From positions 1 through 64,000 of the forward strand of contig JAGBAX010000028.1 of the NCBI GenBank assembly GCA_017938765.1: a stretch of 64,000 nt of DNA, given 5' to 3'. Shown piece after piece: positions 1-64,000 of the stretch (position 1 is its first letter; each line of letters begins with the position of its first letter). The translations under genes and the position numbers were made by a program. Below the pieces are notes generated by a model, which saw only the letters and a program-made list of their open reading frames with translations, made no database searches and was not told the DNA's origin. This stretch comes from Alistipes sp. GTDB taxonomy: Bacteria > Bacteroidota > Bacteroidia > Bacteroidales > Rikenellaceae.

Positions 1-1695
1 ACCACCTCTTGCTATGAGAGTACGATTAACGGCATCGTGAATAGCGGTGTTTAGCGTAAAGACCTTCAACTCCTCTATTGACGGCAGGTACCAACCCTCG
101 CCAAGGTCTGCGCACCACTTAAAGGCGGGGTATTTGGTTTCCCAATCAGGTATAGCCTTGACTTTTGCCATATTATATGCACCGTCTGTCTTACTATAAG
201 CACCAATACGGCGCTTTTGCTCTGTGCTATCAGATGCCCATTGCAATCTCTCTGAAGACTGCTTCATACTGACAATCTTGCCGTGGCGACCGTCGGCACT
301 AACCTCATAGACTACGCCCTCTTTCACTCCGTCGTTATAGTAGTCGCCTACCCTATATGGTGCAGAGGTTTTGCGGTTTGAAACTGTTTGTAGAGCCGAG
401 CTTGGTGTTTGAGCTACCTGTTTTTTTAGGGTAGCGCTAACGGTTGCCGTCCTACCCTCGGCAATGGTAATGGTCGTGGTATAAGGCTGATAGCCAGATT
501 TTGAGACTGTAACTTTATGCTCTCCGACAAGCAGATTGCTAAGTTTAAGAGGCATTTGACCCACAGCCTTACCGTCAAGCGCAACATCGGCGTTAATTGG
601 CGTACCGTCAACCATTATTGAGCCGACTATTGGCGTTGGAGTCTCAAGCGTATAACTCTGAACAGGCTGTGCAGATGTGATATGTTTTGAGGTTGTTGTG
701 GTCCTATGCCCCGCTTTACGAGCCTCAAAGATATAGGCGCCAGAGTTAAGCTTTCCGCTCCAACGACCCGCACCAACCCTCTCGCCATTGACCCAAATCT
801 CGGCATTATCTGCCACAGCAAGGGTCACAGTAGCTGCATCAGCCGAAAGGGTAATATTTTTCGTAACCTTACTGCCCGCAACAGTAAAAGTACCGCTCTG
901 GCTGTGGTAGCCGACAGCAGAGACCGTATAGTTATATGTTCCGCCATCAAGCACTGCGCGCATAGCACCCTCTGTAAGTGTGTAGTGCTTGCCATCAATA
1001 GTCACAACCGCGCTCTGTGGCTCTACGGTAAAGACCACAAATTGTGGCTCATTAGCCGCCGTATTTACACTCTGACGGAAAGATATACTGCCGTCATTGA
1101 CCTCTATATCCTGCTCACTGCTTACCTTGCCATACTGAACTTTCAACTTATGCCCGCCAATCATCACCTCCTTGATAGTAAGGCTGTTAGAGCTGTCGGT
1201 CTTGCCCTTAAACACCCCGTCAATATAGACATCGGCATTGGCTACATTGCTATTCACAATAATGCTAAAGGTCTGATTTAGACTGGCCAACATCTCATAC
1301 TCGCGGTTGTCCTCAAGGTTGAGCGTTACCTCGTTACTCTCGCCAAACTCTGGACTGTAGAAATAAAAACGAGTGTTCGGCTTGGCTGTCATCTCAAGGA
1401 TTAGGACATTGTCGTAATAGTCCGCAACTTTTTGTTTTGTAAGGTCGGTATTAGAGCGCATTTTGACCTCAAGGGCATCAATCTGCGCCTTGTTCATTCG
1501 GTCAAACTTGATTTTTATGCGCGCACACGCCTGACGGGAGTGGTCAAGGCCAATCGGGTCTATGTTCACGCCCGTAAGCGCATCAGTCTGCACCGCGCGG
1601 AACGATTTGGTATCAATAACGATAGAGTTTTCTACCTGCGCAGTAGCTGTTGCGCAGAGAAAAACAGTCAGCAGTATTGCAAGGATTTTCTTCAT
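1..1695 (-). CDS. PEGA-repeat exported protein, C-terminus beyond the window (partial)
   Basis: The gene runs off the left edge, so the C-terminus is missing. It starts at an ATG (1693-1695) followed by a signal peptide (MKKILAILL... ending ATAQ). An N-terminal domain follows, then about four PEGA-like beta repeats with the typical 'V-T-I-D-G-K', 'G-E-H-K-V-T-V-S-K-S-G-Y' pattern, then directly a C-terminal domain that begins GDYYND and contains 'GKIVSMKQS' and 'WCADLGEGWYLPS'. It is a close paralogue of the complete protein at 41521-44079 but lacks the SUMF1 domain that sits between PEGA repeats and C-terminal domain there. PEGA domains are usually surface or envelope modules; no enzyme activity can be assigned. 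The start is supported by a -7 element only six bases upstream and by the identical arrangement in the paralogue. Confidence 0.85.
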   Translation of the reverse strand, partial: MKKILAILLTVFLCATATAQVENSIVIDTKSFRAVQTDALTGVNIDPIGLDHSRQACARIKIKFDRMNKAQIDALEVKMRSNTDLTKQKVADYYDNVLILEMTAKPNTRFYFYSPEFGESNEVTLNLEDNREYEMLASLNQTFSIIVNSNVANADVYIDGVFKGKTDSSNSLTIKEVMIGGHKLKVQYGKVSSEQDIEVNDGSISFRQSVNTAANEPQFVVFTVEPQSAVVTIDGKHYTLTEGAMRAVLDGGTYNYTVSAVGYHSQSGTFTVAGSKVTKNITLSADAATVTLAVADNAEIWVNGERVGAGRWSGKLNSGAYIFEARKAGHRTTTTSKHITSAQPVQSYTLETPTPIVGSIMVDGTPINADVALDGKAVGQMPLKLSNLLVGEHKVTVSKSGYQPYTTTITIAEGRTATVSATLKKQVAQTPSSALQTVSNRKTSAPYRVGDYYNDGVKEGVVYEVSADGRHGKIVSMKQSSERLQWASDSTEQKRRIGAYSKTDGAYNMAKVKAIPDWETKYPAFKWCADLGEGWYLPSIEELKVFTLNTAIHDAVNRTLIARGG

Positions 1696-1701
1696 AATAT
1701 G

Positions 1702-1741
1702 CAAAGGTAATAAAAAAATCTTGCGGGTGCAAGATTTTTTT
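1702..1741 (-). promoter_or_regulatory. Hairpin-promoter cassette upstream of the PEGA gene
   Basis: Read on the minus strand, the stem ATCTTGC/GCAAGAT (1729-1735 and 1718-1724, four-base loop) is followed by a run of seven T and then TACCTTTG (1702-1709), which fits the Bacteroidota -7 consensus TAnnTTTG. The -7 element ends six bases before the ATG, so the transcript would have almost no leader. The hairpin plus T-run also looks like an intrinsic terminator for upstream transcription. Nearly the same cassette precedes the genes starting at 44079 and 46026. Confidence 0.65.
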
Positions 1742-1944
1742 GGCTATTGGCTGTTAGCCGTTAGCCATTGGCCTTATAGAGGTGTCGGCAAAGCCGACTT
1801 ATATACATCCGCAGCGCGGACACCTTGTTAAAGCTAACGCCGCGATTGAGCCGAGAGCAATCAAACTTGTTTGAATTGCCAAGGCGGAGCGGTGAAGGGT
1901 CACCGAAGGTGAGCCAATGGCTAATGGCCAATAGCTAAAAGCCT
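1741..1944. repeat. Mosaic hairpin repeat, locus 1 (modules W-X-Y'-W)
   Basis: This fills most of a 375-base gap without a gene. Boundary motifs rich in TTAGCC/GCCATTGG (W) lie at 1741-1772 and 1912-1940. Module X (1781-1824) can fold into a three-way junction: outer GGTG/CACC, inner TCGGC-AAA-GCCGA and TCCGC-AGC-GCGGA. Module Y (1833-1917, here inverted relative to the copies at 44151 and 46100) holds the hairpins TCAAAC/GTTTGA and TCACC/GGTGA. X recurs at 44242-44285. No open reading frame is credible here. Confidence 0.8.
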
Positions 1945-2070
1945 TTTTGTTGTCAAAATGGAGGATTTACCACGCTCGGCGAGAAAAATTGGCGCAGGAT
2001 AGTACCAAAATAGTACAGCCAAGACATTTTTTCTCGTTAGCGGAAGTAAATACCCATTTTCACAACAAAA
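1945..2070. repeat. Nested inverted-repeat element A, copy 1
   Basis: Outer arms TTTTGTTGTCAAAATGG (1945-1961) and its complement with one change (2054-2070) enclose inner arms CGAGAAAAA (1980-1988) and TTTTTCTCG (2028-2036), with a GTAC...GTAC pair in the centre. The element touches the stop codon of the transporter gene at 2071. A second copy at 46284-46410 also touches a stop codon. It could act as a 3' end or terminator structure, or be a small mobile repeat. Confidence 0.75.
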
Positions 2071-3516
2071 TTACTCGTCGTAACCGTTAGCCTTCGCACT
2101 CCACATCGTCATCAACGTAAGCGCACCCAAGATAGCCATAATAAGGATAGTTAGGTATGCGCCATTCCAGCCGTAGTGCTGAGCAACGAAGCCGAAGCCT
2201 ACGCCAGAGATAAGGGTAGAGGCGTAGCCGAAGATACCGAGGATACCATTTGCTGTAGCGGCAGCGCGGTTTGTAGCCTGATTTGCAGCCGAGATACCGA
2301 GCAGAGCCTGCGGACCATAGACAAAGAAGCCCAGAAGGGTAAATGGCAGAATCTGAATCCACCAAGCGCTACCCTCAGGGATTGCCCAGAAAACAGCAAC
2401 CGTAGCAGCAGCGCCGACCATACAGAGTACGCAGGTGCGGTGAGCCTTGCTGTTAAAGAACTTATCTGTGAGCCAGCCCCAGAAGACCATACCGACATTA
2501 CCGCCGACAAACTCAAAGACAATACAGAGTGTTGTTGCCATAGCAAGCGAGAGTCCCTTTGACTCTGTAAGCATTGTTGGACCCCAGTCAAGGGCTGCAA
2601 AGCGGACAACATATACAAAGAAGTTTGCAAGACCCAGAGTCCAGATAAGGCGGTTACCAAATACCTTACGGCGTACAAAGGCGTTATACTCAGCCTTCTG
2701 CTCTGCTGTAAGAACATCTTTATTCTTCTTCTCAATAACCTCTGGCAGACCCACCTCTGATGGGGAGTTCTTAACAAGGGTAAAGATACCTAAAGAGCCG
2801 AGCAGAGCGAATGCTGCAGGGATAAGGAAGCAGAGACGCCAAGCGCCAAAGTGCTGTGAGAAGTTCAGAATTTCTGCCTGCGAAGCACTTGCACCCAAGT
2901 TGGTAGTAATAGTCTGAACGACCTCCGGATTTGCGCTCATATCAAGTCCCAGATGTGGCATAATAAACCAGCCACACAGACCAAATACAAGGCCCGCACC
3001 GATAGAGTGCGACATATTCCAAACAGACATCTTTGTTGCCAACTGGTCAGGGTGAATCCACTGTGTCATAATCTTTGTAAACGGAGGCACACCCATACCC
3101 TGCAGGTATCCGTTGATAACCCACACAATACCCATACAGTAGATAAGCACCGTAGAGAAAGTGAGCGTAGTACCCATCTTTGCAGCCAGAACGACAATCC
3201 AGTTTGCCACAAAGTCACTAACGCCGAAGATGATATTTGCAACGGCGCAGAGCATTAGACCCACTGATGCAACGACCTTAGCACTGCCTCGGTCAGCAAT
3301 AATACCATTCACAAAGCGAGAAAGACCATAGATAATGCCGTGCAGAGTAAGGAAGAGACCAAGCTCCACCTTTGAGATACCAAACTCGGCTGTAAGGCCT
3401 GGCATTGCGATAGAGAAGTTTTTACGCACAAAGTAGAACAGCGCGTAACCCACCATAGTGTAGATGATGGTGCGCAGCTGCCAATTGTTAAACGAGCGAG
3501 TTGAAGTGTTGTTCAT
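2071..3516 (-). CDS. Organophosphate:phosphate antiporter family (OPA) MFS transporter
   Basis: The 481-residue protein has about 12 membrane segments and the N-terminal signature of the GlpT/UhpT/UhpC family: a Tyr/Phe-rich first helix followed by 'VRKNFSIAMPGL' near residues 30-42, then 'GLSRFVNGIIADR'. Family members exchange phosphate for sugar phosphates or glycerol 3-phosphate in the inner membrane. The exact substrate cannot be read from sequence. It is the last gene of an operon with the dehydrogenase (3601-4944) and epimerase (4954-5646), so its substrate is probably a phosphorylated sugar or polyol used by these two enzymes. It starts at an ATG 84 bases after the dehydrogenase stop, with a hairpin in between. 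Confidence 0.85.
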   Translation of the reverse strand: MNNTSTRSFNNWQLRTIIYTMVGYALFYFVRKNFSIAMPGLTAEFGISKVELGLFLTLHGIIYGLSRFVNGIIADRGSAKVVASVGLMLCAVANIIFGVSDFVANWIVVLAAKMGTTLTFSTVLIYCMGIVWVINGYLQGMGVPPFTKIMTQWIHPDQLATKMSVWNMSHSIGAGLVFGLCGWFIMPHLGLDMSANPEVVQTITTNLGASASQAEILNFSQHFGAWRLCFLIPAAFALLGSLGIFTLVKNSPSEVGLPEVIEKKNKDVLTAEQKAEYNAFVRRKVFGNRLIWTLGLANFFVYVVRFAALDWGPTMLTESKGLSLAMATTLCIVFEFVGGNVGMVFWGWLTDKFFNSKAHRTCVLCMVGAAATVAVFWAIPEGSAWWIQILPFTLLGFFVYGPQALLGISAANQATNRAAATANGILGIFGYASTLISGVGFGFVAQHYGWNGAYLTILIMAILGALTLMTMWSAKANGYDE

Positions 3517-3551
3517 TATTTTAGTTTTTAGGTTTTAGGTTTTTACAAAGA

Positions 3552-3573
3552 GTGGGTGTCTCACGGCACCCAC
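3552..3573 (-). promoter_or_regulatory. Intercistronic hairpin between araM-like and transporter genes
   Basis: GTGGGTG (3552-3558) and CACCCAC (3567-3573) form a seven-pair stem between the two genes. On the minus strand no strong T-run follows, so it is better seen as an attenuator or an mRNA processing/stability element than as a full terminator. Confidence 0.45.
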
Positions 3574-3600
3574 CCTAAATATCGTTACAAGTGAGACTGG

Positions 3601-4944
3601 TTAGCACTCCCAGACGCCACCTTTACCGAACAGATGCTCAAGAAGTGCATCCATTAGGCCGAGGCGGTAGATAACGTCGATATTTGTGTATCGGCTACGC
3701 ATATAAGGGATATATGAGAATGTCTTGCGGAAGCGCTCACGGCTCACACCGATATGCTCTGGCTCATATGGAGCACCTACAAGACGAAGATTCTCGCGCA
3801 CCTGAGCAAATGGGATAATCTGCTCGGCAATCTGAGTCTTGAGTGTTGGCCAAGCAGCCTTAAGAGCCTCAAGCTGTGCGCGAAGACCCTCCTTATCGGT
3901 ATACTTACCACGTGCCTCCTTAAGACCACGAGCAGTATGGCCTGGCATACCATCAAAGACAGCGCGAATCTCTGCCTCCTGCTCCTCCCAGCTCTTCCAA
4001 GCATCTACGCACTTATCTACATCAAGATTCTCAATATCCTGCTCAAGGAGGAACTCAAGAGATGCTGTAGAGGCGAGCGTGCCGATACCTACCTTAAAGC
4101 CGTGAGAGACATGCTTACCCTCATAGCACAAATCCTCCATATCCCAGCAGTGTGAGAACTGGTGCTCTGTACCTGAAGCAGGGCGTGAAGACTGAATAGC
4201 CTGCATAGCAAAACCGCTCATCAGAAGACCCTCGCTCAGCTTCTCGGTCATCTCCAAATCGCCCTCGTGAACAGCAGCTGGCGCAGAGAGTGACTCACGA
4301 AGACCATCCTGAACAAGACCAAGTGCAAACTCGTCAATCTTCTCATTACCAGTAACATCGGCAAGCATCCAATCTGCCGCAGCAGGAATCTTTGCAATAA
4401 GATCTGCATAGCCAGAAGCGGCAAGCTCCTTTGGAGCAGCAGCAGCGATAACTGGGTCCATAACAAAGCCATAAGGAGCTGGGCAATCAAAGGTCTGCTT
4501 GTTACCATCCTTTGTAATTGATGCGCCGTAAGCTGTATAACCATCCATAGAGGCTGCTGTACCTACGCACATATACTTACGACCAACAAGGTGTGACACA
4601 TACTTTGTAGTATCGTTCATAACGCCAGAGCCAACGGCAATAGCGATAGCCTCGGTAGTCTCAAGGCGAGCCTTGAGTGACTCTACGTGCTTCCACTCAG
4701 CATAAAGCTCCTTATCTGTGTAGATAAAAGGCTCCTCCTGCTCAATACCAGCCTCAAGAAGTGAAGCGTAGACAGCCTTACCTGCCACCTCCCAAGTATT
4801 GAGGTCTGCAACAATAATAGCCTTGCATCCTGGGAATAATTTTGCAAACATCTCGGCTGTGCGAGATACCACACCGGCACCGATAATAAGGTCCTTGGTG
4901 TCAGTCGTGCGCTCAAGGGCACGCTCTACTTTTTCCATGCTCAT
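3601..4944 (-). CDS. araM: sn-glycerol-1-phosphate dehydrogenase family protein (AraM-like)
   Basis: The 447-residue protein belongs to the iron-containing-alcohol-dehydrogenase fold, AraM/EgsA branch, which reduces dihydroxyacetone phosphate to sn-glycerol 1-phosphate with NAD(P)H. The NAD-binding stretch includes 'VGSGVMNDTTKYV' (about 104-116) and 'GTAASMDGYTA' (128-138). The expected metal ligands are visible: Asp181 in 'SGYADLIAK', His261/His265 in 'TEHQFSHCWD' and His281 in 'VSHGFKVGIGT'. It follows the epimerase gene after nine bases and precedes the transporter, which fits one transcript. In Bacillus, araM is also linked to pentose genes. The true substrate could be another phosphorylated ketone. 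It is somewhat longer than the Bacillus enzyme. Confidence 0.85.
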   Translation of the reverse strand: MSMEKVERALERTTDTKDLIIGAGVVSRTAEMFAKLFPGCKAIIVADLNTWEVAGKAVYASLLEAGIEQEEPFIYTDKELYAEWKHVESLKARLETTEAIAIAVGSGVMNDTTKYVSHLVGRKYMCVGTAASMDGYTAYGASITKDGNKQTFDCPAPYGFVMDPVIAAAAPKELAASGYADLIAKIPAAADWMLADVTGNEKIDEFALGLVQDGLRESLSAPAAVHEGDLEMTEKLSEGLLMSGFAMQAIQSSRPASGTEHQFSHCWDMEDLCYEGKHVSHGFKVGIGTLASTASLEFLLEQDIENLDVDKCVDAWKSWEEQEAEIRAVFDGMPGHTARGLKEARGKYTDKEGLRAQLEALKAAWPTLKTQIAEQIIPFAQVRENLRLVGAPYEPEHIGVSRERFRKTFSYIPYMRSRYTNIDVIYRLGLMDALLEHLFGKGGVWEC

Positions 4945-4953
4945 AGTCGTATA

Positions 4954-5646
4954 TTATTTTTTGATTTGTCCGTAGTATGCATTTGCACCATGCTTGCGGT
5001 CGTAGTGCTTCTCTATCATATTCTTATCCATCTCAACCTTAGGGTTAAGGGCGAGGGTTATAGATGCCATGCGAGCCACCTGCTCAAGGATTACTGAGTT
5101 CTGAACAGCCTCCTTTGCACTCTTACCCCAAGTGAAAGGCCCATGATGCGCCACAAGAACTGCAGGGGTGTGCATAGGCTCCATATCCTTAAAGGCGTCG
5201 GCAATAACAGTACCTGTCTCAGCCTCATATGCGCGGGTAATCTGCTCGGCAGTCATATTAGTGGTGCAAGGGATATCGCAGTGGAATGTATCACTGTGTG
5301 TTGTTCCCAGATTTGGAATAGGCAGACACGCCTGCGCCCAAGCTGTAGCATATGTAGAGTGAGTATGCACAACCGCACCCACCTCTGGGAACGACTTGTA
5401 GATAACAAGATGTGTTGGAGTATCAGACGAAGGGCGCAGTGTTCCCTCAACAACATTACCCTCAAGGTCTACAACCACCATATCCTCGGCTGTCATATTA
5501 TCGTAGCTCACACCACTGGGCTTGATAACGACAAGATTTGTCTCGCGGTCTATAGCCGAGACATTACCCCAAGTGAGAATCACAAGGCCATGATGCACAA
5601 GGTCAAGGTTTGCCTCACAAACTTCCTGTTTTAGTTTCTCTAACAT
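4954..5646 (-). CDS. araD: L-ribulose-5-phosphate 4-epimerase
   Basis: The 230-residue class II aldolase-fold enzyme interconverts L-ribulose 5-phosphate and D-xylulose 5-phosphate. Metal ligands are present as His94 and His96 in 'VVHTHSTY' and His168 in 'AHHGPF'. Asp75, Asp119 and a Tyr at 224/225 near the C-terminus occupy the places of the known catalytic residues. The length matches the E. coli enzyme. The ATG at 5644-5646 is chosen over an upstream TTG at 5679 because the -7 element (5665-5672) would lie inside the longer reading and GGAG precedes this ATG. First gene of the operon with araM and the OPA transporter. No arabinose isomerase or kinase is in the window. Confidence 0.9.
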   Translation of the reverse strand: MLEKLKQEVCEANLDLVHHGLVILTWGNVSAIDRETNLVVIKPSGVSYDNMTAEDMVVVDLEGNVVEGTLRPSSDTPTHLVIYKSFPEVGAVVHTHSTYATAWAQACLPIPNLGTTHSDTFHCDIPCTTNMTAEQITRAYEAETGTVIADAFKDMEPMHTPAVLVAHHGPFTWGKSAKEAVQNSVILEQVARMASITLALNPKVEMDKNMIEKHYDRKHGANAYYGQIKK

Positions 5647-5664
5647 ACTCTCCAAATTTTTTTG

Positions 5665-5672
5665 CAAAAGTA
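5665..5672 (-). promoter_or_regulatory. -7 promoter element for the araD operon
   Basis: On the minus strand this reads TACTTTTG, a match to TAnnTTTG, 18 bases before the araD ATG. Confidence 0.55.
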
Positions 5673-5743
5673 ACAACAAAAAATGAGAAAAGGAAAGTTT
5701 TTACACAAATTTCTTTCCTTTTGACTATCTTTTTACTTTCCTT

Positions 5744-6490
5744 TTAGTGCTTTCTTGCCTCCTCGCTATCTTTTTCAAGCACATCGTCGCCCTCCCAGTC
5801 AAACATTGGGAAACTCTTATTCTCTCCCAAGCTAAAGCGGGTGTATGTTATCGGCAGTCCGCGCTGAAGATATACAGTCTCATAAGCAGTCTTTACAGAG
5901 AGCACCTCGTCAGCATATCCACTACCATAGATATCATTATTTGCCACCTCACATCGCAAGCCAAATTGCGAGATTACCGCCTGCGTATAATTATATAGGT
6001 GTTGCGAATCGGTCTTGAGGTTTATCCAGCCGTCAGTAGCGAGCAGCTGTGCGTAGTACTCTAAAAATATTGGCGAGGTAAGGCGCTTCTTAGCCCTACG
6101 ACTCTTGAGTTGCGGGTCGGGGAAGGTAATCCAAATCTCCGACACCTCACCCTCAGCAAATAGCGAAGTGATAAACTCAATGCGCGCACGCAAAAATCCC
6201 ACATTGGTCATACCTCTCTCTGTCGCCGTCTTTGCTCCGCGCCACATTCGTGCCCCTTTGATATCTACGCCGATAAAGTTCTTATCTGGATTGCGAGCAG
6301 CAAGAGCTACAGTATACTCGCCCTTACCGCATCCAAGCTCAAGCACTATCGGGTTATCATTATGAAAGAAGTCTGCATGCCAACGCCCCTTGAGCGGGTG
6401 GTCTGTGCGGAACATCTGCTCAAACTCTGGCTCTACGAAGCATGCAAAACTCTTATTCTCTGCAAATCTCTTCAGTTTATCCTTTCCCAT
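5744..6490 (-). CDS. trmB: tRNA (guanine-N7)-methyltransferase
   Basis: The 248-residue protein methylates G46 in the variable loop of tRNAs, using S-adenosylmethionine in the cytoplasm. The SAM-binding motif 'VLELGCGKGEYT' and the family signature 'FPDPQLKSRRAKKRL' (usual form FPDPW.K.RH.KRR) are clear. The start ATG overlaps the stop of gldH by one base (TAATG), so it is translated as the last gene of the ricT-gldH-trmB unit. Confidence 0.93.
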   Translation of the reverse strand: MGKDKLKRFAENKSFACFVEPEFEQMFRTDHPLKGRWHADFFHNDNPIVLELGCGKGEYTVALAARNPDKNFIGVDIKGARMWRGAKTATERGMTNVGFLRARIEFITSLFAEGEVSEIWITFPDPQLKSRRAKKRLTSPIFLEYYAQLLATDGWINLKTDSQHLYNYTQAVISQFGLRCEVANNDIYGSGYADEVLSVKTAYETVYLQRGLPITYTRFSLGENKSFPMFDWEGDDVLEKDSEEARKH

Positions 6491-6915
6491 TACTTTACTA
6501 TCTCTACACCCACAGCCTCAATGCCACGAACAGTTCGGCAAGGGGTTATTGTAAATATATAACAGCCACGCTGGCTCAACTGGCACCTCTCTCTATATCC
6601 CACACTCTGCGAGGCAGTAAGCGCCGTAGCCCGATAACTTCTATCAAGGCCAAGCACTACCCTCTCACGCGTCTGATGAGCATCAGGTAGCGAGGTATGG
6701 ATAACCACCGAGAGCGTATCGCTCATAAAACTATCGTTATACCTGAGTGCCACAGCTATATCACACAGCGAAGTGGTGTCGCTATTCTCATAGACTATAC
6801 TAACAGGCTCCTGCCAGCCGTAGACATCCACAGGTAGCATATCAGTATGCACCTCACCTCTACGACCACAGCCCATACATAGCATAGTCACTAACAACAC
6901 AACTGCTGCTCGCAT
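6490..6915 (-). CDS. gldH: GldH-like gliding-motility family lipoprotein
   Basis: The 141-residue protein begins with a lipoprotein signal peptide; the lipobox 'LCMGC' puts the lipidated Cys near residue 15. The body matches GldH, an outer-membrane-associated lipoprotein family of Bacteroidota that also occurs in non-gliding Bacteroidales, where its role is unclear. A longer reading (to 7047) lies inside the ricT coding region and lacks a signal peptide, so the ATG at 6913-6915 is chosen. It begins one base after the ricT stop and ends in a TAATG overlap with trmB. The ricT-gldH pairing is common in the phylum. Confidence 0.8.
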   Translation of the reverse strand: MRAAVVLLVTMLCMGCGRRGEVHTDMLPVDVYGWQEPVSIVYENSDTTSLCDIAVALRYNDSFMSDTLSVVIHTSLPDAHQTRERVVLGLDRSYRATALTASQSVGYRERCQLSQRGCYIFTITPCRTVRGIEAVGVEIVK

Positions 6916-6916
6916 A

Positions 6917-8242
6917 CTACTCCTTACCCTCTGATTTATGCTCCGCACCCTGACCACCATGATGTGGCTTACGGTTGTTGCGGAAGCGATTATTGCGTCC
7001 ACGATGGTGCTGACGACGGTCTGCTGCTTGACCACCCTGCTGGGCATCTGCCTGCGGAGCTTCGCTATCAGCCTGCACCTCCATGTTGTCCTGAGGGGCT
7101 ACCTCCTCGCGGCTCTGAGACTTATTATTACGCTTTTTCTTACGCTTCTTAGACTTATCAAAGCGGGTGATGCTATCCTCCTCGGTGCGATATGTAGGCT
7201 CGTCACTCTTTGTTGGTGCGCTATCGCCCACAATGCTCTCAACCTTCTCGCCATTACGGTTAGCGGCTAAAATCTCGCGTACTCGCCAAACTGGAATAGT
7301 AACAACATTTGACATCATCTCCTTGCTGCTACTAAATGTCATTGTCTTGGCAAGAATGTCGGTCTTTACAAGGAAGTACTCTCCATCAATAGCCTGCAGT
7401 GGCTCCTTAATGCGAGGTATAGCCTTGCGAGCATCCATATAGAGGTCGTACTCATACATCAGACAGCACTTGAGCTTTGAACACTGACCAGCGAGCTTGA
7501 GTGGATTGAGCGACAAATCCTGCACACGCGCAGCACCTGTAGTTACCGACGAAAAACTTGATATCCACGATGCGCAGCACAGCTCACGACCACAAGCACC
7601 AATACCGCCAATACGGCCAGCCTCCTGACGAGCGCCAATCTGCTTCATCTCAATGCGGATATGGAACTGCTCCGCAAATACCTTGATAAGTTCGCGGAAA
7701 TCTACACGACCATCAGCAATATAGTAGAAAATAGCCTTAATCTTATCGCCCTGATACTCCACATCGCCAATCTTCATATCTAACCCCATCTCGGCAGCAA
7801 TCTGTCGCGAGCGAATCATCGTCTCGTGCTCCAGTGCAATAGCCTCCTGCCAGCGCTCAATATCGTACGGCTTTGCCTTACGGTAAATCTTCTTAAACTC
7901 GCCGTTAAAAGGATTAAATCCCACGCGGCGCATCTGCTTGGCAACCATATCGCCCGTAAGCGAAATAATACCTATATCGTGTCCTGGCGACGCCTCAACA
8001 GCGACAATATCGCCCACCTGAAGGTCAAGATTATTGACATTCTGATAGAATGAGCGGCGGGTATTCTTAAATCTGACCTCAAATATATCGCACTGCTCAT
8101 GGTCTGGATACTCCGCCAGCCAAGGTGTTTCGTGAAGTTTAAAGCAACCCTCCGCCATCTGAGCTGTAACCTCGCCCTGCTCATCGTAGCCAAAAGCGCA
8201 TCCACGCCCCACCTCTGGAGTCATATATTTCTTACTGTCCAT
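6917..8242 (-). CDS. ricT: RicT/YaaT-like PSP1-domain protein with basic C-terminal tail
   Basis: The 441-residue protein carries the PSP1 domain in the middle, with Cys clusters 'GACGRELCC' and 'GQCSKLKCCL'. In Bacillus RicT these help bind an iron-sulfur cluster in the RicAFT complex, which controls RNA maturation and development. The last 110 or so residues are low-complexity, rich in Lys, Arg, Asn, Gln and His, and typical of nucleic-acid contact tails. It heads the ricT-gldH-trmB operon. A -7 element TACCTTTG lies at 8266-8273, 23 bases before the ATG. Confidence 0.85.
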   Translation of the reverse strand: MDSKKYMTPEVGRGCAFGYDEQGEVTAQMAEGCFKLHETPWLAEYPDHEQCDIFEVRFKNTRRSFYQNVNNLDLQVGDIVAVEASPGHDIGIISLTGDMVAKQMRRVGFNPFNGEFKKIYRKAKPYDIERWQEAIALEHETMIRSRQIAAEMGLDMKIGDVEYQGDKIKAIFYYIADGRVDFRELIKVFAEQFHIRIEMKQIGARQEAGRIGGIGACGRELCCASWISSFSSVTTGAARVQDLSLNPLKLAGQCSKLKCCLMYEYDLYMDARKAIPRIKEPLQAIDGEYFLVKTDILAKTMTFSSSKEMMSNVVTIPVWRVREILAANRNGEKVESIVGDSAPTKSDEPTYRTEEDSITRFDKSKKRKKKRNNKSQSREEVAPQDNMEVQADSEAPQADAQQGGQAADRRQHHRGRNNRFRNNRKPHHGGQGAEHKSEGKE

Positions 8243-8265
8243 ATTATCATCTATACTTTAATTAA

Positions 8266-8273
8266 CAAAGGTA
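8266..8273 (-). promoter_or_regulatory. -7 promoter element for the ricT operon
   Basis: Minus-strand TACCTTTG fits TAnnTTTG and lies in the short gap after the MATE gene. Confidence 0.55.
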
Positions 8274-8295
8274 CAATAAATTGCGAAAAAAAACA

Positions 8296-9660
8296 CTACC
8301 CTGCCACTATTTTTTCACTTTTCAGTCGCCTATATACCCTAATACCATATCCAACAGCCGCTGTGGTAAGCCCCACGATGTATCCTACTAACAATCCGAC
8401 ACTTCCAAACCCGAAAGTAAATGCACATAGATAACCGACTGGTATATTAAGCAGCACATAGGCCACAAAGGATAGATAGGCGATAATCTTCACATCCTGC
8501 ACACCTCTAAGCACTCCGATAAGCGTACCTTGAATAGCATCAGAGACCTGATACAGAGCCACAAGCACAAGCATTGGAGCGGCGAGGGCAATAATCTCTC
8601 TGCTCGGCGTAAATGCCATAGGAAGCACTTTTCTAAAGAGTATAAATACCACCAGCACACACACTCCCCACAGCGCACCAAGATGGAGTGACGAAATAAT
8701 GCTTCGTCTCATCTGCTCCTTATCTTTCAGTCCATAGCAGTGCGAGGTGCGGATAGTTGCCGCGCTACCCAGCGCCACCGTAAGCATAAAGGCGGCATTA
8801 CCATATGTCATCGCCACCTGATTTGCCGCAATAGCCTCAGCGCCAAACCACCCCATCATAACACTTGTCACAACAAAGGCCGCACCCTCAAGAAGCATCT
8901 GACCCGCTGTTGGCACACCTATTTTGAGTAGTTTGTATGTATCCTTTAAGTAGTTTACGCCCCGCGAGAAGAGTCGCAAGTAATCTCTACACTCGCCCTT
9001 AACGACAAAGTAGGCAAAAATAAGCACTGGCGAGAGATAGCGAGCAACAAGCGTTGCAAGACCTGCTCCATAGACGCCCATAGCCTCAAAGCCCCAGTGT
9101 CCATAGATAAACACCCAGTTTAGCACCACATTGACAAGGTTAGTGACAATAGCGATAACCATCGGCGTTGTCGTGTCACCCATACCCTCAAGGAACTGCT
9201 TAAAACAGCCGTAGAGCATTATCGCCGGAAGACTATATGCCATCAGTCGGTAGTAAGGCACAGCCATATCTACCACCTCAACAGGTTGTCCCATCTTATA
9301 GAGCAGTGGCACAGAGAGCAGTTGCAGCGCCATAAAGAGCACTCCGATAATCGGAAAAGTTACCAGCGAGCTCTGTAAATAATGTGCCGTACGGCGATAC
9401 TCTCCACGAGCAAAGTGTTCGCCAATAATAGGCGTAATACCGAGCGTGATGCCCAGACTGAGGCTGAACATCACAAAACTAATCATCACACCAAATGATA
9501 CCGCCGAGAGTGGCAGTGGATTCTGCCCACCATATGCCCCTACCATAGCGTTGTCAGCAAACTGAACAACGATATATCCCAACTGCGACAGAGCTACGGG
9601 CAGTGCCAGTCGCATATTTGCCTTGTAATCCTCTTTATATCTGTTTAACAATGCAATCAA
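8296..9660 (-). CDS. MATE family multidrug/sodium efflux transporter
   Basis: The 454-residue protein has 12 predicted membrane helices in two homologous halves. The first half opens with 'LALPVALSQLG' and 'FADNAMVGAYG', typical of NorM-type MATE pumps, which export cationic compounds in exchange for Na+ or H+. The likely start is a TTG at 9658-9660 overlapping the radA stop, with GGAGGA six bases upstream. An ATG at residue 16 would remove the usual charged N-terminal segment. It is the last gene of the M23-dxr-rseP-radA unit. Confidence 0.88.
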   Translation of the reverse strand: MIALLNRYKEDYKANMRLALPVALSQLGYIVVQFADNAMVGAYGGQNPLPLSAVSFGVMISFVMFSLSLGITLGITPIIGEHFARGEYRRTAHYLQSSLVTFPIIGVLFMALQLLSVPLLYKMGQPVEVVDMAVPYYRLMAYSLPAIMLYGCFKQFLEGMGDTTTPMVIAIVTNLVNVVLNWVFIYGHWGFEAMGVYGAGLATLVARYLSPVLIFAYFVVKGECRDYLRLFSRGVNYLKDTYKLLKIGVPTAGQMLLEGAAFVVTSVMMGWFGAEAIAANQVAMTYGNAAFMLTVALGSAATIRTSHCYGLKDKEQMRRSIISSLHLGALWGVCVLVVFILFRKVLPMAFTPSREIIALAAPMLVLVALYQVSDAIQGTLIGVLRGVQDVKIIAYLSFVAYVLLNIPVGYLCAFTFGFGSVGLLVGYIVGLTTAAVGYGIRVYRRLKSEKIVAG

Positions 9661-11042
9661 TCTTGTTCCTCCACCTGATTGTTAAAGATGTGGCGCGCAA
9701 GTTCGCCCACACTATGAATCCTAATAACCTCTATACCCTCAACTTTTTTCTGCAACTTTGGAGCATAGCCAGAGATAACTATCTGCTTAAAACCCAATCG
9801 TGCAGCCTCAGCAATGCGCTGCTCTGTACGCGGAGCGGGGCGCACCTCTCCCGATAGACCAATCTCGCCCGCAAAACAGATATTATCAAGCAGTGGGGTG
9901 TCGTAGTATGATGATATCACAGCCGCAATAACAGCAAGGTCAAGCCCCGTATCTGCCACGCGGAAGCCGCCCGCAAAATTGAGGAACACATCCTTCTGGA
10001 ACATCTTCAGCCCCACCTTCTTCTCTATTACGGCAATGAGCATATTCATTCGTCGCGAATCAAAGCCTGTGGTATTTCGCTGCGGAGTACCATAAGCCGC
10101 CTGACTGACAAGCGCCTGCACCTCAATAAGATATGGGCGCACACCATCTACCGATGCACCCACAGCCACACCACTCAGCGGCTCGGCATAGTGGGTAAGA
10201 AGAATCTCTGATGGGTTATCTACACACTTTAGCCCCGTAGCGGTCATCTCAAAGACGCCAATCTCAAACGTTGCTCCAAAGCGGTTCTTTATACCGCGAA
10301 GTATTCGGTAGATATTGTTATTGTCGCCCTCAAACTGAAGCACGACATCTACAATATGTTCCAGCACCTTCGGGCCCGCGATAGTTCCCTCCTTTGTAAT
10401 GTGGCCGATAATAAAAATAGCCGTACCAGTACTCTTGGCATACTTCAGAAGTGTTGCTGCACACTCTCTCACCTGCGAGATGCTTCCTGGAGAGGAGTCA
10501 AGCAGCGACGAGGCCATAGTCTGTATTGAGTCTATAACCACTATATCTGGGCGTAGCGTCTCTATCTGCGCAACGACATTCTCAAGCAGAGTCTCTGTAT
10601 AAACCGTGCAGTTCTGATTATGGATGCCTATTCTATCGGCACGAAGGCGTATCTGCTCCGCGCTCTCCTCGCCCGACACATAGAGCGTAGTCATACTGTT
10701 GTCCGTAAGGGCAAGTTGCAGCGAGAGTGTAGATTTACCAATACCTGGCTCGCCACCCAGAAGAATCAGCGACCCTGGTACAACGCCACCACCCAACACG
10801 CGATTTACCTCACTATTTCCCGTGTCAAGGCGCACGGTCTTTCCGCACTCTATATCCTGCACCTTCTGCGGCACAGCAGGCTCAACAGCGCGAGATGCTA
10901 CAAGGGCTGGCACACTGTTAGTCGCGGCTACAACCTCCTCTGCAAAGGAGTTCCACGCACCGCAAGAGGGGCACTTACCCAACCACTTGCTCGTGTCGTA
11001 GCCACACTCACGACAGAAATATGCCTTCTTTACCTTTGCCAT
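9657..11042 (-). CDS. radA: DNA repair protein RadA
   Basis: The 461-residue protein promotes branch migration in recombination. It has a four-Cys zinc finger (Cys10, 13, 24, 27), a RecA-like ATPase with Walker A 'GGEPGIGKST' (96-105), the RadA-specific 'KNRFG' motif, and a C-terminal Lon-protease-like domain that is not expected to be proteolytic. The length matches E. coli RadA. The ATG overlaps the rseP stop (TAATG), which points to translational coupling. Confidence 0.95.
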   Translation of the reverse strand: MAKVKKAYFCRECGYDTSKWLGKCPSCGAWNSFAEEVVAATNSVPALVASRAVEPAVPQKVQDIECGKTVRLDTGNSEVNRVLGGGVVPGSLILLGGEPGIGKSTLSLQLALTDNSMTTLYVSGEESAEQIRLRADRIGIHNQNCTVYTETLLENVVAQIETLRPDIVVIDSIQTMASSLLDSSPGSISQVRECAATLLKYAKSTGTAIFIIGHITKEGTIAGPKVLEHIVDVVLQFEGDNNNIYRILRGIKNRFGATFEIGVFEMTATGLKCVDNPSEILLTHYAEPLSGVAVGASVDGVRPYLIEVQALVSQAAYGTPQRNTTGFDSRRMNMLIAVIEKKVGLKMFQKDVFLNFAGGFRVADTGLDLAVIAAVISSYYDTPLLDNICFAGEIGLSGEVRPAPRTEQRIAEAARLGFKQIVISGYAPKLQKKVEGIEVIRIHSVGELARHIFNNQVEEQD

Positions 11043-12367
11043 TACTTAAAGAGTCTATAGATGTCGTTTCCGTTTGCAAAGAGCATAAGTGCAAGTAGCA
11101 GGAACAGTCCTATGTACTGTGCAATCTCAAGCACTCGCTCGCTAACCTTTCGGCGAGTAATCATCTCCCAAAGTGTAAAGAGCGTATGTCCGCCATCAAG
11201 ACCCGGAATTGGGATGATGTTCATAATGGCAAGGATAATTGACAAAAACGCCGTCATTGACCAGAAGGCATGCCAATCCCAAGTACCAGGGAAGATTTTT
11301 CCAATGGCGATAAAACCGCCCACCTGCTTATAGAGTCCAGTATCTGGCTTTACAATCAGCTTGAGCTGATTCCAGTAGTTCTCAATCGTTCTACCCGTAA
11401 GGCGTGCACCCGCAGGGATAGACTCCCAGAGGGTATAGCTCTTTGTTCTCAGTGTATAAGGCAATCCTGCCACAGTAACGCCAATCTTACCCTCGCTATT
11501 TACTGGCACAAGGATTTTGAGCCTCTCACCCCCACGCTCAACAGTAAGCTCTGCGCTCTTATCTGCGCGCTGAGAGAGCAATGGAGCGTAGGCAGCAAAA
11601 TCAACCTCATCAATACCATCCACGCCAACAACCTTATCGCCCACCTGCAGACCAGACTCAATAGCCGTCTGAGAGACAAGCGAGTCAATAATAAATGGGT
11701 GATGTATAGTACAAAAGCTACCAAAATCCTCCTTCTGGCGCAACACATTAATCTTCTCATATGGTACAACAACACCCGTAGGCATACCATTACGCAGCAC
11801 TATAACATTAAGGTCGCCATCGGCAAGAATCACGCGCGAAAGCACCGCCGCGCTGTTTACAACCTGCTCGTCGTTAATGGTAATAATGCCGTCGCCATCT
11901 CTAAATCCTAAAGCCTCGCCATCGGCATTGAAGCTATATCCATAACCATTTGTAACATCCTCATTTGCAAGATACTGCTCGCCCCAAGCATAGCTTATAC
12001 CGCAGTAGATAAAAAACGCCAGTATAACATTCATCGTAACACCCGCCACAAGCACGCAGAAGCGCTGCCAAGCTGGCTTTGAGCGGAACTCCCAAGGCTG
12101 AGGCTCTGAAGCAAGGTCTTTACTACCCTGATTTTCGTCAATCATACCGGCAATCTGGCAATATCCACCTAATGGAAGCCAACCCATACCATACTCCGTA
12201 TCTCCACGCTTAAACTTAAAGAGTGAAAATCCCCAATCAAAGAAGATATAGAACTTATCAACGCGAATCTTAAAGAGTCGCGCCATAATAAAGTGTCCAA
12301 ACTCATGCACTGTCACAAGCAGTGTCAAGCTGAGAAAAAATTGAATAATTCTAATTACAGTCTCCAT
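11042..12367 (-). CDS. rseP: RIP metalloprotease RseP (site-2 protease family)
   Basis: The 441-residue intramembrane zinc protease has the catalytic HEFGH at residues 21-25 in the first helix, PDZ-like domains in the middle, and the second metal-binding motif 'NIIPIPGLDGGH' near the C-terminus. Family members cleave membrane-bound anti-sigma factors and leftover signal peptides. It sits directly after dxr (15-base gap) and overlaps radA, a gene order common in Bacteroidota. Confidence 0.94.
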   Translation of the reverse strand: METVIRIIQFFLSLTLLVTVHEFGHFIMARLFKIRVDKFYIFFDWGFSLFKFKRGDTEYGMGWLPLGGYCQIAGMIDENQGSKDLASEPQPWEFRSKPAWQRFCVLVAGVTMNVILAFFIYCGISYAWGEQYLANEDVTNGYGYSFNADGEALGFRDGDGIITINDEQVVNSAAVLSRVILADGDLNVIVLRNGMPTGVVVPYEKINVLRQKEDFGSFCTIHHPFIIDSLVSQTAIESGLQVGDKVVGVDGIDEVDFAAYAPLLSQRADKSAELTVERGGERLKILVPVNSEGKIGVTVAGLPYTLRTKSYTLWESIPAGARLTGRTIENYWNQLKLIVKPDTGLYKQVGGFIAIGKIFPGTWDWHAFWSMTAFLSIILAIMNIIPIPGLDGGHTLFTLWEMITRRKVSERVLEIAQYIGLFLLLALMLFANGNDIYRLFK

Positions 12368-12382
12368 ATACAGTTATCTTTT

Positions 12383-13543
12383 TTACTCCTTAATCTTCAA
12401 AAACACGCGAGCCAAACGGCGAGACTCAAGGTCGGCTGCCGCATAATCCTCAAGCGTAGGTTTCTTGATATTTTCCGCTCTATCAAGGGCGTACTCAATG
12501 GTGCGGACAATATCTAAATAGCCGCACTTATGGGCAAGGAACGCCGCCACAGCAACCTCATTTGCTCCATTCATCGTGCAGGCTGCCGTACCGCCACTAC
12601 GCAGGCAGTGATATGCAATATCAAGTGCCGGATACTTTACCCTATCAACCTCTGCAAAGGTCAGTGTTGGGTTATCAGCAAAGCTGAAGTGCTCATCTCG
12701 CTGTGCGCGCTGTGGATACATAAGAGCAAAGGATATCGGCATATGCATATCTGGTGTACCAAGCTGTGCTTTGATAGCACCATCCTCAAACTCAACCATA
12801 GAGTGGATGACCGACTGCGGGTGGATAAGCACAGAGATTTTATCTGCATCAAGGCCAAAGAGCCAAGCCGCCTCAATAACCTCAAAGCCCTTATTGACAA
12901 GCGTAGACGAGTCTATAGTAATCTTCGCACCCATTGTCCACTGCGGATGCTTGAGCGCCTGCTCTGGCGTTACATCCTTAAGTGCCTCTATCGGAAGGTC
13001 GCGCAGTGAGCCACCGCTACAAGTGATAATGAGTCGGCGCAGTGGAGCACGCTCACCAATAAGGCACTGGAAAATTGCTGAGTGCTCCGAATCTATCGGA
13101 AGTATCGGTGCGCGGTACTGCTCGGCAAGGCGCATCACAAGCTCACCAGCAACAACAAGGGTCTCCTTATTTGCAAGGGCAATCTTCTTTGACTTTTTGA
13201 TTGCAGATACTGTCGGCATCAGACCCGCATAACCGACAAGGGCATTGACAACCACATCTACATTATCATCAGCCGCCACTTGCGCTACTGCCTGCTCGCC
13301 CGCATATACCTTTATCGGATAGGCAGCAAGAGCCTGACAGAGTGGCTCATAGAGTGAAGCGTCGGCAATAACCACGCTATCGGCATTAAACTCAACGGCC
13401 TGCTTTGCCAGCTGTTGCCAGTTACGATGAGCCGTAAGGGTTGTAATCTCAAAAAGGTTGCTGTTCTCACGAACAATATCAAGTGTCTGCACTCCTATAG
13501 AGCCTGTAGATCCAAGCAGTGCTATACGTTGTTTCTCCATCAT
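12383..13543 (-). CDS. dxr: 1-deoxy-D-xylulose 5-phosphate reductoisomerase
   Basis: The 386-residue enzyme makes 2-C-methyl-D-erythritol 4-phosphate with NADPH, the first committed step of the non-mevalonate isoprenoid pathway. Visible motifs are the NADPH-binding 'GSTGSIG' near the N-terminus, 'ANKETLV', the metal/substrate motif 'PIDSEHSA' and 'HPQSVIHSM'. Two consecutive ATG codons open the gene. The first overlaps the stop of the M23-like gene. Confidence 0.96.
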   Translation of the reverse strand: MMEKQRIALLGSTGSIGVQTLDIVRENSNLFEITTLTAHRNWQQLAKQAVEFNADSVVIADASLYEPLCQALAAYPIKVYAGEQAVAQVAADDNVDVVVNALVGYAGLMPTVSAIKKSKKIALANKETLVVAGELVMRLAEQYRAPILPIDSEHSAIFQCLIGERAPLRRLIITCSGGSLRDLPIEALKDVTPEQALKHPQWTMGAKITIDSSTLVNKGFEVIEAAWLFGLDADKISVLIHPQSVIHSMVEFEDGAIKAQLGTPDMHMPISFALMYPQRAQRDEHFSFADNPTLTFAEVDRVKYPALDIAYHCLRSGGTAACTMNGANEVAVAAFLAHKCGYLDIVRTIEYALDRAENIKKPTLEDYAAADLESRRLARVFLKIKE

Positions 13544-14397
13544 TAGAATATTATATATGACTCAGGATTGAGCGGTTTGCCACCCATCCACATCTCAAAC
13601 TCAAACATCTTCTCCACATCGCTCTCAGCGGCCGAGTAGCCGATAACCTCGTTTGTAGCCACTCTCTGTCCCTTCGTAACAATAGCGCCCGAAAGGTTGC
13701 GATAGATAGAGGCTATGCCGTTATCGTGCTGTACTATAATGCTATTTCCGCTCTCTGGCAACCAATCCACAGCCACCACCGTACCGTCAGTAACAGCGAC
13801 AATCTGCTGCTCGGCTGCCGCTGCCATACGGATACCAAAAAGTCCCACCTTGGCATTAAATCGCTCGGCGATAATTCCCTCCATAGGCTTGACGGCATTA
13901 ATCTTGGTATGGCTCTGATTTTTACCACCGCTACTAATTGTATAGAGGCGGTCGTTCTCCATCTGACGGCGGAAGAGCGAGTCGGCACCCGACGGCGGAA
14001 CAATGCTCTTATCAAATGCCACCGAGTCACTTCTGACAGAGCTCATTGTTGGCATCTTACCATCCACAACAAGGATACGATTCTCATTGTAGACAAGCAT
14101 CTGATTCATCTTGCGTTCTAACGAATCAACGCGAATAAGGGTACGGATAAGGGTCTGACGCGAGCGCGAAGCATCCGTTCTATAACCCGGAAGCATATCC
14201 AGCAGTGGCGTGTATGCCACAAGGGCGAGTAGCAGTGCAAAAACAATAGTCACAAGCGCAACACAACTCATCACCATAGCCACAGGCGACAGATGGGCAT
14301 ACCACCTCTCCGTTCCGCTCTCTGGCTCTACGATGACAAGCTTGCGCTTACGAAATATATTATGCCACCAAAGTGAAATTTTCTCAAATAGCCTCAT
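13543..14397 (-). CDS. Membrane-anchored LytM (M23) domain protein, probably inactive
   Basis: The 284-residue protein has a short cytoplasmic N-terminus, one membrane helix (about residues 35-63), a middle region that may form a coiled coil, and a C-terminal LytM/M23 fold (about 175-284). The zinc-binding residues of active M23 peptidases are missing: the H-x-G-x-D position reads 'FGIRM' and the H-x-H position reads 'FEFEMW'. It is therefore probably an EnvC/NlpD-like regulator or scaffold of cell-wall hydrolysis rather than a peptidase. It heads the dxr-rseP-radA-MATE unit. Confidence 0.85.
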   Translation of the reverse strand: MRLFEKISLWWHNIFRKRKLVIVEPESGTERWYAHLSPVAMVMSCVALVTIVFALLLALVAYTPLLDMLPGYRTDASRSRQTLIRTLIRVDSLERKMNQMLVYNENRILVVDGKMPTMSSVRSDSVAFDKSIVPPSGADSLFRRQMENDRLYTISSGGKNQSHTKINAVKPMEGIIAERFNAKVGLFGIRMAAAAEQQIVAVTDGTVVAVDWLPESGNSIIVQHDNGIASIYRNLSGAIVTKGQRVATNEVIGYSAAESDVEKMFEFEMWMGGKPLNPESYIIF

Positions 14398-14414
14398 ATA
14401 GACACATATTTGTA

Positions 14415-14422
14415 CAAAGATA
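14415..14422 (-). promoter_or_regulatory. -7 promoter element for the LytM-dxr-rseP-radA operon
   Basis: Minus-strand TATCTTTG fits TAnnTTTG, 17 bases before the ATG. It lies between the arms of a 12-bp inverted repeat (14380-14391 and 14447-14458). Confidence 0.55.
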
Positions 14423-14466
14423 CAAACTTATTTTTGATTTAAACGTCTATTTGAGAAATAAAGTAT

Positions 14467-15105
14467 CTAACAACCAAATTCAAGTCGCCATTTTATCTCC
14501 TCCGCAACGAGCTGCGCAGTGCGATTTTCGGGCAACTGCTCCAAAATTGAGACTATAAGCGACTCTCTATCTGCAATTACAGAGGAGAGCAGAGCCACTG
14601 CGCCCTGCGCCACAAGGTGATTGTCCGTATTAAGCGTAACAGCCTCTATTACAGCGTTTTGAATTATCTGCTCGGAGATATTCTTACTACGCGAAGCAGC
14701 AAGGAGTGCGGCATAGGCAACAAGGCTATTGTCACCACTGCACCAGTTTGCCACAAAACTCATATCCGCCACATTACACAGCAGACCCTGTGCCGCCTGC
14801 TCGGCAAGTTCAGAATTTACAATACCCTCACGCCAGAAGTCAAGTTCACTGCCCACCACAAGATTTGCATCTGCAATCCAGAGAGCAATAATCTGCAACT
14901 CTCGCACCTGCTGACGATAGAGGAATTTTGCAAGGTCGTGGTCAGTACCTACCTCGGATGCCATCTGACGGATTGAGTGTATAGCCACGCCGTAGTTCAT
15001 ACCATACTTAGCGCCGTAGTAGCGGAAAGTATCAAGCACAGCACCATTCATCTGCTTACGGATTTTACCGAGCAGAGTGACCATCTTTGACGTATTGTTC
15101 TGCAT
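14467..15105 (-). CDS. AlkD-like DNA alkylation repair family protein
   Basis: The 212-residue helical protein resembles the HEAT-repeat DNA glycosylase family (AlkC/AlkD), including 'NYGVAIHSIRQMA' and the 'DLAKFLYRQQVRELQIIALW' region common to Bacteroidales members. Such proteins remove alkylated bases, but activity varies within the family. It starts one base after the stop of the DUF4831 gene, so both are probably on one transcript. Confidence 0.72.
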   Translation of the reverse strand: MQNNTSKMVTLLGKIRKQMNGAVLDTFRYYGAKYGMNYGVAIHSIRQMASEVGTDHDLAKFLYRQQVRELQIIALWIADANLVVGSELDFWREGIVNSELAEQAAQGLLCNVADMSFVANWCSGDNSLVAYAALLAASRSKNISEQIIQNAVIEAVTLNTDNHLVAQGAVALLSSVIADRESLIVSILEQLPENRTAQLVAEEIKWRLEFGC

Positions 15106-15106
15106 A

Positions 15107-15958
15107 CTATTTAGATGACGGAAGAGCTAAAGTAACACTCTGTCCATACTGATAAATCTCCCTTTCGGCTGTTGCAAGAGTCTGTGTGCCAAGCAGTAGC
15201 TGAATCTTACACAGAGCAGGCACAGCAAACTGTCCCTTGTTTTTATCCTTCTCTGTAGCCACTGGCAGAGCCGTTGTATCAACCGCCTCTGGTGCAAAAC
15301 AGAGCATTATCGGGTCGCCCGACAAATCTGCTACTGGCACAATACCCACACCCTCACGATAGCGCGCAAGGATATAATTCTTCTCTGCGGCGGTAGGGGT
15401 GATTGTATAGTTGAAAGTATCAACAGTTGTGGTCGTAGTGCCGTAGAACATATCAAGGCACTGACGCTCCATTGCATCAATCTTTGCAAGGGCGGCCTGA
15501 AGACCCGCACCAAATACATTCTCGCCTGCATCACCAGTAATAAGTTCCTTACGGCTACGACGCAGTGAGAATATCATCTCTGCCGCTGCGGCAGCCTGCT
15601 GCTCAATACTCTGCGCGCGATTGTCGCTCTTATAAACGGGCAAAACCACCTCCTCGCACTCTTTCACCTCCGTCACAACACTCTGAGGGGCTTTATCGCA
15701 AATCGTAGCAGAGAGAATCTCTGTCTGTCGCTTCTCGGCAAGGGATGCGCGCACACCGAGCATCTTCTGCGCATAGCGAGCAAACTCTCCAGGCTCAAAG
15801 TGCACTGTTTTGACCACTACAGATACAGCAACGCTACTCTGTGGATCTGAGTAGACAACCTCCCCATTCTTTGTATAGAGTCCACTGCGGACAACACCCT
15901 GCGCTGACAATGATGTAACGCAAACGAGCGAAAGTATAAATGCAAAAATATGTTTCAT
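15107..15958 (-). CDS. DUF4831 family exported protein
   Basis: The 283-residue protein starts with a cleavable signal peptide ending 'LSAQ'. The pattern 'VVVKTVHFEPGEFARYAQKMLG' and the overall layout match DUF4831, a Bacteroidales family of unknown function, probably periplasmic. Its own -7 element lies only four bases upstream of the ATG. The alkylation-repair-like gene follows immediately. Confidence 0.75.
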   Translation of the reverse strand: MKHIFAFILSLVCVTSLSAQGVVRSGLYTKNGEVVYSDPQSSVAVSVVVKTVHFEPGEFARYAQKMLGVRASLAEKRQTEILSATICDKAPQSVVTEVKECEEVVLPVYKSDNRAQSIEQQAAAAAEMIFSLRRSRKELITGDAGENVFGAGLQAALAKIDAMERQCLDMFYGTTTTTVDTFNYTITPTAAEKNYILARYREGVGIVPVADLSGDPIMLCFAPEAVDTTALPVATEKDKNKGQFAVPALCKIQLLLGTQTLATAEREIYQYGQSVTLALPSSK

Positions 15959-15962
15959 AACA

Positions 15963-15970
15963 CAAAGTTA
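15963..15970 (-). promoter_or_regulatory. -7 promoter element, near-leaderless, for the DUF4831 gene
   Basis: Minus-strand TAACTTTG fits TAnnTTTG and ends four bases before the ATG, so transcription would begin at or next to the start codon. Confidence 0.55.
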
Positions 15971-15988
15971 CTTCTTTTCACTTAATAA

Positions 15989-16690
15989 TCAAAATTTAAG
16001 ATAAAAATCCTTTGTCAGCTCGCGATACTGTGCAGTATACTGCTGCCCCTCATCCTCGTATATGGTAAGGCTCTCATACGCCACACTCTTGTGACTATCA
16101 AACGACAGCTCTGCCATTGTGCGAATTGTCTCACTACCCGACCGAGAGCGAACATCACACCGGCGAACAAGATTAAGTTGCGTAAGTGCCAAGTATCGCT
16201 CCATCTGCTCCGTAGGTAGTATAAGCGCAAAGCGACCCGATTTTTCAAGCAGACGAGATACAGAGGCATCCAACTGCTCAAGGGTAAGACTTGTAGTATG
16301 GCGTGCCATCGTGCGCAGAGAATCTGGACAGAGGAGCGAGTCTGTAAAATATGGAGGATTTGAGAGAATAAGGTCAAACTTTTCGCTCTCAAAATCCTGC
16401 ACAGAACTTTGTACTGCCATCAGCCGTTTTGCCCAAGGCGAATTAAGAAAGTTGTTTGTCGCGCACTCTACTGCTCCATTTTCTATATCTACACCCACAA
16501 TCCTTTGCGCGCCACCTCTTTGTGCCATCATCAGCGCAATAACGCCAGTACCCGTACCTATATCAAGCACCCGATTTGCATCCACGACATCTACCCAAGC
16601 ACCCAGCAGCACACCATCAGTGCCGATTTTCATCGCCGCACCAGACTGCTCTATCGCAAACTGCTTAAAGGTAAAACGGCTACTTCTCAT
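15989..16690 (-). CDS. trmN6: tRNA1(Val) (adenine(37)-N6)-methyltransferase
   Basis: The 233-residue SAM-dependent methyltransferase has motif I 'VLDIGTGTGVIALMMAQR' and the N6-adenine signature 'NPPYF'. The N-terminus 'FTFKQFAIEQSGAAMKIGTDGVLLGAW' is characteristic of the TrmN6/YfiC family, which modifies A37 of tRNA-Val. It overlaps the preceding DUF2400 gene by four bases (ATGA) and is the last gene of a six-gene overlapping run. Confidence 0.88.
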   Translation of the reverse strand: MRSSRFTFKQFAIEQSGAAMKIGTDGVLLGAWVDVVDANRVLDIGTGTGVIALMMAQRGGAQRIVGVDIENGAVECATNNFLNSPWAKRLMAVQSSVQDFESEKFDLILSNPPYFTDSLLCPDSLRTMARHTTSLTLEQLDASVSRLLEKSGRFALILPTEQMERYLALTQLNLVRRCDVRSRSGSETIRTMAELSFDSHKSVAYESLTIYEDEGQQYTAQYRELTKDFYLKF

Positions 16691-17475
16691 CGCAAAAATC
16701 CATCTATGCCCGCTCCAAAAAGCGCATAATCATACTTCACGGGGTCCTCGGCGCAGAACCTACGGAGGCTCTGTGTAATCTCAACTGTAGCCTTCCAGTC
16801 ATTCTGCTTGCGCGACAGAAGTCCAAGTGCGCGACCCATATTTCCGCTATGCACATCAAGTGGCAGGTAGAGCGCCGATGCAGGGATTTTACGCCATAGG
16901 CCAAAGTCCACACCGCGATTATCACACCTAACAAACCAACGAAGATACATATTTAGTCGCTTACATGCCGCCCCCTTGTCTATAGAGGAAAAGTGCTTCT
17001 CACAGCGCGCGTTATGCTCCGCCGAGAAGAACTCGCGGCGCACCTCTGACAGCACCGCTGCCATATCTTGATGCTTCAAGTAACTACTCTCAAACAGAGA
17101 ACCCACAGTGCCATACTTGTGACAGATAGACTGCAGCGCACGGACAAAATCAACAAAATCATGGCCATTAAATGTGCGGTGGACATAGCTCGTAAGAGAG
17201 TTAAAATCACTCTGTTCCGCCCCCATAACAAAACTATATGGTGCAAAGTCCATATACTCCATCATTCGGCGAGCCGAGCGTACTATAGCCTTACGGTTTC
17301 CCCAAGCGATTGTAGATGCCAAAAAGCCCGCAATCTCCTTGTCTCTATCATCCGTAAAACTATGGGGAACAGAGATTGGGTCGGCCTCAATAAAATCTGT
17401 ATTGTTATACTTATCGTGCAGAGCCTCCAGCATTTCATACATCTGCTCGGCACTAAAATCAGAGTATGCGTCCAT
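16687..17475 (-). CDS. TIGR02757/DUF2400 family protein
   Basis: The 262-residue protein matches the DUF2400 family (TIGR02757), known from Bacteroidota and some other bacteria; its function is not established. Recognisable stretches are 'DKEIAGFLASTIAWGNRKAIV' near residue 45, 'FNGHDF' and 'LDVHSGNMGRALGLL' near the C-terminus. The gene overlaps lolD by 17 bases and trmN6 by four. Confidence 0.8.
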   Translation of the reverse strand: MDAYSDFSAEQMYEMLEALHDKYNNTDFIEADPISVPHSFTDDRDKEIAGFLASTIAWGNRKAIVRSARRMMEYMDFAPYSFVMGAEQSDFNSLTSYVHRTFNGHDFVDFVRALQSICHKYGTVGSLFESSYLKHQDMAAVLSEVRREFFSAEHNARCEKHFSSIDKGAACKRLNMYLRWFVRCDNRGVDFGLWRKIPASALYLPLDVHSGNMGRALGLLSRKQNDWKATVEITQSLRRFCAEDPVKYDYALFGAGIDGFLR

Positions 17476-18109
17476 CGCTCATAACAATTTTTCGGTCCAC
17501 AGAATCGGCAAGGCTCATATCGTGCGTAACCATAACAATGGTCTGGTTAAACTCGCGCCTTACATCCATAAGCAGCGAGTGTATCTGGTCGCGCGAGGCT
17601 GTATCAAGATTTCCCGTTGGCTCATCTGCAAGCACCACAGAGGGTCTGTTAATTAGCGCACGAGCGATAGCTACCCTTTGTTGCTCGCCACCCGACAGCT
17701 CAACTGGCTTATGCGAGCCCCTATCCCTAAGCCCCACCATATCAATAAGTTCCGCTGCACGAGAGAAGGCATCCTTGCGCTCCGCACCACCTATAAGTGC
17801 TGGCATAGCGACATTCTCAAGAGCCGTAAACTCTGGCAGTAGGTGATGGAACTGGAAGACGAAACCTATGTGCTGGTTACGAAACGCTGCAAGCTCCTTC
17901 TCGCCCATAACTGTGCAATCCTTGCCCGCAATCTCTACCCTACCGCTATCGGCCGCCATCAGCGTTCCCAAAATATGCAGCAGGGTACTCTTGCCAGCGC
18001 CACTTGCGCCAACAATAGCCACAACCTCGCCCTGAGCAACCTCAAGGCTCACACCACGAAGCGCCTCAACGGTCACAAATCGTTTATAAATCTCCGAAGC
18101 CTTTATCAT
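17459..18109 (-). CDS. lolD: LolD-type ABC transporter ATP-binding protein
   Basis: The 216-residue ATPase has Walker A 'GASGAGKST', ABC signature 'LSGGEQQRVAIARAL' and Walker B 'VVLADEPTGNLD'. It belongs to the LolD/MacB/FtsE group that drives release of lipoproteins or other envelope cargo. No permease gene (LolC/E) is adjacent, so the partner must be elsewhere. The start overlaps the folP end by 26 bases. Confidence 0.85.
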   Translation of the reverse strand: MIKASEIYKRFVTVEALRGVSLEVAQGEVVAIVGASGAGKSTLLHILGTLMAADSGRVEIAGKDCTVMGEKELAAFRNQHIGFVFQFHHLLPEFTALENVAMPALIGGAERKDAFSRAAELIDMVGLRDRGSHKPVELSGGEQQRVAIARALINRPSVVLADEPTGNLDTASRDQIHSLLMDVRREFNQTIVMVTHDMSLADSVDRKIVMSDGRIL

Positions 18110-18920
18110 CTGTATACTCTCTAAAAATCTTTACAATCTGCACTGCCGGCTCTACATCATGCACACGCAAAATTGTTGCGCCGCGATTAATCGCCTCCCA
18201 ATTTAGGGCTGTTGTTCCAGCAAGGGCATTCTGTGGAGTTGTATCCAACACCTTGTATATCATTGACTTGCGCGATAACCCTACAAGCACTGCATAGCCC
18301 AAAGCACAAAGCCTATCAAGTCCAGCAAGCAGCTGATAGTTCTGCTCAACGCTCTTTGCAAAGCCAAAACCTGGGTCAAGGATTATATTCCCCCTCTTCA
18401 CTCCCCTGCGCTGTAGCTCCGTCGCGCGAGAAGAGAGATAATCTACCACCTCCGTCACAACATCCTTATACTCCGTCTTGCTCTGCATTGTCTGCGGCGT
18501 ACCTCTCATATGCATCGCCACATATGGCACGCCAAGTTCTGCCACAGTGTCAAACATTCTATCATCCCCCTCGCCCGCAGTAATGTCGTTCACAATCACA
18601 GCGCCATACTTCTCTACAGTTCGGCGGACAATCTCCGCACGGAAGGTATCAACAGATAGAGCCACCTCTGGCGCAACCCTGCGAGCAGCACCTACGCCCA
18701 TATCTACCCTCGCCCACTCATCTTCAAGCGAGATATCATCAGCACCTGGGCGTGATGAGTAGCCTCCGATATCTACTATCGTTGCACCTGCCACCACCGC
18801 CTCTGCTATACGATGCTCAACGGCCTGAGTATCTGTCACCCGCGAGATATCATAGAACGAGTCGGCAGTAACATTAACAATGGCCATCACCTGTAGAGTA
18901 TGGAAATCAGGAAATTTCAT
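18084..18920 (-). CDS. folP: Dihydropteroate synthase
   Basis: The 278-residue TIM-barrel enzyme condenses p-aminobenzoate with a pterin diphosphate in folate synthesis and is the sulfonamide target. Motifs include 'MAIVNVTADSFYD' (usual MGILNVTPDSF), 'DIGGYSSRPGA' (usual GGESTRPGA), 'ILDPGFGFAKS' and 'VGLSRKSMI'. The two small departures in normally well-kept loops are worth noting but probably harmless. The gene overlaps coaE and lolD. Confidence 0.93.
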   Translation of the reverse strand: MKFPDFHTLQVMAIVNVTADSFYDISRVTDTQAVEHRIAEAVVAGATIVDIGGYSSRPGADDISLEDEWARVDMGVGAARRVAPEVALSVDTFRAEIVRRTVEKYGAVIVNDITAGEGDDRMFDTVAELGVPYVAMHMRGTPQTMQSKTEYKDVVTEVVDYLSSRATELQRRGVKRGNIILDPGFGFAKSVEQNYQLLAGLDRLCALGYAVLVGLSRKSMIYKVLDTTPQNALAGTTALNWEAINRGATILRVHDVEPAVQIVKIFREYTDDKGFGDL

Positions 18921-19494
18921 CTCTTAACGCTCTATCAAAATCCGCCACCTGAGCCTTTGTACTCTGAAGCGAGATATTCTCAATGGTAAAGTCTGCCCTT
19001 GACTGTAACTGCTCGGCACTCATCTGCACCGCCATACGCGACAGCACAGCCTCTCTTGTTGCCCCATCACGAGCCATAGCGCGCTCTATAGCAACATCCG
19101 CAGGCGCTACAACTGCCACCGTATAGTCTACAACATCTTTAAGCCCCGACTCAAAGAGTATTGCCGACTCTACAATAACATAATCGCCACTCTGAGCATC
19201 TGCCCACTCACAAAAATGGCGACATACTACTGGGTGGACTAAAGAGTTGAGTTGCAATCGTTTACTATCATCCGTAAAAATCTGTGAGGCGAGATACTTG
19301 CGATTAAGCTCGCCATTGAGATAGCACTCACTACCAAATGCTGCAACGATACTCTCAATCAGTGCTTTGTCGCAGTTCATCAGCTCTTTTGCCCTATCAT
19401 CGGCAATATAAGTAGCAACACCTAACTGCTCAAACATCCGACAGACAGTGCTCTTACCACTGCCAATAGTGCCACACAGACCAACTTTTATCAT
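18907..19494 (-). CDS. coaE: Dephospho-CoA kinase
   Basis: The 195-residue P-loop kinase performs the last step of coenzyme A synthesis. The ATP-binding loop 'GTIGSGKST' is at the N-terminus, followed by 'DDRAKELM'. The 'HPVVCRHF' region and 'VVAPADVAIERAMARDG' match the family. It overlaps the YbbR-like gene by four bases and folP by 14. Confidence 0.93.
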   Translation of the reverse strand: MIKVGLCGTIGSGKSTVCRMFEQLGVATYIADDRAKELMNCDKALIESIVAAFGSECYLNGELNRKYLASQIFTDDSKRLQLNSLVHPVVCRHFCEWADAQSGDYVIVESAILFESGLKDVVDYTVAVVAPADVAIERAMARDGATREAVLSRMAVQMSAEQLQSRADFTIENISLQSTKAQVADFDRALRDEIS

Positions 19495-19931
19495 TTTTCA
19501 AAATCTTTTGGAGCCTCTATATCTGGCACATCTCCTATAGAGCGGATGTTAATATCGCTAAGCCTTACCGAGATGGCATTTTTCAGAGACTCTGGCTTAA
19601 GATGAAGCCTTACCTTGTCACTCGGAGCCACACCAATCTGTGTAACCTCTCGCATAACAGTATACTCCAACTCCGAAAGTGGGATATTGAGTCGGTTTGT
19701 AGAGATAACATATCCAAATAGATTTGTTCCCTTACCCTCAACCACACAAGGCACCTCAAATCGCTGATTACCAATGCGAATCTTCACATCAAGGTCTGTT
19801 GTATAGTTGTAGTTCAACTTTGCAATATACCATAGCGTAAACGACGCCACAAATAGCATTATGAACACTGGCGAAATATACTTTTTCGCCGTCTGTCCGA
19901 GCCTCTTTATATACTCCCAAATTCGTTTCAT
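19491..19931 (-). CDS. Short YbbR/CdaR-like membrane protein
   Basis: The 146-residue protein has an N-terminal membrane helix (about residues 20-37) and then one beta-rich YbbR-like region. In Bacteroidota a YbbR-like gene next to coaE is common, usually at about twice this length with several repeats. This copy seems reduced to one or so. In Firmicutes, YbbR (CdaR) regulates c-di-AMP synthase. The role here is open. It is the first gene of the run through coaE, folP, lolD, DUF2400 and trmN6. Confidence 0.7.
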   Translation of the reverse strand: MKRIWEYIKRLGQTAKKYISPVFIMLFVASFTLWYIAKLNYNYTTDLDVKIRIGNQRFEVPCVVEGKGTNLFGYVISTNRLNIPLSELEYTVMREVTQIGVAPSDKVRLHLKPESLKNAISVRLSDINIRSIGDVPDIEAPKDFEK

Positions 19932-19936
19932 AATTA

Positions 19937-19982
19937 CAAAGGTAGTAATAATTTGCGAAACAGCAAATTATTACCACCTTTG
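19937..19982 (-). promoter_or_regulatory. Promoter of the ybbR-coaE operon inside a 20-bp inverted repeat
   Basis: CAAAGGTAGTAATAATTTGC (19937-19956) and its complement with one mismatch (19963-19982) form a 20-bp inverted repeat with a six-base spacer. The -7 element TACCTTTG (minus strand, 19937-19944) is the outer end of one arm and lies five bases from the start codon. The structure may serve as an operator, or as a terminator merged with a promoter. Confidence 0.6.
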
Positions 19983-20081
19983 GCTATTGGCCACCTACCT
20001 ACAAAAAAATATCCACCGAAGTGGATATTTTTTAATTACCATAAGCCAATGGCTAATGGCCAAAAGCCAATAGCTAAAAGG
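19983..20081 (-). terminator. Terminator downstream of the GLUG-SGNH gene, flanked by W repeat motifs
   Basis: On the minus strand AAAATATCCAC-TTCG-GTGGATATTTTTTT (20003-20033) is a strong intrinsic terminator with a UUCG loop. The stretch from there to the stop codon at 20082 is made of the GCCATTGG/TTAGCC motif (20043-20080) seen at the mosaic repeat loci. Confidence 0.8.
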
Positions 20082-23000
20082 TTACTCCTCAAGCCAAGCA
20101 CCAAGGTCGTCGTAAATCTTATTCGCCATAAATACCATAGCCTTTGCAGATGGGTGACAACCCTTGCCAGTCTCTGGGTTATAGTCGTGCTTTGGCATAT
20201 AGGTCTGGTCGTTGAAGCCATTTACAGCGAGCAGGTCAACAACCTTTGCATTGTCGCCATAGTGAGCTGCAATCTTATGAATTGACTGCTGAACACCTAC
20301 GCCAGTATAGTCGCCCACGATGCAGACAATCTTTGTATCTGCTCTACGCTCTAAAATAAGCTCAATGAGCTTAATGTATGCCTCGCAGAATGTAGTATCA
20401 TTCAGAGCCTCAACCTCAGCACGAGTTATAGCTGCATCAGCTGCATCAAAATATGGCTTCAGGTCGGCATCACTTGGACCTGCGGTTGCCTTGAGCTCTA
20501 CAGAGCCATAGAGTGGTGCGTGGTTCTTACTCCAGTCGTTTGTTCCGCCGTGGATAATAACGATATCTGCCTCACCAACACCCTGATTATCTATAAATCG
20601 CTTTGCATAGTATGTATCTACTGTAGCAGAAGAGTTAGCCACGCAAGTACCTGAATATGAGATATTACGCTCAATTTTTGCATCAAGCATCAGCTCGTTA
20701 GCCAAAATCCACCAATAGGTCTGAGACATAGAGGTCAAATCGCCATCTGCAGTTGGATAGTGACATCCATAACCGTTAGGCACAATACCTCTAAAGGTAG
20801 AGATGCTATCTCCAATAACGCTAATACGCTTCTGGGTAGATGGCGTTGCCAGATTTGTCGCCATACCCTCAATTACAGGATAACCATCAGCATCCTTAAC
20901 CCAACTCTTGAGCGGATAGCTACAGCTACCGTTATATGCTGCAACAGCGGCATTCATATTTGTCAGCAGCTCGTCTGTTGTAGTGATAGCTGCGATATGC
21001 TCGCCCTGTACAGGCTTATTATTTGCCGCATTTGGATTAAAGCTACGCGCCGACTCATCATAGTAAGCGTAGTCTACACTTGCGTGATAGATTCTAGAGC
21101 CGATACCAGCTGCCAGAGTAGATGGATTTGAGTATGTATCGTAGCTAATGCCGTCAGTATGGAAGCCATCCCACTTAATAGTAGAGTATACGCCGTGGAT
21201 TGTAGCGCCCTTTATCGAAGCTGTAGTACCATTCTGGAAACCGATAATACCCGCCATAACGTTATTCTTAGAGGCATAGCCATCAGTAGCTACGCTAACT
21301 GTATGAATCTCCTCTACGCGTGATGCACAGTTTAGGATATTGAGAGTACCTGCGGCTATCTGTGCCCAACCTGCAATACCTGCTGCAAGGGTGTAACCAT
21401 TGTTTCCATTATTACCGCGAGCCTCAATACGACGACCTGCGTATACAGAGTTGATAATGTTAAACTTACAAGCTGCATCGTTTACCTTTAGATAACCCGC
21501 AATACCTCCAACAGAGTACTGGCCTACCAGATTTCCGTATGCAATACAGTTGTCAATAGTAGTCTCAACCTTTACAGTTGCAGAGCCGACAATACCGCCT
21601 ACATTATACTGCGAGCAGGTAACATTTCCGTAAGACTTACAATCAATAATATTAGCAGTACCATAGCTTGAGATTATACCGACGATACCACCAGCACAAG
21701 TTACATAGCTATGAACATCGCCATAAGATACACAATTGATTATATTACAAGCACGGTCAGCAGTACTATTACCCTGATAGCCGACAATACCGCCGACATT
21801 ATCCTCACCAGGGATAAATGCGTAGTTGATACAGTCAATAACGTGTGCAGTACCGTTTGTACCCTCTGCATTAAGAGTCTCAAATGGCTGCAGAGCACCC
21901 ACAATACCACCTGTATGGTCTCCACGAGATGAGATACAAGCCAACTGTGAAATAAGACAGTTCTTTGCATATCCAGATGTCAAGTGAGCTGTAATACCAC
22001 CCGTATAGTTATCTGTATAGTTAGAGACACAACCATCCACAACGCAGTTGTCAAATGTCGTAACAAATCTTGCTCGTGCAGCGATACCACCGCAGAAGTG
22101 GCTACCAGCATCAACAGTAGCACCCTTTGCAAGGGTACACTTATTAAACTTTGTACCAGCTGCATACGCCACAATACCACCGCAAAGCTGAGAAGTTGAT
22201 TTCGCAGCACCGCTAAATGTTACGCCATCCATTGTACAGCCGTTCACATAACCTGCAACACCGCCGACATAACTACCTACATAGTCCTTACTATCTGCAG
22301 GCTCAATGAACTTCACGGCTGCAGTACCATTTACAGTAGCATCTACATTGATATTCTCAAATGTTGTGTTAAATGCCACACCCACAAGCGCACCAACGTT
22401 AATATATGAAGAGGTAATATTACTATCCTTAATATTGATATTCTTCAGCGTTGCACCCTCTGTATAGCCAAATAGACCACACGCCACAGGGGATGTATTG
22501 TTAATAGTAAGACCCGAAATAGTGTAGTTGCCACCATCATAAACACCCTTAAATGGCAGCGATGAGCTATTAATTCCAGTTGATTCATCATACATATAGA
22601 CACCGATAGGACCGACTTCCACGCCAGTCACATCAATATTTGCCACCTGACGGTAGTGCTTATCAGCATATGGTGCAGATGCATCACCAACTTGTATAGT
22701 GAGCAACTGCAAGTCAGCCGCTGTGCTAATCAGATATGGATTTGCAACCGAGCCATCACCGCCACCCCACTGGCCAGCAATCGCACGGCGAGATGCAGCT
22801 TTGTTGAGGTCAATATAGAGGTCGTAATAGGTGTTACGAGCAACCTGCTTATTATAAGTATAGGTATAGATAGCCCTATCGGTTGTAACCTCAACTGTTC
22901 CCTGATAGTTGCCTGGAGCAAGCACCATATAGATAGCCTTTGCATCAGCCTTAACTGAGCCAACAGCATACGGAGTACCCAGAGTAGTAGTTACGCTACC

Positions 23001-23654
23001 ACAGTCGCCACCAGTAAGTGTCAGACCTGCGTCAGCACCGCCATTTGCAAGGTCAGCAGCAAACTCACCGGCAACAGTTCCTGTGGTATTATAGCTTACA
23101 GAGAGCACCTTCTCACCTGCATAAGCACCCGTAGCATATACCTTTGCCTGCAGCAAAGATGCCATAGGGCGCATAGTTACAGTCGCGGTAAGCTCTGTAG
23201 CTAAAGCCACTGGATAGCCAATCATAGGCATATTAGTCACATTGAAGAGTGCCGCCTCTGTTTGGCTCTGTGCCTGAGGAATGGTCAGCACAACATCCTT
23301 TATGCTCTTAGCATCATTTGCGCCACTATGTGGGAAGTAGACAAACATCTTGTCGCCCGCAACAAAGTCTTTTGTCGTTGTTGAGCAAAAACCGCGACCA
23401 TCCTGCAAGGCTACAACAGCCTCGGCATTTACAGTCGGCAGTGTAGAGTCAATATAAACACCCAGCAGCTCCTCGCCATTGCCCTGCCAAGAGTACAGAC
23501 CATCCTTAAAGAGAATACGAGTATCCTCGTCCAAATCTACATAGAAGTTCAACTGCTTAGAGACAAGATTACTCTCCTCAATAACATCCTTATTACAAGA
23601 ATTTAGTCCCAAAACTGCAGCAATAGCCACAATAATAATGTATAACCTTTTCAT
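20082..23654 (-). CDS. Large GLUG-repeat lipoprotein with C-terminal SGNH/GDSL hydrolase domain
   Basis: The 1190-residue lipoprotein has lipobox 'LNSC' (Cys near 20). The N-terminal region (about 35-290) resembles fimbrillin-like domains ('EDTRILF...YSWQGNGEELLGVY'). A long middle (about 300-930) contains many GLUG-type repeats of the form 'VGGIVGY.....I.NC..YG', which form a beta-helix. The C-terminal 245 residues are an SGNH hydrolase with 'GDSIS' (948-952), 'GGTND' and 'CHPSAKAM', so Ser, Asn and His of the active site are present. The domain order suggests a surface adhesin-like shaft carrying an esterase that might deacylate glycans. A tiny gene (23667-23798) precedes it and a terminator follows. 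Confidence 0.85.
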   Translation of the reverse strand: MKRLYIIIVAIAAVLGLNSCNKDVIEESNLVSKQLNFYVDLDEDTRILFKDGLYSWQGNGEELLGVYIDSTLPTVNAEAVVALQDGRGFCSTTTKDFVAGDKMFVYFPHSGANDAKSIKDVVLTIPQAQSQTEAALFNVTNMPMIGYPVALATELTATVTMRPMASLLQAKVYATGAYAGEKVLSVSYNTTGTVAGEFAADLANGGADAGLTLTGGDCGSVTTTLGTPYAVGSVKADAKAIYMVLAPGNYQGTVEVTTDRAIYTYTYNKQVARNTYYDLYIDLNKAASRRAIAGQWGGGDGSVANPYLISTAADLQLLTIQVGDASAPYADKHYRQVANIDVTGVEVGPIGVYMYDESTGINSSSLPFKGVYDGGNYTISGLTINNTSPVACGLFGYTEGATLKNINIKDSNITSSYINVGALVGVAFNTTFENINVDATVNGTAAVKFIEPADSKDYVGSYVGGVAGYVNGCTMDGVTFSGAAKSTSQLCGGIVAYAAGTKFNKCTLAKGATVDAGSHFCGGIAARARFVTTFDNCVVDGCVSNYTDNYTGGITAHLTSGYAKNCLISQLACISSRGDHTGGIVGALQPFETLNAEGTNGTAHVIDCINYAFIPGEDNVGGIVGYQGNSTADRACNIINCVSYGDVHSYVTCAGGIVGIISSYGTANIIDCKSYGNVTCSQYNVGGIVGSATVKVETTIDNCIAYGNLVGQYSVGGIAGYLKVNDAACKFNIINSVYAGRRIEARGNNGNNGYTLAAGIAGWAQIAAGTLNILNCASRVEEIHTVSVATDGYASKNNVMAGIIGFQNGTTASIKGATIHGVYSTIKWDGFHTDGISYDTYSNPSTLAAGIGSRIYHASVDYAYYDESARSFNPNAANNKPVQGEHIAAITTTDELLTNMNAAVAAYNGSCSYPLKSWVKDADGYPVIEGMATNLATPSTQKRISVIGDSISTFRGIVPNGYGCHYPTADGDLTSMSQTYWWILANELMLDAKIERNISYSGTCVANSSATVDTYYAKRFIDNQGVGEADIVIIHGGTNDWSKNHAPLYGSVELKATAGPSDADLKPYFDAADAAITRAEVEALNDTTFCEAYIKLIELILERRADTKIVCIVGDYTGVGVQQSIHKIAAHYGDNAKVVDLLAVNGFNDQTYMPKHDYNPETGKGCHPSAKAMVFMANKIYDDLGAWLEE

Positions 23655-23666
23655 AGCACAAACATA

Positions 23667-23798
23667 TTAAAGGTTATCCTCACCGCCATACTCAGGCTGC
23701 TCAAAATTATCAGAGATTGCAAATCCCTGCTCTACATAGACCTTAAGGTCTTTTAATACTGGAGCTATATAGACTCCAACACGACTTGTTTTCATCAT
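23667..23798 (-). CDS. Tiny gene preceding the GLUG-SGNH lipoprotein (43 aa)
   Basis: Reading from either of two tandem ATGs (23793-23798) gives a 42-43-residue peptide without signal peptide or membrane helix. Its core 'APVLKDLKVYVEQGFAISD' resembles the peptide encoded just before the other GLUG lipoprotein (37581-37715): both have P-[VI]-L-[KR]-[DE] and E-x-GFA-[VI]-S. The stop is 12 bases before the lipoprotein start. A -7 element TAACTTTG lies at 23826-23833. Similar tiny proteins occur beside surface lipoproteins in Bacteroidales; their function is unknown. Confidence 0.7.
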   Translation of the reverse strand: MMKTSRVGVYIAPVLKDLKVYVEQGFAISDNFEQPEYGGEDNL

Positions 23799-23825
23799 AA
23801 ATATAGGTTTTAAGATTATTTGTTT

Positions 23826-23833
23826 CAAAGTTA
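23826..23833 (-). promoter_or_regulatory. -7 promoter element for the tiny gene and GLUG-SGNH lipoprotein
   Basis: Minus-strand TAACTTTG fits TAnnTTTG. A TTTG (23857-23860) lies upstream with 23 bases between, a little more than the usual spacing to the -33 element. Confidence 0.5.
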
Positions 23834-23867
23834 TGGATTTTTATTGACACTACCAACAAATTAAACA

Positions 23868-23895
23868 AAAAAGGGGTGTTTCCACACCCCCTTTA
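23868..23895 (-). terminator. Terminator of secDF
   Basis: On the minus strand AAGGGGGTGTGGAAACACCCCTTTTTT forms a GC-rich stem followed by a T-run, 18 bases after the secDF stop codon. Confidence 0.85.
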
Positions 23896-23912
23896 ACAGA
23901 TATTACTATCTA

Positions 23913-26858
23913 CTACTTCTTATCCTTCGCTGGAAGCATATCGTATGCAAGCGGAGTTGCAATGAAGAGTGAAGAGTATGTACCTACGATAACACCAATA
24001 AGCAGCGCGAAGACAAAGCCACGAATAGTAGCACCACCGAATACGAAGATTGCAAGCAGTGTTACAAGGGTTGTACCTGATGTATTGATGGTACGAGCCA
24101 GTGTTGAGCAGAGTGCGTTGTTGATATTGTCGCGAACAGTACGCTTTGGATAGAGTACGTTGTACTCACGGATACGGTCAAAGATTACCACTGTATCGTT
24201 GATTGAGTAACCGATAATGGTAAGGATTGCCGCGATAAATGCCTGATCAATCTCAAGGTTGAATGGCATAAATGCGTAGCAGAGTGAGAACAGACCGATA
24301 ACGATAAACGCATCGTGTACAAGGGCGGCAGTAGCACCAGTAGCCCACTGCCACTTCTTGAATCGCAGGGTAATGTAGAGACCGATTGCGATAAGCGAGA
24401 AGAGAATTGCGAATGATGCACCTGTAGTCATATCCTTTGCAATAGCAGGACCAATCTTATCTGCAGATACGATACCATTTACATCCTCCTGTGTATTTCT
24501 AAAGCCATCAAGAGTAATCTCATAGCCATAGAGAGGCTTGAGCGCATTGTAAATCAGTGACTCAACCTCCTCTGTTGTAGCCTCTGAAGTATCATCGTGC
24601 TTGTACTGTGTAACAATTCTCATCTGGTTCTTCTCGCCATACTGCTTAACCTCAAATGAAGCGTTTGCAGCATCCTCAGCATCAGCAAATGCCTCAGTAA
24701 GCTGTGCGCGTACCTGCTCTGCAGTAACCTCCTTGTCAAAGCGTACAACAAATGTACGACCACCTGTAAACTCAACACCAAGGTTCAGACCCTGAACAAA
24801 GAGTGATACTACAGAAACAAGGATTACAACACTAGAGATAATGTAAGACATCTTACGCTTGCCGATAAAGTCAAACTTGAAGTTTGTAAGCCAATTCTCT
24901 GACCAGCTGCGTGAGAATGATACATTACCCTTCCAACCTGCAATCCACTCGATAAGCAGACGAGTGATAAAGATTGAGCAGAAGAGTGAAGTGATGATAC
25001 CGATAATCAGAGTTGTTGCGAAGCCCTGTACTGGACCGTTACCAAAGATATAGAGAACAATACCTGTGATAATGGTAGTAAGGTTACCGTCAATAATTGC
25101 TGAGTATGCGTTAGCAAAACCATCCTTAATAGCGGCTGAGATACCCTTACCTGCGCGAAGCTCCTCCTTGATACGCTCAAAGATAATTACGTTAGAGTCC
25201 ACTGCCATACCCATAGTAAGCACGATACCTGCGATACCTGGGAGGGTCAATACTGCACCAAATGATACCAGAAAACCTATGAGCAGGAATACGTTAGTTA
25301 CCAGAGCAACAGCTGCCATCCAACCTGCAGTCTTGTAGAACAGACCCATATAGAGCAGTACAAGGATAAACGCGATTACGAATGACATCAAACCAGCGTT
25401 GATAGACTCCTGACCAAGTGATGGACCAACTACAGTATCCTGAATAATGCGTGCTGGAGCTGGAACCTTACCAGACTTAAGAACGTTTGCAAGGTCCTGA
25501 GCCTCCTGAATTGTAAAGTTACCAGTGATAGATGAGTTACCACCCTCAATCTTGTTGCGAACAACAGGAGCAGAGTAAACATAACCATCAAGAACGATTG
25601 CAATGCACTTGCCAATGTTATCAGCAGTAAGCTGAGCCCACTCAGTAATACCGTTTGAGTTCATTGACATTGAAACCTCAGCATCAGCACCTGTCTGAGC
25701 ATATGTTGCACGAGCGTCAGAGATTACACCACCATCCAGTGGAGCCTTACCATCAGCGCGCTCAACCTTAATTGCATAGAGGCAGAGACGGTTGTCAAAC
25801 ATAGGCTCACCCTTGATACCCCACTTGAAGGCAACGTCTGCAGGGAAGCAGTCACGAACCTCTGGAAGAGCGAGGTAGCTGTTGATAGTTGCAACATCTG
25901 CCGCAACAGCAGCACCAATAACTGCGCCACCAGCATAGTCTGGGCTAAGGAGTGCCAAAAGTGGATTCTGCTCACGAGTAAAGCGGCTAACAGCCTCACC
26001 CTCAGCAGCCTGAGCAACCTCAGCTGTAAGATCTGTACCCTCTACAGCCTTATCCTCATTCTGATTGAGGTTAAGAGACTTGATAACAGCATCTGCACGA
26101 ACAAGGGCAGGCACAAGCTCTGCACCGTTGTAAGTTGTCCAGAACTCAAGTGATGCAGTACCCTGAAGGAGCTTACGAACACGCTCTGGCTCCTTAACAC
26201 CTGGAAGCTCAACCAAGATACGGTTTGAGTTTGGAAGGCGCTGGATATTTGGCTGCATTACACCGAAGTGGTCAATACGGCTACGGATGATGTTAAATGA
26301 TGCAGAGATAGCATCCTCAGTCTCCTGACGAAGAATCTTTACAACCTCAGCATCTGACATTCCTGGCTGGATATCCTTACGGTCTGGGCTAAGGAAAATA
26401 TCAACGAGCTTGCCGCCGTTGCTACCCTCAGCATAAGCCTCTGCGAAGGTACCGATATAGTCGCCTGTACCCTCCTTAAGAGCCTGAGCAGCCTTCTCCA
26501 TAGCTGCTACAAATGCTGGATCATCCTTGCTATGTCCTGCCAGTGACTTAACAACATCCTCAACCTGAATCTCAAGCATAACGTTCATACCGCCCTTCAG
26601 GTCAAGACCCAAGTTAATCTCCTTCTCCTTGCACTGCTTGTAAGTAAACTGTGCAATTGCGATGTCGTAAACAACCTTGTTCTGGATTGAATCAAGGTAG
26701 TACTGCTCCTTTGCAATCTGCTCCTCTGCTGGGAAAGTTGCTGCATACTCTACTGCATCCTTCTCTACGCTACGAGTCTTGAGCGAGAAGGTAAGCTGGT
26801 ATACACACGCCAGCGCAAGCAAGATTGCAATCAATTTGATAAAACCTTTACTTTGCAT
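23913..26858 (-). CDS. secDF: Protein translocase subunit SecDF (fused)
   Basis: The 981-residue fusion of SecD and SecF uses the proton-motive force to pull proteins through the SecYEG channel. The SecD half has the N-terminal helix, 'LGLDLKGGMNVMLEI', the P1 periplasmic domain and the helix-rich part with 'GMAVDSNVIIFERIKEELR'. The SecF half starts near residue 660, with 'GVEFTGGRTF' and 'YSINDTVVIFDRIRE'. The fused form is standard in Bacteroidota. Single-gene unit with its own promoter and terminator. Confidence 0.96.
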   Translation of the reverse strand: MQSKGFIKLIAILLALACVYQLTFSLKTRSVEKDAVEYAATFPAEEQIAKEQYYLDSIQNKVVYDIAIAQFTYKQCKEKEINLGLDLKGGMNVMLEIQVEDVVKSLAGHSKDDPAFVAAMEKAAQALKEGTGDYIGTFAEAYAEGSNGGKLVDIFLSPDRKDIQPGMSDAEVVKILRQETEDAISASFNIIRSRIDHFGVMQPNIQRLPNSNRILVELPGVKEPERVRKLLQGTASLEFWTTYNGAELVPALVRADAVIKSLNLNQNEDKAVEGTDLTAEVAQAAEGEAVSRFTREQNPLLALLSPDYAGGAVIGAAVAADVATINSYLALPEVRDCFPADVAFKWGIKGEPMFDNRLCLYAIKVERADGKAPLDGGVISDARATYAQTGADAEVSMSMNSNGITEWAQLTADNIGKCIAIVLDGYVYSAPVVRNKIEGGNSSITGNFTIQEAQDLANVLKSGKVPAPARIIQDTVVGPSLGQESINAGLMSFVIAFILVLLYMGLFYKTAGWMAAVALVTNVFLLIGFLVSFGAVLTLPGIAGIVLTMGMAVDSNVIIFERIKEELRAGKGISAAIKDGFANAYSAIIDGNLTTIITGIVLYIFGNGPVQGFATTLIIGIITSLFCSIFITRLLIEWIAGWKGNVSFSRSWSENWLTNFKFDFIGKRKMSYIISSVVILVSVVSLFVQGLNLGVEFTGGRTFVVRFDKEVTAEQVRAQLTEAFADAEDAANASFEVKQYGEKNQMRIVTQYKHDDTSEATTEEVESLIYNALKPLYGYEITLDGFRNTQEDVNGIVSADKIGPAIAKDMTTGASFAILFSLIAIGLYITLRFKKWQWATGATAALVHDAFIVIGLFSLCYAFMPFNLEIDQAFIAAILTIIGYSINDTVVIFDRIREYNVLYPKRTVRDNINNALCSTLARTINTSGTTLVTLLAIFVFGGATIRGFVFALLIGVIVGTYSSLFIATPLAYDMLPAKDKK

Positions 26859-26915
26859 TTGAGTTAAAAATTAAAATTATTTGTTTTTAGTTTCGTTACT
26901 ATACACAAAAGCACG

Positions 26916-26923
26916 CAAAGATA
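26916..26923 (-). promoter_or_regulatory. -7 promoter element for secDF
   Basis: Minus-strand TATCTTTG fits TAnnTTTG, 57 bases before the ATG. The AT-rich gap around it holds nothing else I can identify. Confidence 0.5.
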
Positions 26924-27028
26924 ATTAAATTTTTTCAATTTACAATCTTGCGCGCTTTAAATTCATCAATATATATCTATTTTCCCTAAAAATCGGAGAG
27001 AATTTATCCACAATTCAACCGCTCCATA

Positions 27029-27751
27029 CTATCTTCCAAGGATATAAGCTATAGAGAGCACTACGACAATCACCACTGCGGCCATTATAGCAAATCGCTC
27101 CCAGTAACTTGTCTCCTCCTCGGTCGTTACTATCGGTTTACCATTTGCATCTTTCGGCCTCTTAAACCTATCATAAGGAGTGCAGAGGTTAAAAAATACG
27201 TTTCTCAAATAGAGAATCTGCCAACGCTCAAGGTAGCCCAATCTATGCACAACAACATGTTCAACACCATTGATATACTGCCTTGATGTTCTTTCGGCTG
27301 CCTCTTGCAGAAAATCTCCAAAACCAGCATAGACAGCACAGGCATCTGTCATATACTCAATCTTACGCGAGGTATCCTTAAAGCCGTGTACCCACAAAAA
27401 CTTATGTGACATCTCATGAGCGATAACGGCGACAAGCTCTACTGGGGCATAATCTCGGCACTCAAAGCGGCGCTTATCCAACTTAATGTAGACATAGCGA
27501 GAGTCGTTGAGGTTTATCTGTCCAGCCACATTGTGAGGCAGGTTATCCAGCTGAATTACTGGCGCATAGCCCACAAGTACCATATGCACTGCAATCTTCT
27601 CTGCAAGTGTCTGAATGTCATACATTGAGTATGTAGGCGGAACAGAGAAATAGTTATGCGACACCTCTTCGGTAAAAGAGATACCCTTTATTCGGTTTTG
27701 CAGGTGGCCAATGATAAGTTCCAGGCCGCGCTCAGTGATATTATTATCCAT
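27029..27751 (-). CDS. Tail-anchored HExxH metallopeptidase-like protein, unknown
   Basis: The 240-residue protein has a zinc-peptidase motif HEMSH (112-116) and, 15 residues on, 'EYMTDACAVYAGFG' with Glu132 and Asp136, a spacing like the third ligand and following Asp of gluzincins such as M48. There is no signal peptide. A single hydrophobic helix (219-237) ends three residues before the C-terminus, so it should be tail-anchored with the catalytic part in the cytoplasm. I do not recognise a named family. It begins 53 bases after the P-type ATPase stop and may be cotranscribed with it. Confidence 0.75.
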   Translation of the reverse strand: MDNNITERGLELIIGHLQNRIKGISFTEEVSHNYFSVPPTYSMYDIQTLAEKIAVHMVLVGYAPVIQLDNLPHNVAGQINLNDSRYVYIKLDKRRFECRDYAPVELVAVIAHEMSHKFLWVHGFKDTSRKIEYMTDACAVYAGFGDFLQEAAERTSRQYINGVEHVVVHRLGYLERWQILYLRNVFFNLCTPYDRFKRPKDANGKPIVTTEEETSYWERFAIMAAVVIVVVLSIAYILGR

Positions 27752-27804
27752 AGTTGCAGTGCTTTATACAATAGAGGGTGTAGAGCTGAAAATATATCAA
27801 CCCT

Positions 27805-30800
27805 TTACCTCTTAATTGTTCTAACAACATCTGGAATAATCAGCACTGGTGATGTAAAGAGCAGCAGCAACAACCAATCCTGCAGGCTCAGAGCCGTAAC
27901 ATTAAAGAAGCTACCTGCAAAGTTTACAATCAGCACCTGACCGACCAAAATAACCGCTGCAATAATCCAGAAGCCTGCACTATTTGACTCTACTACAGCC
28001 TTACGATTGCGGAAAAGGTCAATAAAGTCACCCATCAAACTACGATTTGTATTGTAGTACTTAGCATTGAAGATGTTCCAGAACTGAAGCAGTACAAACA
28101 TTGTAAAGAAGACTCCCTTATCGTGGCCGGACATATGAGACTTTGTAGGCTGCAGAACATCCATAAAGAAGCTCCTCAGAGATTCTGGCTTAAACAACTC
28201 TGCAACCGTATCTACATCAATATGTCCAAGCAGTTGCCAAAATGCAGCAAGGAAAACGAAGAAGAACAGACCCGCACCGCAGATACGCTTGAGCATAGAC
28301 TTATTGATAATGTGACTCTTAGGGTCACGAGGGCGCTCATTAAGCACGCTCTTATCAGGTGGCAGTGAAGAGAGTGCCATAGCTGCAAAAGTATCCATAA
28401 TAAGGTTTACCCAGAGCATCTGCGTAACAGTCAGTGGCGACTCAAGACCCAAAAATGCACCTAAAAGCACGATAAGGCACGCGCAGAGGTTGATTGTCAT
28501 CTGGAAGATGATAAATCGGCGGATATTGAGATATAGCGAGCGACCCCACATTATCGCCTTGTTGATGCTTGAGAATGAGTTGTCAATAATTGTGATATCA
28601 CTCGCCTCCTTAGCTCGTGCAGTGCCGTCACCCATACTCAGACCCACCTGCGCCTTGCTCAGCGCTGGAGCATCGTTTGTTCCATCGCCCGTAACAGCCA
28701 CAACGTGATTAAGTTGCTGAAGCAGAGTAACAAGGCGAGCCTTATCATCTGGTCGCGCACGAGAGATAATCTTGAAGCTATCTTTCTCAATAAGCTCAAG
28801 TGCCTGCTCATCAGACATTGCCGCAAACTCTGGGCCTGTAACCGTCTGTGGAGGCTCATTTGGTGCGAGCAGACCAATCTGACGACCAATCTCGTTTGCC
28901 GTTCCTGGGGTATCTCCCGTAACGATAATCACGCGCACACCTGCATGATTGCGGCAGGTATCTATAGCCTCAATAACATCCTCTCGCACTGGGTCTGCAA
29001 TGCCCACAACGCCAACAAAGACGAGCGAAGTTTGTCTATCCTTCAGCACCTCTTGATATGCAAATCCCAAGGTACGCATAGCCTTATTCTGGTACTGAGC
29101 AAGGGTTTTATGTATATGTTTCTCACTTTTTGAGCCAGCGATAGAGTTACACATTGACAGCACAATCTCTGGCGCACCCTTGACAAGGCGGAACTCTCGC
29201 CCATCAGCCATCTGGACAGTGGTCTCCATATACTTTTTCTCCGTTGAGAATGGTTGCTGGCTTACTATTGTTACATTGCGGCGATAGTTCTCATAATCCT
29301 TACCCGACTCCCTGAGCCACTTGAGCAGCGCACCCTCTGTAGGGTTACCAATTACACGCACCTCATCGTCAGCCTCAACAGCAAGCTCTGCTGTAGAATT
29401 CACTGCAATGTTAAGCTCTATAATTTTCTCATTATTAACGCCATAAAAGTCTGTCGCCATAACGACCATCTGATTCTTTGTCAGCGTACCAGTCTTGTCT
29501 GTACAGATTACTGTTGTCGCGCCCATAGTCTCGCAGGCGTGGAGCTTACGCACCAAGTTATTGGCCTTAAGCATCTTACGCATACTGAGCGCAAGGCTCA
29601 CTGTCACACTCATAGGCAATCCCTCTGGCACAGCCACAACAATCAGCGTCACAGCAATCATTATAGACGAGAGCATAAACTCAGCAAAATGAAGCCAGTC
29701 AAAACTGCCATCTACAGTGGTATTCTCCGAGAGGAAGAATAGCATTGTTCGGCCTATAACTATCAGAGCTGCAATAATAAAGCTGGCCTTTGATATCCAG
29801 CCACCGAGTTGGTCAAGCTGCATATTGAGCGGGGTCTGAACATCGCTACCCTCGCGAGTCAGAGCCACACCCTTACCCTCCTCAGTATCATCGCCTACGG
29901 CGGTAACCTTATAGTAACAGTTACCCTCAATAATCATCGCACCGCGAAGCAAAAAGTCGGTCGGATATGTAGCATTCGGATTGTTATACTCCTCGCCCAC
30001 GCCCTTATTGGCATATAGCTCTCCAGTAAACTTTGACTCGTCAACCTTGAGCGAGTTTGACAGGATAAGATATCCATCGGCAGGCACCTCATCGCCACTC
30101 TCAAGGTAGACCACATCGCCCACAACAACATCCTGCTTCTTAATTCTGTATGGACGGGCAATAAGCACTACAGCACTCTTATGCTCCTCTACCTGAGACT
30201 CCTGCTCTGGCTCTGGGTTCTCTACGGACTTAACCTCTACAGCGACCTGCTGATTCTCATCAGACTTCTTATCCACCACATCTGCCTCAACACTCTTCTC
30301 ACAGAAGACATTATCCCCCTCAAGAGAGTCACGCTGATAATCAAAGTCCACCTTATCGGCAATAGCATCGCTCACTGGTGCAGGGTTTGGCTCCACATCG
30401 GCGACATCAAGTCCCTCATTGAGAATATCCCGCTCCTTGTCTGGTATTACATCAACCTTCACGCTCTCTGTAGGCAGGTCGTCAAGTGGGACAGCCTGCT
30501 CATCCTCCTTGCTCAGCTGCACCGAGCGGTAGACAACTATCGGGCGATCATCCTTTACCTTATTAAGAATCTCAAACTCCTTATTTGCCTTTACCTCAAA
30601 AACAAAGGCGATACCCGTAGCAAGCAGTAACGCTACAAGCACGCCCACAGGCTCTAACAACATAGATGCCCCTTTGCCCATCCAGATAATCTCGTAGAGG
30701 GAGATTCCGACAGATAGCGCAAAGACTACAAGCAGTACGATGATAATCGGGTCCTTGAACTTCTCAAAATATTGACGCCACAGCGACTCCTTCTCTGGCG

Positions 30801-30888
30801 GTGTGATAATATTGCGCCCCAAGCCCTCTTGAACCTCATCAGAGCCTTGTGCCAAGCAATTTGAGAGTATAGATTGTTTACGTTTCAT
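27805..30888 (-). CDS. Calcium-type (P2) P-type ATPase with acidic insertion
   Basis: The 1027-residue cation pump has 'PEGLP' (421-425) in helix 4, the phosphorylated Asp464 in 'ICTDKTGTLT', the 'TGE' phosphatase loop (288-290) and 'TGDGTNDAPAL'. The layout is that of calcium-translocating ATPases (PMCA/SERCA-like), with extra C-terminal helices. Residues 122-240, between the start of the actuator domain and 'RPYRIKKQDVVVGD', form an extra segment rich in Asp, Glu and Val that related Bacteroidales pumps do not normally have. The substrate is probably Ca2+ by family. A terminator lies upstream, so it has its own promoter (TATTTTTG at 30912-30919). Confidence 0.88.
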   Translation of the reverse strand: MKRKQSILSNCLAQGSDEVQEGLGRNIITPPEKESLWRQYFEKFKDPIIIVLLVVFALSVGISLYEIIWMGKGASMLLEPVGVLVALLLATGIAFVFEVKANKEFEILNKVKDDRPIVVYRSVQLSKEDEQAVPLDDLPTESVKVDVIPDKERDILNEGLDVADVEPNPAPVSDAIADKVDFDYQRDSLEGDNVFCEKSVEADVVDKKSDENQQVAVEVKSVENPEPEQESQVEEHKSAVVLIARPYRIKKQDVVVGDVVYLESGDEVPADGYLILSNSLKVDESKFTGELYANKGVGEEYNNPNATYPTDFLLRGAMIIEGNCYYKVTAVGDDTEEGKGVALTREGSDVQTPLNMQLDQLGGWISKASFIIAALIVIGRTMLFFLSENTTVDGSFDWLHFAEFMLSSIMIAVTLIVVAVPEGLPMSVTVSLALSMRKMLKANNLVRKLHACETMGATTVICTDKTGTLTKNQMVVMATDFYGVNNEKIIELNIAVNSTAELAVEADDEVRVIGNPTEGALLKWLRESGKDYENYRRNVTIVSQQPFSTEKKYMETTVQMADGREFRLVKGAPEIVLSMCNSIAGSKSEKHIHKTLAQYQNKAMRTLGFAYQEVLKDRQTSLVFVGVVGIADPVREDVIEAIDTCRNHAGVRVIIVTGDTPGTANEIGRQIGLLAPNEPPQTVTGPEFAAMSDEQALELIEKDSFKIISRARPDDKARLVTLLQQLNHVVAVTGDGTNDAPALSKAQVGLSMGDGTARAKEASDITIIDNSFSSINKAIMWGRSLYLNIRRFIIFQMTINLCACLIVLLGAFLGLESPLTVTQMLWVNLIMDTFAAMALSSLPPDKSVLNERPRDPKSHIINKSMLKRICGAGLFFFVFLAAFWQLLGHIDVDTVAELFKPESLRSFFMDVLQPTKSHMSGHDKGVFFTMFVLLQFWNIFNAKYYNTNRSLMGDFIDLFRNRKAVVESNSAGFWIIAAVILVGQVLIVNFAGSFFNVTALSLQDWLLLLLFTSPVLIIPDVVRTIKR

Positions 30889-30911
30889 AGCTATTTTTTA
30901 CAACTTCGCCA

Positions 30912-30919
30912 CAAAAATA
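30912..30919 (-). promoter_or_regulatory. -7 promoter element for the P-type ATPase
   Basis: Minus-strand TATTTTTG fits TAnnTTTG, 23 bases before the ATG and just after the terminator of the upstream TerB-like gene. Confidence 0.45.
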
Positions 30920-30932
30920 ACACCTCCAAACA

Positions 30933-30970
30933 AGAAAAAAGCCCAAAATCCAAACGTTTGGATTTTGGGT
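30933..30970 (-). terminator. Terminator of the kinase-AAA/TerB unit
   Basis: On the minus strand the perfect palindrome from CCCAAAATCC to GGATTTTGGG (centre AAACGTTT) is followed by CTTTTTTC. It separates the TerB-like gene from the ATPase. Confidence 0.85.
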
Positions 30971-31033
30971 ATGTGTTTTAGAACATAAAATGATAATATT
31001 CTGATAATTACGCTCCAGCAAAATATTTCATAT

Positions 31034-32545
31034 CTACACAATAAGTCTATTCCACTGGTCGTGCTTTGTGATAGGAGTTATCACGCCGTCGGCATTCTGG
31101 ATAAAGACAAGGGCTGGAGATAGGTCTACATAGTAGGTTTTAAGGGTCTTATCAAACTTTATGTGGTACTGCTCTGCATTTGCAAGGTGGTGTACCTCTG
31201 CAAAGCCAGTATTAACATAGTTTTTCAGCGCGCTACGGTGCTGGATAATCTTGGATATATAGCTTAGGAATGAGCCCTTGCCACTATCCTTCGTAGAGAG
31301 CTGTTCGTAGATTGCAATAAGGTTATAGATGAGCTTTGACCAGTCACTATTAAGTTCAACAAGTCGCTGCTTAAACTGTTCAACGCTAAACTGCTCGGAG
31401 TGCATAACACTGACCACCTCAACATTATTCAGATAGCCCAGAGCCTTCTCAAAACACTCTTGGCTAACACCTGTACGGCCATAACGGAGCAGAAGCAAAT
31501 AGAGACTCTTTGCCTGCGGTGCCGACTCAAAGCGCAGCAGTTCATTATCAAGGTCCACAAGGCGGAAGTCGCCTCGGTGGTCAATAGCTACAGAGCTGAG
31601 AATCTTCGCCTCCGAGCTTAAGTAGTCATACAGCAGGCGGTAGTAACCCTGATAGCTGATAAGGTTTACCGCGCGCTCCAGCAGAGCCACAAAATGAAGT
31701 ATACGCTGCTTGACAGAGTGTGAAATATCAATACAGAGGAAGTCCACACTCTTTACTAATCGTCCATCATCCTCAAGCAGGTAGTTATCCTCAACTTTAA
31801 CCATCAAAAATCCACTATAAGGGATGCGGTCAATCTCTATGTTATACCTTGAGCAGATAACCTTATAGAAGGTCTTAACATCCATACGCTCAAGGGTATT
31901 GCTCAAGTCAGAGAGTCGCTCACGGTCACCAACTGGCACAATAAATTCCATAGAGCGTCTAAGAAGGTCAAAGCCCTCACCCTGCACATCCAATCCGCTC
32001 CATTGGTCTTTGAGTTCACTGATAACATTAGGCAGGTAGAATAGCTGCAAGCCAACATCCTCCAGAGCCTTTGAGAGCAACAGGTAGTCGTACTTATCAT
32101 TAAGCACAGCTGCCACCTCACTCTGCTCACTCTGCTCAAGGTAGACAATCTGCTCAGAGAGGCACTCTGCCTCAATATCAGACGTTGAGACAATAGTACA
32201 CCACCCGCATGACGAATTTTCAAGGCACATGCGGATAGCTGCCAGGAGCAGATTCTCTCTGCTATCAATATCGTTATCAATGCCTACGATAGACTCAAGC
32301 ACATCAAGCACAGCCCTCTTGCACTGCTCAGAGGCCATCTTAAAAGTTGAGACAGCCTGCTGAAGAGAGATGTAGTGTATAAACTCAAGATCGCCCACAC
32401 TCATACCACAAGTGCGTTGCAGACGGTCAAGCAGCGCCACCTCATCGCGGTGTATCTGCTTATCCGCCTTAACCAAATCCACCGCAATCTTAAAGAGTGC
32501 TTGCTTCTGGATATCGGTTAGCTCTCTGCTCAAGTCGCACATCAT
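31034..32545 (-). CDS. TerB-like domain protein with Bacteroidales-type C-terminal module
   Basis: The 503-residue soluble protein has an all-helical N-terminal domain (about 10-125) that fits the TerB family: 'IAVDLVKADKQIHRDEVALLDRL' and 'VGIDNDIDSRENLLL' are the two halves of the acidic, putatively metal-binding bundle. The centre (about 130-350) is unassigned. The C-terminus ('AKSLYLLLLRYGRTGVSQECFEKAL' and on to the end) resembles a module I associate with other uncharacterised Bacteroidales proteins, a resemblance from memory only. The gene begins three bases after the kinase-AAA+ stop, so both should be made together. Function unknown; a sensor or adaptor for the kinase-ATPase is an inference. 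Confidence 0.7.
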   Translation of the reverse strand: MMCDLSRELTDIQKQALFKIAVDLVKADKQIHRDEVALLDRLQRTCGMSVGDLEFIHYISLQQAVSTFKMASEQCKRAVLDVLESIVGIDNDIDSRENLLLAAIRMCLENSSCGWCTIVSTSDIEAECLSEQIVYLEQSEQSEVAAVLNDKYDYLLLSKALEDVGLQLFYLPNVISELKDQWSGLDVQGEGFDLLRRSMEFIVPVGDRERLSDLSNTLERMDVKTFYKVICSRYNIEIDRIPYSGFLMVKVEDNYLLEDDGRLVKSVDFLCIDISHSVKQRILHFVALLERAVNLISYQGYYRLLYDYLSSEAKILSSVAIDHRGDFRLVDLDNELLRFESAPQAKSLYLLLLRYGRTGVSQECFEKALGYLNNVEVVSVMHSEQFSVEQFKQRLVELNSDWSKLIYNLIAIYEQLSTKDSGKGSFLSYISKIIQHRSALKNYVNTGFAEVHHLANAEQYHIKFDKTLKTYYVDLSPALVFIQNADGVITPITKHDQWNRLIV

Positions 32546-32548
32546 AGA

Positions 32549-34393
32549 CTATACGTTATATCCGATTTTGCGTACAATATTTTCGCGCTCAATACCCTCC
32601 ATCTTACGGCGAATCTCTTCAAATACCTTCAGCGTATCTGGCCTTAGCGATGGGTGGGTATTACCCACAGTGGTCTCAAGAATCTGCTGAGAAATAAGCG
32701 TGTCGGTATATGCCGAAATCATCGCCGCATCGTTTACAACATAGGCAATATCGCTGGCGATAAAGCCCTCAGTAAGCTCTGCAAGGCGCTGGGTATCAAT
32801 ATCCTCAGCACAAGGGCGGTCCTTAAGGTGGATAGCAAACATCTCTCGGCGAGCCTCGCTATCTGGCAGTGGCACATATACCTGCTTATCCATACGACCC
32901 GTGCGCAGAACGGCAGGGTCAATCTTATCTGGACGGTTTGTCGTTCCAATGACAAAAATACCGCGCTTAGAGCAGTTATTGAGCTGCGTGAGGAACTCAT
33001 TAACCTCGCCCGAAGAGTACTCTGCCGCGCGAGAAGAGCGGTCTGGCACTAAAGCGTCAAACTCGTCAAAGCAGATAACTATAGGCGCATGGCGCTCGGC
33101 CATCTTAAAGAGTTTGCCTATCTTCTCCTGACCACCATGCACAAAAGAACTGGCAAGGTCTGAGGACTTTACAAGAACAAAGTTGAACTTTGACTCCTCG
33201 GCAAACTTCTCCGAGATAAATGTCTTTCCACATCCTGGAGGGCCATAGAGCAGCATTCCATTTGGGATAGTCACACGATACTGCGCCGCCTTCTCCTTAT
33301 TACGAAGCACAAAGAGTACGCGCTGCTCAAGGTAGCTCTTCAGCTCTGCCATACCCGCAATATCGGCAAAACCATTTCCGCCACCGCTCTTAATATCAAA
33401 GTTGACACGATTTGGGTCCTGCGGGTTGTAGTCATCATCCTTACAAGGGCGACGAGAGTCGCTATCTTCGTGCTTTGATGGCTTATTATCCTTTGGCTCA
33501 GATTTTGGCTTCTGCTCCTCTGTACTTTGAGCGGCCATAAAGCTCTGCGCATCAAGGTCAGCAAGCAACTGGTCTACAGAGTGATATCGCTCCGTAAACG
33601 ACAGTGCAAGACCCTTTGAAAGCACCACTTTCAGCCTATCGTCAATATTTAGCGCGCTGTAGTCTAATTTTCGCTCCTTGCGCACAGCCTTCACAAGCAT
33701 AGCTCGGCGGAAGTAGCTGGCATCCTTCTCAAAATCTACACCCCAAGGCACTCGTCCCGTAAGCATCGTATAGAAGACTGCCGTTGCAGCAAAGATATCA
33801 CTACGCTCGTCGTAGATACCCGCAAAGGTCTCATTTGCCGAGTATATCACCTCAATATCCGAAGTATCAAATGGCACATCTCCACTACAACGCTGCGAGG
33901 TGTGTCCCAAGTCAATAATCTCTGGCGTTCCTGCCGTAGTTGCACTCAGCATAACATTGCGCGGAGTGATATCGTTGTGATAGATGCCCTGACTGTGCAT
34001 ATGCTTAAGACCCTCAAGCATACCTGCAAAGATGCGCACAGCCTCCTGCTCCGAGAGTTTATGCTCACGATATAGTTTTTCAGCAAGCAGCTCGCCACTG
34101 AAGTAGTTTGTTGTGTAGTACTGGCAGTCGCTCTGCGCTGCTGAGAGTCTTCCCGAACTGATAAAGCTCACCACATTGCGGCTCTGAATCTTCTGGCAAT
34201 ACTCAATCTCCAGAATAACCCCCGTCTGCGGATTTATGAGCTTGCTTGGCACCAACTTCATAATATAGACCTTCATAAAGAAGGGCTGGTGCGACTCATC
34301 CTCAACGCGGTAGGTCTCTGTATAAACATTTGCTTTTATAAGACTTTGGACCAAGTATCCATCTACTCTCTGTCCACTCTCAAGTACTGCCAT
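32549..34393 (-). CDS. Fusion of a serine/threonine protein kinase-like domain and an AAA+ ATPase
   Basis: The 614-residue protein joins two domains rarely found in one chain. The kinase-like domain (about 5-285) has the ATP-contacting Lys41 in 'FFMKVY', the catalytic loop 'HNDITPRN' (Asp141, Asn146) and 'DLG' (Asp161) in place of DFG. Its glycine-rich loop is poor in glycine. A charged linker (about 290-330) leads to an AAA+ domain (about 340-590) of the p97/FtsH type with Walker A 'GPPGCGKT' (384-391), Walker B 'CFDEFDAL' (Asp443, Glu444) and arginine finger region 'RTGRMDK'. The ATG at 34391-34393 is preferred to a TTG at 34441, because that reading crosses the -7 element. The TerB-like partner follows after three bases. 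Substrate unknown. Confidence 0.85.
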   Translation of the reverse strand: MAVLESGQRVDGYLVQSLIKANVYTETYRVEDESHQPFFMKVYIMKLVPSKLINPQTGVILEIEYCQKIQSRNVVSFISSGRLSAAQSDCQYYTTNYFSGELLAEKLYREHKLSEQEAVRIFAGMLEGLKHMHSQGIYHNDITPRNVMLSATTAGTPEIIDLGHTSQRCSGDVPFDTSDIEVIYSANETFAGIYDERSDIFAATAVFYTMLTGRVPWGVDFEKDASYFRRAMLVKAVRKERKLDYSALNIDDRLKVVLSKGLALSFTERYHSVDQLLADLDAQSFMAAQSTEEQKPKSEPKDNKPSKHEDSDSRRPCKDDDYNPQDPNRVNFDIKSGGGNGFADIAGMAELKSYLEQRVLFVLRNKEKAAQYRVTIPNGMLLYGPPGCGKTFISEKFAEESKFNFVLVKSSDLASSFVHGGQEKIGKLFKMAERHAPIVICFDEFDALVPDRSSRAAEYSSGEVNEFLTQLNNCSKRGIFVIGTTNRPDKIDPAVLRTGRMDKQVYVPLPDSEARREMFAIHLKDRPCAEDIDTQRLAELTEGFIASDIAYVVNDAAMISAYTDTLISQQILETTVGNTHPSLRPDTLKVFEEIRRKMEGIERENIVRKIGYNV

Positions 34394-34429
34394 ATTGATA
34401 AGTTTAGGATTGTTTACTATGCCAACACA

Positions 34430-34471
34430 CAAAAGTAACAAAGATTTGCAGAAATTGCAAATCTTTGTTAC
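34430..34471 (-). promoter_or_regulatory. Terminator hairpin merged with the promoter of the kinase-AAA+ unit
   Basis: A perfect 16-bp inverted repeat, GTAACAAAGATTTGCA (34435-34450) and its complement (34456-34471), follows the stop of the GLUG lipoprotein. On the minus strand its last bases run into TACTTTTG (34430-34437), a -7 element for the kinase-AAA+ gene 36 bases downstream. The T-run of the terminator and the promoter box thus share bases. Confidence 0.7.
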
Positions 34472-34491
34472 TGAAAGGTATGTTATATAGA

Positions 34492-37400
34492 TTACTCTAC
34501 ATCAATAAATGACATTCCAGAGTACTTTGGAATTACATTATAACCGTGCAACCAACGATAGTAGTAGTATGTATCGCCCTCGGTATTATTGAGCTTATGC
34601 AGCACTGATGCCTCGTACTTATTCTCGCCGTCGCCACCAGTTACAACGCCCACATAACCGCCAATCTTACAATCCTTAACAACCAGACTCTTATTACAGT
34701 TACCTGCGATAGTTGCACGATACTCTACAGTTGCATTCTGGTCAATAACCCAGTTCTTATTTGTATCATCATACTGAAGTGTTGTGTCGTGGGCAGCCAG
34801 AAGCTTACCGCGACTCTCGCAGTTAGAGATAACGCACTTTGCGCCACCACCGTTACCGATAATACCGCCAAGAAGAACATAGATATTGCTTGTTGTATCG
34901 CCAACCTCACGAGCTGTCTTAAAGAGTGTACATACAGTACCAGAGTTTACACAGCCGTCAATAATAGAGTACTGATTCTCCATCTGACCTGCAATAGCAC
35001 CAAGATACTCAGCCGCAACGCACTTACGCTCCATAGCAACAATGCCAGAGTGAGTACAGTTGTAGAACGCAGAGCAATTATTAAGACCTGCAACACCACC
35101 TGCACGGAACTTTGCACCGCCAAGAACAGATACAGTACCCTTATTCTCGCAATTTGTCAAGTGAACACCATAAACGCCGTCTGCAGTGATATCTGTTCCG
35201 CCATAGCAAGCACCAGCGATTCCACCGCCATATGACCAGCCAGTGCTTGTAGTTGAGCCATAGAGCTTAATATTACCATGATTTACGCAACCGTCTAACC
35301 AAACGCCCTTGTCGTAACCATAGCCAGAGACACCCAACTTACCAGCAAATGCACCTGCAAATGTCTGGGTATTAGAGTCACCAGCATTAGTACTTACCTC
35401 TCCGTAGTTCTGGCAATCTGTAAACTTCGCGCGGTAACGAGCAAAACCTACAAAACCACCTGCACAAAGACCACTTGCAAGAGTATTTGCACCCTTAACA
35501 GTCACAGGAGCCTTGTTTACGCACTTCTCTGCATATGCAACATTGTTCGCACCACCATAAGCAAGACCGATAACACCACCAACATTGCAAGTAAGTGGAG
35601 ATGTTGTATTCTCTGACAAACATACTGCGCCCTCATTAACACAGTTATACAGAGTGTGGCAGTTCATACGACCAACAATACCACCGACATGAATTGCAGT
35701 ACAGCTTGCAGCTGTTGAGCCTCCGCAAATAGCACCAGTGTTAGTACAGTTGCTCATAGTGCTCACCTCCTCACTGCCGCGTGTGATATAACCAAATACA
35801 CCACCTACATAGCTATCCTTACCACCATTGAAGTTGGTAATAGCTCCACTATTAGAACAATCTGAAACCACTGGAGTGCAACCCTCAGAGCCATCAGAGA
35901 GAATAGCAATAACGCCACCTACAACGCTCTGTCCATCAAGACCTGTAGCGTAAGAGATGTTTATATCGCCCTCGTTCTTACAATTCTTAACCAAAATATC
36001 ATCTGTAGCGGCATATACGCGACCAACAACACCACCAAGGCGTACCTTACCAGATGTGTTCGGACCAGCAGTGAAACTAACCTTACTTGTACAGTTCTCA
36101 ACCGTTCCACCGCTAATCTGTGCTACTACACCGCCGACATATGACCAGTTGTCATCTGGGTCTGCCATATCTGCAACAATAGTACCCTCAACAGTAAGAT
36201 TCTTCACAACGCCACCATTAGCAACTACGCCAAACAGACCTGCGCTATTGTTGTAGCTCTCTACTGTCTTACCATCCTCGTCAATGAAGCTAACCTTGTA
36301 AGCGTCATAGTTGTGGTTGATTGTAAGGCCAGAGATTGTATTGCCATTACCGTCAAAAACACCAACAAACTGAGGCTTAATAACCTGTGCAGCATCGTTA
36401 TTACAACCGATAGCCATCCAGTTTGTGTATGCAGAGAGGTTGATATTGCTCTTCAGCACAACAACGCCATCCTCATTTGAGAACTCAGCACCTGCAGGGT
36501 AACGCTCAGTTGTACCATTTACTGCATCAGCAAAGGCCTTAAACTGCTCTGCGCTTGAGATACCGTCAGCAACCTTATCCTTCAATACATCCTTAACAGC
36601 CTGATAGATATGCTTATGCTCATCTACTGCACTCTCTGCAGGATTATACGCACCCCAAATTACGCGACGAGCATTCTCTGCTCCATTCTTGTAGAGCTTC
36701 AAAACCGCCTTTGCGTGGTAAAGTGGAGCGTAGAGAGTTGTATTTGTAACCTCTGATGTAACGCCATTCTCATCTGTTACTGCCTCTGTAGTAGTTACAG
36801 TGCGTGTAAGACCCATAACTACAGCCTGCACCTTGCGAGCAGTTGCAAGATTTGTAAGTCCTGCAAGCTTTACCTTAACGCTCTGGCCAATCTCTGCATT
36901 GTCAAGGCTAATAGCGCCAGTAGCAGCATCAATAGTAACGCCTGAAGCTACGGCATATGTATCAGCAAGCACAGAGTTTGTAAGAGAGAGTGCATCTACA
37001 TTCCAATCCTTTGAAGCTGTCAGCTCAAGCTCTACAACAGATGCAAGTGGGTTCATAGTTGCCACGAGCTTACCATCTTCAACCACCACATTTGCAGAGT
37101 AGTGGTAGAGAGGCATCTTGTTTGTCAGCTCGCCCTCGCTCTGCTCTGCAGCAATGTCATACACTGCACTCATCGTAGCAGCATCTACACTCTTTACATT
37201 GTAGAACACAGCCACTGGCTTGCTAAGGTCTGTTGGATAGAATACATTAGCCTCATCCTTTGGAGTAAAGTCAGATATACGACCCGCCTTTGTAGTTACA
37301 TACTGATAGCTCTTACCGTCGTATACAACAGTAAGCTCATCGCCTACCTCCCAGTTCAGTTCACTGGTCTTTGCTACATTATCACCCTCAATACTTACGC

Positions 37401-37557
37401 GGGTCAAATCGCCAACTGAAGCCACAAGGGTAATTCCACCCTCAATACCCTCAACATTCTGGTCGCCATTAACTCCGATGTTCACATCAGAAGTCAAATC
37501 CTTTGAGCAGCTTGCCAACATAGCAACAACTGCTACAAGCATAAAAATCTTTCTCAT
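34492..37557 (-). CDS. Large GLUG-repeat lipoprotein with fimbrillin-like N-terminus
   Basis: The 1021-residue lipoprotein has lipobox 'LASC' (Cys near 17). Residues about 40-300 resemble a fimbrillin-like domain ('LTRVSIEGDN...LNWEVGDELTVVYDG'). From about 340 on there are many GLUG-type units such as 'YVGGVVAQISGGTVENCTSKV' and 'VGGVIG.....NVAYAEKCVNKAPV', expected to build a beta-helix. Unlike the lipoprotein at 20082-23654 it has no SGNH domain and ends with a short non-repeat tail. Probably a surface adhesin or glycan-binding shaft. A tiny gene (37581-37715) precedes it. Confidence 0.83.
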   Translation of the reverse strand: MRKIFMLVAVVAMLASCSKDLTSDVNIGVNGDQNVEGIEGGITLVASVGDLTRVSIEGDNVAKTSELNWEVGDELTVVYDGKSYQYVTTKAGRISDFTPKDEANVFYPTDLSKPVAVFYNVKSVDAATMSAVYDIAAEQSEGELTNKMPLYHYSANVVVEDGKLVATMNPLASVVELELTASKDWNVDALSLTNSVLADTYAVASGVTIDAATGAISLDNAEIGQSVKVKLAGLTNLATARKVQAVVMGLTRTVTTTEAVTDENGVTSEVTNTTLYAPLYHAKAVLKLYKNGAENARRVIWGAYNPAESAVDEHKHIYQAVKDVLKDKVADGISSAEQFKAFADAVNGTTERYPAGAEFSNEDGVVVLKSNINLSAYTNWMAIGCNNDAAQVIKPQFVGVFDGNGNTISGLTINHNYDAYKVSFIDEDGKTVESYNNSAGLFGVVANGGVVKNLTVEGTIVADMADPDDNWSYVGGVVAQISGGTVENCTSKVSFTAGPNTSGKVRLGGVVGRVYAATDDILVKNCKNEGDINISYATGLDGQSVVGGVIAILSDGSEGCTPVVSDCSNSGAITNFNGGKDSYVGGVFGYITRGSEEVSTMSNCTNTGAICGGSTAASCTAIHVGGIVGRMNCHTLYNCVNEGAVCLSENTTSPLTCNVGGVIGLAYGGANNVAYAEKCVNKAPVTVKGANTLASGLCAGGFVGFARYRAKFTDCQNYGEVSTNAGDSNTQTFAGAFAGKLGVSGYGYDKGVWLDGCVNHGNIKLYGSTTSTGWSYGGGIAGACYGGTDITADGVYGVHLTNCENKGTVSVLGGAKFRAGGVAGLNNCSAFYNCTHSGIVAMERKCVAAEYLGAIAGQMENQYSIIDGCVNSGTVCTLFKTAREVGDTTSNIYVLLGGIIGNGGGAKCVISNCESRGKLLAAHDTTLQYDDTNKNWVIDQNATVEYRATIAGNCNKSLVVKDCKIGGYVGVVTGGDGENKYEASVLHKLNNTEGDTYYYYRWLHGYNVIPKYSGMSFIDVE

Positions 37558-37580
37558 AGTTCTGTTGTTTTGTTGGTTAA

Positions 37581-37715
37581 TTACTCCTCATCACGACCCT
37601 CAAAAGTAAGGTCATTAAAGCCTGAAGGCTCTGATACGGCAAATCCCGCCTCAATAGTACAGCGGCACTCGCGCAAAATAGGACGCTGATAGTCCTTGTT
37701 TAGAGTTGTTTTCAT
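37581..37715 (-). CDS. Tiny gene preceding the GLUG lipoprotein (44 aa)
   Basis: An ATG at 37713-37715 opens a 44-residue peptide ending 'EGRDEE', without signal peptide. The core 'RPILRECRCTIEAGFAVSE' matches the peptide of 23667-23798 in the order P-[VI]-L-[KR]-[DE], one or two charged residues, then E-x-GFA-[VI]-S. Both genes sit directly before a large GLUG lipoprotein (23 bases here). No clear -7 element was found upstream. Confidence 0.68.
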   Translation of the reverse strand: MKTTLNKDYQRPILRECRCTIEAGFAVSEPSGFNDLTFEGRDEE

Positions 37716-37811
37716 AATAGATTTATTTTTAGGTTTATAAGGTCATACCTCTGTTAATAATAAGGACACACAACGATGGTATTACACCCAATCCGCTTGA
37801 ATATTTATCAC

Positions 37812-37851
37812 AAAAAAAGTGGGTGACTAAAAAGTAAAATAGTCACCCACA
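37812..37851 (-). terminator. Terminator between gpsA and the tiny gene
   Basis: GTGGGTGACT (37819-37828) pairs with AGTCACCCAC (37841-37850). On the minus strand the stem is followed by a run of seven T. It terminates transcripts from gpsA, after passage through element B. Confidence 0.85.
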
Positions 37852-37860
37852 TTTTGTTCG

Positions 37861-37981
37861 GAGGTTGAATAAAAAGATGTAGTTTTAGGCTTGCGAAGCC
37901 CGAAAAACCGCAGCATACTAATGCGTATGTGAGGATTTTGAGGGCGAGCATAACGACAAAATACACTTTTTATTCAGCCTC
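37861..37981. repeat. Nested inverted-repeat element B
   Basis: Outer arms GAGGTTGAATAAAAAG (37861-37876) and CTTTTTATTCAGCCTC (37966-37981) match with one mismatch. Inside is a pair of imperfect arms (GCCCGAAAAA and the complement of GCCCTCAAAA) and a central CATAC/GTATG hairpin. The plan resembles element A (1945-2070, 46284-46410): outer AT-rich arms, inner arms, central small hairpin, a position behind a minus-strand stop codon. No coding sequence. Confidence 0.7.
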
Positions 37982-38004
37982 TTACGCACTATATTTCAGT
38001 CCTA

Positions 38005-39057
38005 TTACTTTGTAGTGTCAAATGTATAAGCCTCCCAAGGATGCTGTGCATCTGCGCCATTCTCAAGGATGTTCTCTACATGAACGAGCATTGGGAAATC
38101 CTTAAGGTCTACCTGTCCAAGCTCCGCCTTGCGGTAGATAGCCTTTGCTACGCGGCGAGCAACAACGAGCGACTCAAGAGTAACACCTGCAAGAATCTCC
38201 AATGCCTCATCGTAGCTCTTACCCTCGCCAAGCAGGATACCAATCTTACGTGTACGGCCACCATAAACAGTTACATAGAGGTCGCCAATACCGATATTCT
38301 CGCAATCAAACTCCGCACCCTGAATAGCAAGCAGACGGCGCATCTCCTTAACAGCCTGATAGAATGCACCAGCCTGTGAGTTGTAGTGCAAGCCCGCATC
38401 TGCGCCTAAGTATCTGTTTACAAGGCCGATAGTAAGTGCTACGCCAAGAGCATATGCGTTCTTAAGTGCCACAGCGCTCTCAAGGCCAAGAACATCGTTT
38501 GTAAGAGAGATGTGGTAGTAAGATGTTGTAAGTGTCTCGCGCATCATATGAAGCACTGCAGAGTCCTTACCGCAGAAGGCAACCTCTGTCTGGTCGTGGA
38601 AGACAAGCTCATAAGATGTACAAGGACCACCGATAGCGCACACCTCACGAACAATACCCCTCTTTGCAAGCTCTGCCTGCCAGTAGTCTGGATAGCTAAT
38701 CAATGTACCATCCTCAAGGTTGATAAGACCCTTTGTTACAGAGAGAACTGGGGTCTTTGGGTTGAGGTTTGTCAAAATCTCCTCAAGGAACCAATCCACA
38801 CCAAAAGAAGACACACCACCGATAACAAAGTCGCATCCCTCAACGGCTGTTTTCCAATCCTCAATCTGGTAGTACTTAATACCCTCTGGGAAGTCACGGT
38901 CAAACTTTGGGTGACGGTTTGTAGCCTTACAAGCGTCAATAATCTCACGGTCAAGTGGAGAGCCTACAAGGCGCACCTCGTGTCCATTCTCTGCTGCAGG
39001 GAAGGCAAGAGCCGAGCCCATCATACCAGAGCCGATAATAGTTACAACTTTTTTCAT
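38005..39057 (-). CDS. gpsA: NAD(P)-dependent glycerol-3-phosphate dehydrogenase
   Basis: The 350-residue enzyme reduces dihydroxyacetone phosphate to sn-glycerol 3-phosphate, the start of phospholipid synthesis. The Rossmann motif 'IGSGMMGSALAFPAAENGHEV' is at the N-terminus. 'SVTKGLI' and 'ALKNAYALGVALTIGL' (catalytic Lys) fit the GpsA fold. It is more divergent than usual GpsA, so a related polyol-phosphate substrate is possible. A -7 element TACTTTTG lies at 39154-39161. Confidence 0.85.
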   Translation of the reverse strand: MKKVVTIIGSGMMGSALAFPAAENGHEVRLVGSPLDREIIDACKATNRHPKFDRDFPEGIKYYQIEDWKTAVEGCDFVIGGVSSFGVDWFLEEILTNLNPKTPVLSVTKGLINLEDGTLISYPDYWQAELAKRGIVREVCAIGGPCTSYELVFHDQTEVAFCGKDSAVLHMMRETLTTSYYHISLTNDVLGLESAVALKNAYALGVALTIGLVNRYLGADAGLHYNSQAGAFYQAVKEMRRLLAIQGAEFDCENIGIGDLYVTVYGGRTRKIGILLGEGKSYDEALEILAGVTLESLVVARRVAKAIYRKAELGQVDLKDFPMLVHVENILENGADAQHPWEAYTFDTTK

Positions 39058-39153
39058 TTTGTTTCCTTTTTAAACTGTTTATATAATGTAAATATTTTGC
39101 TTTTCTTTCTCTTTACACACCATAAAGACAACCGAAGTGACTTTTACACCCTG

Positions 39154-39161
39154 CAAAAGTA
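39154..39161 (-). promoter_or_regulatory. -7 promoter element for gpsA
   Basis: Minus-strand TACTTTTG fits TAnnTTTG, giving a leader of about 90 bases. Confidence 0.45.
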
Positions 39162-39192
39162 GTACTTTTTTTTCTTTTTACATACTTTTACA

Positions 39193-39235
39193 TAAAAAAA
39201 AGACAGCAATAGTTGCCTATTGCCGTCCTTTTTGT
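39193..39235 (-). terminator. Terminator of dnaK
   Basis: On the minus strand GACGGCAATAG-GCAA-CTATTGCTGTC forms a stem with one wobble pair, followed by eight T, 13 bases after the dnaK stop codon. Confidence 0.88.
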
Positions 39236-39247
39236 ATATTTTGAGTA

Positions 39248-41158
39248 CTACTTAACCTCCTCAAACTCTACATCCTCTGGCTGTGCAGCACCCTGCTGTG
39301 AGCTCTGACCAGCGTTAGGGTTTGCACCTGCATTTGCAGCGCCCTGCTGTGCCTGCTGTGCAGCGTAGATATCCTGTGAAGCGGCCTGCCAAGCGGCGTT
39401 AAGAGCCTCCATAGCGGTGTCAATAGCCGCGATGTCACTATTCTTGTGAGCCTCCTTGAGCTGTGCAAGGGCTGACTCAATAGCACTCTTCTTCTCTGCA
39501 GGAATCTTGTCGCCATACTCCTTCAGATTCTTCTCTGTAGTGAAGATATTTGCATCGGCAGTGTTAAGCTTCTCTACGCGCTCCTTCTCAATGCGGTCCT
39601 TCTCCTCGTTTGCCTTTGCCTCGTCACGCATACGCTGAATCTCGGCATCTGTAAGACCACTTGAAGCCTCAATGCGGATAGACTGCTCCTTGCCTGTACC
39701 CTTATCCTTTGCAGATACATTAAGGATACCGTTTGCGTCAATATCAAATGTAACCTCAATCTGTGGTACACCGCGTGGAGCTGCTGGAATGCCGTCAAGG
39801 TGGAAGTTACCGATGCTCTTATTGTCGCGTGCAAACTGACGCTCGCCCTGACATACATTGATAACTACAGATGGCTGATTATCCTCGGCAGTTGAGAATA
39901 CCTGACTCTTGCGAGTAGGGATAGTTGTATTTGCGTCAATGAGCTTTGTAAATACACCACCCAGAGTCTCAATACCCAGTGAGAGCGGAGTTACATCAAG
40001 AAGCACCAGCTCGTCCTTAACATCACCAGAGAGGATACCACCCTGAATAGATGCACCTACAGCCACAACCTCGTCTGGGTTTACGCTCTTATTTGGAGCC
40101 TTGCCGAAGAACTGCTCTACAACCTTCTGAATTGCAGGGATACGGGTAGAACCACCTACAAGGATAACCTCGTCAATCTGTGAAGCTGCAAGACCTGCAT
40201 CGCGCAACGCTGCACGACATGGCTCAATAGTGCGCTGTACAAGGTGGTCACAGAGCTGCTCAAACTTAGCACGAGTAAGTGTCATTACAAGGTGCTGTGG
40301 AATGCCGTTGATTGGCATAATGTATGGCAGGTTAATCTCTGTAGACTGTGAAGATGAGAGCTCAATCTTTGCCTTCTCGGCAGCCTCCTTAAGACGCTGA
40401 AGCGCCATAGGGTCCTGACGAAGGTCTACGCCGTGCTCGCTCTTGAAGCTCTCGGCCATAAAGTCGATAAGCACGTGGTCAAAGTCGTCACCACCAAGGT
40501 GTGTATCGCCATTTGTAGACTTAACCTCAAATACGCCATCGCCAAGCTCAAGGATAGAGATATCAAAAGTACCACCACCAAGGTCGTAAACGGCAATCTT
40601 CATATCGCGGTTCATCTTGTCCATACCATATGCAAGCGCAGCCGCAGTAGGCTCGTTTACAATACGGTGTACCTTAAGACCTGCAATCTCGCCAGCCTCC
40701 TTTGTTGCCTGACGCTGTGAGTCAGAGAAGTATGCAGGAACAGTAATCACAGCACCTGTAACCTCCTGACCGAGGTAATCCTCAGCAGTCTTCTTCATCT
40801 TCTGAAGGATAATAGCCGAAATCTCCTGTGGAGTGTACTGACGGCCGTCAATCTCTACTCGCGCAGTGTCATTAGCACCACGAACAACAGTGTATGGAGA
40901 ACGAGCAATGTCAGAAGCAACATTCTCATACTTCTCGCCCATGTAACGCTTAATTGAGAATACAGTTCTCTTTGGATTTGTAATCGCCTGACGCTTTGCA
41001 GGGTCTCCCACCTTGCGCTCGCCACCATCAGTAAATGCAACAACAGACGGAGTTGTACGATGACCCTCAGAGTTAGGAATAACAACAGGCTCCGCGCCCT
41101 CCATTACAGCAACACAAGAGTTTGTTGTTCCCAAGTCAATACCAATAATCTTTCCCAT
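39248..41158 (-). CDS. dnaK: Chaperone protein DnaK (Hsp70)
   Basis: The 636-residue ATP-dependent chaperone has '[16 protein letters not shown]' at the N-terminus, '[14 protein letters not shown]' in the ATPase domain, the interdomain linker '[14 protein letters not shown]', the substrate-binding domain, and a C-terminal tail ending 'VEFEEVK' after a Gln/Ala/Gly-rich stretch. No grpE or dnaJ gene is adjacent. It is transcribed alone. A possible heat-shock operator lies at 41248-41314. Confidence 0.97.
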
Positions 41159-41247
41159 AGTTTTAATCTTTTATTTATTTGTTTGTAATTATTTTTCTTT
41201 GCAATTCTGGCATAATACCGAGCAAAGGCCTTGCCAAAGCCTATTTT

Positions 41248-41314
41248 CTGCCAAAAAAGCGAGAAAACTATAGATATTGACAGTACCCCGCCATAAAGTG
41301 TGACATTTTGGCAG
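41248..41314. promoter_or_regulatory. Possible operator upstream of dnaK
   Basis: CTGCCAAAA (41248-41256) and TTTTGGCAG (41306-41314) are complementary arms. The right arm is part of TGACATTTTGGCA (41301-41313), a palindrome of the form TGNCA-N3-TGNCA. It lies 90-155 bases before dnaK. No CIRCE element is visible. The rest of 41159-41247 shows nothing clear. Confidence 0.35.
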
Positions 41315-41334
41315 ACGATAAGGCAGAGTAAGGA

Positions 41335-41512
41335 GCTATTAGCTATTAGCTATTAGCCGTTGGCTTGCTGACGCAGTACAGAGAATTTAATGAGATTAGG
41401 GAATTTAGCGAAAACACTAATCTCCCTAAACTCACTAAACTCCCGACTATTAGCAACGCGCCCGACTTCTAAGGTCGGGCGCAAAGATTAAAGCTAAAAG
41501 CCTAAATAGTCG
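41335..41512. repeat. Mosaic hairpin repeat, locus 2 (module Z)
   Basis: Three AGCTATT units (41335-41355) and a TTAGCCGTTGGC motif lead into module Z (41381-41444), an imperfect inverted repeat with arms of about 30 bases. Z recurs at 46199-46264. A nine-pair hairpin GCGCCCGAC/GTCGGGCGC follows at 41458-41482. This is the space behind the stop of the PEGA-SUMF1 gene. Confidence 0.72.
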
Positions 41513-41520
41513 CTTCGCTC

Positions 41521-44079
41521 CTAAAAAGCGGACACGGCGCGCACAGAGTAGGCGTTGTTCTTACTGAAGTCGTAGGTGCTGCCATTGCCCATAAAGACAA
41601 ACCACGCGCAAAACGCACCAGATGATTTATCGTCGCTCTCTGTTGACGACCAATACCAAACTCTTTCACCTTTATCATACAACTTCGTACCACCTCTTGC
41701 TATGAGAGTACGATTAACAGCATCGTGAATAGCGGTGTTTAGCGTAAAGACCTTCAACTCCTTTATTGACGGCAGGTACCAACCTTCGCCAAGGTCTGCG
41801 CACCACTTAAAGGCGGGATATTTACTCTGCCAATCTGGTCTCGCCATAACTTTTGCCATATTTGCTGCACCATCAGTTTCGCTATTAGCACCAATACGGC
41901 GTTTTTGTTCTTTTCTATCAGATGACCATTGCAATTCCTTTGCAGACTGCTTCATACTGACAATCTTACCGTGACTACCATCGGCACTGACCTCAAAGAC
42001 AACGCCCTGCTTGCCATTCTCATTGTAGTAGTCGCCCACTTTGTAGGTTTTAGTTGTAGATGCAACTGTTGTTGACATTGGCGTGTTCATATCAGGGGAA
42101 CAGACAAGGCGGAAGCCGTAGAGCTCGTCACGGTGGTCGGGAGAGCCGTTACCACGGTGAGAGACACGACAGCATTTCGCCAAAAAGAACCAGCCAGCAC
42201 CGCCACGCTGTACGCGGTAAGTGCCACTATTTGGTCCCTTTGGATTAGACTGTGGGCTACTGCTGTAACTACCATACCAATCACTACACCACTCACATAT
42301 ATTACCACTCATATCATAGATACCAAGCTCGTTTGGTTGCTTCTGTCCTACTGGATGAGTTTTACCGCCTGAGTTATCACGGTACCAAGCAACATCGCCT
42401 AAAGTATTGCTACCACTATACTTATAGCCTTTAGATTGGTTACCACCTCTGGCTGCATACTCCCACTCAGCCTCGGTTGGTAGGCGGAAGTTTTTGCCTG
42501 TCTTCGCATTTAGTTTTCGCAAAAACAGCTGAATATCATCCCAAGAGACATTATCTACTGGCAGATTATCGCCCTGAAAATGGCTCGGATTATCCCCCAT
42601 AACAGCACGCCACTGCGCCTGTGTAACCTCATACTTACCGATATAGTAATCCGAAAGGGTTACTGAGTGAGCAGGCTTTTGCTTTTCATCGGCATCTCCA
42701 GAAGTTGCACCCATAGTAAAAGTACCACCCTTGACAAATACCATCTCGATATCACCAAAGTTAGCACTGCCACTTGATGGCATTGTCGGCGTTTGAGCTA
42801 CCAGTTTTGTGAGGGTCGCGCTAATAGTTGCCGTCCTACCCTCGGCAATGGTAACGGTCGTGGTATAAGGCTGATAGCCAGATTTTGAGACAGTGATTTT
42901 ATGCTCTCCGACAAGCAGGTTATCAAGTTGTAGTGGTGTTCTGCCGACACTTTTGCCGTCAAGGGTAATATCCGCCATAGCGGGCGAGGAGGTTATATCT
43001 GCGCTACCATAGATAGGTGCAAGTGCGGGCAGAGTATACCTCTGCGAAGCGGGGTCGGAGGTAATCTGACGAGTGAGGCTCTGTGTGCGGTAGCCACTCT
43101 TGCGCGCCTCAAAGATATAGAGGCCAGAGTTGAGCTTGCCCGACCAAGTGGTAGTACCAACCTTTTTATCATTAACATATATATCCGCGCCACTATCCGC
43201 CGTAAGGGTCACTGTCGCAAAGTCGCCCTTGAGCGTAATTGTGCGCTCAATCTTCGCGCCCGCGACGGTGATAGTTCCGCTCTGGCTATGGTATCCGCGC
43301 GCCTCCGCCTTATAGGTGTGCTGTCCACTCTGCAGCAGCGCCACAACAACGCCATCCTCGGTAACATAGAGCTGTCCGTCAATAGTTACCGCGCTACTCT
43401 TCGGCTCAACGGTAAAGACCACATACTGCGGCTTATTTGCAGCCGTATTTACATCCTGACGGAAGAGAATACTGCCACTATTGACCTCAATTGTCTGCTG
43501 ACTGCTTACTGTTCCATAGACAGCCTTCAGAGTATGCGCGCCAATCATAACCTCCTTGATAGTAAGGCTTTTAGAGCTATCGGTCTTACCCTTGAAAACA
43601 TCGTCTAAATAGATATCTACATTCTCCGCATTGCTACTGACAACAATGCTAAAGGTCTGATTTAGGCTCGCAAGCATTTCGTACTCACGGTTGCCCTCAA
43701 GGTTAAGTGTAACCTCGTTACTCTCTCCAAACTCTGGGCTGTAGAAGTAAAAGCGGGTGTTCGGCTTGGCGGTCATCTCAAGAATAAGCACATTGTCGTA
43801 GTAGTCCGCCACCTTCTGTTTTGTCAAATCTGTATTTGAGCGCATCTTGACCTCAAGAGCATCAATCTGCGCCTTATTCATTCGGTCAAACTTAATCTTC
43901 ACTCGCGCACACGCCTGTCGGGAGTGGTCAAGGCCAATCGGGTCAATGTTCACGCCCGTAAGCGCATCAGTCTGCACCGCGTGGAAAGATTTGGTATCTA
44001 AAACGATAGAATTTTCCATCTGCGCAGTAGCTGTCGCGCAGAGAAACAGAGTCAGTAGTATTGCAAGGATTTTCTTCAT
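41521..44079 (-). CDS. PEGA-repeat exported protein with formylglycine-generating-enzyme-like (SUMF1) domain
   Basis: The 852-residue protein has a signal peptide (to about residue 20), an N-terminal domain, four PEGA-like repeats (about 140-425), a SUMF1/FGE-sulfatase domain (about 442-660) and a C-terminal domain (about 683-852). The SUMF1 part is typical: 'MVFVKGGTFTMG', 'EVTQAQWRAVMGDNPSHF', 'RLPTEAEWEYAARGG', 'NICEWCSDWY', 'YGFRLV'. Many such domains bind carbohydrate or act as adaptors rather than oxidising sulfatases. Outside the SUMF1 block it is very similar to the gene at 1-1695. The ATG at 44077-44079 is chosen over a TTG three codons upstream that overlaps the -7 element. Confidence 0.9.
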   Translation of the reverse strand: MKKILAILLTLFLCATATAQMENSIVLDTKSFHAVQTDALTGVNIDPIGLDHSRQACARVKIKFDRMNKAQIDALEVKMRSNTDLTKQKVADYYDNVLILEMTAKPNTRFYFYSPEFGESNEVTLNLEGNREYEMLASLNQTFSIVVSSNAENVDIYLDDVFKGKTDSSKSLTIKEVMIGAHTLKAVYGTVSSQQTIEVNSGSILFRQDVNTAANKPQYVVFTVEPKSSAVTIDGQLYVTEDGVVVALLQSGQHTYKAEARGYHSQSGTITVAGAKIERTITLKGDFATVTLTADSGADIYVNDKKVGTTTWSGKLNSGLYIFEARKSGYRTQSLTRQITSDPASQRYTLPALAPIYGSADITSSPAMADITLDGKSVGRTPLQLDNLLVGEHKITVSKSGYQPYTTTVTIAEGRTATISATLTKLVAQTPTMPSSGSANFGDIEMVFVKGGTFTMGATSGDADEKQKPAHSVTLSDYYIGKYEVTQAQWRAVMGDNPSHFQGDNLPVDNVSWDDIQLFLRKLNAKTGKNFRLPTEAEWEYAARGGNQSKGYKYSGSNTLGDVAWYRDNSGGKTHPVGQKQPNELGIYDMSGNICEWCSDWYGSYSSSPQSNPKGPNSGTYRVQRGGAGWFFLAKCCRVSHRGNGSPDHRDELYGFRLVCSPDMNTPMSTTVASTTKTYKVGDYYNENGKQGVVFEVSADGSHGKIVSMKQSAKELQWSSDRKEQKRRIGANSETDGAANMAKVMARPDWQSKYPAFKWCADLGEGWYLPSIKELKVFTLNTAIHDAVNRTLIARGGTKLYDKGERVWYWSSTESDDKSSGAFCAWFVFMGNGSTYDFSKNNAYSVRAVSAF

Positions 44080-44085
44080 AATATG

Positions 44086-44121
44086 CAAAGGTAATAAAAA
44101 AATCTTGCGGGTGCAAGATTT
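44086..44121 (-). promoter_or_regulatory. Hairpin-promoter cassette upstream of the PEGA-SUMF1 gene
   Basis: The stem ATCTTGC/GCAAGAT (44102-44108, 44113-44119), an AT-rich stretch and the -7 element TACCTTTG (minus strand, 44086-44093) are the same as at 1702-1741. The box ends six bases before the ATG. Confidence 0.65.
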
Positions 44122-44322
44122 TTACCATTGGCTTTTAGCCGTTGGCCATTGGCTCACCTTTGGTGACCCTTCACCGCTCCGCCTCGGCAATTCAAACAAG
44201 TTTGATTGCTCTCGGCTCAATCGCGGCGTTAGCCTTATAGCGGTGTCGGCAAAGCCGACTTATATACATCCGCAGTGCGGATACCTTGTTAAAGCTAATG
44301 GCCAATGGCCAATAGCTAAAGG
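44121..44322. repeat. Mosaic hairpin repeat, locus 3 (modules W-Y-X-W)
   Basis: Module Y (44151-44233) and module X (44242-44285) stand here in the order Y-X, whereas locus 1 has X followed by inverted Y. X shows changes that keep base pairing possible (GGTG with TACC by a wobble pair; TCCGC-AGT-GCGGA). W motifs bound both sides, and the right one runs into the stop codon of the alpha-galactosidase. Confidence 0.8.
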
Positions 44323-46026
44323 CTATTTTGTCGTCAGAGCGGGATGTGGGGCCTTATGCGGTATTGGTCTGTAATGCGTATACTCCATAACACGCTTGCC
44401 ACTATTTCCTGGGGTGAGGCGATAGAGGGCACAGCCGTGTGGAGCGACGGTGGCTTCGTGGACAGCGCCAAGCTCTATATGCGAGACATACTGCTGTCGC
44501 CACACATCGCGCACCATAACAGCCTTCTCCCACAGACCCAAATCGCGTGGCGAGAACTCTATAATAAGTGGCTGCTCGGAGAGGTTGAACAGTCCCACAG
44601 CAAGGTCGCCATTCTCAAGCAATTTAACATAGACAGCGTGATTTTCATCGCGGTAGAAGGGCATTGCGCGCATACCGAGAGGGTCTTGCAGGATATCGTT
44701 CACCTCAAAGTTACAGAGCAGGCTGCGGGTAAAGTCGTCCAACTTTGCTATATCGCAGCCGATAAGCATTGGCGAGGCGAGCAGCGCCCAGAGCGAGATG
44801 TGTGTATACTGCTCATCAGGGGTTAGGTGCGAGAAGTGCGAAGTAGACTTCCAGCCGCCGACCATACCCACAACAAGCATATCGGCATCGCCCCAATGGC
44901 CCGGACCATGAAAGGCTGCCCAGCACTCCTGCTGGTCAAAGCCGATAGATTTGATACTCTCCCATGTGTCGCGGATATCGCCCGTAGTGCGCCAACACTC
45001 TGTAAGCTCGCGAATAGCATAGGCATCGGCAAAAGGCGCTGTGTTGGAGATACTATAGACAATATCGCGGCCCGACTTATTAAGAGCCTCGCGCATCTCG
45101 CGCATAAAATATACATCGTTAGGCTTCCAGTCGTACTTCAGATAGTCTACGCCCCACTCTGCCCACTGTTTGGCATCCTGCTCTGCCCACGAATACTCGC
45201 CATGACGGCGGTAGTATCGTCGCACAAAGCGGCTCGGGTCGTCGGGCAGTGTCATACGCATCTGCTCGTCGCACCACCCCTCCTTAATCCACGGATAGGT
45301 ACCATCGGCCGTATCGGAGTGCGTTCCCGCGTGACCTGCGTAGGTGCTTACCCATGGACCTGAGTAGATGCCGAACTTCAGTCCCATAGCATGCAGCTGG
45401 TCGGCAAGTGCCTTCATATCGGGGAATTTATAGTTTGGCTGAATGGCGTTACTCTCGCCACCGCGCTTACCTTGCCAGCCGTCGTCTATATTAATATATG
45501 TCCAGCCGTAGTTATTCAGTCCCTGCTCAACCATCGCGCGGGCAGAGGATAGCACCTTCTCCTGCGTTACGGTCGGTCCCCAGCAGTTCCACGAGTTCCA
45601 ACCCATAGGCGGCGTGAGGGCAATTCTATCGCCAACAACCAGTCGCAGTTCGCGCGAGTTACTACCCTTGCTATTGGTCGCAGTAAGGGTAATTTTATAT
45701 GTACCGCGCTCGGAGAGCCTACCTGTAATCTGACCCGTAGCAGAGTCAAGCGTCACCCCCTCTGGCAGACCCTCGGCAGAGAAAGTCATCGGACGCTCGC
45801 CCGTAGCCGCAATAGTATAGAGAATTTCGGCATTGGGGCGCACGCCAAAGACCTTTGCCGAGTTGATGCGCGGAGTGGCAGGCGCAGGAGGCGTAAGGAT
45901 ATAAGCAGAGTAGTCGGGAATCTGCGGAGCGGCAAGCGCTTCCGCCACATTTTTGTTGTTTTTTCCTACTGCAACAGCCGTTACGCAGAGGAAAATAGTT
46001 AGTAGTATAGTTAGTCTTTGTTTCAT
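44323..46026 (-). CDS. GH27 alpha-galactosidase with N-terminal Ig-like domain
   Basis: The 567-residue exported enzyme has a signal peptide (MKQRLTILLTIFLC...) and a putative Ig-like domain near residues 70-135 ('LPEGVTLDSATGQITG'). The GH27 barrel begins 'LTPPMGWNSWNCWG' and contains 'YINIDDGWQG', the nucleophile Asp in 'YLKYDWKPND' and the acid/base Asp region 'GDIRDTWESI'. It cleaves terminal alpha-galactose from plant or host glycans in the periplasm or at the surface. A longer reading to 46077 crosses the hairpin-promoter, so the ATG at 46024-46026 is used. No SusC/SusD pair is adjacent. Confidence 0.93.
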   Translation of the reverse strand: MKQRLTILLTIFLCVTAVAVGKNNKNVAEALAAPQIPDYSAYILTPPAPATPRINSAKVFGVRPNAEILYTIAATGERPMTFSAEGLPEGVTLDSATGQITGRLSERGTYKITLTATNSKGSNSRELRLVVGDRIALTPPMGWNSWNCWGPTVTQEKVLSSARAMVEQGLNNYGWTYINIDDGWQGKRGGESNAIQPNYKFPDMKALADQLHAMGLKFGIYSGPWVSTYAGHAGTHSDTADGTYPWIKEGWCDEQMRMTLPDDPSRFVRRYYRRHGEYSWAEQDAKQWAEWGVDYLKYDWKPNDVYFMREMREALNKSGRDIVYSISNTAPFADAYAIRELTECWRTTGDIRDTWESIKSIGFDQQECWAAFHGPGHWGDADMLVVGMVGGWKSTSHFSHLTPDEQYTHISLWALLASPMLIGCDIAKLDDFTRSLLCNFEVNDILQDPLGMRAMPFYRDENHAVYVKLLENGDLAVGLFNLSEQPLIIEFSPRDLGLWEKAVMVRDVWRQQYVSHIELGAVHEATVAPHGCALYRLTPGNSGKRVMEYTHYRPIPHKAPHPALTTK

Positions 46027-46033
46027 AGTACCA

Positions 46034-46069
46034 CAAAGGTAATAAAAAAATCTTGCGTGTGCAAGATTT
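46034..46069 (-). promoter_or_regulatory. Hairpin-promoter cassette upstream of the alpha-galactosidase
   Basis: Stem ATCTTGC/GCAAGAT (46050-46056, 46061-46067) plus -7 element TACCTTTG (minus strand, 46034-46041), seven bases before the ATG. It is nearly identical to the cassettes of both PEGA genes. Confidence 0.65.
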
Positions 46070-46283
46070 TTTACCATTGGCTTTTAGCCGTTAGCCATTG
46101 GCTCACCTTCGGTGACCCTTCACCGCTCCGCCTCGGCAATTCAAACAAGTTTGATTGCTCTCGGCTCAATCGCGGCGTTGGCTTGCTAACGCAGAACAGA
46201 GAATTTAAGGAAGTTAGGGAAATTAGCGAAAAATCACTAATCTCCCTAAACTCCTTAATTTCACTACTTTACGCACCGCCACA
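46070..46283. repeat. Mosaic hairpin repeat, locus 4 (modules W-Y-Z)
   Basis: A W motif (46072-46103) is followed by module Y (46100-46182, same orientation as locus 3), then GGCTTGCTAACGCAG and module Z (46199-46264; arms pair at about 25 of 31 positions). Element A copy 2 follows directly. Together they fill the 384-base gap between the SGNH hydrolase stop and the alpha-galactosidase start. Confidence 0.78.
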
Positions 46284-46410
46284 TTTTGTTGTCAAAATGG
46301 AGGATTTACAACACTCGGCGAGAAAAATTGGCGCAGGATAGTACCAAAATAGTACAGCCAAGACAATTTTTCTCGTTAGCGGAAGTAAATGCGCCATTTT
46401 CACGACAAAA
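46284..46410. repeat. Nested inverted-repeat element A, copy 2
   Basis: Outer arms at 46284-46300 and 46394-46410, inner arms CGAGAAAAA/TTTTTCTCG and the central GTAC pair match copy 1 (1945-2070) almost base for base. It touches the stop codon of the SGNH hydrolase at 46411, as copy 1 touches the transporter stop. Confidence 0.75.
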
Positions 46411-47517
46411 TTACTTTATGCCGTATGTAGCAAGAATCTCCACAACCTTCGGCTGAATAGCATCTGCCCAACGCTTGTAACCCCAAGAGCATGGGTGTAC
46501 GCCATCGGCTGAAGTAAGGCCGTCAGTACCAGTCTGGTTAGGGGTGTCGATGAAGTATACATCAGAGTATTCTGCACAAATCTCCTTCATCAGATTGTCT
46601 ACATACTCCATACGGTCTGCCTCCTTCTTCTCGGCTGCTGTGTCAAAGAGTCGTCCATCGCGGTAGATGGTGCGCAGGAAGATAACTGGAGCCTTTGGAT
46701 TGCGCTTGCGAATCTCGTTAAGGAATGGACGGATGCGCTCGCCAATCTGCTGAATAGATGGGTTAGAGAATGCGTCGCAGATATATGCGTCAGCCTTTGT
46801 ACCACCAAGAATCTCACCCATAACTCGCTGCAGCTTACTGTTACCGCTCATACCGAAGCTATTGAGGTTAAGACCTGTCTGGCGCATAAGGAATGCAGGG
46901 TATGTCATACCGGCACAAGTAGCGCCTGAGCCGTGAGTGAATGATGAGCCGAAGATAGCAATATTATGGCGGAATGGATTCTTCATAGCCTTAATCTTTG
47001 CGCCCTCTGGAATACCAACCTCAAGCTTTGTAAGCTCTGCAAACAGAGGCAGATAGAGGATACAGCGGTGAGTAGTACCGTCCATATTTTTAATCACGCG
47101 CAGAGGCTTTTCAATCTTTGCATTACCCTTGCTGTCGTGACCCTCGCCATTAACAACAGATGCAGCCCACTTCCAATCGTTCTGGTGCTCAATAAAGAGG
47201 TTGAAACCGCAACCTGCTGTAGCTGGCATAGCGCGGTTGTGGCTACGGTAGCCATAAGATGCGCGCACCCAAATCTCCTTTGCGTCGGTCTCAAAAAGGA
47301 TTGCCTGACCTGCGCAAGTCTTAAGAAGGTTTGCCTCGGTCTTATTAAGCTCTGGGTAGTCGTTTACCTCAACGCGGTTGTAAGGGTTTGTTGTCTTGCA
47401 CATCTTACCGATGTGGTTAAGTTTCTGAGCATCAACCCACTTAATCTCTACTTTCTGAGCCACTGCTGCACCACAAGAGAGGCAGAGCACTGCAATAAAT
47501 AAAAATAGTCTTTTCAT
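46411..47517 (-). CDS. Exported SGNH/GDSL hydrolase with N-terminal SGNH_N-type domain
   Basis: The 368-residue protein has a signal peptide ending 'AVAQ', a beta-rich N-terminal domain (about 22-175) and a C-terminal SGNH hydrolase domain. The latter has the nucleophile region 'IFGSSFTHGSG' and the catalytic 'DGVHPCSWGY'. Related Bacteroidales enzymes are carbohydrate esterases or lipases. The location beside the alpha-galactosidase suggests work on glycans. Preceded by a small DNA-binding protein gene; the gap holds a hairpin (47551-47576). Confidence 0.88.
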   Translation of the reverse strand: MKRLFLFIAVLCLSCGAAVAQKVEIKWVDAQKLNHIGKMCKTTNPYNRVEVNDYPELNKTEANLLKTCAGQAILFETDAKEIWVRASYGYRSHNRAMPATAGCGFNLFIEHQNDWKWAASVVNGEGHDSKGNAKIEKPLRVIKNMDGTTHRCILYLPLFAELTKLEVGIPEGAKIKAMKNPFRHNIAIFGSSFTHGSGATCAGMTYPAFLMRQTGLNLNSFGMSGNSKLQRVMGEILGGTKADAYICDAFSNPSIQQIGERIRPFLNEIRKRNPKAPVIFLRTIYRDGRLFDTAAEKKEADRMEYVDNLMKEICAEYSDVYFIDTPNQTGTDGLTSADGVHPCSWGYKRWADAIQPKVVEILATYGIK

Positions 47518-47550
47518 TTTTGATATGTTTTAAGGTTTTTTCAACAAATA

Positions 47551-47576
47551 GAGCCCAAGCAGTGAATGCTGGGCTC
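47551..47576 (-). terminator. Hairpin between the small HTH gene and the SGNH hydrolase
   Basis: GAGCCCAAGC (47551-47560) and GCTGGGCTC (47568-47576) form a stem with one mismatch. On the minus strand the T-run after it is weak (TATTTG), so termination may be partial. Confidence 0.5.
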
Positions 47577-47597
47577 AAAAATCGCTATCTACGACAA

Positions 47598-47849
47598 TTA
47601 TTTCTGCTCATTGAGAATGCGCATAGCTGCATCAAGAATAGCAGTATCATCCAGCGTAACAACGCCACCGTCCGGTCCCTGCTCGAAGTGAACACCAACG
47701 CCAGTCTTTGCGTCAAAATGCTTACCACCGAAGTAGTTACGAACGGACTCTACATCAATACCGAGTTCATCTGCAATACGCTGGGAGCTACCGCTTGGAA
47801 GACGATCCTTAATACGGCGCAATTCATTAAATGTAATAATCATAGCCAT
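47598..47849 (-). CDS. Small helix-turn-helix DNA-binding protein
   Basis: The 83-residue protein has a helical N-terminus whose 'LPSGSSQRIADELGIDVESVRNYFGG' fits a helix-turn-helix with recognition helix around 'VESVRNYF'. A short acidic C-terminal part follows. It resembles a small conserved Bacteroidota family thought to bind DNA; its targets are unknown. It may start at either of two close ATGs (47849 or 47843). Confidence 0.75.
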   Translation of the reverse strand: MAMIITFNELRRIKDRLPSGSSQRIADELGIDVESVRNYFGGKHFDAKTGVGVHFEQGPDGGVVTLDDTAILDAAMRILNEQK

Positions 47850-47965
47850 TAAATTTTTAGTGTTATTTCTGTTAAATGTTATTTTCGCACTACTAATTTA
47901 CAACATTTTCCCGAAACAGCAAAATTTCAAGCCTATTTTTTCAAAAATTTTATCATTTTTTATTT

Positions 47966-48544
47966 TTATCGCATATCTATTACCTCGTACCCTGCATATT
48001 TAGCCCTATCAAAACGAGGCAAAGAATCTTTGTGCCCAGTAATAGATGTAAAGGATATCTTAACACTGCTCCCCTCCTCAGTATAGACAATAGACTCTGG
48101 CAACTTCCCACTACTATCAGCCACAACGGTAGCACTATGTTCGCCGCTCTTTGCCGTAAGATTGACCGCAGCGTGTCCGCCGACCTCTGTCTGCTCTACA
48201 TTGTACTGCTCCTTGAGCCTTGCAAAGGCCTTGGCAGGATTACTCAGCACATCACTTCCTAAACTCTCGGCACTATCAATTACCACCTCGCGCTTCTCAA
48301 CAGAGACCTCGTACTTTACGCCATCAGCCACATAGAGCTCCGAGCCAGTTATTCCTACATAGAAGTTCGTCCCCTCAACAACATATTCGCCTATAAGGGT
48401 ATAACTATCGTCTAAATTGACCGTAAAGCAGACCTTATATGCCCCAAGTTTTGCCAAAGATTGCTCAAAAGTATCAAGCAACGACTGTGCCGAGGTGGCA
48501 AAGGATGATAATAATATAGATAGGGTAATCGCTAATCTTCTCAT
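47966..48544 (-). CDS. LolA-like outer-membrane lipoprotein carrier family protein
   Basis: The 192-residue exported protein (signal peptide ending 'TSAQ') has the LolA-like half-open beta-barrel pattern: repeated short beta segments such as 'LIGEYVVEGTNFYVGI' and 'ELYVADGVKYEVSVEKREVVI'. LolA ferries lipoproteins across the periplasm. It overlaps ftsK by four bases and is the last gene of the run from plsC. The FtsK-LolA pairing is common in the phylum. Confidence 0.75.
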   Translation of the reverse strand: MRRLAITLSILLSSFATSAQSLLDTFEQSLAKLGAYKVCFTVNLDDSYTLIGEYVVEGTNFYVGITGSELYVADGVKYEVSVEKREVVIDSAESLGSDVLSNPAKAFARLKEQYNVEQTEVGGHAAVNLTAKSGEHSATVVADSSGKLPESIVYTEEGSSVKISFTSITGHKDSLPRFDRAKYAGYEVIDMR

Positions 48545-50946
48545 ATTACACCAAGCTCCTGCAATTTTGCCTCCAAAGCGTATGGGTCTGTAATCTTCAC
48601 ATCGCGAGACTTTGCACCTGGCACCTGCGGACCGACAATGCCTGCGCGCTCAAGCTGAAGCATAATACGACCTGCGCGCACAAAACCTACCTCATAGGTG
48701 CGCTGTATATATGATGTAGAGAAGTTATCTCCGCCACTTACAGCATCGCGAGCAATCTCTGCAAACAGAGCATCGTACTTTATTGCCGCACCACTCTCGC
48801 TACCCAAATCGCTATCAGCACTACTACCGCCACCTGCTGTAGATGCGCCACCACTCTCCTCATAGTCTGGCAGGGAGTATGGCATACCCGTTGGCGAAGG
48901 CTGCGAGGCGATATAGTCCACAAGGCGCTTAACCTCTGGCGTATCAACAAAGGCGCACTGTAGACGCGTCAGAGCGCAAGGCTCCGAGAAGAGCATATCT
49001 CCTCGTCCGATAAGAGCCTGAGCTCCTGGCTGGTCAATGATTGTTGCCGAGTCTACGCGTGACGATACGCGGAAGGCTATACGGGCAGGGAAGTTGGTCT
49101 TAATTCGTCCTGTAAGGATATCTACCGATGGTCGCTGCGTAGCAAGGATAAGGTGAATACCCGCCGCACGAGCCTTCTGAGCAAGGCGCATAACTGGCTG
49201 CTCAACGAGCTTAGACTGTGTTACAAGGTCGGCATACTCATCAATAACCACAACGATATATGGCATAATCTCGCGCGACTCAATCTTGCAATTTCTAACC
49301 AAATCGTTATACTCGGCAATGTTTCGCGTACCCACAAGGCGGCACTTCTTCAGTCGCTCCTCCATCTCGGCACAGAGCGAGTAGAGGGTATATACAGCCT
49401 TCTGAGCATCAATTACAATATTCTCCTCCTCGCTCTCCATGCGGGCAAGGAAGTGGCTACCCAACCCCTCATAGAGCGAGAACTCTACCTGCTTAGGGTC
49501 AATAAGCACAAGCTTGAGCTGTGAAGGGTCTTTGCGATAAAGCAGCGATGTAAGAATTACATTCAGTCCCACAGACTTACCAGTACCCGTCGCACCCGCC
49601 ACAAGCAGGTGAGGCATCTTGGCAAGGTCAAAGACTATGCACTCATTCTGAATATTACGACCGATAACCACTGGCAGCTCGCCCTTGAAGTTAAGAAAAC
49701 GCTCTGTGCGCAACGCTGCGCGCATAGAGACTATTGCAGGGTGGCGATTTGGCACCTCAATACCCACCGTACCACTCTCTGGAATAGGAGAGATACGAAC
49801 ACTGCTGGCCTTAAGTGCCTGGGCAATCTCCTTTGATAGACCCTCAACCTTATTGACCTTAACACCTCGGTCAAGCTCCACCTCATAGAGTGTCACCGTA
49901 GGGCCTGTAGTGGCCTTAACACCCACGATTGATATCTTAAAGTCGGCAAGTACCTGCTCAATATTGCGCGTATTCTCCTCAATCTCATCGTTGCTAACCT
50001 CCGATGTGCTATCGCGCTCATCAAGTAGCTCTACAGATGGGAAGTTGTAGTGCAGAGTCCTATCTGGGTTAAACGGTATATGCTTATCTGCATCGCTATC
50101 CGACACCTCCTTATCCCCCTCTGGGTCAATAACCTCAACCACCAGCATATCCTCATTCTCTGCACTCTGCTCCTCTTCCTCTGGAGTCACTTCTGGAGTC
50201 ACTTCTGGCTCTGGCGTTGGCTCTGGCTCTACTTCAGGCTCAACCTCAACTTCTGGTTCTGGCTCAACCTCTGGCTCTGGTGTTGGCTCTGGTGTTGGCT
50301 CTACCTCTGTTTCATCACCCTTCTCTGGGCGATGAGTAACCTTATCAACAAGTCCCTTACCCTTATTTACAATACCGTTTCCAAAGGAGCTGAACATATC
50401 TATAACGCGGTCACTGATAAACAGAGCCGTAAGCACCCAGCACAATATTAGCAGAATAACCACGCCCGACTGTCCGATATATGGGCGTAGAATATCATCT
50501 ACTATTGTAATACCGAAAGCGCCACCCCAGCCACTTGTAAACACATCGTTATCTGCACCAAAGATTGCCCCAAGCGTAAGCGAGCCAAGGATAGTCACAA
50601 GGGCAAAGGCAATAAGTGTATGGTCATAGAGCTTTACCCTATTCATAAAGATTTTGAAGGCAAAGATTATAAGCATTAGCGGAACTAATAGACCAAAAAG
50701 TCCGAAGCTATCGCTAATAAGCAGAGATGAAATCCACGTACCACTTGTTCCAGAGGTACTCTCACTCATTGCACCCTGCTTCCAGTCTACTAAATAGTTA
50801 CACAGCGTAATAAAGATATAGACGCCCAAGGCAAGCAGCACAAAGCCTACTACCCATCGCGCCGTGCGAAATCTACTCTCATTAACGCCGTTATTACCAC
50901 CCTTAGTCGTTGTCTTCTTCGGAGGTCTCTTCACTAAAACACCCAT
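48541..50946 (-). CDS. ftsK: DNA translocase FtsK
   Basis: The 801-residue protein has four or more N-terminal membrane helices, a long acidic linker (about 205-265) made of Pro-Glu, Val-Glu and Thr-Pro units, and the motor domain with Walker A 'GATGTGKSV' and Walker B 'VVVIDEYADL'. The C-terminal gamma winged helix is present ('YIQRTYEVGFVRAGRIM'). It moves chromosome ends away from the division septum. The start lies 44 bases inside murI. Confidence 0.94.
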   Translation of the reverse strand: MGVLVKRPPKKTTTKGGNNGVNESRFRTARWVVGFVLLALGVYIFITLCNYLVDWKQGAMSESTSGTSGTWISSLLISDSFGLFGLLVPLMLIIFAFKIFMNRVKLYDHTLIAFALVTILGSLTLGAIFGADNDVFTSGWGGAFGITIVDDILRPYIGQSGVVILLILCWVLTALFISDRVIDMFSSFGNGIVNKGKGLVDKVTHRPEKGDETEVEPTPEPTPEPEVEPEPEVEVEPEVEPEPTPEPEVTPEVTPEEEEQSAENEDMLVVEVIDPEGDKEVSDSDADKHIPFNPDRTLHYNFPSVELLDERDSTSEVSNDEIEENTRNIEQVLADFKISIVGVKATTGPTVTLYEVELDRGVKVNKVEGLSKEIAQALKASSVRISPIPESGTVGIEVPNRHPAIVSMRAALRTERFLNFKGELPVVIGRNIQNECIVFDLAKMPHLLVAGATGTGKSVGLNVILTSLLYRKDPSQLKLVLIDPKQVEFSLYEGLGSHFLARMESEEENIVIDAQKAVYTLYSLCAEMEERLKKCRLVGTRNIAEYNDLVRNCKIESREIMPYIVVVIDEYADLVTQSKLVEQPVMRLAQKARAAGIHLILATQRPSVDILTGRIKTNFPARIAFRVSSRVDSATIIDQPGAQALIGRGDMLFSEPCALTRLQCAFVDTPEVKRLVDYIASQPSPTGMPYSLPDYEESGGASTAGGGSSADSDLGSESGAAIKYDALFAEIARDAVSGGDNFSTSYIQRTYEVGFVRAGRIMLQLERAGIVGPQVPGAKSRDVKITDPYALEAKLQELGVI

Positions 50947-51709
50947 AAGCTCTATAAATCAATCTATCTAAATAATCATCCTCTGCGAGGGTCATAAACT
51001 CATATCGTGGCTCACAATCCTCATCTGCCCAGAGGGCAAATTTATCAAGGAGTTGTGCCACTCTGCGACACACTGCACGACCAGAGTCAATAACCTCAAC
51101 ATCTCTATCTCCTATTACCCGCTCTATTGTCTGCCGCAAGAATGGATAGTGTGTACATCCAAGCACAATCTTATCCGCCCCCTTTTCAATCAGCGGCTCA
51201 ACTACTCTTCGCACCGCCTGCTCTGCTGCGGGGCTATTCTCCTCTCCTCGCTCAACAATCTCAACAAACCCCTCGCCTACTGCCGTAAGGATATTTACCC
51301 TATCGGCATACTGCGCCGAGGTGTGCAGGAACAGTTCCCCCTCCAATGAGCGAGCAGTGGCAAGAACGGCAATAGTTCCGCTCTTTGTCGTTAGCGCGGC
51401 TGGCTTTACGGCTGGCTCAAGACCAACAAAAGGTATCTCAGGATAGTGCTCTCGCAGATACTCTATAGCCACCGCCGTAGCCGTATTACACGCCACAACA
51501 ATCATCTTACACCCCTCATCAAGCAACCGCTCTACAGACTCTACAGTAAATCGGAGAATCTCCTCACGGCTACGCTCGCCATAGGGACAGCGAGCGCCAT
51601 CGCCAAAAAATATCAGCGACTCGCCTGGTAGTCCCTCTGCAATCTCTTGCCAGACGCTCAGACCACCCATTCCACTGTCAAAAACTCCTATCGGGGCGTT
51701 ATTGTTCAT
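50903..51709 (-). CDS. murI: Glutamate racemase
   Basis: The 268-residue enzyme makes D-glutamate for peptidoglycan. The two catalytic Cys are present in 'VACNTATA' and 'LGCTHYPF', and 'FDSGMGGLSV' opens the protein. Placement with ftsK fits an envelope and division operon. Confidence 0.95.
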   Translation of the reverse strand: MNNNAPIGVFDSGMGGLSVWQEIAEGLPGESLIFFGDGARCPYGERSREEILRFTVESVERLLDEGCKMIVVACNTATAVAIEYLREHYPEIPFVGLEPAVKPAALTTKSGTIAVLATARSLEGELFLHTSAQYADRVNILTAVGEGFVEIVERGEENSPAAEQAVRRVVEPLIEKGADKIVLGCTHYPFLRQTIERVIGDRDVEVIDSGRAVCRRVAQLLDKFALWADEDCEPRYEFMTLAEDDYLDRLIYRAYGCFSEETSEEDND

Positions 51710-51711
51710 CG

Positions 51712-53352
51712 TTAATATGTTCTATCAAGCTCCTCGCGTGGAGTAAGCATCAGTTTGTTTGTAAGTGCGCACTCCGAGTAGTCAAAGCTCTCTGTAATGC
51801 GGGTCTGCTCATATACATTGCCATTTGTATCCTTTGCAACGACCTTAATCTGTTTTGCATCAGGATTTTTAAGTTGCAGGCGATAGAGGTGGTTACACTG
51901 TGTAAGGTAGCCCTTTCGTCCGCCACCATTCCACTTACTCTTACTGTCGGTAACCTTGCCATAACTTCTGCCCACAACACCAATATGGTAGCCCACAGCA
52001 TACCAGTCGCGGCTTGAGTCTGCCTCTGGAACAGAGTCGCGAGTTACAGGTATGCGCTCCATCTCGCCCGTCAGCACGCCATCCTCATAGAGGTAAACCT
52101 TCCAGTTAGCATCGGCATTAAAGACATTGGCAAGAATAGTATCGTGAGAGTATGGATACTTAAACTTCTCAAACTCGCCACCAAACTCTGCATCGCCACG
52201 ATAGAGGCGAATCTGGTATGAGAGATCATATCCCGTACCCTTATACCACCAATTCTTGATGTGCGCACCCTCAATGTCGTAGATTGAGTATCCATTTGGC
52301 ACACCATCGCCATTCAGATTACTCCACCAGTATGCGCCACTTGCAGCTGCGTGGACATGCTCATAAACGCCATACTTATTCACATTATTGTTCATAAAGT
52401 GAGTGTGGCCAATCATAATATGAGCCTCCTTAAACTGAGCAATCAACTGACGCACAGCCTCAACATTCTTACGCATACGGTTGTACAGGCCAATATGGAG
52501 GCAGAGAATTACCATCTTATCCTTTGGCACAGCTGCAAGGTCCTGACGAAGCCACACAAGCTGCTCATCAGTAAAGGCTGGATTGCCATACTCCTTGTGA
52601 TAGCGGAACTTGTTTGGATTATCATCGGCAATATAGTCCTTCATCGACACAATATGCACATCGCCACGATTCCAAGAGTAGTTCACAGGTCCAAAGACCT
52701 TCTCAAAGGCGCGCTGATAGGCAAGGTTGTATGTGCTTGTGCCCTTGTCCAACTTCACTGGCGGCTCTGTAAAGTCGTGGTTACCAATAGTCTGGAAGAA
52801 GAGCAGGTGGCTATTCTCATAGGCCATTGCCTCCTTCATAGGCTGCAGGAACTTGTTGCACTTGTGCTTACCCTCTGTATATGCGATATCGCCAAGAGTC
52901 ACGCCATAGCAAGGCAGTCTCTGCGCATCTACATAGGCGCGGATATCTGGCACAGTCTCGGTCTTGAAACGCTTTACGTGGAACTCACACTGCGCCTGCG
53001 GGTCGGCAACCATCAGCAGACGGAACGCCTTCTCCTCTGTTGGAAGAGCAGTAAGGGTAAAGTCGTACTTCTTCACCTTGCTATCCAAAACTTTGTAGAA
53101 ATCTGGATGTCCATCCTTAACATTTATCTTATATGCAGATGGGATTGAGTAGAATACATGCACAGCATCTGACGATGTGGTCATCTTATATCTACCCTTT
53201 GCATCTGTAGTAACGCAACTAAAGCCATCACTCACCGTAACACCTGCAATACCCTTACCATTGCTATCACGAAGCGTTCCAGAAATCTTCATCTGCGCCG
53301 AAGCCGTAAGAGCTACAACGGCGGCGGCAACTATTAGCAAAAATCGTCTCAT
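51712..53352 (-). CDS. Exported calcineurin-like metallophosphoesterase
   Basis: The 546-residue protein has a signal peptide ending 'TASAQ', an N-terminal carboxypeptidase-regulatory-like beta domain (about 22-100: 'GTLRDSNGKGIAGVTVSDG'), a phosphoesterase core with 'VADPQAQ', 'GDIAY', 'TIGNHDF' and 'IGHTHFMN', and a C-terminal beta domain. Probably periplasmic or surface-exposed; the substrate is unknown. The first metal motif is D-P-Q rather than D-x-H, a change seen in this subgroup. It sits between aroK and murI with gaps of two to three bases. Confidence 0.87.
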   Translation of the reverse strand: MRRFLLIVAAAVVALTASAQMKISGTLRDSNGKGIAGVTVSDGFSCVTTDAKGRYKMTTSSDAVHVFYSIPSAYKINVKDGHPDFYKVLDSKVKKYDFTLTALPTEEKAFRLLMVADPQAQCEFHVKRFKTETVPDIRAYVDAQRLPCYGVTLGDIAYTEGKHKCNKFLQPMKEAMAYENSHLLFFQTIGNHDFTEPPVKLDKGTSTYNLAYQRAFEKVFGPVNYSWNRGDVHIVSMKDYIADDNPNKFRYHKEYGNPAFTDEQLVWLRQDLAAVPKDKMVILCLHIGLYNRMRKNVEAVRQLIAQFKEAHIMIGHTHFMNNNVNKYGVYEHVHAAASGAYWWSNLNGDGVPNGYSIYDIEGAHIKNWWYKGTGYDLSYQIRLYRGDAEFGGEFEKFKYPYSHDTILANVFNADANWKVYLYEDGVLTGEMERIPVTRDSVPEADSSRDWYAVGYHIGVVGRSYGKVTDSKSKWNGGGRKGYLTQCNHLYRLQLKNPDAKQIKVVAKDTNGNVYEQTRITESFDYSECALTNKLMLTPREELDRTY

Positions 53353-53355
53353 AAT

Positions 53356-53880
53356 CTATCGTTTTAGGTTTATTATCTTCTGCAAAATCGTATCTATAAC
53401 CTCATTATCAGCCATCTTGTCACAGTCAAGCACTACATCCGCCTGCGAATATATAGGCTCACGCTCTGCCATATGGGCGGTCATAAACTCAAGCAGTTGC
53501 TCGTCGTTCATTCCGCGAATCTTTGGGCGCTTCTGACGACCATATGGAGATAGTCGCGAGATAATATTTTTTGGCGAGCGACGCAGGTATACTGTTACTC
53601 CCAAGCCCCTCATTTGCTCCATATTATCTCCCCACACCGGCAGGCCTCCTCCCGTAGAGATAACAGCACTCTCTACCTGAGCCGTATCCTCCAGCACTGC
53701 CCTTTCAACAGCGCGGAAGTACTCCTCGCCCTGATAGGTGATAATATCTGCTACCGTTGCCCCCTCGCGCTGCTCTACCATAGAGTCGGTATCCACAAAC
53801 TGTAGGTGCGCAAAGCGGGAAATCTTACGACCTACGGTGCTCTTGCCGCAGCCCATATATCCGATTAAGTAGATACGCAT
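53356..53880 (-). CDS. aroK: Shikimate kinase
   Basis: The 174-residue P-loop kinase phosphorylates shikimate in aromatic amino-acid synthesis. 'IGYMGCGKSTVGRK' is the ATP loop, 'DTDSMVE' the shikimate-binding Asp region and 'ISTGGGLP' the GGG motif. Tight spacing to parC (seven bases) and to the phosphoesterase (three bases). Confidence 0.94.
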   Translation of the reverse strand: MRIYLIGYMGCGKSTVGRKISRFAHLQFVDTDSMVEQREGATVADIITYQGEEYFRAVERAVLEDTAQVESAVISTGGGLPVWGDNMEQMRGLGVTVYLRRSPKNIISRLSPYGRQKRPKIRGMNDEQLLEFMTAHMAEREPIYSQADVVLDCDKMADNEVIDTILQKIINLKR

Positions 53881-53887
53881 CGCTATT

Positions 53888-56554
53888 CTATGAAAATAGG
53901 TCTAACTGCGAAGCACTATACTCCTCATCCTCGGTCAAGAGTGTTGGAGTAACATCCTGCTCTGCCTGCTCCTCAGCATCCTCAGCCATATCAGCCTCCT
54001 CTACTGGCTCCTCCTCAGGTTCCTCAGGCTCTATAAATGTCAGAGTATCAACATCGTATGTTGTCAGTCGCTTACCCTTAGCCTTACGACTCTTAACGCC
54101 CACGAACTCATCTACAGCAATCTCATCAGCAGGGCGAGTAGCATTATTGCCCTTATATGTTATGCGCAGTGTAGAGCCGTTGCGAGAGCATATAGCCACA
54201 AAGTCGGCATTACCCTCCTCATCAAGGAATGGCAGCAGGCGGTCGGTCATATCAAGCTGGAAGCGCTTCATATAGTAGTAACCCTGCTCGCGGTCAAAGT
54301 AGCAGAGGTTGTATATGCGCGATGCGTTGTACTTCTCCACCATAATAGTATCCTCTGGGAAGTGCTGTGAGGTGTCAAAGCCAGTGATATAATACTGGTG
54401 CTTTGCTGTCCAGACAACAATCTTATCCTCGCCCTTGAACATACCCAGCGAGCGACCTCTGCCCTCGCTATTGAGTCGGCGGATATCATCATCCCAGAAT
54501 ATCTCCTGCGCGCTGAGTGTAGATGTACCCTTCTTCTTGATTGCAATCTTATGGATAGCATATCTTGAGAAGAGGTTACCCTGACTCTGGCGACCCTTGA
54601 TGGCGATAGTTGCAAAATCAAGGTCAACGATAACCTTCTTCAGTCGTGGGCGTGGCTTGAAGTAGATCTTCAGCACCTCCGCCTCGCCATTAGGGTTTAC
54701 TGTAAGGTGCAGAATCTCACTCTTTGGTGTTCCCTTTGTAAGATTGTACTCCTTATCGCGCGTAATACCCTTAATTGCGCATCGCTTCATAAGTATTGGG
54801 CCGTTCTTGCCACCATCGCGATAGAGAACATTGTATATCGTGCGCTCATCATTGCGCTTGAATACACCTATATATATAATATCTTTGTCAAAGAAGCTCT
54901 TTTCATCAACCTTCTTAATAATGTAACGACCATCTCTAAGGATAATAATCACATCGTCAATATCCGAGCAGTCGCAGACATACTCCGCATCCTTCATACC
55001 CTTACCGATGCCGAAGAAGCCCTCCTTGCGGTCTACATATAGCTTGGCATTTGATGCTGCCACCTTTGTAGAGTCAATAATGTCAAAACTACGAATTTCA
55101 GACAATCGCTCGCGACCCTTACCATACTTCTCGCGGATATGCTCAAAATATGCTATTGTATACTCCACAAGGTGAGCAAGGTCGTGCTTTACACCTGCAA
55201 TCTCCTCATCTATGCGCTTAATCTCGTTATCGGCCTTATCAAGGTTGAATCGCGAGATACGGATAAATGGCAGTCCTACAAGGTGCTCAATATCACTCTC
55301 ATCAATCTCTCGGCGTAGCAACTTTGTAAATGGCTTCAGAGCCTCGGCAACAGCTGCGTGAGCCTGCTCAATAGAGCGCTTACCCTCCAACACTTGATAA
55401 ATCTTGTTCTCAATAAAGATTCGCTCAAGAGATACCTTATGCCACTGGTCGTTCAGCTCGCCCAGACGTATCTCAAGCTCCTGACGAAGAAGCTCTTTTG
55501 TATGCTCGGTAGAGTGGCGCAGAATGTCGCTCACACCCATAAACTCTGGGTGCTTGTCTTTAATTACACACGAGTTTGGCGAGAGCGAAATCTCGCACAG
55601 TGTAAAGGCGTAGAGCGCGTCAATAGTCTTGTCGCACGACTCGCCCGATGCTACATGAACAACAATCTCGGCTGTAGAGGCCGTATTATCATCAAAATTC
55701 TTAATCTTAATCTTTCCCTTCTCCTGCGCCTTGGTAATAGACTCCTTTAGGGTCTCTGTGGTAATTGAGAATGGTATCTCGGTAATAACAAGCGTACTCT
55801 TATCAACCTTTGAAATCTTCGCCCTCACCTTTACCGCACCACCACGCAGTCCGTCGTTATATCGCGACACATCTATCATACCGCCAGTCGGAAAGTCTGG
55901 ATAGAGGACAAAAGGCTCGCCCTTCAAGTGAGCTATAGCCGCCGAGATAAGCTCATTAAAGTTGTGTGGAAGAATCTTTGACGCCAGACCCACTGCAATA
56001 CCCTCTGTACCCTGCGCAAGCAGCAGCGGGAACTTCACTGGCAGAGCCACTGGCTCCTCCTTGCGGCCATCGTAGGAGAGCATCCACTCCGTAGTCTTAC
56101 GGTTGAAGACCACCTCAAGGGCAAACTTAGAGAGTCGCGCCTCAATATATCGTGGAGCCGCCGCAGGGTCGCCCGTAAGGATATTACCCCAGTTTCCCTG
56201 ACAATCTATAAGCAGATCCTTCTGACCCATCTGCACAAGTGCCGCACCGATACTCTGGTCGCCGTGTGGGTGGTACTGCATTGTCTGACCCACGACATTT
56301 GCGACCTTATTGTACCTGCCATCGTCCACCACCTTCATCGCATGGAGGATTCGTCGCTGCACAGGCTTGAGTCCATCGTCAATATGAGGTACTGCGCGCT
56401 CCAGAATTACATAGGAGGCGTAGTCCAAAAACCAATTCTTAAACATTCCCGTCAGACGGCTCACACTCTGCTCGGCCATCAGTCGGTCGTACTTCCCAGA
56501 GCTACTCTCGTCCGCTACGGGCATATCATCCATCAAATCTATCTCGTCTGCCAT
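53888..56554 (-). CDS. parC: DNA topoisomerase IV subunit A (GyrA/ParC family)
   Basis: The 888-residue DNA-cleaving subunit has the active-site Tyr136 in 'APRYIEARL', the N-terminal winged-helix region 'KPVQRRILHAM' and a C-terminal beta-pinwheel region without an obvious GyrA box. The last 70 residues are acidic. Paired with parE upstream (19-base gap), it separates linked daughter chromosomes. Confidence 0.92.
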   Translation of the reverse strand: MADEIDLMDDMPVADESSSGKYDRLMAEQSVSRLTGMFKNWFLDYASYVILERAVPHIDDGLKPVQRRILHAMKVVDDGRYNKVANVVGQTMQYHPHGDQSIGAALVQMGQKDLLIDCQGNWGNILTGDPAAAPRYIEARLSKFALEVVFNRKTTEWMLSYDGRKEEPVALPVKFPLLLAQGTEGIAVGLASKILPHNFNELISAAIAHLKGEPFVLYPDFPTGGMIDVSRYNDGLRGGAVKVRAKISKVDKSTLVITEIPFSITTETLKESITKAQEKGKIKIKNFDDNTASTAEIVVHVASGESCDKTIDALYAFTLCEISLSPNSCVIKDKHPEFMGVSDILRHSTEHTKELLRQELEIRLGELNDQWHKVSLERIFIENKIYQVLEGKRSIEQAHAAVAEALKPFTKLLRREIDESDIEHLVGLPFIRISRFNLDKADNEIKRIDEEIAGVKHDLAHLVEYTIAYFEHIREKYGKGRERLSEIRSFDIIDSTKVAASNAKLYVDRKEGFFGIGKGMKDAEYVCDCSDIDDVIIILRDGRYIIKKVDEKSFFDKDIIYIGVFKRNDERTIYNVLYRDGGKNGPILMKRCAIKGITRDKEYNLTKGTPKSEILHLTVNPNGEAEVLKIYFKPRPRLKKVIVDLDFATIAIKGRQSQGNLFSRYAIHKIAIKKKGTSTLSAQEIFWDDDIRRLNSEGRGRSLGMFKGEDKIVVWTAKHQYYITGFDTSQHFPEDTIMVEKYNASRIYNLCYFDREQGYYYMKRFQLDMTDRLLPFLDEEGNADFVAICSRNGSTLRITYKGNNATRPADEIAVDEFVGVKSRKAKGKRLTTYDVDTLTFIEPEEPEEEPVEEADMAEDAEEQAEQDVTPTLLTEDEEYSASQLDLFS

Positions 56555-56573
56555 ATAAGGTATGTTCTATAAA

Positions 56574-58469
56574 TTACTCTTCATCCTCGCCTGTGCCAAT
56601 CTGTAGGTGAGACTCTATAAGGTCCTCCTCAACGCGCAGGTTATCCATAATAAAGTGCTGACGGTCAAAGGTGTTTGTACCCATATAGAATGTCAGCAAA
56701 TCTGTCACAGGGTCATCCTTTGTAAGTCTTACACGGTCAAGTCGTATCTGGTCGCCGATAAAACCGGCAAACTCGTCTGGCGAAATCTCTCCCAAACCCT
56801 TAAATCGGGTAATCTCTGCCTTTGCACCGCACTTCTCAACAGCCTCTAATCGCTCCTGCTCCGAGTAGCAGTAGAATGTCTGCTTCTTGTTTCTTACGCG
56901 GAACAGCGGAGTCTGCATAATGTAGAGGTGTCCGTTGCGAATAAGGTCTGGGAAGTACTGCAAGAAGAAGGTCAAAAGCAACATACGGATGTGCATACCG
57001 TCCACATCGGCATCGGTCGCAATTACAACCTTCTCATATCTCAAATTCTCTACATCCTCGTCAATATTAAGGGCGTTATGCAAAAACTTAAACTCATCGT
57101 TTGCATAGGCCTGCGCCTTCTTCTTTCCAAAAGTGTTGAGCGGCTTACCACGCAGTGAGAATACAGCCTGCGTAAGGGCATTTCGCGACTTGGTAATAGA
57201 GCCCGAAGCGGAGTTACCCTCTGTAATGAAAATCATCGTCTGGTTAGCCAGCTCGCTCTTGTCGCCTCGGTGGATTTTACAGTCTCTAAGGTTCTTGTTA
57301 TTCAGCAACAGGCGCTTATTAGCCTCGCGGCTACGCTTCTGCACGCCCGCCATAGCCTTACGCTCCTTCTCGCTCTCAACAATCTTGCGTTGAATGAGCT
57401 GCGCTACATCTGGATTACGGTGCAGGTAGTTATCAAGCTCAACGGCAAGGAACTCGCCGATAAACTGGCGCATTGATATACCCTCGGCGGCATCTTTGCT
57501 ACCGAGCTTTGACTTTACCTGATTCTCAAACACAGCATTTGACACACGCACAGAGACCGCCGCAACGATAGATGTGCGGATATCTGACGGGTCGTAATCC
57601 TTGCGGTAGAAGTCCTTGAGCGTCTTTACAACCATCTCACGAAAGGCAGCTTGATGCGTACCGCCGTGCCAAGTGTTCTGGCTATTTGCAAAGGTATAGT
57701 ACGTCTCGCCGTAGCCCGTAGAGTGTGTCAGCGCAATCTCTATATTCTTCCCCTTGAGGTGGATTGGAGGGTAGAGCATTGTCTGATTCTCCATGCTGTC
57801 ATTGACAAGGTCAAGCAGTCCATTCTTTGACGAGTAGTTCTCGCCATTGAATACAAGCGTAAGACCTACATTAAGGTAGGCATAGTTGTGAATCATCTGC
57901 TTGATATAGTCAATATTGAACTCGTAATTAGGGAAAATCTCTGGGTCTGGCACAAAACTTACAAAAGTACCATTCTTCTCCTTCACATCGCTCTGGCGGA
58001 CATCATTCTGCAACAGACCCTGAGAGAATGTCACCTCGCGGCTCTCGCCATCACGCACCGAGCGGACGATAAACTCCGTAGAGAGGTAGTTTACCGCCTT
58101 CACACCCACGCCATTAAGACCCACAGTCTTATCAAAAGCCGAGTCCTCACCCTGCTCATACTTTGCGCCAGTGTTAATCTGCGAAACAACGCTATCCAGA
58201 GAGTTGAGCGGTATGCCACGACCATAGTCGCGCACCGTTATGCGCTTATCCTCAAGAGTTATCTCTATTGTCTTTCCATAGCCCATTATAAACTCGTCAA
58301 TACCGTTGTCTATAACCTCCTTGACCAAGACATAAAGGGCATCCTCGCGCTCCGAGCCATCGCCCGGAGTGCCGACATACATTCCTGTTCGTAGTCTTAC
58401 GTGGTCACGCGGAGTGAGCTGTTGTATGGCATCATCGCCATAATTGTTTACTTTCTGCACCACTGCCAT
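56574..58469 (-). CDS. parE: DNA topoisomerase IV subunit B (GyrB/ParE family)
   Basis: The 631-residue ATPase subunit has the GHKL motif 'VIDNGIDEF' (52-60), 'DYGRGIPL', and the TOPRIM motifs 'EGNSASGS' (Glu417) and 'DADVDG' (Asp486, Asp488). The usual EGDSA reads EGNSA here, with the catalytic Glu kept. The gene starts three bases after plsC. Confidence 0.93.
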   Translation of the reverse strand: MAVVQKVNNYGDDAIQQLTPRDHVRLRTGMYVGTPGDGSEREDALYVLVKEVIDNGIDEFIMGYGKTIEITLEDKRITVRDYGRGIPLNSLDSVVSQINTGAKYEQGEDSAFDKTVGLNGVGVKAVNYLSTEFIVRSVRDGESREVTFSQGLLQNDVRQSDVKEKNGTFVSFVPDPEIFPNYEFNIDYIKQMIHNYAYLNVGLTLVFNGENYSSKNGLLDLVNDSMENQTMLYPPIHLKGKNIEIALTHSTGYGETYYTFANSQNTWHGGTHQAAFREMVVKTLKDFYRKDYDPSDIRTSIVAAVSVRVSNAVFENQVKSKLGSKDAAEGISMRQFIGEFLAVELDNYLHRNPDVAQLIQRKIVESEKERKAMAGVQKRSREANKRLLLNNKNLRDCKIHRGDKSELANQTMIFITEGNSASGSITKSRNALTQAVFSLRGKPLNTFGKKKAQAYANDEFKFLHNALNIDEDVENLRYEKVVIATDADVDGMHIRMLLLTFFLQYFPDLIRNGHLYIMQTPLFRVRNKKQTFYCYSEQERLEAVEKCGAKAEITRFKGLGEISPDEFAGFIGDQIRLDRVRLTKDDPVTDLLTFYMGTNTFDRQHFIMDNLRVEEDLIESHLQIGTGEDEE

Positions 58470-58472
58470 ATA

Positions 58473-59195
58473 CTATTTTCTAATTTTCTCGTACTCTTCA
58501 CACATCATTGTTCGGGTTTGCTCTATAAGCTCCGTTGTTCCCATACTCTGCACCGCCTCGGCACTAATTGGAGGCAAAACGCTAACTGTCAGATGATTGC
58601 GCCAATTTACCATATAATTTTTCTTCAGCACATCACGTGTTCCGTGCAGTACAACGGGAAGAATCTCCACACCTGCCTCCTTAGCCAGTGCAAAGGCACC
58701 CTGCTTAAAGCGACCCATCTCCCCACTCTTTGAGCGAGTACCCTCTGGGAACATAGCGATAGATACCCCGCGACCAATCCACATCTTGCCCTTCTCAGTA
58801 ACCTTGCGCATAGAGTCCGCGCCACGACTGCGGTCAATAGCAATATCGCCGTGAATAGAGAGCATCTGGCCGATATACGGCATGCGGAACACCTCACGCT
58901 TGCTCACCCAACGGAAGTTGAGCGGAACAAAGTAGAGAGCCAAAATGTCGGCCATAGAGTTGTGGTTTATAACAATCACATAGCTCTTATTTTTGTCAAT
59001 ATTCTCCAGACCCTTGATTGTGCGCTTCCAAGTTAGCGGCACATACCAAAAACACATACATATCGCCCTTGACAGCTCGTGCACCACGCGACGCGGTTTG
59101 TCAAACGGGAAGCAGACAATAAGAGCCAAAACTGACAGTATAAAGAAGAGCGTCAGCTCAATAAGAACATAGATGTAAAAAATGATTGATAGCAT
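58473..59195 (-). CDS. plsC: 1-acyl-sn-glycerol-3-phosphate acyltransferase
   Basis: The 240-residue membrane enzyme makes phosphatidic acid. The acyltransferase motifs are 'NHNSMADIL' (H-x4-D) and 'FPEGTRS'. An N-terminal hydrophobic helix anchors it. It is the first gene of the eight-gene run to the lolA-like gene. The -7 element TATCTTTG lies at 59222-59229. Confidence 0.92.
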   Translation of the reverse strand: MLSIIFYIYVLIELTLFFILSVLALIVCFPFDKPRRVVHELSRAICMCFWYVPLTWKRTIKGLENIDKNKSYVIVINHNSMADILALYFVPLNFRWVSKREVFRMPYIGQMLSIHGDIAIDRSRGADSMRKVTEKGKMWIGRGVSIAMFPEGTRSKSGEMGRFKQGAFALAKEAGVEILPVVLHGTRDVLKKNYMVNWRNHLTVSVLPPISAEAVQSMGTTELIEQTRTMMCEEYEKIRK

Positions 59196-59221
59196 AATTT
59201 CCCAATGTAGTTATATCTGTG

Positions 59222-59229
59222 CAAAGATA
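59222..59229 (-). promoter_or_regulatory. -7 promoter element for the plsC-parE-parC-...-lolA run
   Basis: Minus-strand TATCTTTG fits TAnnTTTG, 26 bases before the plsC ATG, in the 108-base divergent region shared with the plus-strand operon. Confidence 0.55.
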
Positions 59230-59291
59230 GAATTTTTTGTGGATTTTAAGAAAAATTTATCAAAAATTTTATCAACAATCATATTTTTCAC

Positions 59292-59299
59292 TACCTTTG
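59292..59299 (+). promoter_or_regulatory. -7 promoter element, near-leaderless, for the PqqD-like operon
   Basis: TACCTTTG fits TAnnTTTG and ends four bases before the ATG at 59304. Confidence 0.58.
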
Positions 59300-59303
59300 C
59301 GGT

Positions 59304-59570
59304 ATGAAAATTAAAGAAGGATACAAAGTTAGAGAGATGGCCGGCGAGCATGTTATCATTAAACAGGGTCGCTTTGGTGCCGATATGACTCGCGTAATTG
59401 CGCTCAACGCCACATCGCTACTGCTGTGGCAGGAGCTTCAGGGTCGTGATTTTGAGGTTGAAGATGTTGCAAAAGTCCTTACCGATAACTATAAGGTAGA
59501 GGCCGCTACCGCTACTGCTGATGCAGCGGCGTGGATGGAAAAACTCGTAGAGGCAGGCTTGGCAGAATAG
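59304..59570 (+). CDS. PqqD-like small protein
   Basis: The 88-residue protein fits the PqqD/RRE fold: an N-terminal beta part ('YKVREMAGEHVIIKQGRFG') and helices with 'ALNATSLLLWQELQGRDFEVEDVAKVLTDNY'. PqqD proteins bind precursor peptides for radical-SAM enzymes, yet neither such an enzyme nor a precursor is nearby, and stand-alone relatives in Bacteroidales have no known role. It heads the plus-strand operon, followed after ten bases by the Cys/His-rich gene. Confidence 0.75.
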   Translation: MKIKEGYKVREMAGEHVIIKQGRFGADMTRVIALNATSLLLWQELQGRDFEVEDVAKVLTDNYKVEAATATADAAAWMEKLVEAGLAE

Positions 59571-59580
59571 CTCACTTGGT

Positions 59581-59994
59581 ATGAAGATTCGCAGAGCAAT
59601 ATCACTACTGCTTCTTGCTATTTACACTATGGCAAGCTGTGGCGCTATGCTCTCTGTTATTCTCTGCCACTGCACTCGCAGCACCCACTACCAGACCCAC
59701 CATAGTTGCAGTTGCTGCCACCACGCTCACTCCGAGGGCGAGGGCATCAAGCTCCCTACAGATTGTGGCTGCAACCATGACCACTCTACAGAGATTGATT
59801 TGTACGACTATGAGAAGACCTTTATAGCCGACATCACCCCTATTGTCTGCACTATTTTTGGCGATGTGCAGGCTGTAGAGATTACATCTACAGAGACTCT
59901 GAAATTAAAGTATCTGGACAAGCGGAAGATTCCTCTTCCTGAGTCTGAATATATGTCGCTCTCTGGTCTGAGAGCGCCTCCGGTTATTGCATAA
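59581..59994 (+). CDS. Cys/His-rich exported small protein, probable metal binding
   Basis: The 137-residue protein begins with a hydrophobic export segment, possibly a lipoprotein signal ('TMASC'). Residues about 27-75 hold many His and Cys: 'CHCTRSTHYQTHHSCSCC', 'HHAHSEG' and 'DCGCNHDHS'. The C-terminal half is ordinary. I do not recognise a named family with certainty. Its position before a TonB receptor and an HMA protein suggests metal (copper or zinc) handling at the periplasm or outer membrane. Confidence 0.78.
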   Translation: MKIRRAISLLLLAIYTMASCGAMLSVILCHCTRSTHYQTHHSCSCCHHAHSEGEGIKLPTDCGCNHDHSTEIDLYDYEKTFIADITPIVCTIFGDVQAVEITSTETLKLKYLDKRKIPLPESEYMSLSGLRAPPVIA

Positions 59995-60048
59995 ACTCGC
60001 TCGCGGACAACTTCCGCTAAAATGTTTATGTTCAATAACTTAGATACT

Positions 60049-62400
60049 ATGAAAAATCTAAAACATATCTTTTTTGCTTTTGCAGTTCTTTTTACTGCAA
60101 ACCTCTCTGCGCAGGATATTACGGGCCGCGTTATGGATGCTGCGGGCAACGCCCTTCCGGGTGCATCGGTCTACTGGGCAGAGACAAATGTCGGCGAGGC
60201 TGCCGATATGAATGGCTACTACCGCGTACATCGCGTAAAGGACTACAACCGCCTTGTAGGCTCTTTCTTGGGATATACAAACGATACGGTTACTGTTGAC
60301 AAGAACACTACAGAGGTATTTTTCAACCTCGTTGAGGGTGTAGCCGTAGAGAGCGTTGTTGTAGAGGGCAACCTGCGCGGAAACTACATCAGCCACGAGG
60401 GTATTCTGAAGAACGAGAATATCTCTTTTGCAGGTCTGTGTAAGATGGCGTGCTGTAACCTTGCCGAGAGCTTTGAGAACTCCGCATCTGTTACTGTCGG
60501 CTACTCTGACGCTATCTCTGGTGCACGACAGATTAAGATGCTCGGTCTTGCGGGTACATACACACAGATTCTTGACGAGAATCGCGCCATTATGCGTGGT
60601 CTAAGTGCCCCTTATGGTCTTGGATATACCCCCGGTATGTGGCTCAACTCTATTCAGGTGTCAAAGGGTATCTCATCAGTAACGGCTGGACACGAGGCTG
60701 TTACAGGTCAGATTAACCTTGAGCACCGCAAGCCTACTGACGAGGAGCGACTCTTTGTAAACGCATACTTTGATGCCGAGCTAAAGCCAGAGATTAACCT
60801 CTCTACAGCCCTGCCAGTGACAAAAGACAAGAAGCTCACGACAGTAATCCTTGCCCACGCATCGGCAGACACAAAGAGCTACGACCACAATGGCGACGGC
60901 TATCGTGACCTGCCATTTGCTCGCCAGATAAATGTTGCCAACCGCTGGCTCTATCAGGGCGACAACGGCATACAGGTGCGCTGGGGTGCAAAGTATGTCA
61001 ACGACCACCGAATTGGAGGTCAGATGGGCTTCAAGGAGTCTATGAAGCAGACCAAAGATGGCAAAGAGTGGTACGACTGGTGGCGTGAGGATAATATCTA
61101 CGGCTCGGTAGTTGCCAATCAGGAGGCAAATGTCTACTTCAAGATGGGTAAGCCAGTGGGTGTAGCTGTTTTTGACAAGGATGAGAACGACGAGATGCGC
61201 TCAAACTTCGCAATGGTTGTAGACTACGACTTCTTCCAGGAGGATGCCTTCTTTGGTGCCGATAAGGGATACTTTGGAGGCCAGCATATGGCAAATCTAA
61301 ACCTTATGTACACCCACTACTTTACATACAACTCACTTCTTGCAACAGGTCTTACAGCATCCTCTCGCTGGGTTGCCGAATCTCTTACTGATCGCACTTG
61401 GGGTCGTGATGGCGTATGGGGAAATAGCGACCAGAACAATGTTCTGCGTAACTTTGACCGCAACGAGACCGAGGTGGGCGCATATGCCGAGTATACATAC
61501 AACATCAAGGAGAAGTTCTCTGTTGTTGCGGGCGTGCGCTATGACTATAACGCCTACTTCCGCAAGCATCTATTCACTCCGCGTGGTCACATCAAGTGGA
61601 ACATCACCCCTACAACCGTTCTGCGTGGCTCGGCAGGTCTTGGCTACCGCCCTACAGATATCGTAACGGACAATATCGGCATTATGGCGACCGGTCGCCG
61701 CATAGTTTTTGACCAGCCATTTGACCGCACCTTTGACCGTATGGAGAGGGCTCTTACTGCGGGTGGCTCTTTCGCTCAGACAATCTCTACTGTAGATTAT
61801 CAGGATATGACAATTAGCTTTGACTACTTCCGCACACAGCTCTTCCACAGCGTGATTGTAGATCAGGAGTACGATGCAAACAATATCCACATCTACACTA
61901 CCGACGGCAAGTCCTACACAAACACCTATCAGGTAGACCTTAGTTGGACACCAGCCGAGAGATTGGACATCTTTGCCACTTTCCGCTATACCGACAGCAA
62001 GTACACAATCAACCGTCCCGACGGCACTACAGAGCTTGTTGAGCGACCACTTGTGAGCCGCTACAAGACACTGCTTAACATCCAGTATGCTACCCGTATG
62101 CGTAAGTGGACCTTTGATGTTACAGCACAGCTCAATGGTAAGAGCCGCATACCTACTCAGACAGGAAATATTGCCGACAGCCAGTACTCGCCAGTCTACC
62201 CTATGTTCTTTGCACAGGTGACTCGCAAAATCAAGCAGTGGGATATCTATCTCGGCTGTGAGAATATCGCTGGCTACCGTCAGGACAACCCTATTTTGGG
62301 CTACGCAACACCTTACGAGCCTACATTCAACTCCGCGTGTGTTTGGGGACCTCTTATGGGTCGCAAAATATATATTGGCGTAAGATTTAACCTGTACTAA
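60049..62400 (+). CDS. TonB-dependent receptor with CxxxCC motif, probable metal transporter
   Basis: The 783-residue outer-membrane receptor has a signal peptide ending 'LSAQ', a carboxypeptidase-like beta domain (about 23-95: 'GRVMDAAGNALPGASVYW'), a plug domain and a beta-barrel ending in Tyr ('GVRFNLY'). In the plug region 'GLCKMACCNLAESF' has Cys131, 135 and 136. This motif belongs to a Bacteroidota receptor group that travels with HMA proteins, so copper or a copper chelate is the likely cargo. The ATG at 60049 is chosen because it begins the signal peptide; a reading from 60022 adds nine residues before it. Confidence 0.88.
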   Translation: MKNLKHIFFAFAVLFTANLSAQDITGRVMDAAGNALPGASVYWAETNVGEAADMNGYYRVHRVKDYNRLVGSFLGYTNDTVTVDKNTTEVFFNLVEGVAVESVVVEGNLRGNYISHEGILKNENISFAGLCKMACCNLAESFENSASVTVGYSDAISGARQIKMLGLAGTYTQILDENRAIMRGLSAPYGLGYTPGMWLNSIQVSKGISSVTAGHEAVTGQINLEHRKPTDEERLFVNAYFDAELKPEINLSTALPVTKDKKLTTVILAHASADTKSYDHNGDGYRDLPFARQINVANRWLYQGDNGIQVRWGAKYVNDHRIGGQMGFKESMKQTKDGKEWYDWWREDNIYGSVVANQEANVYFKMGKPVGVAVFDKDENDEMRSNFAMVVDYDFFQEDAFFGADKGYFGGQHMANLNLMYTHYFTYNSLLATGLTASSRWVAESLTDRTWGRDGVWGNSDQNNVLRNFDRNETEVGAYAEYTYNIKEKFSVVAGVRYDYNAYFRKHLFTPRGHIKWNITPTTVLRGSAGLGYRPTDIVTDNIGIMATGRRIVFDQPFDRTFDRMERALTAGGSFAQTISTVDYQDMTISFDYFRTQLFHSVIVDQEYDANNIHIYTTDGKSYTNTYQVDLSWTPAERLDIFATFRYTDSKYTINRPDGTTELVERPLVSRYKTLLNIQYATRMRKWTFDVTAQLNGKSRIPTQTGNIADSQYSPVYPMFFAQVTRKIKQWDIYLGCENIAGYRQDNPILGYATPYEPTFNSACVWGPLMGRKIYIGVRFNLY

Positions 62401-62434
62401 CCGTTATTAATACAAATAAAACAATAGAACGACT

Positions 62435-62803
62435 ATGAAGAAGATTATTATCCTTGCAGTTGCACTGCTCGCAGTAGCAGGCTCTGCAGTAGCACAGAAG
62501 GCTGCAAAGCAGATTGTAACAACCGTATTTATCACTGACCTTGACTGCGAAAATTGCGCAAAGAAGGTATACGACAACTTCTATGGCAAGGGTGTTCGCA
62601 GCGTTAAGTGCGACGTTGCTACAAAGAGCGTAGCTGTGACTTATGATGCTACAAAGAACACCCCAGAGAACCTTGTTAAGTCTTTTGCCGACCTCAAGCT
62701 CAAGGTTAGCAAGCATATGACCGAGGCTGAGTTTGCTCACTACAAGGAGCATCACAACCACAATCACGGCCATAGCCACAGCCATCATGGCCACAAGCAT
62801 TAG
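62435..62803 (+). CDS. Periplasmic HMA-domain metal-binding protein with His-rich tail
   Basis: The 122-residue protein has a signal peptide ending 'AVAQ', a heavy-metal-associated domain with 'DLDCENC' (Cys38, Cys41), and a tail of His, Asn, Gly and Ser residues after 'HYKEHH'. Such proteins bind Cu+ and hand it on. It is the last gene of the operon after the TonB receptor. Confidence 0.9.
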   Translation: MKKIIILAVALLAVAGSAVAQKAAKQIVTTVFITDLDCENCAKKVYDNFYGKGVRSVKCDVATKSVAVTYDATKNTPENLVKSFADLKLKVSKHMTEAEFAHYKEHHNHNHGHSHSHHGHKH

Positions 62804-62819
62804 TTATAAAACTAACAAC

Positions 62820-62859
62820 AGCAAGCCTACATTTTGACAAGTGTGGGCTTGTTTTTTAT
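62820..62859 (+). terminator. Terminator of the PqqD-like/TonB/HMA operon
   Basis: CAAGCCTACA pairs with TGTGGGCTTG (one wobble pair), and a run of six T follows. Confidence 0.85.
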
Positions 62860-62870
62860 TTGGCTATTGT

Positions 62871-62900
62871 TTTGATTTTAAGGATTTTTTTGTAATTTTG
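62871..62900 (+). promoter_or_regulatory. Promoter of efp
   Basis: TTTG (62871-62874) and TAATTTTG (62893-62900) fit the -33 and -7 elements, with 18 bases between them. The leader is about 35 bases. Confidence 0.6.
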
Positions 62901-62939
62901 CCGCGAATTTTGAGATTTATCATTTAAAATATAAAAATT

Positions 62940-63512
62940 ATGACAATTACTGCTGCTGATATCAAAATCGGTATGTGCATTGAGATGGATGGCAAGACTT
63001 TCCTTGTTGTTGATTTCCAGCACTGCAAGCCGGGCAAGGGCCCTGCTTTTGTTCGTTCAAAGCTCAAGAACCTTGAGAATGGTCGCGTTCTTGAGAACAC
63101 ATTCTCATCTGTAGGTCAGAAGATTGAGCAGGTGCGCGTTGAGCGTCGCCCTTACCAGTTCACTTATGAGGACGATTTGGGTGCTCACTTTATGCACTGC
63201 GAGACTTTCGAGGAGATTAACATTGAGAAGAGCCTTATCAACAACTACGACCTGATGGCTGACGGTCAGATTGTTGAGGTTATGTTCCACACCGAGAAGG
63301 AGACAGTTCTCTCTGCAGAGCTTCCTCCAATCGTTGATATGGAGGTTACTTACACAGAGCCAGGCATCAAGGGCGATACAGCCTCTACAAACTCACTTAA
63401 GCCTGCTACTGTAAACACAGGTGCAACTGTTAAGGTACCGCTCTTTATCAACACTGGTGACCGCATCCGCGTTGATACACGTACTCGTGAGTATTACGAG
63501 CGCATCAAGTAA
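62940..63512 (+). CDS. efp: Translation elongation factor P
   Basis: The 190-residue protein relieves ribosome stalling at consecutive prolines. The tip loop 'CKPGKGPAFVR' has Lys33, at the position that is modified or conserved in many EF-P. The KOW-like domain I and the two OB domains end with 'RIRVDTRTREYYERI'. No EpmA/EpmB gene is near. Single gene with its own promoter and terminator. Confidence 0.96.
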   Translation: MTITAADIKIGMCIEMDGKTFLVVDFQHCKPGKGPAFVRSKLKNLENGRVLENTFSSVGQKIEQVRVERRPYQFTYEDDLGAHFMHCETFEEINIEKSLINNYDLMADGQIVEVMFHTEKETVLSAELPPIVDMEVTYTEPGIKGDTASTNSLKPATVNTGATVKVPLFINTGDRIRVDTRTREYYERIK

Positions 63513-63548
63513 TTTTGGTGTTGCAGATTTAGTATAGCATTCTGCTAT

Positions 63549-63608
63549 TGCAAAAATAATAACCATTCTCTTTCAAGCAAGCTTGAGTGAATGGTTATTA
63601 TTTTTGCA
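63549..63608. terminator. Large bidirectional terminator after efp
   Basis: TGCAAAAATAATAACCATTC (63549-63568) pairs with GAATGGTTATTATTTTTGCA (63589-63608), a 20-bp perfect stem, with A- and T-runs in the arms. It can serve efp and, in the other direction, the barrel-protein gene to the right. Confidence 0.8.
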
Positions 63609-63816
63609 CCATCTACGATGGAATACTAAATCTAAAAACTAACAGATACTAAAATTAAAAAATATTGACATTCCCCCTAAATCCCCCTTTGACAAAGGGG
63701 GACTTGGTCGTCACAGTGGTCAGAGAAATCTGCCCACTTCTCCTCCGAGGTGCAACAAATAACCCTCGGCATCTACCACACTCTGACAATAAATTGGGTC
63801 AAAATTTATAGTGCCT
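63609..63816. other. Non-coding gap with a short palindrome
   Basis: The only structure seen is CCCCCTTT-GAC-AAAGGGGG (63683-63701), preceded by CCCCCTAAAT. The core is like dispersed palindromes found in many bacterial genomes. The rest shows no gene; an open frame spanning 63720-63980 is in the wrong frame relative to the barrel gene. Confidence 0.5.
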
Positions 63817-64000
63817 TTAGAAACCGCCTCCGCCGCCCTGCTGGTTTGCGCCGACCTCCTCGGTGGTGCTGTCAGACTTTCGGTTAGCGCGCTTAACATA
63901 GAGTCCCTGCTTACCAAAGCGGTAGGAGATTGAGACGCGGATAGAGCGCGAAACATTCGTACCCACAAGTCTCTGCACATATGTAGGGGCTGTCATAAGA
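63817..64000 (-). CDS. Outer-membrane beta-barrel protein, C-terminal end (partial)
   Basis: Only the last 60 or so residues are in the window: '...YVQRLVGTNVSRSIRVSISYRFG' followed by a basic and acidic stretch and the end 'NQQGGGGGF'. The barrel-strand pattern 'IRVSISYRFG' is typical of the final strands of TonB-family or outer-membrane beta-barrel proteins of Bacteroidales, here with a Gly-rich tail after the barrel. The stop codon is at 63817-63819; the start lies beyond the right edge. Confidence 0.7.
   Translation of the reverse strand, partial: LMTAPTYVQRLVGTNVSRSIRVSISYRFGKQGLYVKRANRKSDSTTEEVGANQQGGGGGF

Follow-up and report, generated by a model that had tools for sequence, protein, structure and literature searches.

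Layout of the locus

We analysed a stretch of 64,000 nucleotides from Alistipes sp. (contig JAGBAX010000028.1, positions 1 to 64,000; hereafter the window), in which a kinase–AAA+ fusion gene is followed after three bases by the gene for a long TerB protein, TerB503, both on the minus strand. The coordinates, strand, lengths (614 and 503 aa) and three-base gap given in a preliminary description of this DNA were confirmed. The features of the locus are as follows:

34434..34472, minus strand: terminator-like hairpin lying between the upstream GLUG-repeat gene and the unit (17 pairs, −22.5 kcal/mol, z −7.3)
32549..34393, minus strand: kinase–AAA+ fusion, 614 aa (ATG at 34393; Pfam Pkinase and AAA)
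33539..34393, minus strand: predicted kinase part of kinase–AAA+, residues 1–285 (K41, E62, D141, N146, D161)
32552..33382, minus strand: predicted AAA+ part of kinase–AAA+, residues 338–614 (GPPGCGKT, CFDEFD, TTNRPD, RTGR)
31034..32545, minus strand: TerB503, the long TerB protein, 503 aa (ATG at 32545; homologue search)
32216..32545, minus strand: putative TerB domain of TerB503, residues 1–110 (Pfam, profile, model)
31037..32215, minus strand: C-terminal region of TerB503, residues 111–503 (outside known families)
30941..30970, no strand assigned: two-way terminator-like hairpin between the TerB503 gene and the Ca2+ ATPase gene (12–13 pairs, z −3.8)
27805..30888, minus strand: predicted PMCA-type Ca2+ P-type ATPase, 1027 aa (TIGR01517, 584.9 bits against a cut-off of 507)
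30142..30525, minus strand: pump insertion in the A-domain region (cytosolic), residues 122–249, acidic, with 11 Ser/Thr (pump alignment and tree)

The pair carries a hairpin at each end, in agreement with the terminator and the two-gene unit described before, and its genes are presumably co-transcribed. Its direct neighbours encode the GLUG-repeat protein and the Ca2+ ATPase; since a hairpin lies between the genes for TerB503 and the pump, these two need not be co-transcribed here. The promoter that had been ascribed to the pair did not stand out from background, as a scan covering sigma-70-like sites gave eight against 6.4 ± 2.6 expected. Both genes are under purifying selection, with dN/dS values of about 0.10–0.15 (about 0.11–0.15 for kinase–AAA+) in comparison to four relatives, for which dS was mostly near or above 1.

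Domains of the kinase–AAA+ fusion protein

Pfam Pkinase matched residues 41–271 of the fusion protein (9e-26; 91 bits against a cut-off of 31.7), and the catalytic set is kept (K41, E62, H139-N140-D141, N146, and D161), including the residues Lys41, Asp141, Asn146, and Asp161 that had been listed before for the kinase-like domain. Judged by its lysine, catalytic Asp, Asn, and metal-binding Asp, the protein would be an active-type member of the protein kinase superfamily. The complete AAA+ domain that had been claimed was likewise found: Pfam AAA covers residues 380–509 over the whole profile (7.1e-35), the Walker A, Walker B, sensor 1, and arginine-finger motifs, which point to the p97/FtsH type, are all contained in the AAA part, and p97/VCP-like ATPases were the top matches of this part in a PDB sequence search. 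As far as can be read from its sequence, kinase–AAA+ is an unusual build, i.e., a signalling enzyme on an unfoldase-type motor. When compared to PADLOC, the fusion gave 43 matches, and each of the 25 matches listed covers either the kinase alone or the AAA part alone. Predicted models had a mean pLDDT of 35.6 for kinase–AAA+ (AlphaFold; alignment of five closely related rows, no result rests on this model) and 45.4 for TerB503.

The TerB domain of TerB503

The partner had been described as a TerB-like protein of 503 residues. The TerB call applies to the first ~110 residues only, whereas residues ~111–503 (~390) had zero Pfam family matches. Pfam TerB scored 22.9 bits, below its cut-off of 24.4; a profile of six TerB503 sequences reached 2h5n (PG_1108), which we take to be a TerB-like structure, at 5.4e-5. 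2h5n was also the best match of a weak template-free TerB503 model (Foldseek E 0.014, probability 1.00, TMt 0.59), which was used for the N-terminal helices only, its confidence being too low to name a C-terminal fold. A profile of the small TerB proteins introduced below likewise found 2h5n (0.005) and in addition 2ou3, named 'Tellurite resistance protein' (0.042), and it matched relatives of TerB503 in three cases (2e-5 to 3e-4); the two profiles align weakly with each other over 40 columns. Furthermore, the residues D28/E35 and D90/E97 of the acidic D-x2-I-x3-E motifs are invariant across six TerB503 sequences. Profiles and model thus point to residues ~1–110 as a member of the TerB domain family. 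Homologues of TerB503 were found in eight of 388 Bacteroidales genomes, the window genome counted (E 1e-8); the plasmid collection gave zero matches, and 0 families of PADLOC models were matched.

The calcium pump next to TerB503

By its TIGR01517 score and site residues, the gene at 27805–30888 is predicted to encode a PMCA-type Ca2+ ATPase, keeping PEGLP and WVNLIMD (N/D of M6), presumably the Ca2+ site residues. A calcium-type P-ATPase downstream had been mentioned before as a side remark only; it is present, yet it turned out to be the most conserved neighbour of TerB503. Outside the Alistipes/Rikenellaceae clade described below, TerB503 adjoins a PMCA-type ATPase in 7/8 genomes from three genera (five tandem, two divergent) in otherwise unlike surroundings, and the two genes adjoin in the window too. 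The link is looser at some places: six genes lie between TerB503 and the pump in L016 and one in L017, the contigs of L014 and L015 stop short of any pump, and G454 has TerB503 on a 6.5-kb contig from which the pump is absent.

In a pump tree, the TerB503-linked pumps make up one side of a branch with a support of 93/99 (10 linked vs. 8 free pumps), where the ten include L016 and L017 with their intervening genes and the value of 93 is just below the tool's star. An insertion of ~120 residues was seen in 3/3 available pumps of the clade and in 0/15 others, its length being 128, 122, and 123 residues in the clade as compared to 13 in G092 and 7 in the 14 others; the inserted sequence differs among its three carriers. 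Moreover, the second reading frame past the pump in G092 is a Na+/Ca2+ exchanger (NCX_Mj, 4.7e-41).

Conservation and co-occurrence of the pair

The kinase–AAA+ and TerB503 genes are adjacent in 5/5 genomes of one Alistipes/Rikenellaceae clade, with a spacing of 2–12 bases and a TerB503 identity of 69–83%. The expectation that the pair stays together held for this clade, but in all five genomes outside it that were seen with both genes (G092, G234, G446, G300, and G454) these are on different contigs, and strict conservation of the pair outside the clade was rejected. The kinase–AAA+ homologue of G454 is without the kinase half. At genus level, non-Hsp70-type kinase–AAA+ (counting the AAA-only form) and TerB503 share one distribution, namely four of 207 Bacteroidales genera (Fisher 1.3e-8, uncorrected for kinship). 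Three genomes (G121, G330, and G407) have TerB503 and the pump without kinase–AAA+, their only matches at 1e-50 being AAA matches in FtsH-like frames of 668–713 residues. Three others (G099, G310, and G391) have kinase–AAA+ or the AAA form, and TerB503 was not found there in a search without its own positive control, performed with a profile that gave matches in other searches.

The gene after kinase–AAA+ in G092 and four other loci is YbjN-like and not TerB503; Pfam calls for YbjN/TY-Chap were above the cut-offs for L011 and below for L039, with zero matches for L009. The YbjN, long-TerB, and small-TerB profiles scored the loci they were built from, and further matches lie outside the training rows. 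The kinase–AAA+ tree comprises 29 rows and omits L012 (frame broken in two), L051–L053 (AAA present, kinase part not intact), and L090–L092 from viral contigs; L018–L036, L054–L071, and L083–L089 mostly duplicate places covered by larger loci.

A sister branch in an Hsp70 module

A sister branch of kinase–AAA+ lives in a module of five genes, encoding a J-like protein, a coiled-coil protein, an Hsp70 (PF00012, 5.5e-69), the kinase-fold–AAA+, and TerB. A small TerB gene is located at most 1.2 kb downstream in 14/17 Hsp70-type loci; the full set of five was seen in 12/17. Kinase sites are mostly damaged in this branch: at least one of K41, D141, and D161 is lost in 16/17 module copies, whereas all three are kept in 5/5 clade copies. 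TerB-type proteins of two different builds adjoin the kinase–AAA+ family in two tree branches, which supports the earlier proposal that kinase–AAA+ works with a TerB protein; one old link lost in between may be an alternative. For the module's first protein, three of four PDB matches were J-domain proteins (E 0.19–0.77) and the HPD motif was not seen, giving only a hint of a J domain.

Three of the 17 loci (L043, L072, and L077) have genes of BREX, Zorya, Thoeris, or type I restriction as neighbours, picked by eye and without a background rate. At 10 other module loci, a single nearby gene apiece was compared to PADLOC, with 0/10 matches at 1e-10. Among ten genes close to loci that lack the Hsp70 module, two matched: one is a helicase that was judged RecQ-like by eye, the other fits a CARF fusion model over 76 residues. 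Signs of mobility were a MobA relaxase and an integrase near L013, an integrase near L076, and the plasmid location of L072. PADLOC comparison of the module proteins of L072 and L043 gave 0 families for TerB and the J-like protein and weak matches only (1e-5 to 1e-2) for Hsp70 and the coiled-coil protein. The module is absent as a PADLOC model and was not found in a literature search. Around the window pair, module J-like or coiled-coil genes were not found within 7 kb, an Hsp70 gene 4.9 kb upstream encodes an ordinary-looking DnaK, and three near neighbours yielded nothing in PADLOC except one weak candidate match.

Comparison with known systems

TerD (PF02342) was found in 0/20 genomes, G000 included, and the control in 2/14. 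The pair is therefore not a Ter cassette, and the suggested tie to Ter stress systems was dropped: a TerB-type domain is common to both, but Ter systems comprise TerB, TerC, and TerD, while the partners here are kinase–AAA+ and a Ca2+ pump. According to the passages of PMC11090510 on these systems, the TerY-P triad consists of vWA, PP2C, and a Ser/Thr kinase with zinc ribbon, and for extended type III-A CoCoNuT operons the text adds a p97-like AAA+ and a figure legend adds Hsp70-like parts. Ter-type genes together with a kinase are a point of likeness; however, the window kinase is fused to AAA+ instead of carrying a zinc ribbon, and Pfam detected neither vWA nor PP2C in four window neighbour genes. 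Nearer to the triad is G040 (L012), where a broken kinase–AAA+ is accompanied by a kinase, a vWA-like protein (below the Pfam cut-off), PP2C, and Hsp70.

Shango, in the part of PMC10250203 that describes it, is an anti-phage system of a TerB-like protein, an ATPase, and a DEAD/DEAH helicase. It resembles the pair in joining a TerB-type protein with an ATPase, but the window AAA+ bears a kinase and has a pump as neighbour, and no helicase was among the window neighbours scanned. DjlA (TerB plus J domain), as outlined in PMC11709261, ties TerB to a chaperone and phospho-signalling, whereas TerB503 has its TerB domain on a different scaffold, in which no J domain was recognised. With a score above the TIGR01517 cut-off and with PEGLP and the M6 N/D retained, the pump resembles PMCA (type IIB) Ca2+ ATPases, from which it differs by the large A-domain insertion and the TerB neighbour. 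In PADLOC searches, neither TerB503 nor the module proteins appeared to match a known anti-phage system.

A proposed role in calcium handling

The association of the pair with the pump suggests an undescribed control of calcium handling or envelope stress. We tentatively propose, at somewhat less than an even chance, that TerB503 reports calcium or the state of the pump and recruits kinase–AAA+ onto it. TerB503 would have been associated with the PMCA-type Ca2+ ATPase for a long time, and the TerB domain would probably bind a divalent ion or report pump or membrane state. In the clade, it would have gained kinase–AAA+ as a second, co-directed partner, presumably a hexameric motor with an active-looking kinase head. 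TerB503 may recruit or gate this enzyme, which would phosphorylate and/or pull a client. The simplest client would be the pump itself, via the acidic, Ser/Thr-containing insertion unique to clade pumps.

The observations underlying this proposal are the domains, intact catalytic residues, layout, TerB–pump adjacency, shared genera, and insertion. Pump adjacency, pump tree, shared genera, insertion, intact kinase, and the G092 exchanger count in favour, leaving control of the pump a real though not an even possibility. Counting against it are the hairpin between TerB503 and pump, the intervening genes in L016 and L017, genomes with one partner alone, and G454 without a pump, and also a pump link from three genera, the support of 93, the variable insertion, and the contig ends in L014 and L015. 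We consider it doubtful that the locus is a dedicated calcium-signalling machine, in which TerB would sense Ca2+ beside the PMCA-type pump and deliver a kinase-bearing AAA+ unfoldase to the pump insertion, and the same core with a dead kinase would serve an Hsp70 chaperone module of some defence islands.

The sister branch, with its five-gene module (TerB at 14/17 loci, all parts at 12/17), also brings a role in defence or conflict into view, where the pair would be a domesticated offshoot of an Hsp70/kinase–AAA+/TerB anti-phage module, mobile in some genomes, with TerB as sensor or adaptor and AAA+ dismantling invader complexes. Shango, with its TerB-like protein and ATPase, is anti-phage (the relevant part of PMC10250203), defence genes flank L043, L072, and L077 (3/17), L013 and L076 are near mobility genes, and L072 is on a plasmid. 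However, the island neighbours were picked by eye without a background rate, and the defence-island reading is weakened because 0/10 neighbour genes of other module loci matched PADLOC. The window pair itself has one weak PADLOC candidate match at most among its neighbours, no module J-like or coiled-coil genes within 7 kb, an ordinary-looking DnaK as nearby Hsp70, and an intact kinase as opposed to the 16/17 damaged module copies; we regard a defence role as rather unlikely.

The recurring chaperone-like partners, Hsp70 and YbjN/TY-Chap, and DjlA as a TerB- and J-domain co-chaperone of DnaK tied to the Rcs phosphorelay (the part of PMC11709261 on DjlA) could instead speak for general protein quality control, with AAA+ as unfoldase, the kinase fold as regulator, TerB, YbjN-like proteins, and Hsp70 as adaptors or co-chaperones, and calcium as incidental; this leaves both the pump linkage and the intact kinase of the non-module branch unexplained and is unlikely. 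Least is to be said for loose neighbours, i.e., TerB503 serving the calcium pump only and kinase–AAA+ put upstream by rearrangement and acting alone. The genes are apart in all five other genomes seen with both, and a YbjN-like gene follows kinase–AAA+ in G092 and four other loci, but the 2–12 base spacing in 5/5 clade genomes at 69–83% TerB503 identity, the presence of both proteins in the same genera elsewhere, and TerB proteins adjoining the kinase–AAA+ family in two branches make this still less likely.

Control of the pump by the pair thus remains our preferred, tentative reading; the preliminary description is confirmed in its observation and partly supported as a whole. We know of no bacterial pump with a TerB-type regulator and of no described link between TerB and a calcium pump. 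With its conserved Ca2+-pump neighbour, TerB503 offers a concrete, testable ligand and client, which is relevant to bacterial cytosolic calcium control and to what TerB domains sense, and the kinase-keeping branch can be compared with the mostly kinase-losing branch in one enzyme family.

Domain architecture of the gene pair

The genes considered here all lie on the minus strand:
32549-34393, minus strand, ATG at 34393: kinase-AAA+ fusion, 614 residues
31034-32545, minus strand, ATG at 32545: TerB503, 503 residues, starting 3 bases past the kinase-AAA+ stop
27805-30888, minus strand: PMCA-type Ca2+ ATPase (the pump), 1027 residues

In the 614-residue protein, a charged linker joins a protein kinase domain (residues 41-271; Pfam, 9e-26) to a complete AAA+ domain of the p97/FtsH type (residues 380-509; Pfam, 7.1e-35), confirming the fusion put forward in the preliminary description. 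The kinase residues named there (K41, D141, N146, and D161) are present and kept in all five copies of the clade, i.e., the window and loci L014-L017, and the coordinates agree with a 503-residue partner three bases on. Its assignment as TerB-like holds for the first ~110 residues only; for the remaining ~390, a Pfam search found no family. Against Pfam TerB, TerB503 scored slightly below the cut-off (22.9 vs 24.4 bits). A six-sequence TerB503 profile matched 2h5n (PG_1108), which we take to be a TerB-like structure, at 5.4e-5, and a weak template-free model, whose top Foldseek match was also 2h5n (TMt 0.59, probability 1.00, E 0.014), suggests the same fold. In six TerB503 sequences, both acidic motifs of the TerB domain, D28/E35 and D90/E97, show no variation. 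Values of dN/dS of about 0.10-0.15 indicate purifying selection on both genes. Hairpins on either side of the pair are consistent with the proposed terminator; the proposed promoter is not supported, as promoter-like sites were no more numerous than expected by chance.

Distribution of the pair

TerB503 was present in five of 180 genomes of the genus, the window's own and four that contig positions match to L014-L017 (Rikenellaceae and Alistipes metagenome assemblies), and kinase-AAA+ adjoins it in 5/5, with a spacing of 2-12 bases. The expectation that the pair stays together thus holds within the clade and not outside it, where the parts are found apart: in G092, from another genus, kinase-AAA+ adjoins a YbjN-like gene and TerB503 lies on a separate contig. 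Across the order, the kinase-AAA+ profile (1e-90) matched 18/393 genomes, three of these AAA-only, and TerB503 (1e-8) 8/388; across the phylum, kinase-AAA+ (1e-90) was found in 6/395 or 7/395 genomes, depending on the profile, counting the window's genome.

Kinase-AAA+ copies other than those of the Hsp70 type (see below), including AAA-only forms with YbjN-like partners that were classed by partner gene and not by tree position, were confined to the same four of 207 genera as TerB503 (g1, g43, g123, and g133). Co-occurrence was significant by genus (Fisher, 1.3e-8) and by genome (1.6e-8; 5/7 vs 3/381), uncorrected for kinship and with samples (393 vs 388 genomes) that are not wholly identical. 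The genome-level match is loose: G121, G330, and G407 carry TerB and pump only, their leftover kinase-AAA+ profile matches being FtsH-like by length, and in G099, G310, and G391, which carry kinase-AAA+ or its AAA form, TerB503 was not seen in a search without a positive control of its own.

Two large lipoprotein-like proteins are encoded at 34492-37557, with GLUG repeats (Pfam), and at 20082-23654, alike by eye. The GLUG-repeat gene upstream of the pair is kept in L014, L016, and L017 (two copies) and absent from L015. Another lipoprotein-like gene with weak TPR matches lies 2-3 bases past the pair (L014:11509-13143, L016:11513-13165); its start is visible in L015, and it is absent from the window and L017.

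Linkage of TerB503 to a Ca2+ pump

Outside the clade, a PMCA-type Ca2+ ATPase neighbours TerB503 in seven of the eight genomes in which TerB503 was seen, in tandem in G092, G234, G121, G407, and G330 and divergently in G446 and G300; in G454, TerB503 lies on a short contig with no pump visible. These seven genomes represent three genera, four belonging to one genus. Surroundings vary, with a CotH gene in one genus and, labelled by their first residues alone, histidyl-tRNA synthetase-like and transketolase-like genes in another. The TerB503 stop and the pump start are 145 bases apart in the window, with a hairpin between them; six genes intervene in L016 and one in L017. The ATPase noted downstream is indeed of the calcium type, passing the NCBI PMCA model (584.9 vs 507 bits) and retaining PEGLP and the N/D pair of M6. 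In the pump tree (n = 18), the ten pumps of TerB503 loci form one side of a branch with support of 93/99, slightly short of the tool's star; among the free rows, L048 has a very long branch.

An insertion of 128, 122, and 123 residues distinguishes the pumps of the window, L016, and L017, respectively; the corresponding stretch has 13 residues in G092 and 7 in 14 other pumps (L014 and L015 are absent from this count, as their contigs stop short of any pump). It lies in the cytosolic A-domain region after TM2 and, in the window, contains 34 acidic and 11 Ser/Thr residues. Its carriers are clade members whose kinase-AAA+ adjoins the TerB gene, a correlation within one clade that is not proof of a substrate role.

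Two further observations concern the pump's surroundings. A 240-residue protein (27029-27751), which bears a metallopeptidase-like AHEMSH motif and has a hydrophobic C-terminus, adjoins the pump in the window and L016; all its Pfam matches were under the cut-off. In G092, the second frame past the pump is a Na+/Ca2+ exchanger (NCX_Mj, 4.7e-41).

Kinase sites and the Hsp70 module

In a kinase-AAA+ tree of 29 rows (midpoint root for drawing only), the five clade copies (100/99), whose sister is G092, are nested in a branch of YbjN-partnered copies (100/98); 17 Hsp70-type rows and a single further row make up the other branch. All 29 rows retain Walker A, and 28/29 the Walker B DE, marking the AAA+ motor as the constant part. 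Lys, catalytic Asp, and DFG Asp are all kept in 5/5 clade copies, 4/5 YbjN-type copies (L039 lacks the DFG Asp), and 1/17 Hsp70-type copies (L074), so the intact kinase site goes with the window's branch. The catalytic Asp is kept in 2/17 Hsp70-type copies, replaced by Glu in 10/17, and lost in the two rows with neither partner; judged by these residues, the damaged kinases are probably inactive.

Proteins of the Hsp70-type module
1: 387-690 residues, J-like start
2: ~290-345 residues, coiled-coil, signal-like start
3: 826-857 residues, Hsp70
4: kinase-AAA+
5: about 154-191 residues, small TerB

The full set occurs in 12/17 loci, and the small TerB lies ≤1.2 kb downstream of kinase-AAA+ in 14/17 (eight in the profile's training set, six outside it). 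It was not seen in L044, which lacks the gene, nor in L050 and L074, where only 170 and 530 bases of contig remain. The small-TerB profile matched 2h5n (0.005) and 2ou3, 'Tellurite resistance protein' (0.042). Of five small TerBs compared with Pfam, one (L045) was over the cut-off, three under, and one without a match; a sixth is annotated by NCBI as 'TerB family'. This enzyme family thus has TerB neighbours in two branches, of a different build in each, which may reflect either two separate gains or a single ancient link followed by losses.

The module is found across Bacteroidota (L072:3787-11312, L043:3313-10889, L077:2414-9734, L075, and L076). Two viral-contig records, L092:2436-8792, near a baseplate wedge gene, and L091:2062-8789, near an integrase, hold the same core, which could be a prophage or contractile injection locus; a small-TerB search there gave no match. 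L012:3069-10044 (G040), with Hsp70, PP2C, a vWA-like protein, a second kinase, and kinase-AAA+ with its frame broken in two, is TerY-P-like. In L051, L052, and L053, the relative is AAA-only, lacks an intact kinase part, and is followed by a YbjN-like gene or two; the kinase either can be lost or was never attached. Parts of similar kinds occur without fusion in an archaeon: on a Thermococcus peptonophilus plasmid (L073, 5155-11625), kinase, AAA ATPase, and PP2C have a gene each, and a heavy-metal P-type ATPase gene lies beyond them, past a single hypothetical gene.

Comparison with known systems and possible roles

The suggested tie to Ter stress systems was not upheld: TerD was found in 0/20 genomes searched, ruling out a Ter cassette. 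TerY-P is ruled out by the lack of vWA and PP2C among four neighbours scanned, and Shango, which includes a helicase (PMC10250203), by the lack of one adjoining the pair. Closest in manner are TerY-P (PMC11090510) and DjlA (PMC11709261), which likewise combine Ter-type proteins with phospho-signalling or chaperones; the comparison also drew on PMC7159879, PMC7824862, and PMC4012209.

A role of the pair in defence appears rather doubtful. BREX, Zorya, type I restriction, or Thoeris genes lie beside the module in 3/17 loci, with neighbours chosen by eye: BrxC and PglX flank L043, with ZorA2 further out, BrxL and PglZ adjoin L072 (a Haliscomenobacter plasmid), and HsdM, HsdS, and ThsB adjoin L077; L045 and L074 have candidate-defence neighbours only. 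One near gene from each of ten other module loci gave 0/10 matches; two matches came from ten genes close to loci that lack the module. Some copies thus lie in defence islands, with enrichment not demonstrated. No PADLOC model names the five-gene module, and three genes close to the pair in the window showed no sign of an island except one weak candidate match. General quality control seems unlikely, and that the genes are loose neighbours is improbable.

As the best-supported reading, we tentatively favour an ancient partnership of TerB503 with the Ca2+ pump, to which the clade coupled an AAA+ motor carrying an intact kinase. The domains, intact sites, gene adjacency, pump linkage, and insertion are observed directly; the steps that follow are inferred. 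TerB may bind metal, and the invariant acidic motifs of TerB503 would fit such a role. TerB503, as a long-standing partner of the pump, would sense an ion, and a recruitment step would follow, in which the clade's kinase-bearing AAA+ motor, linked to TerB503 with its kinase intact, may take the pump as its client.
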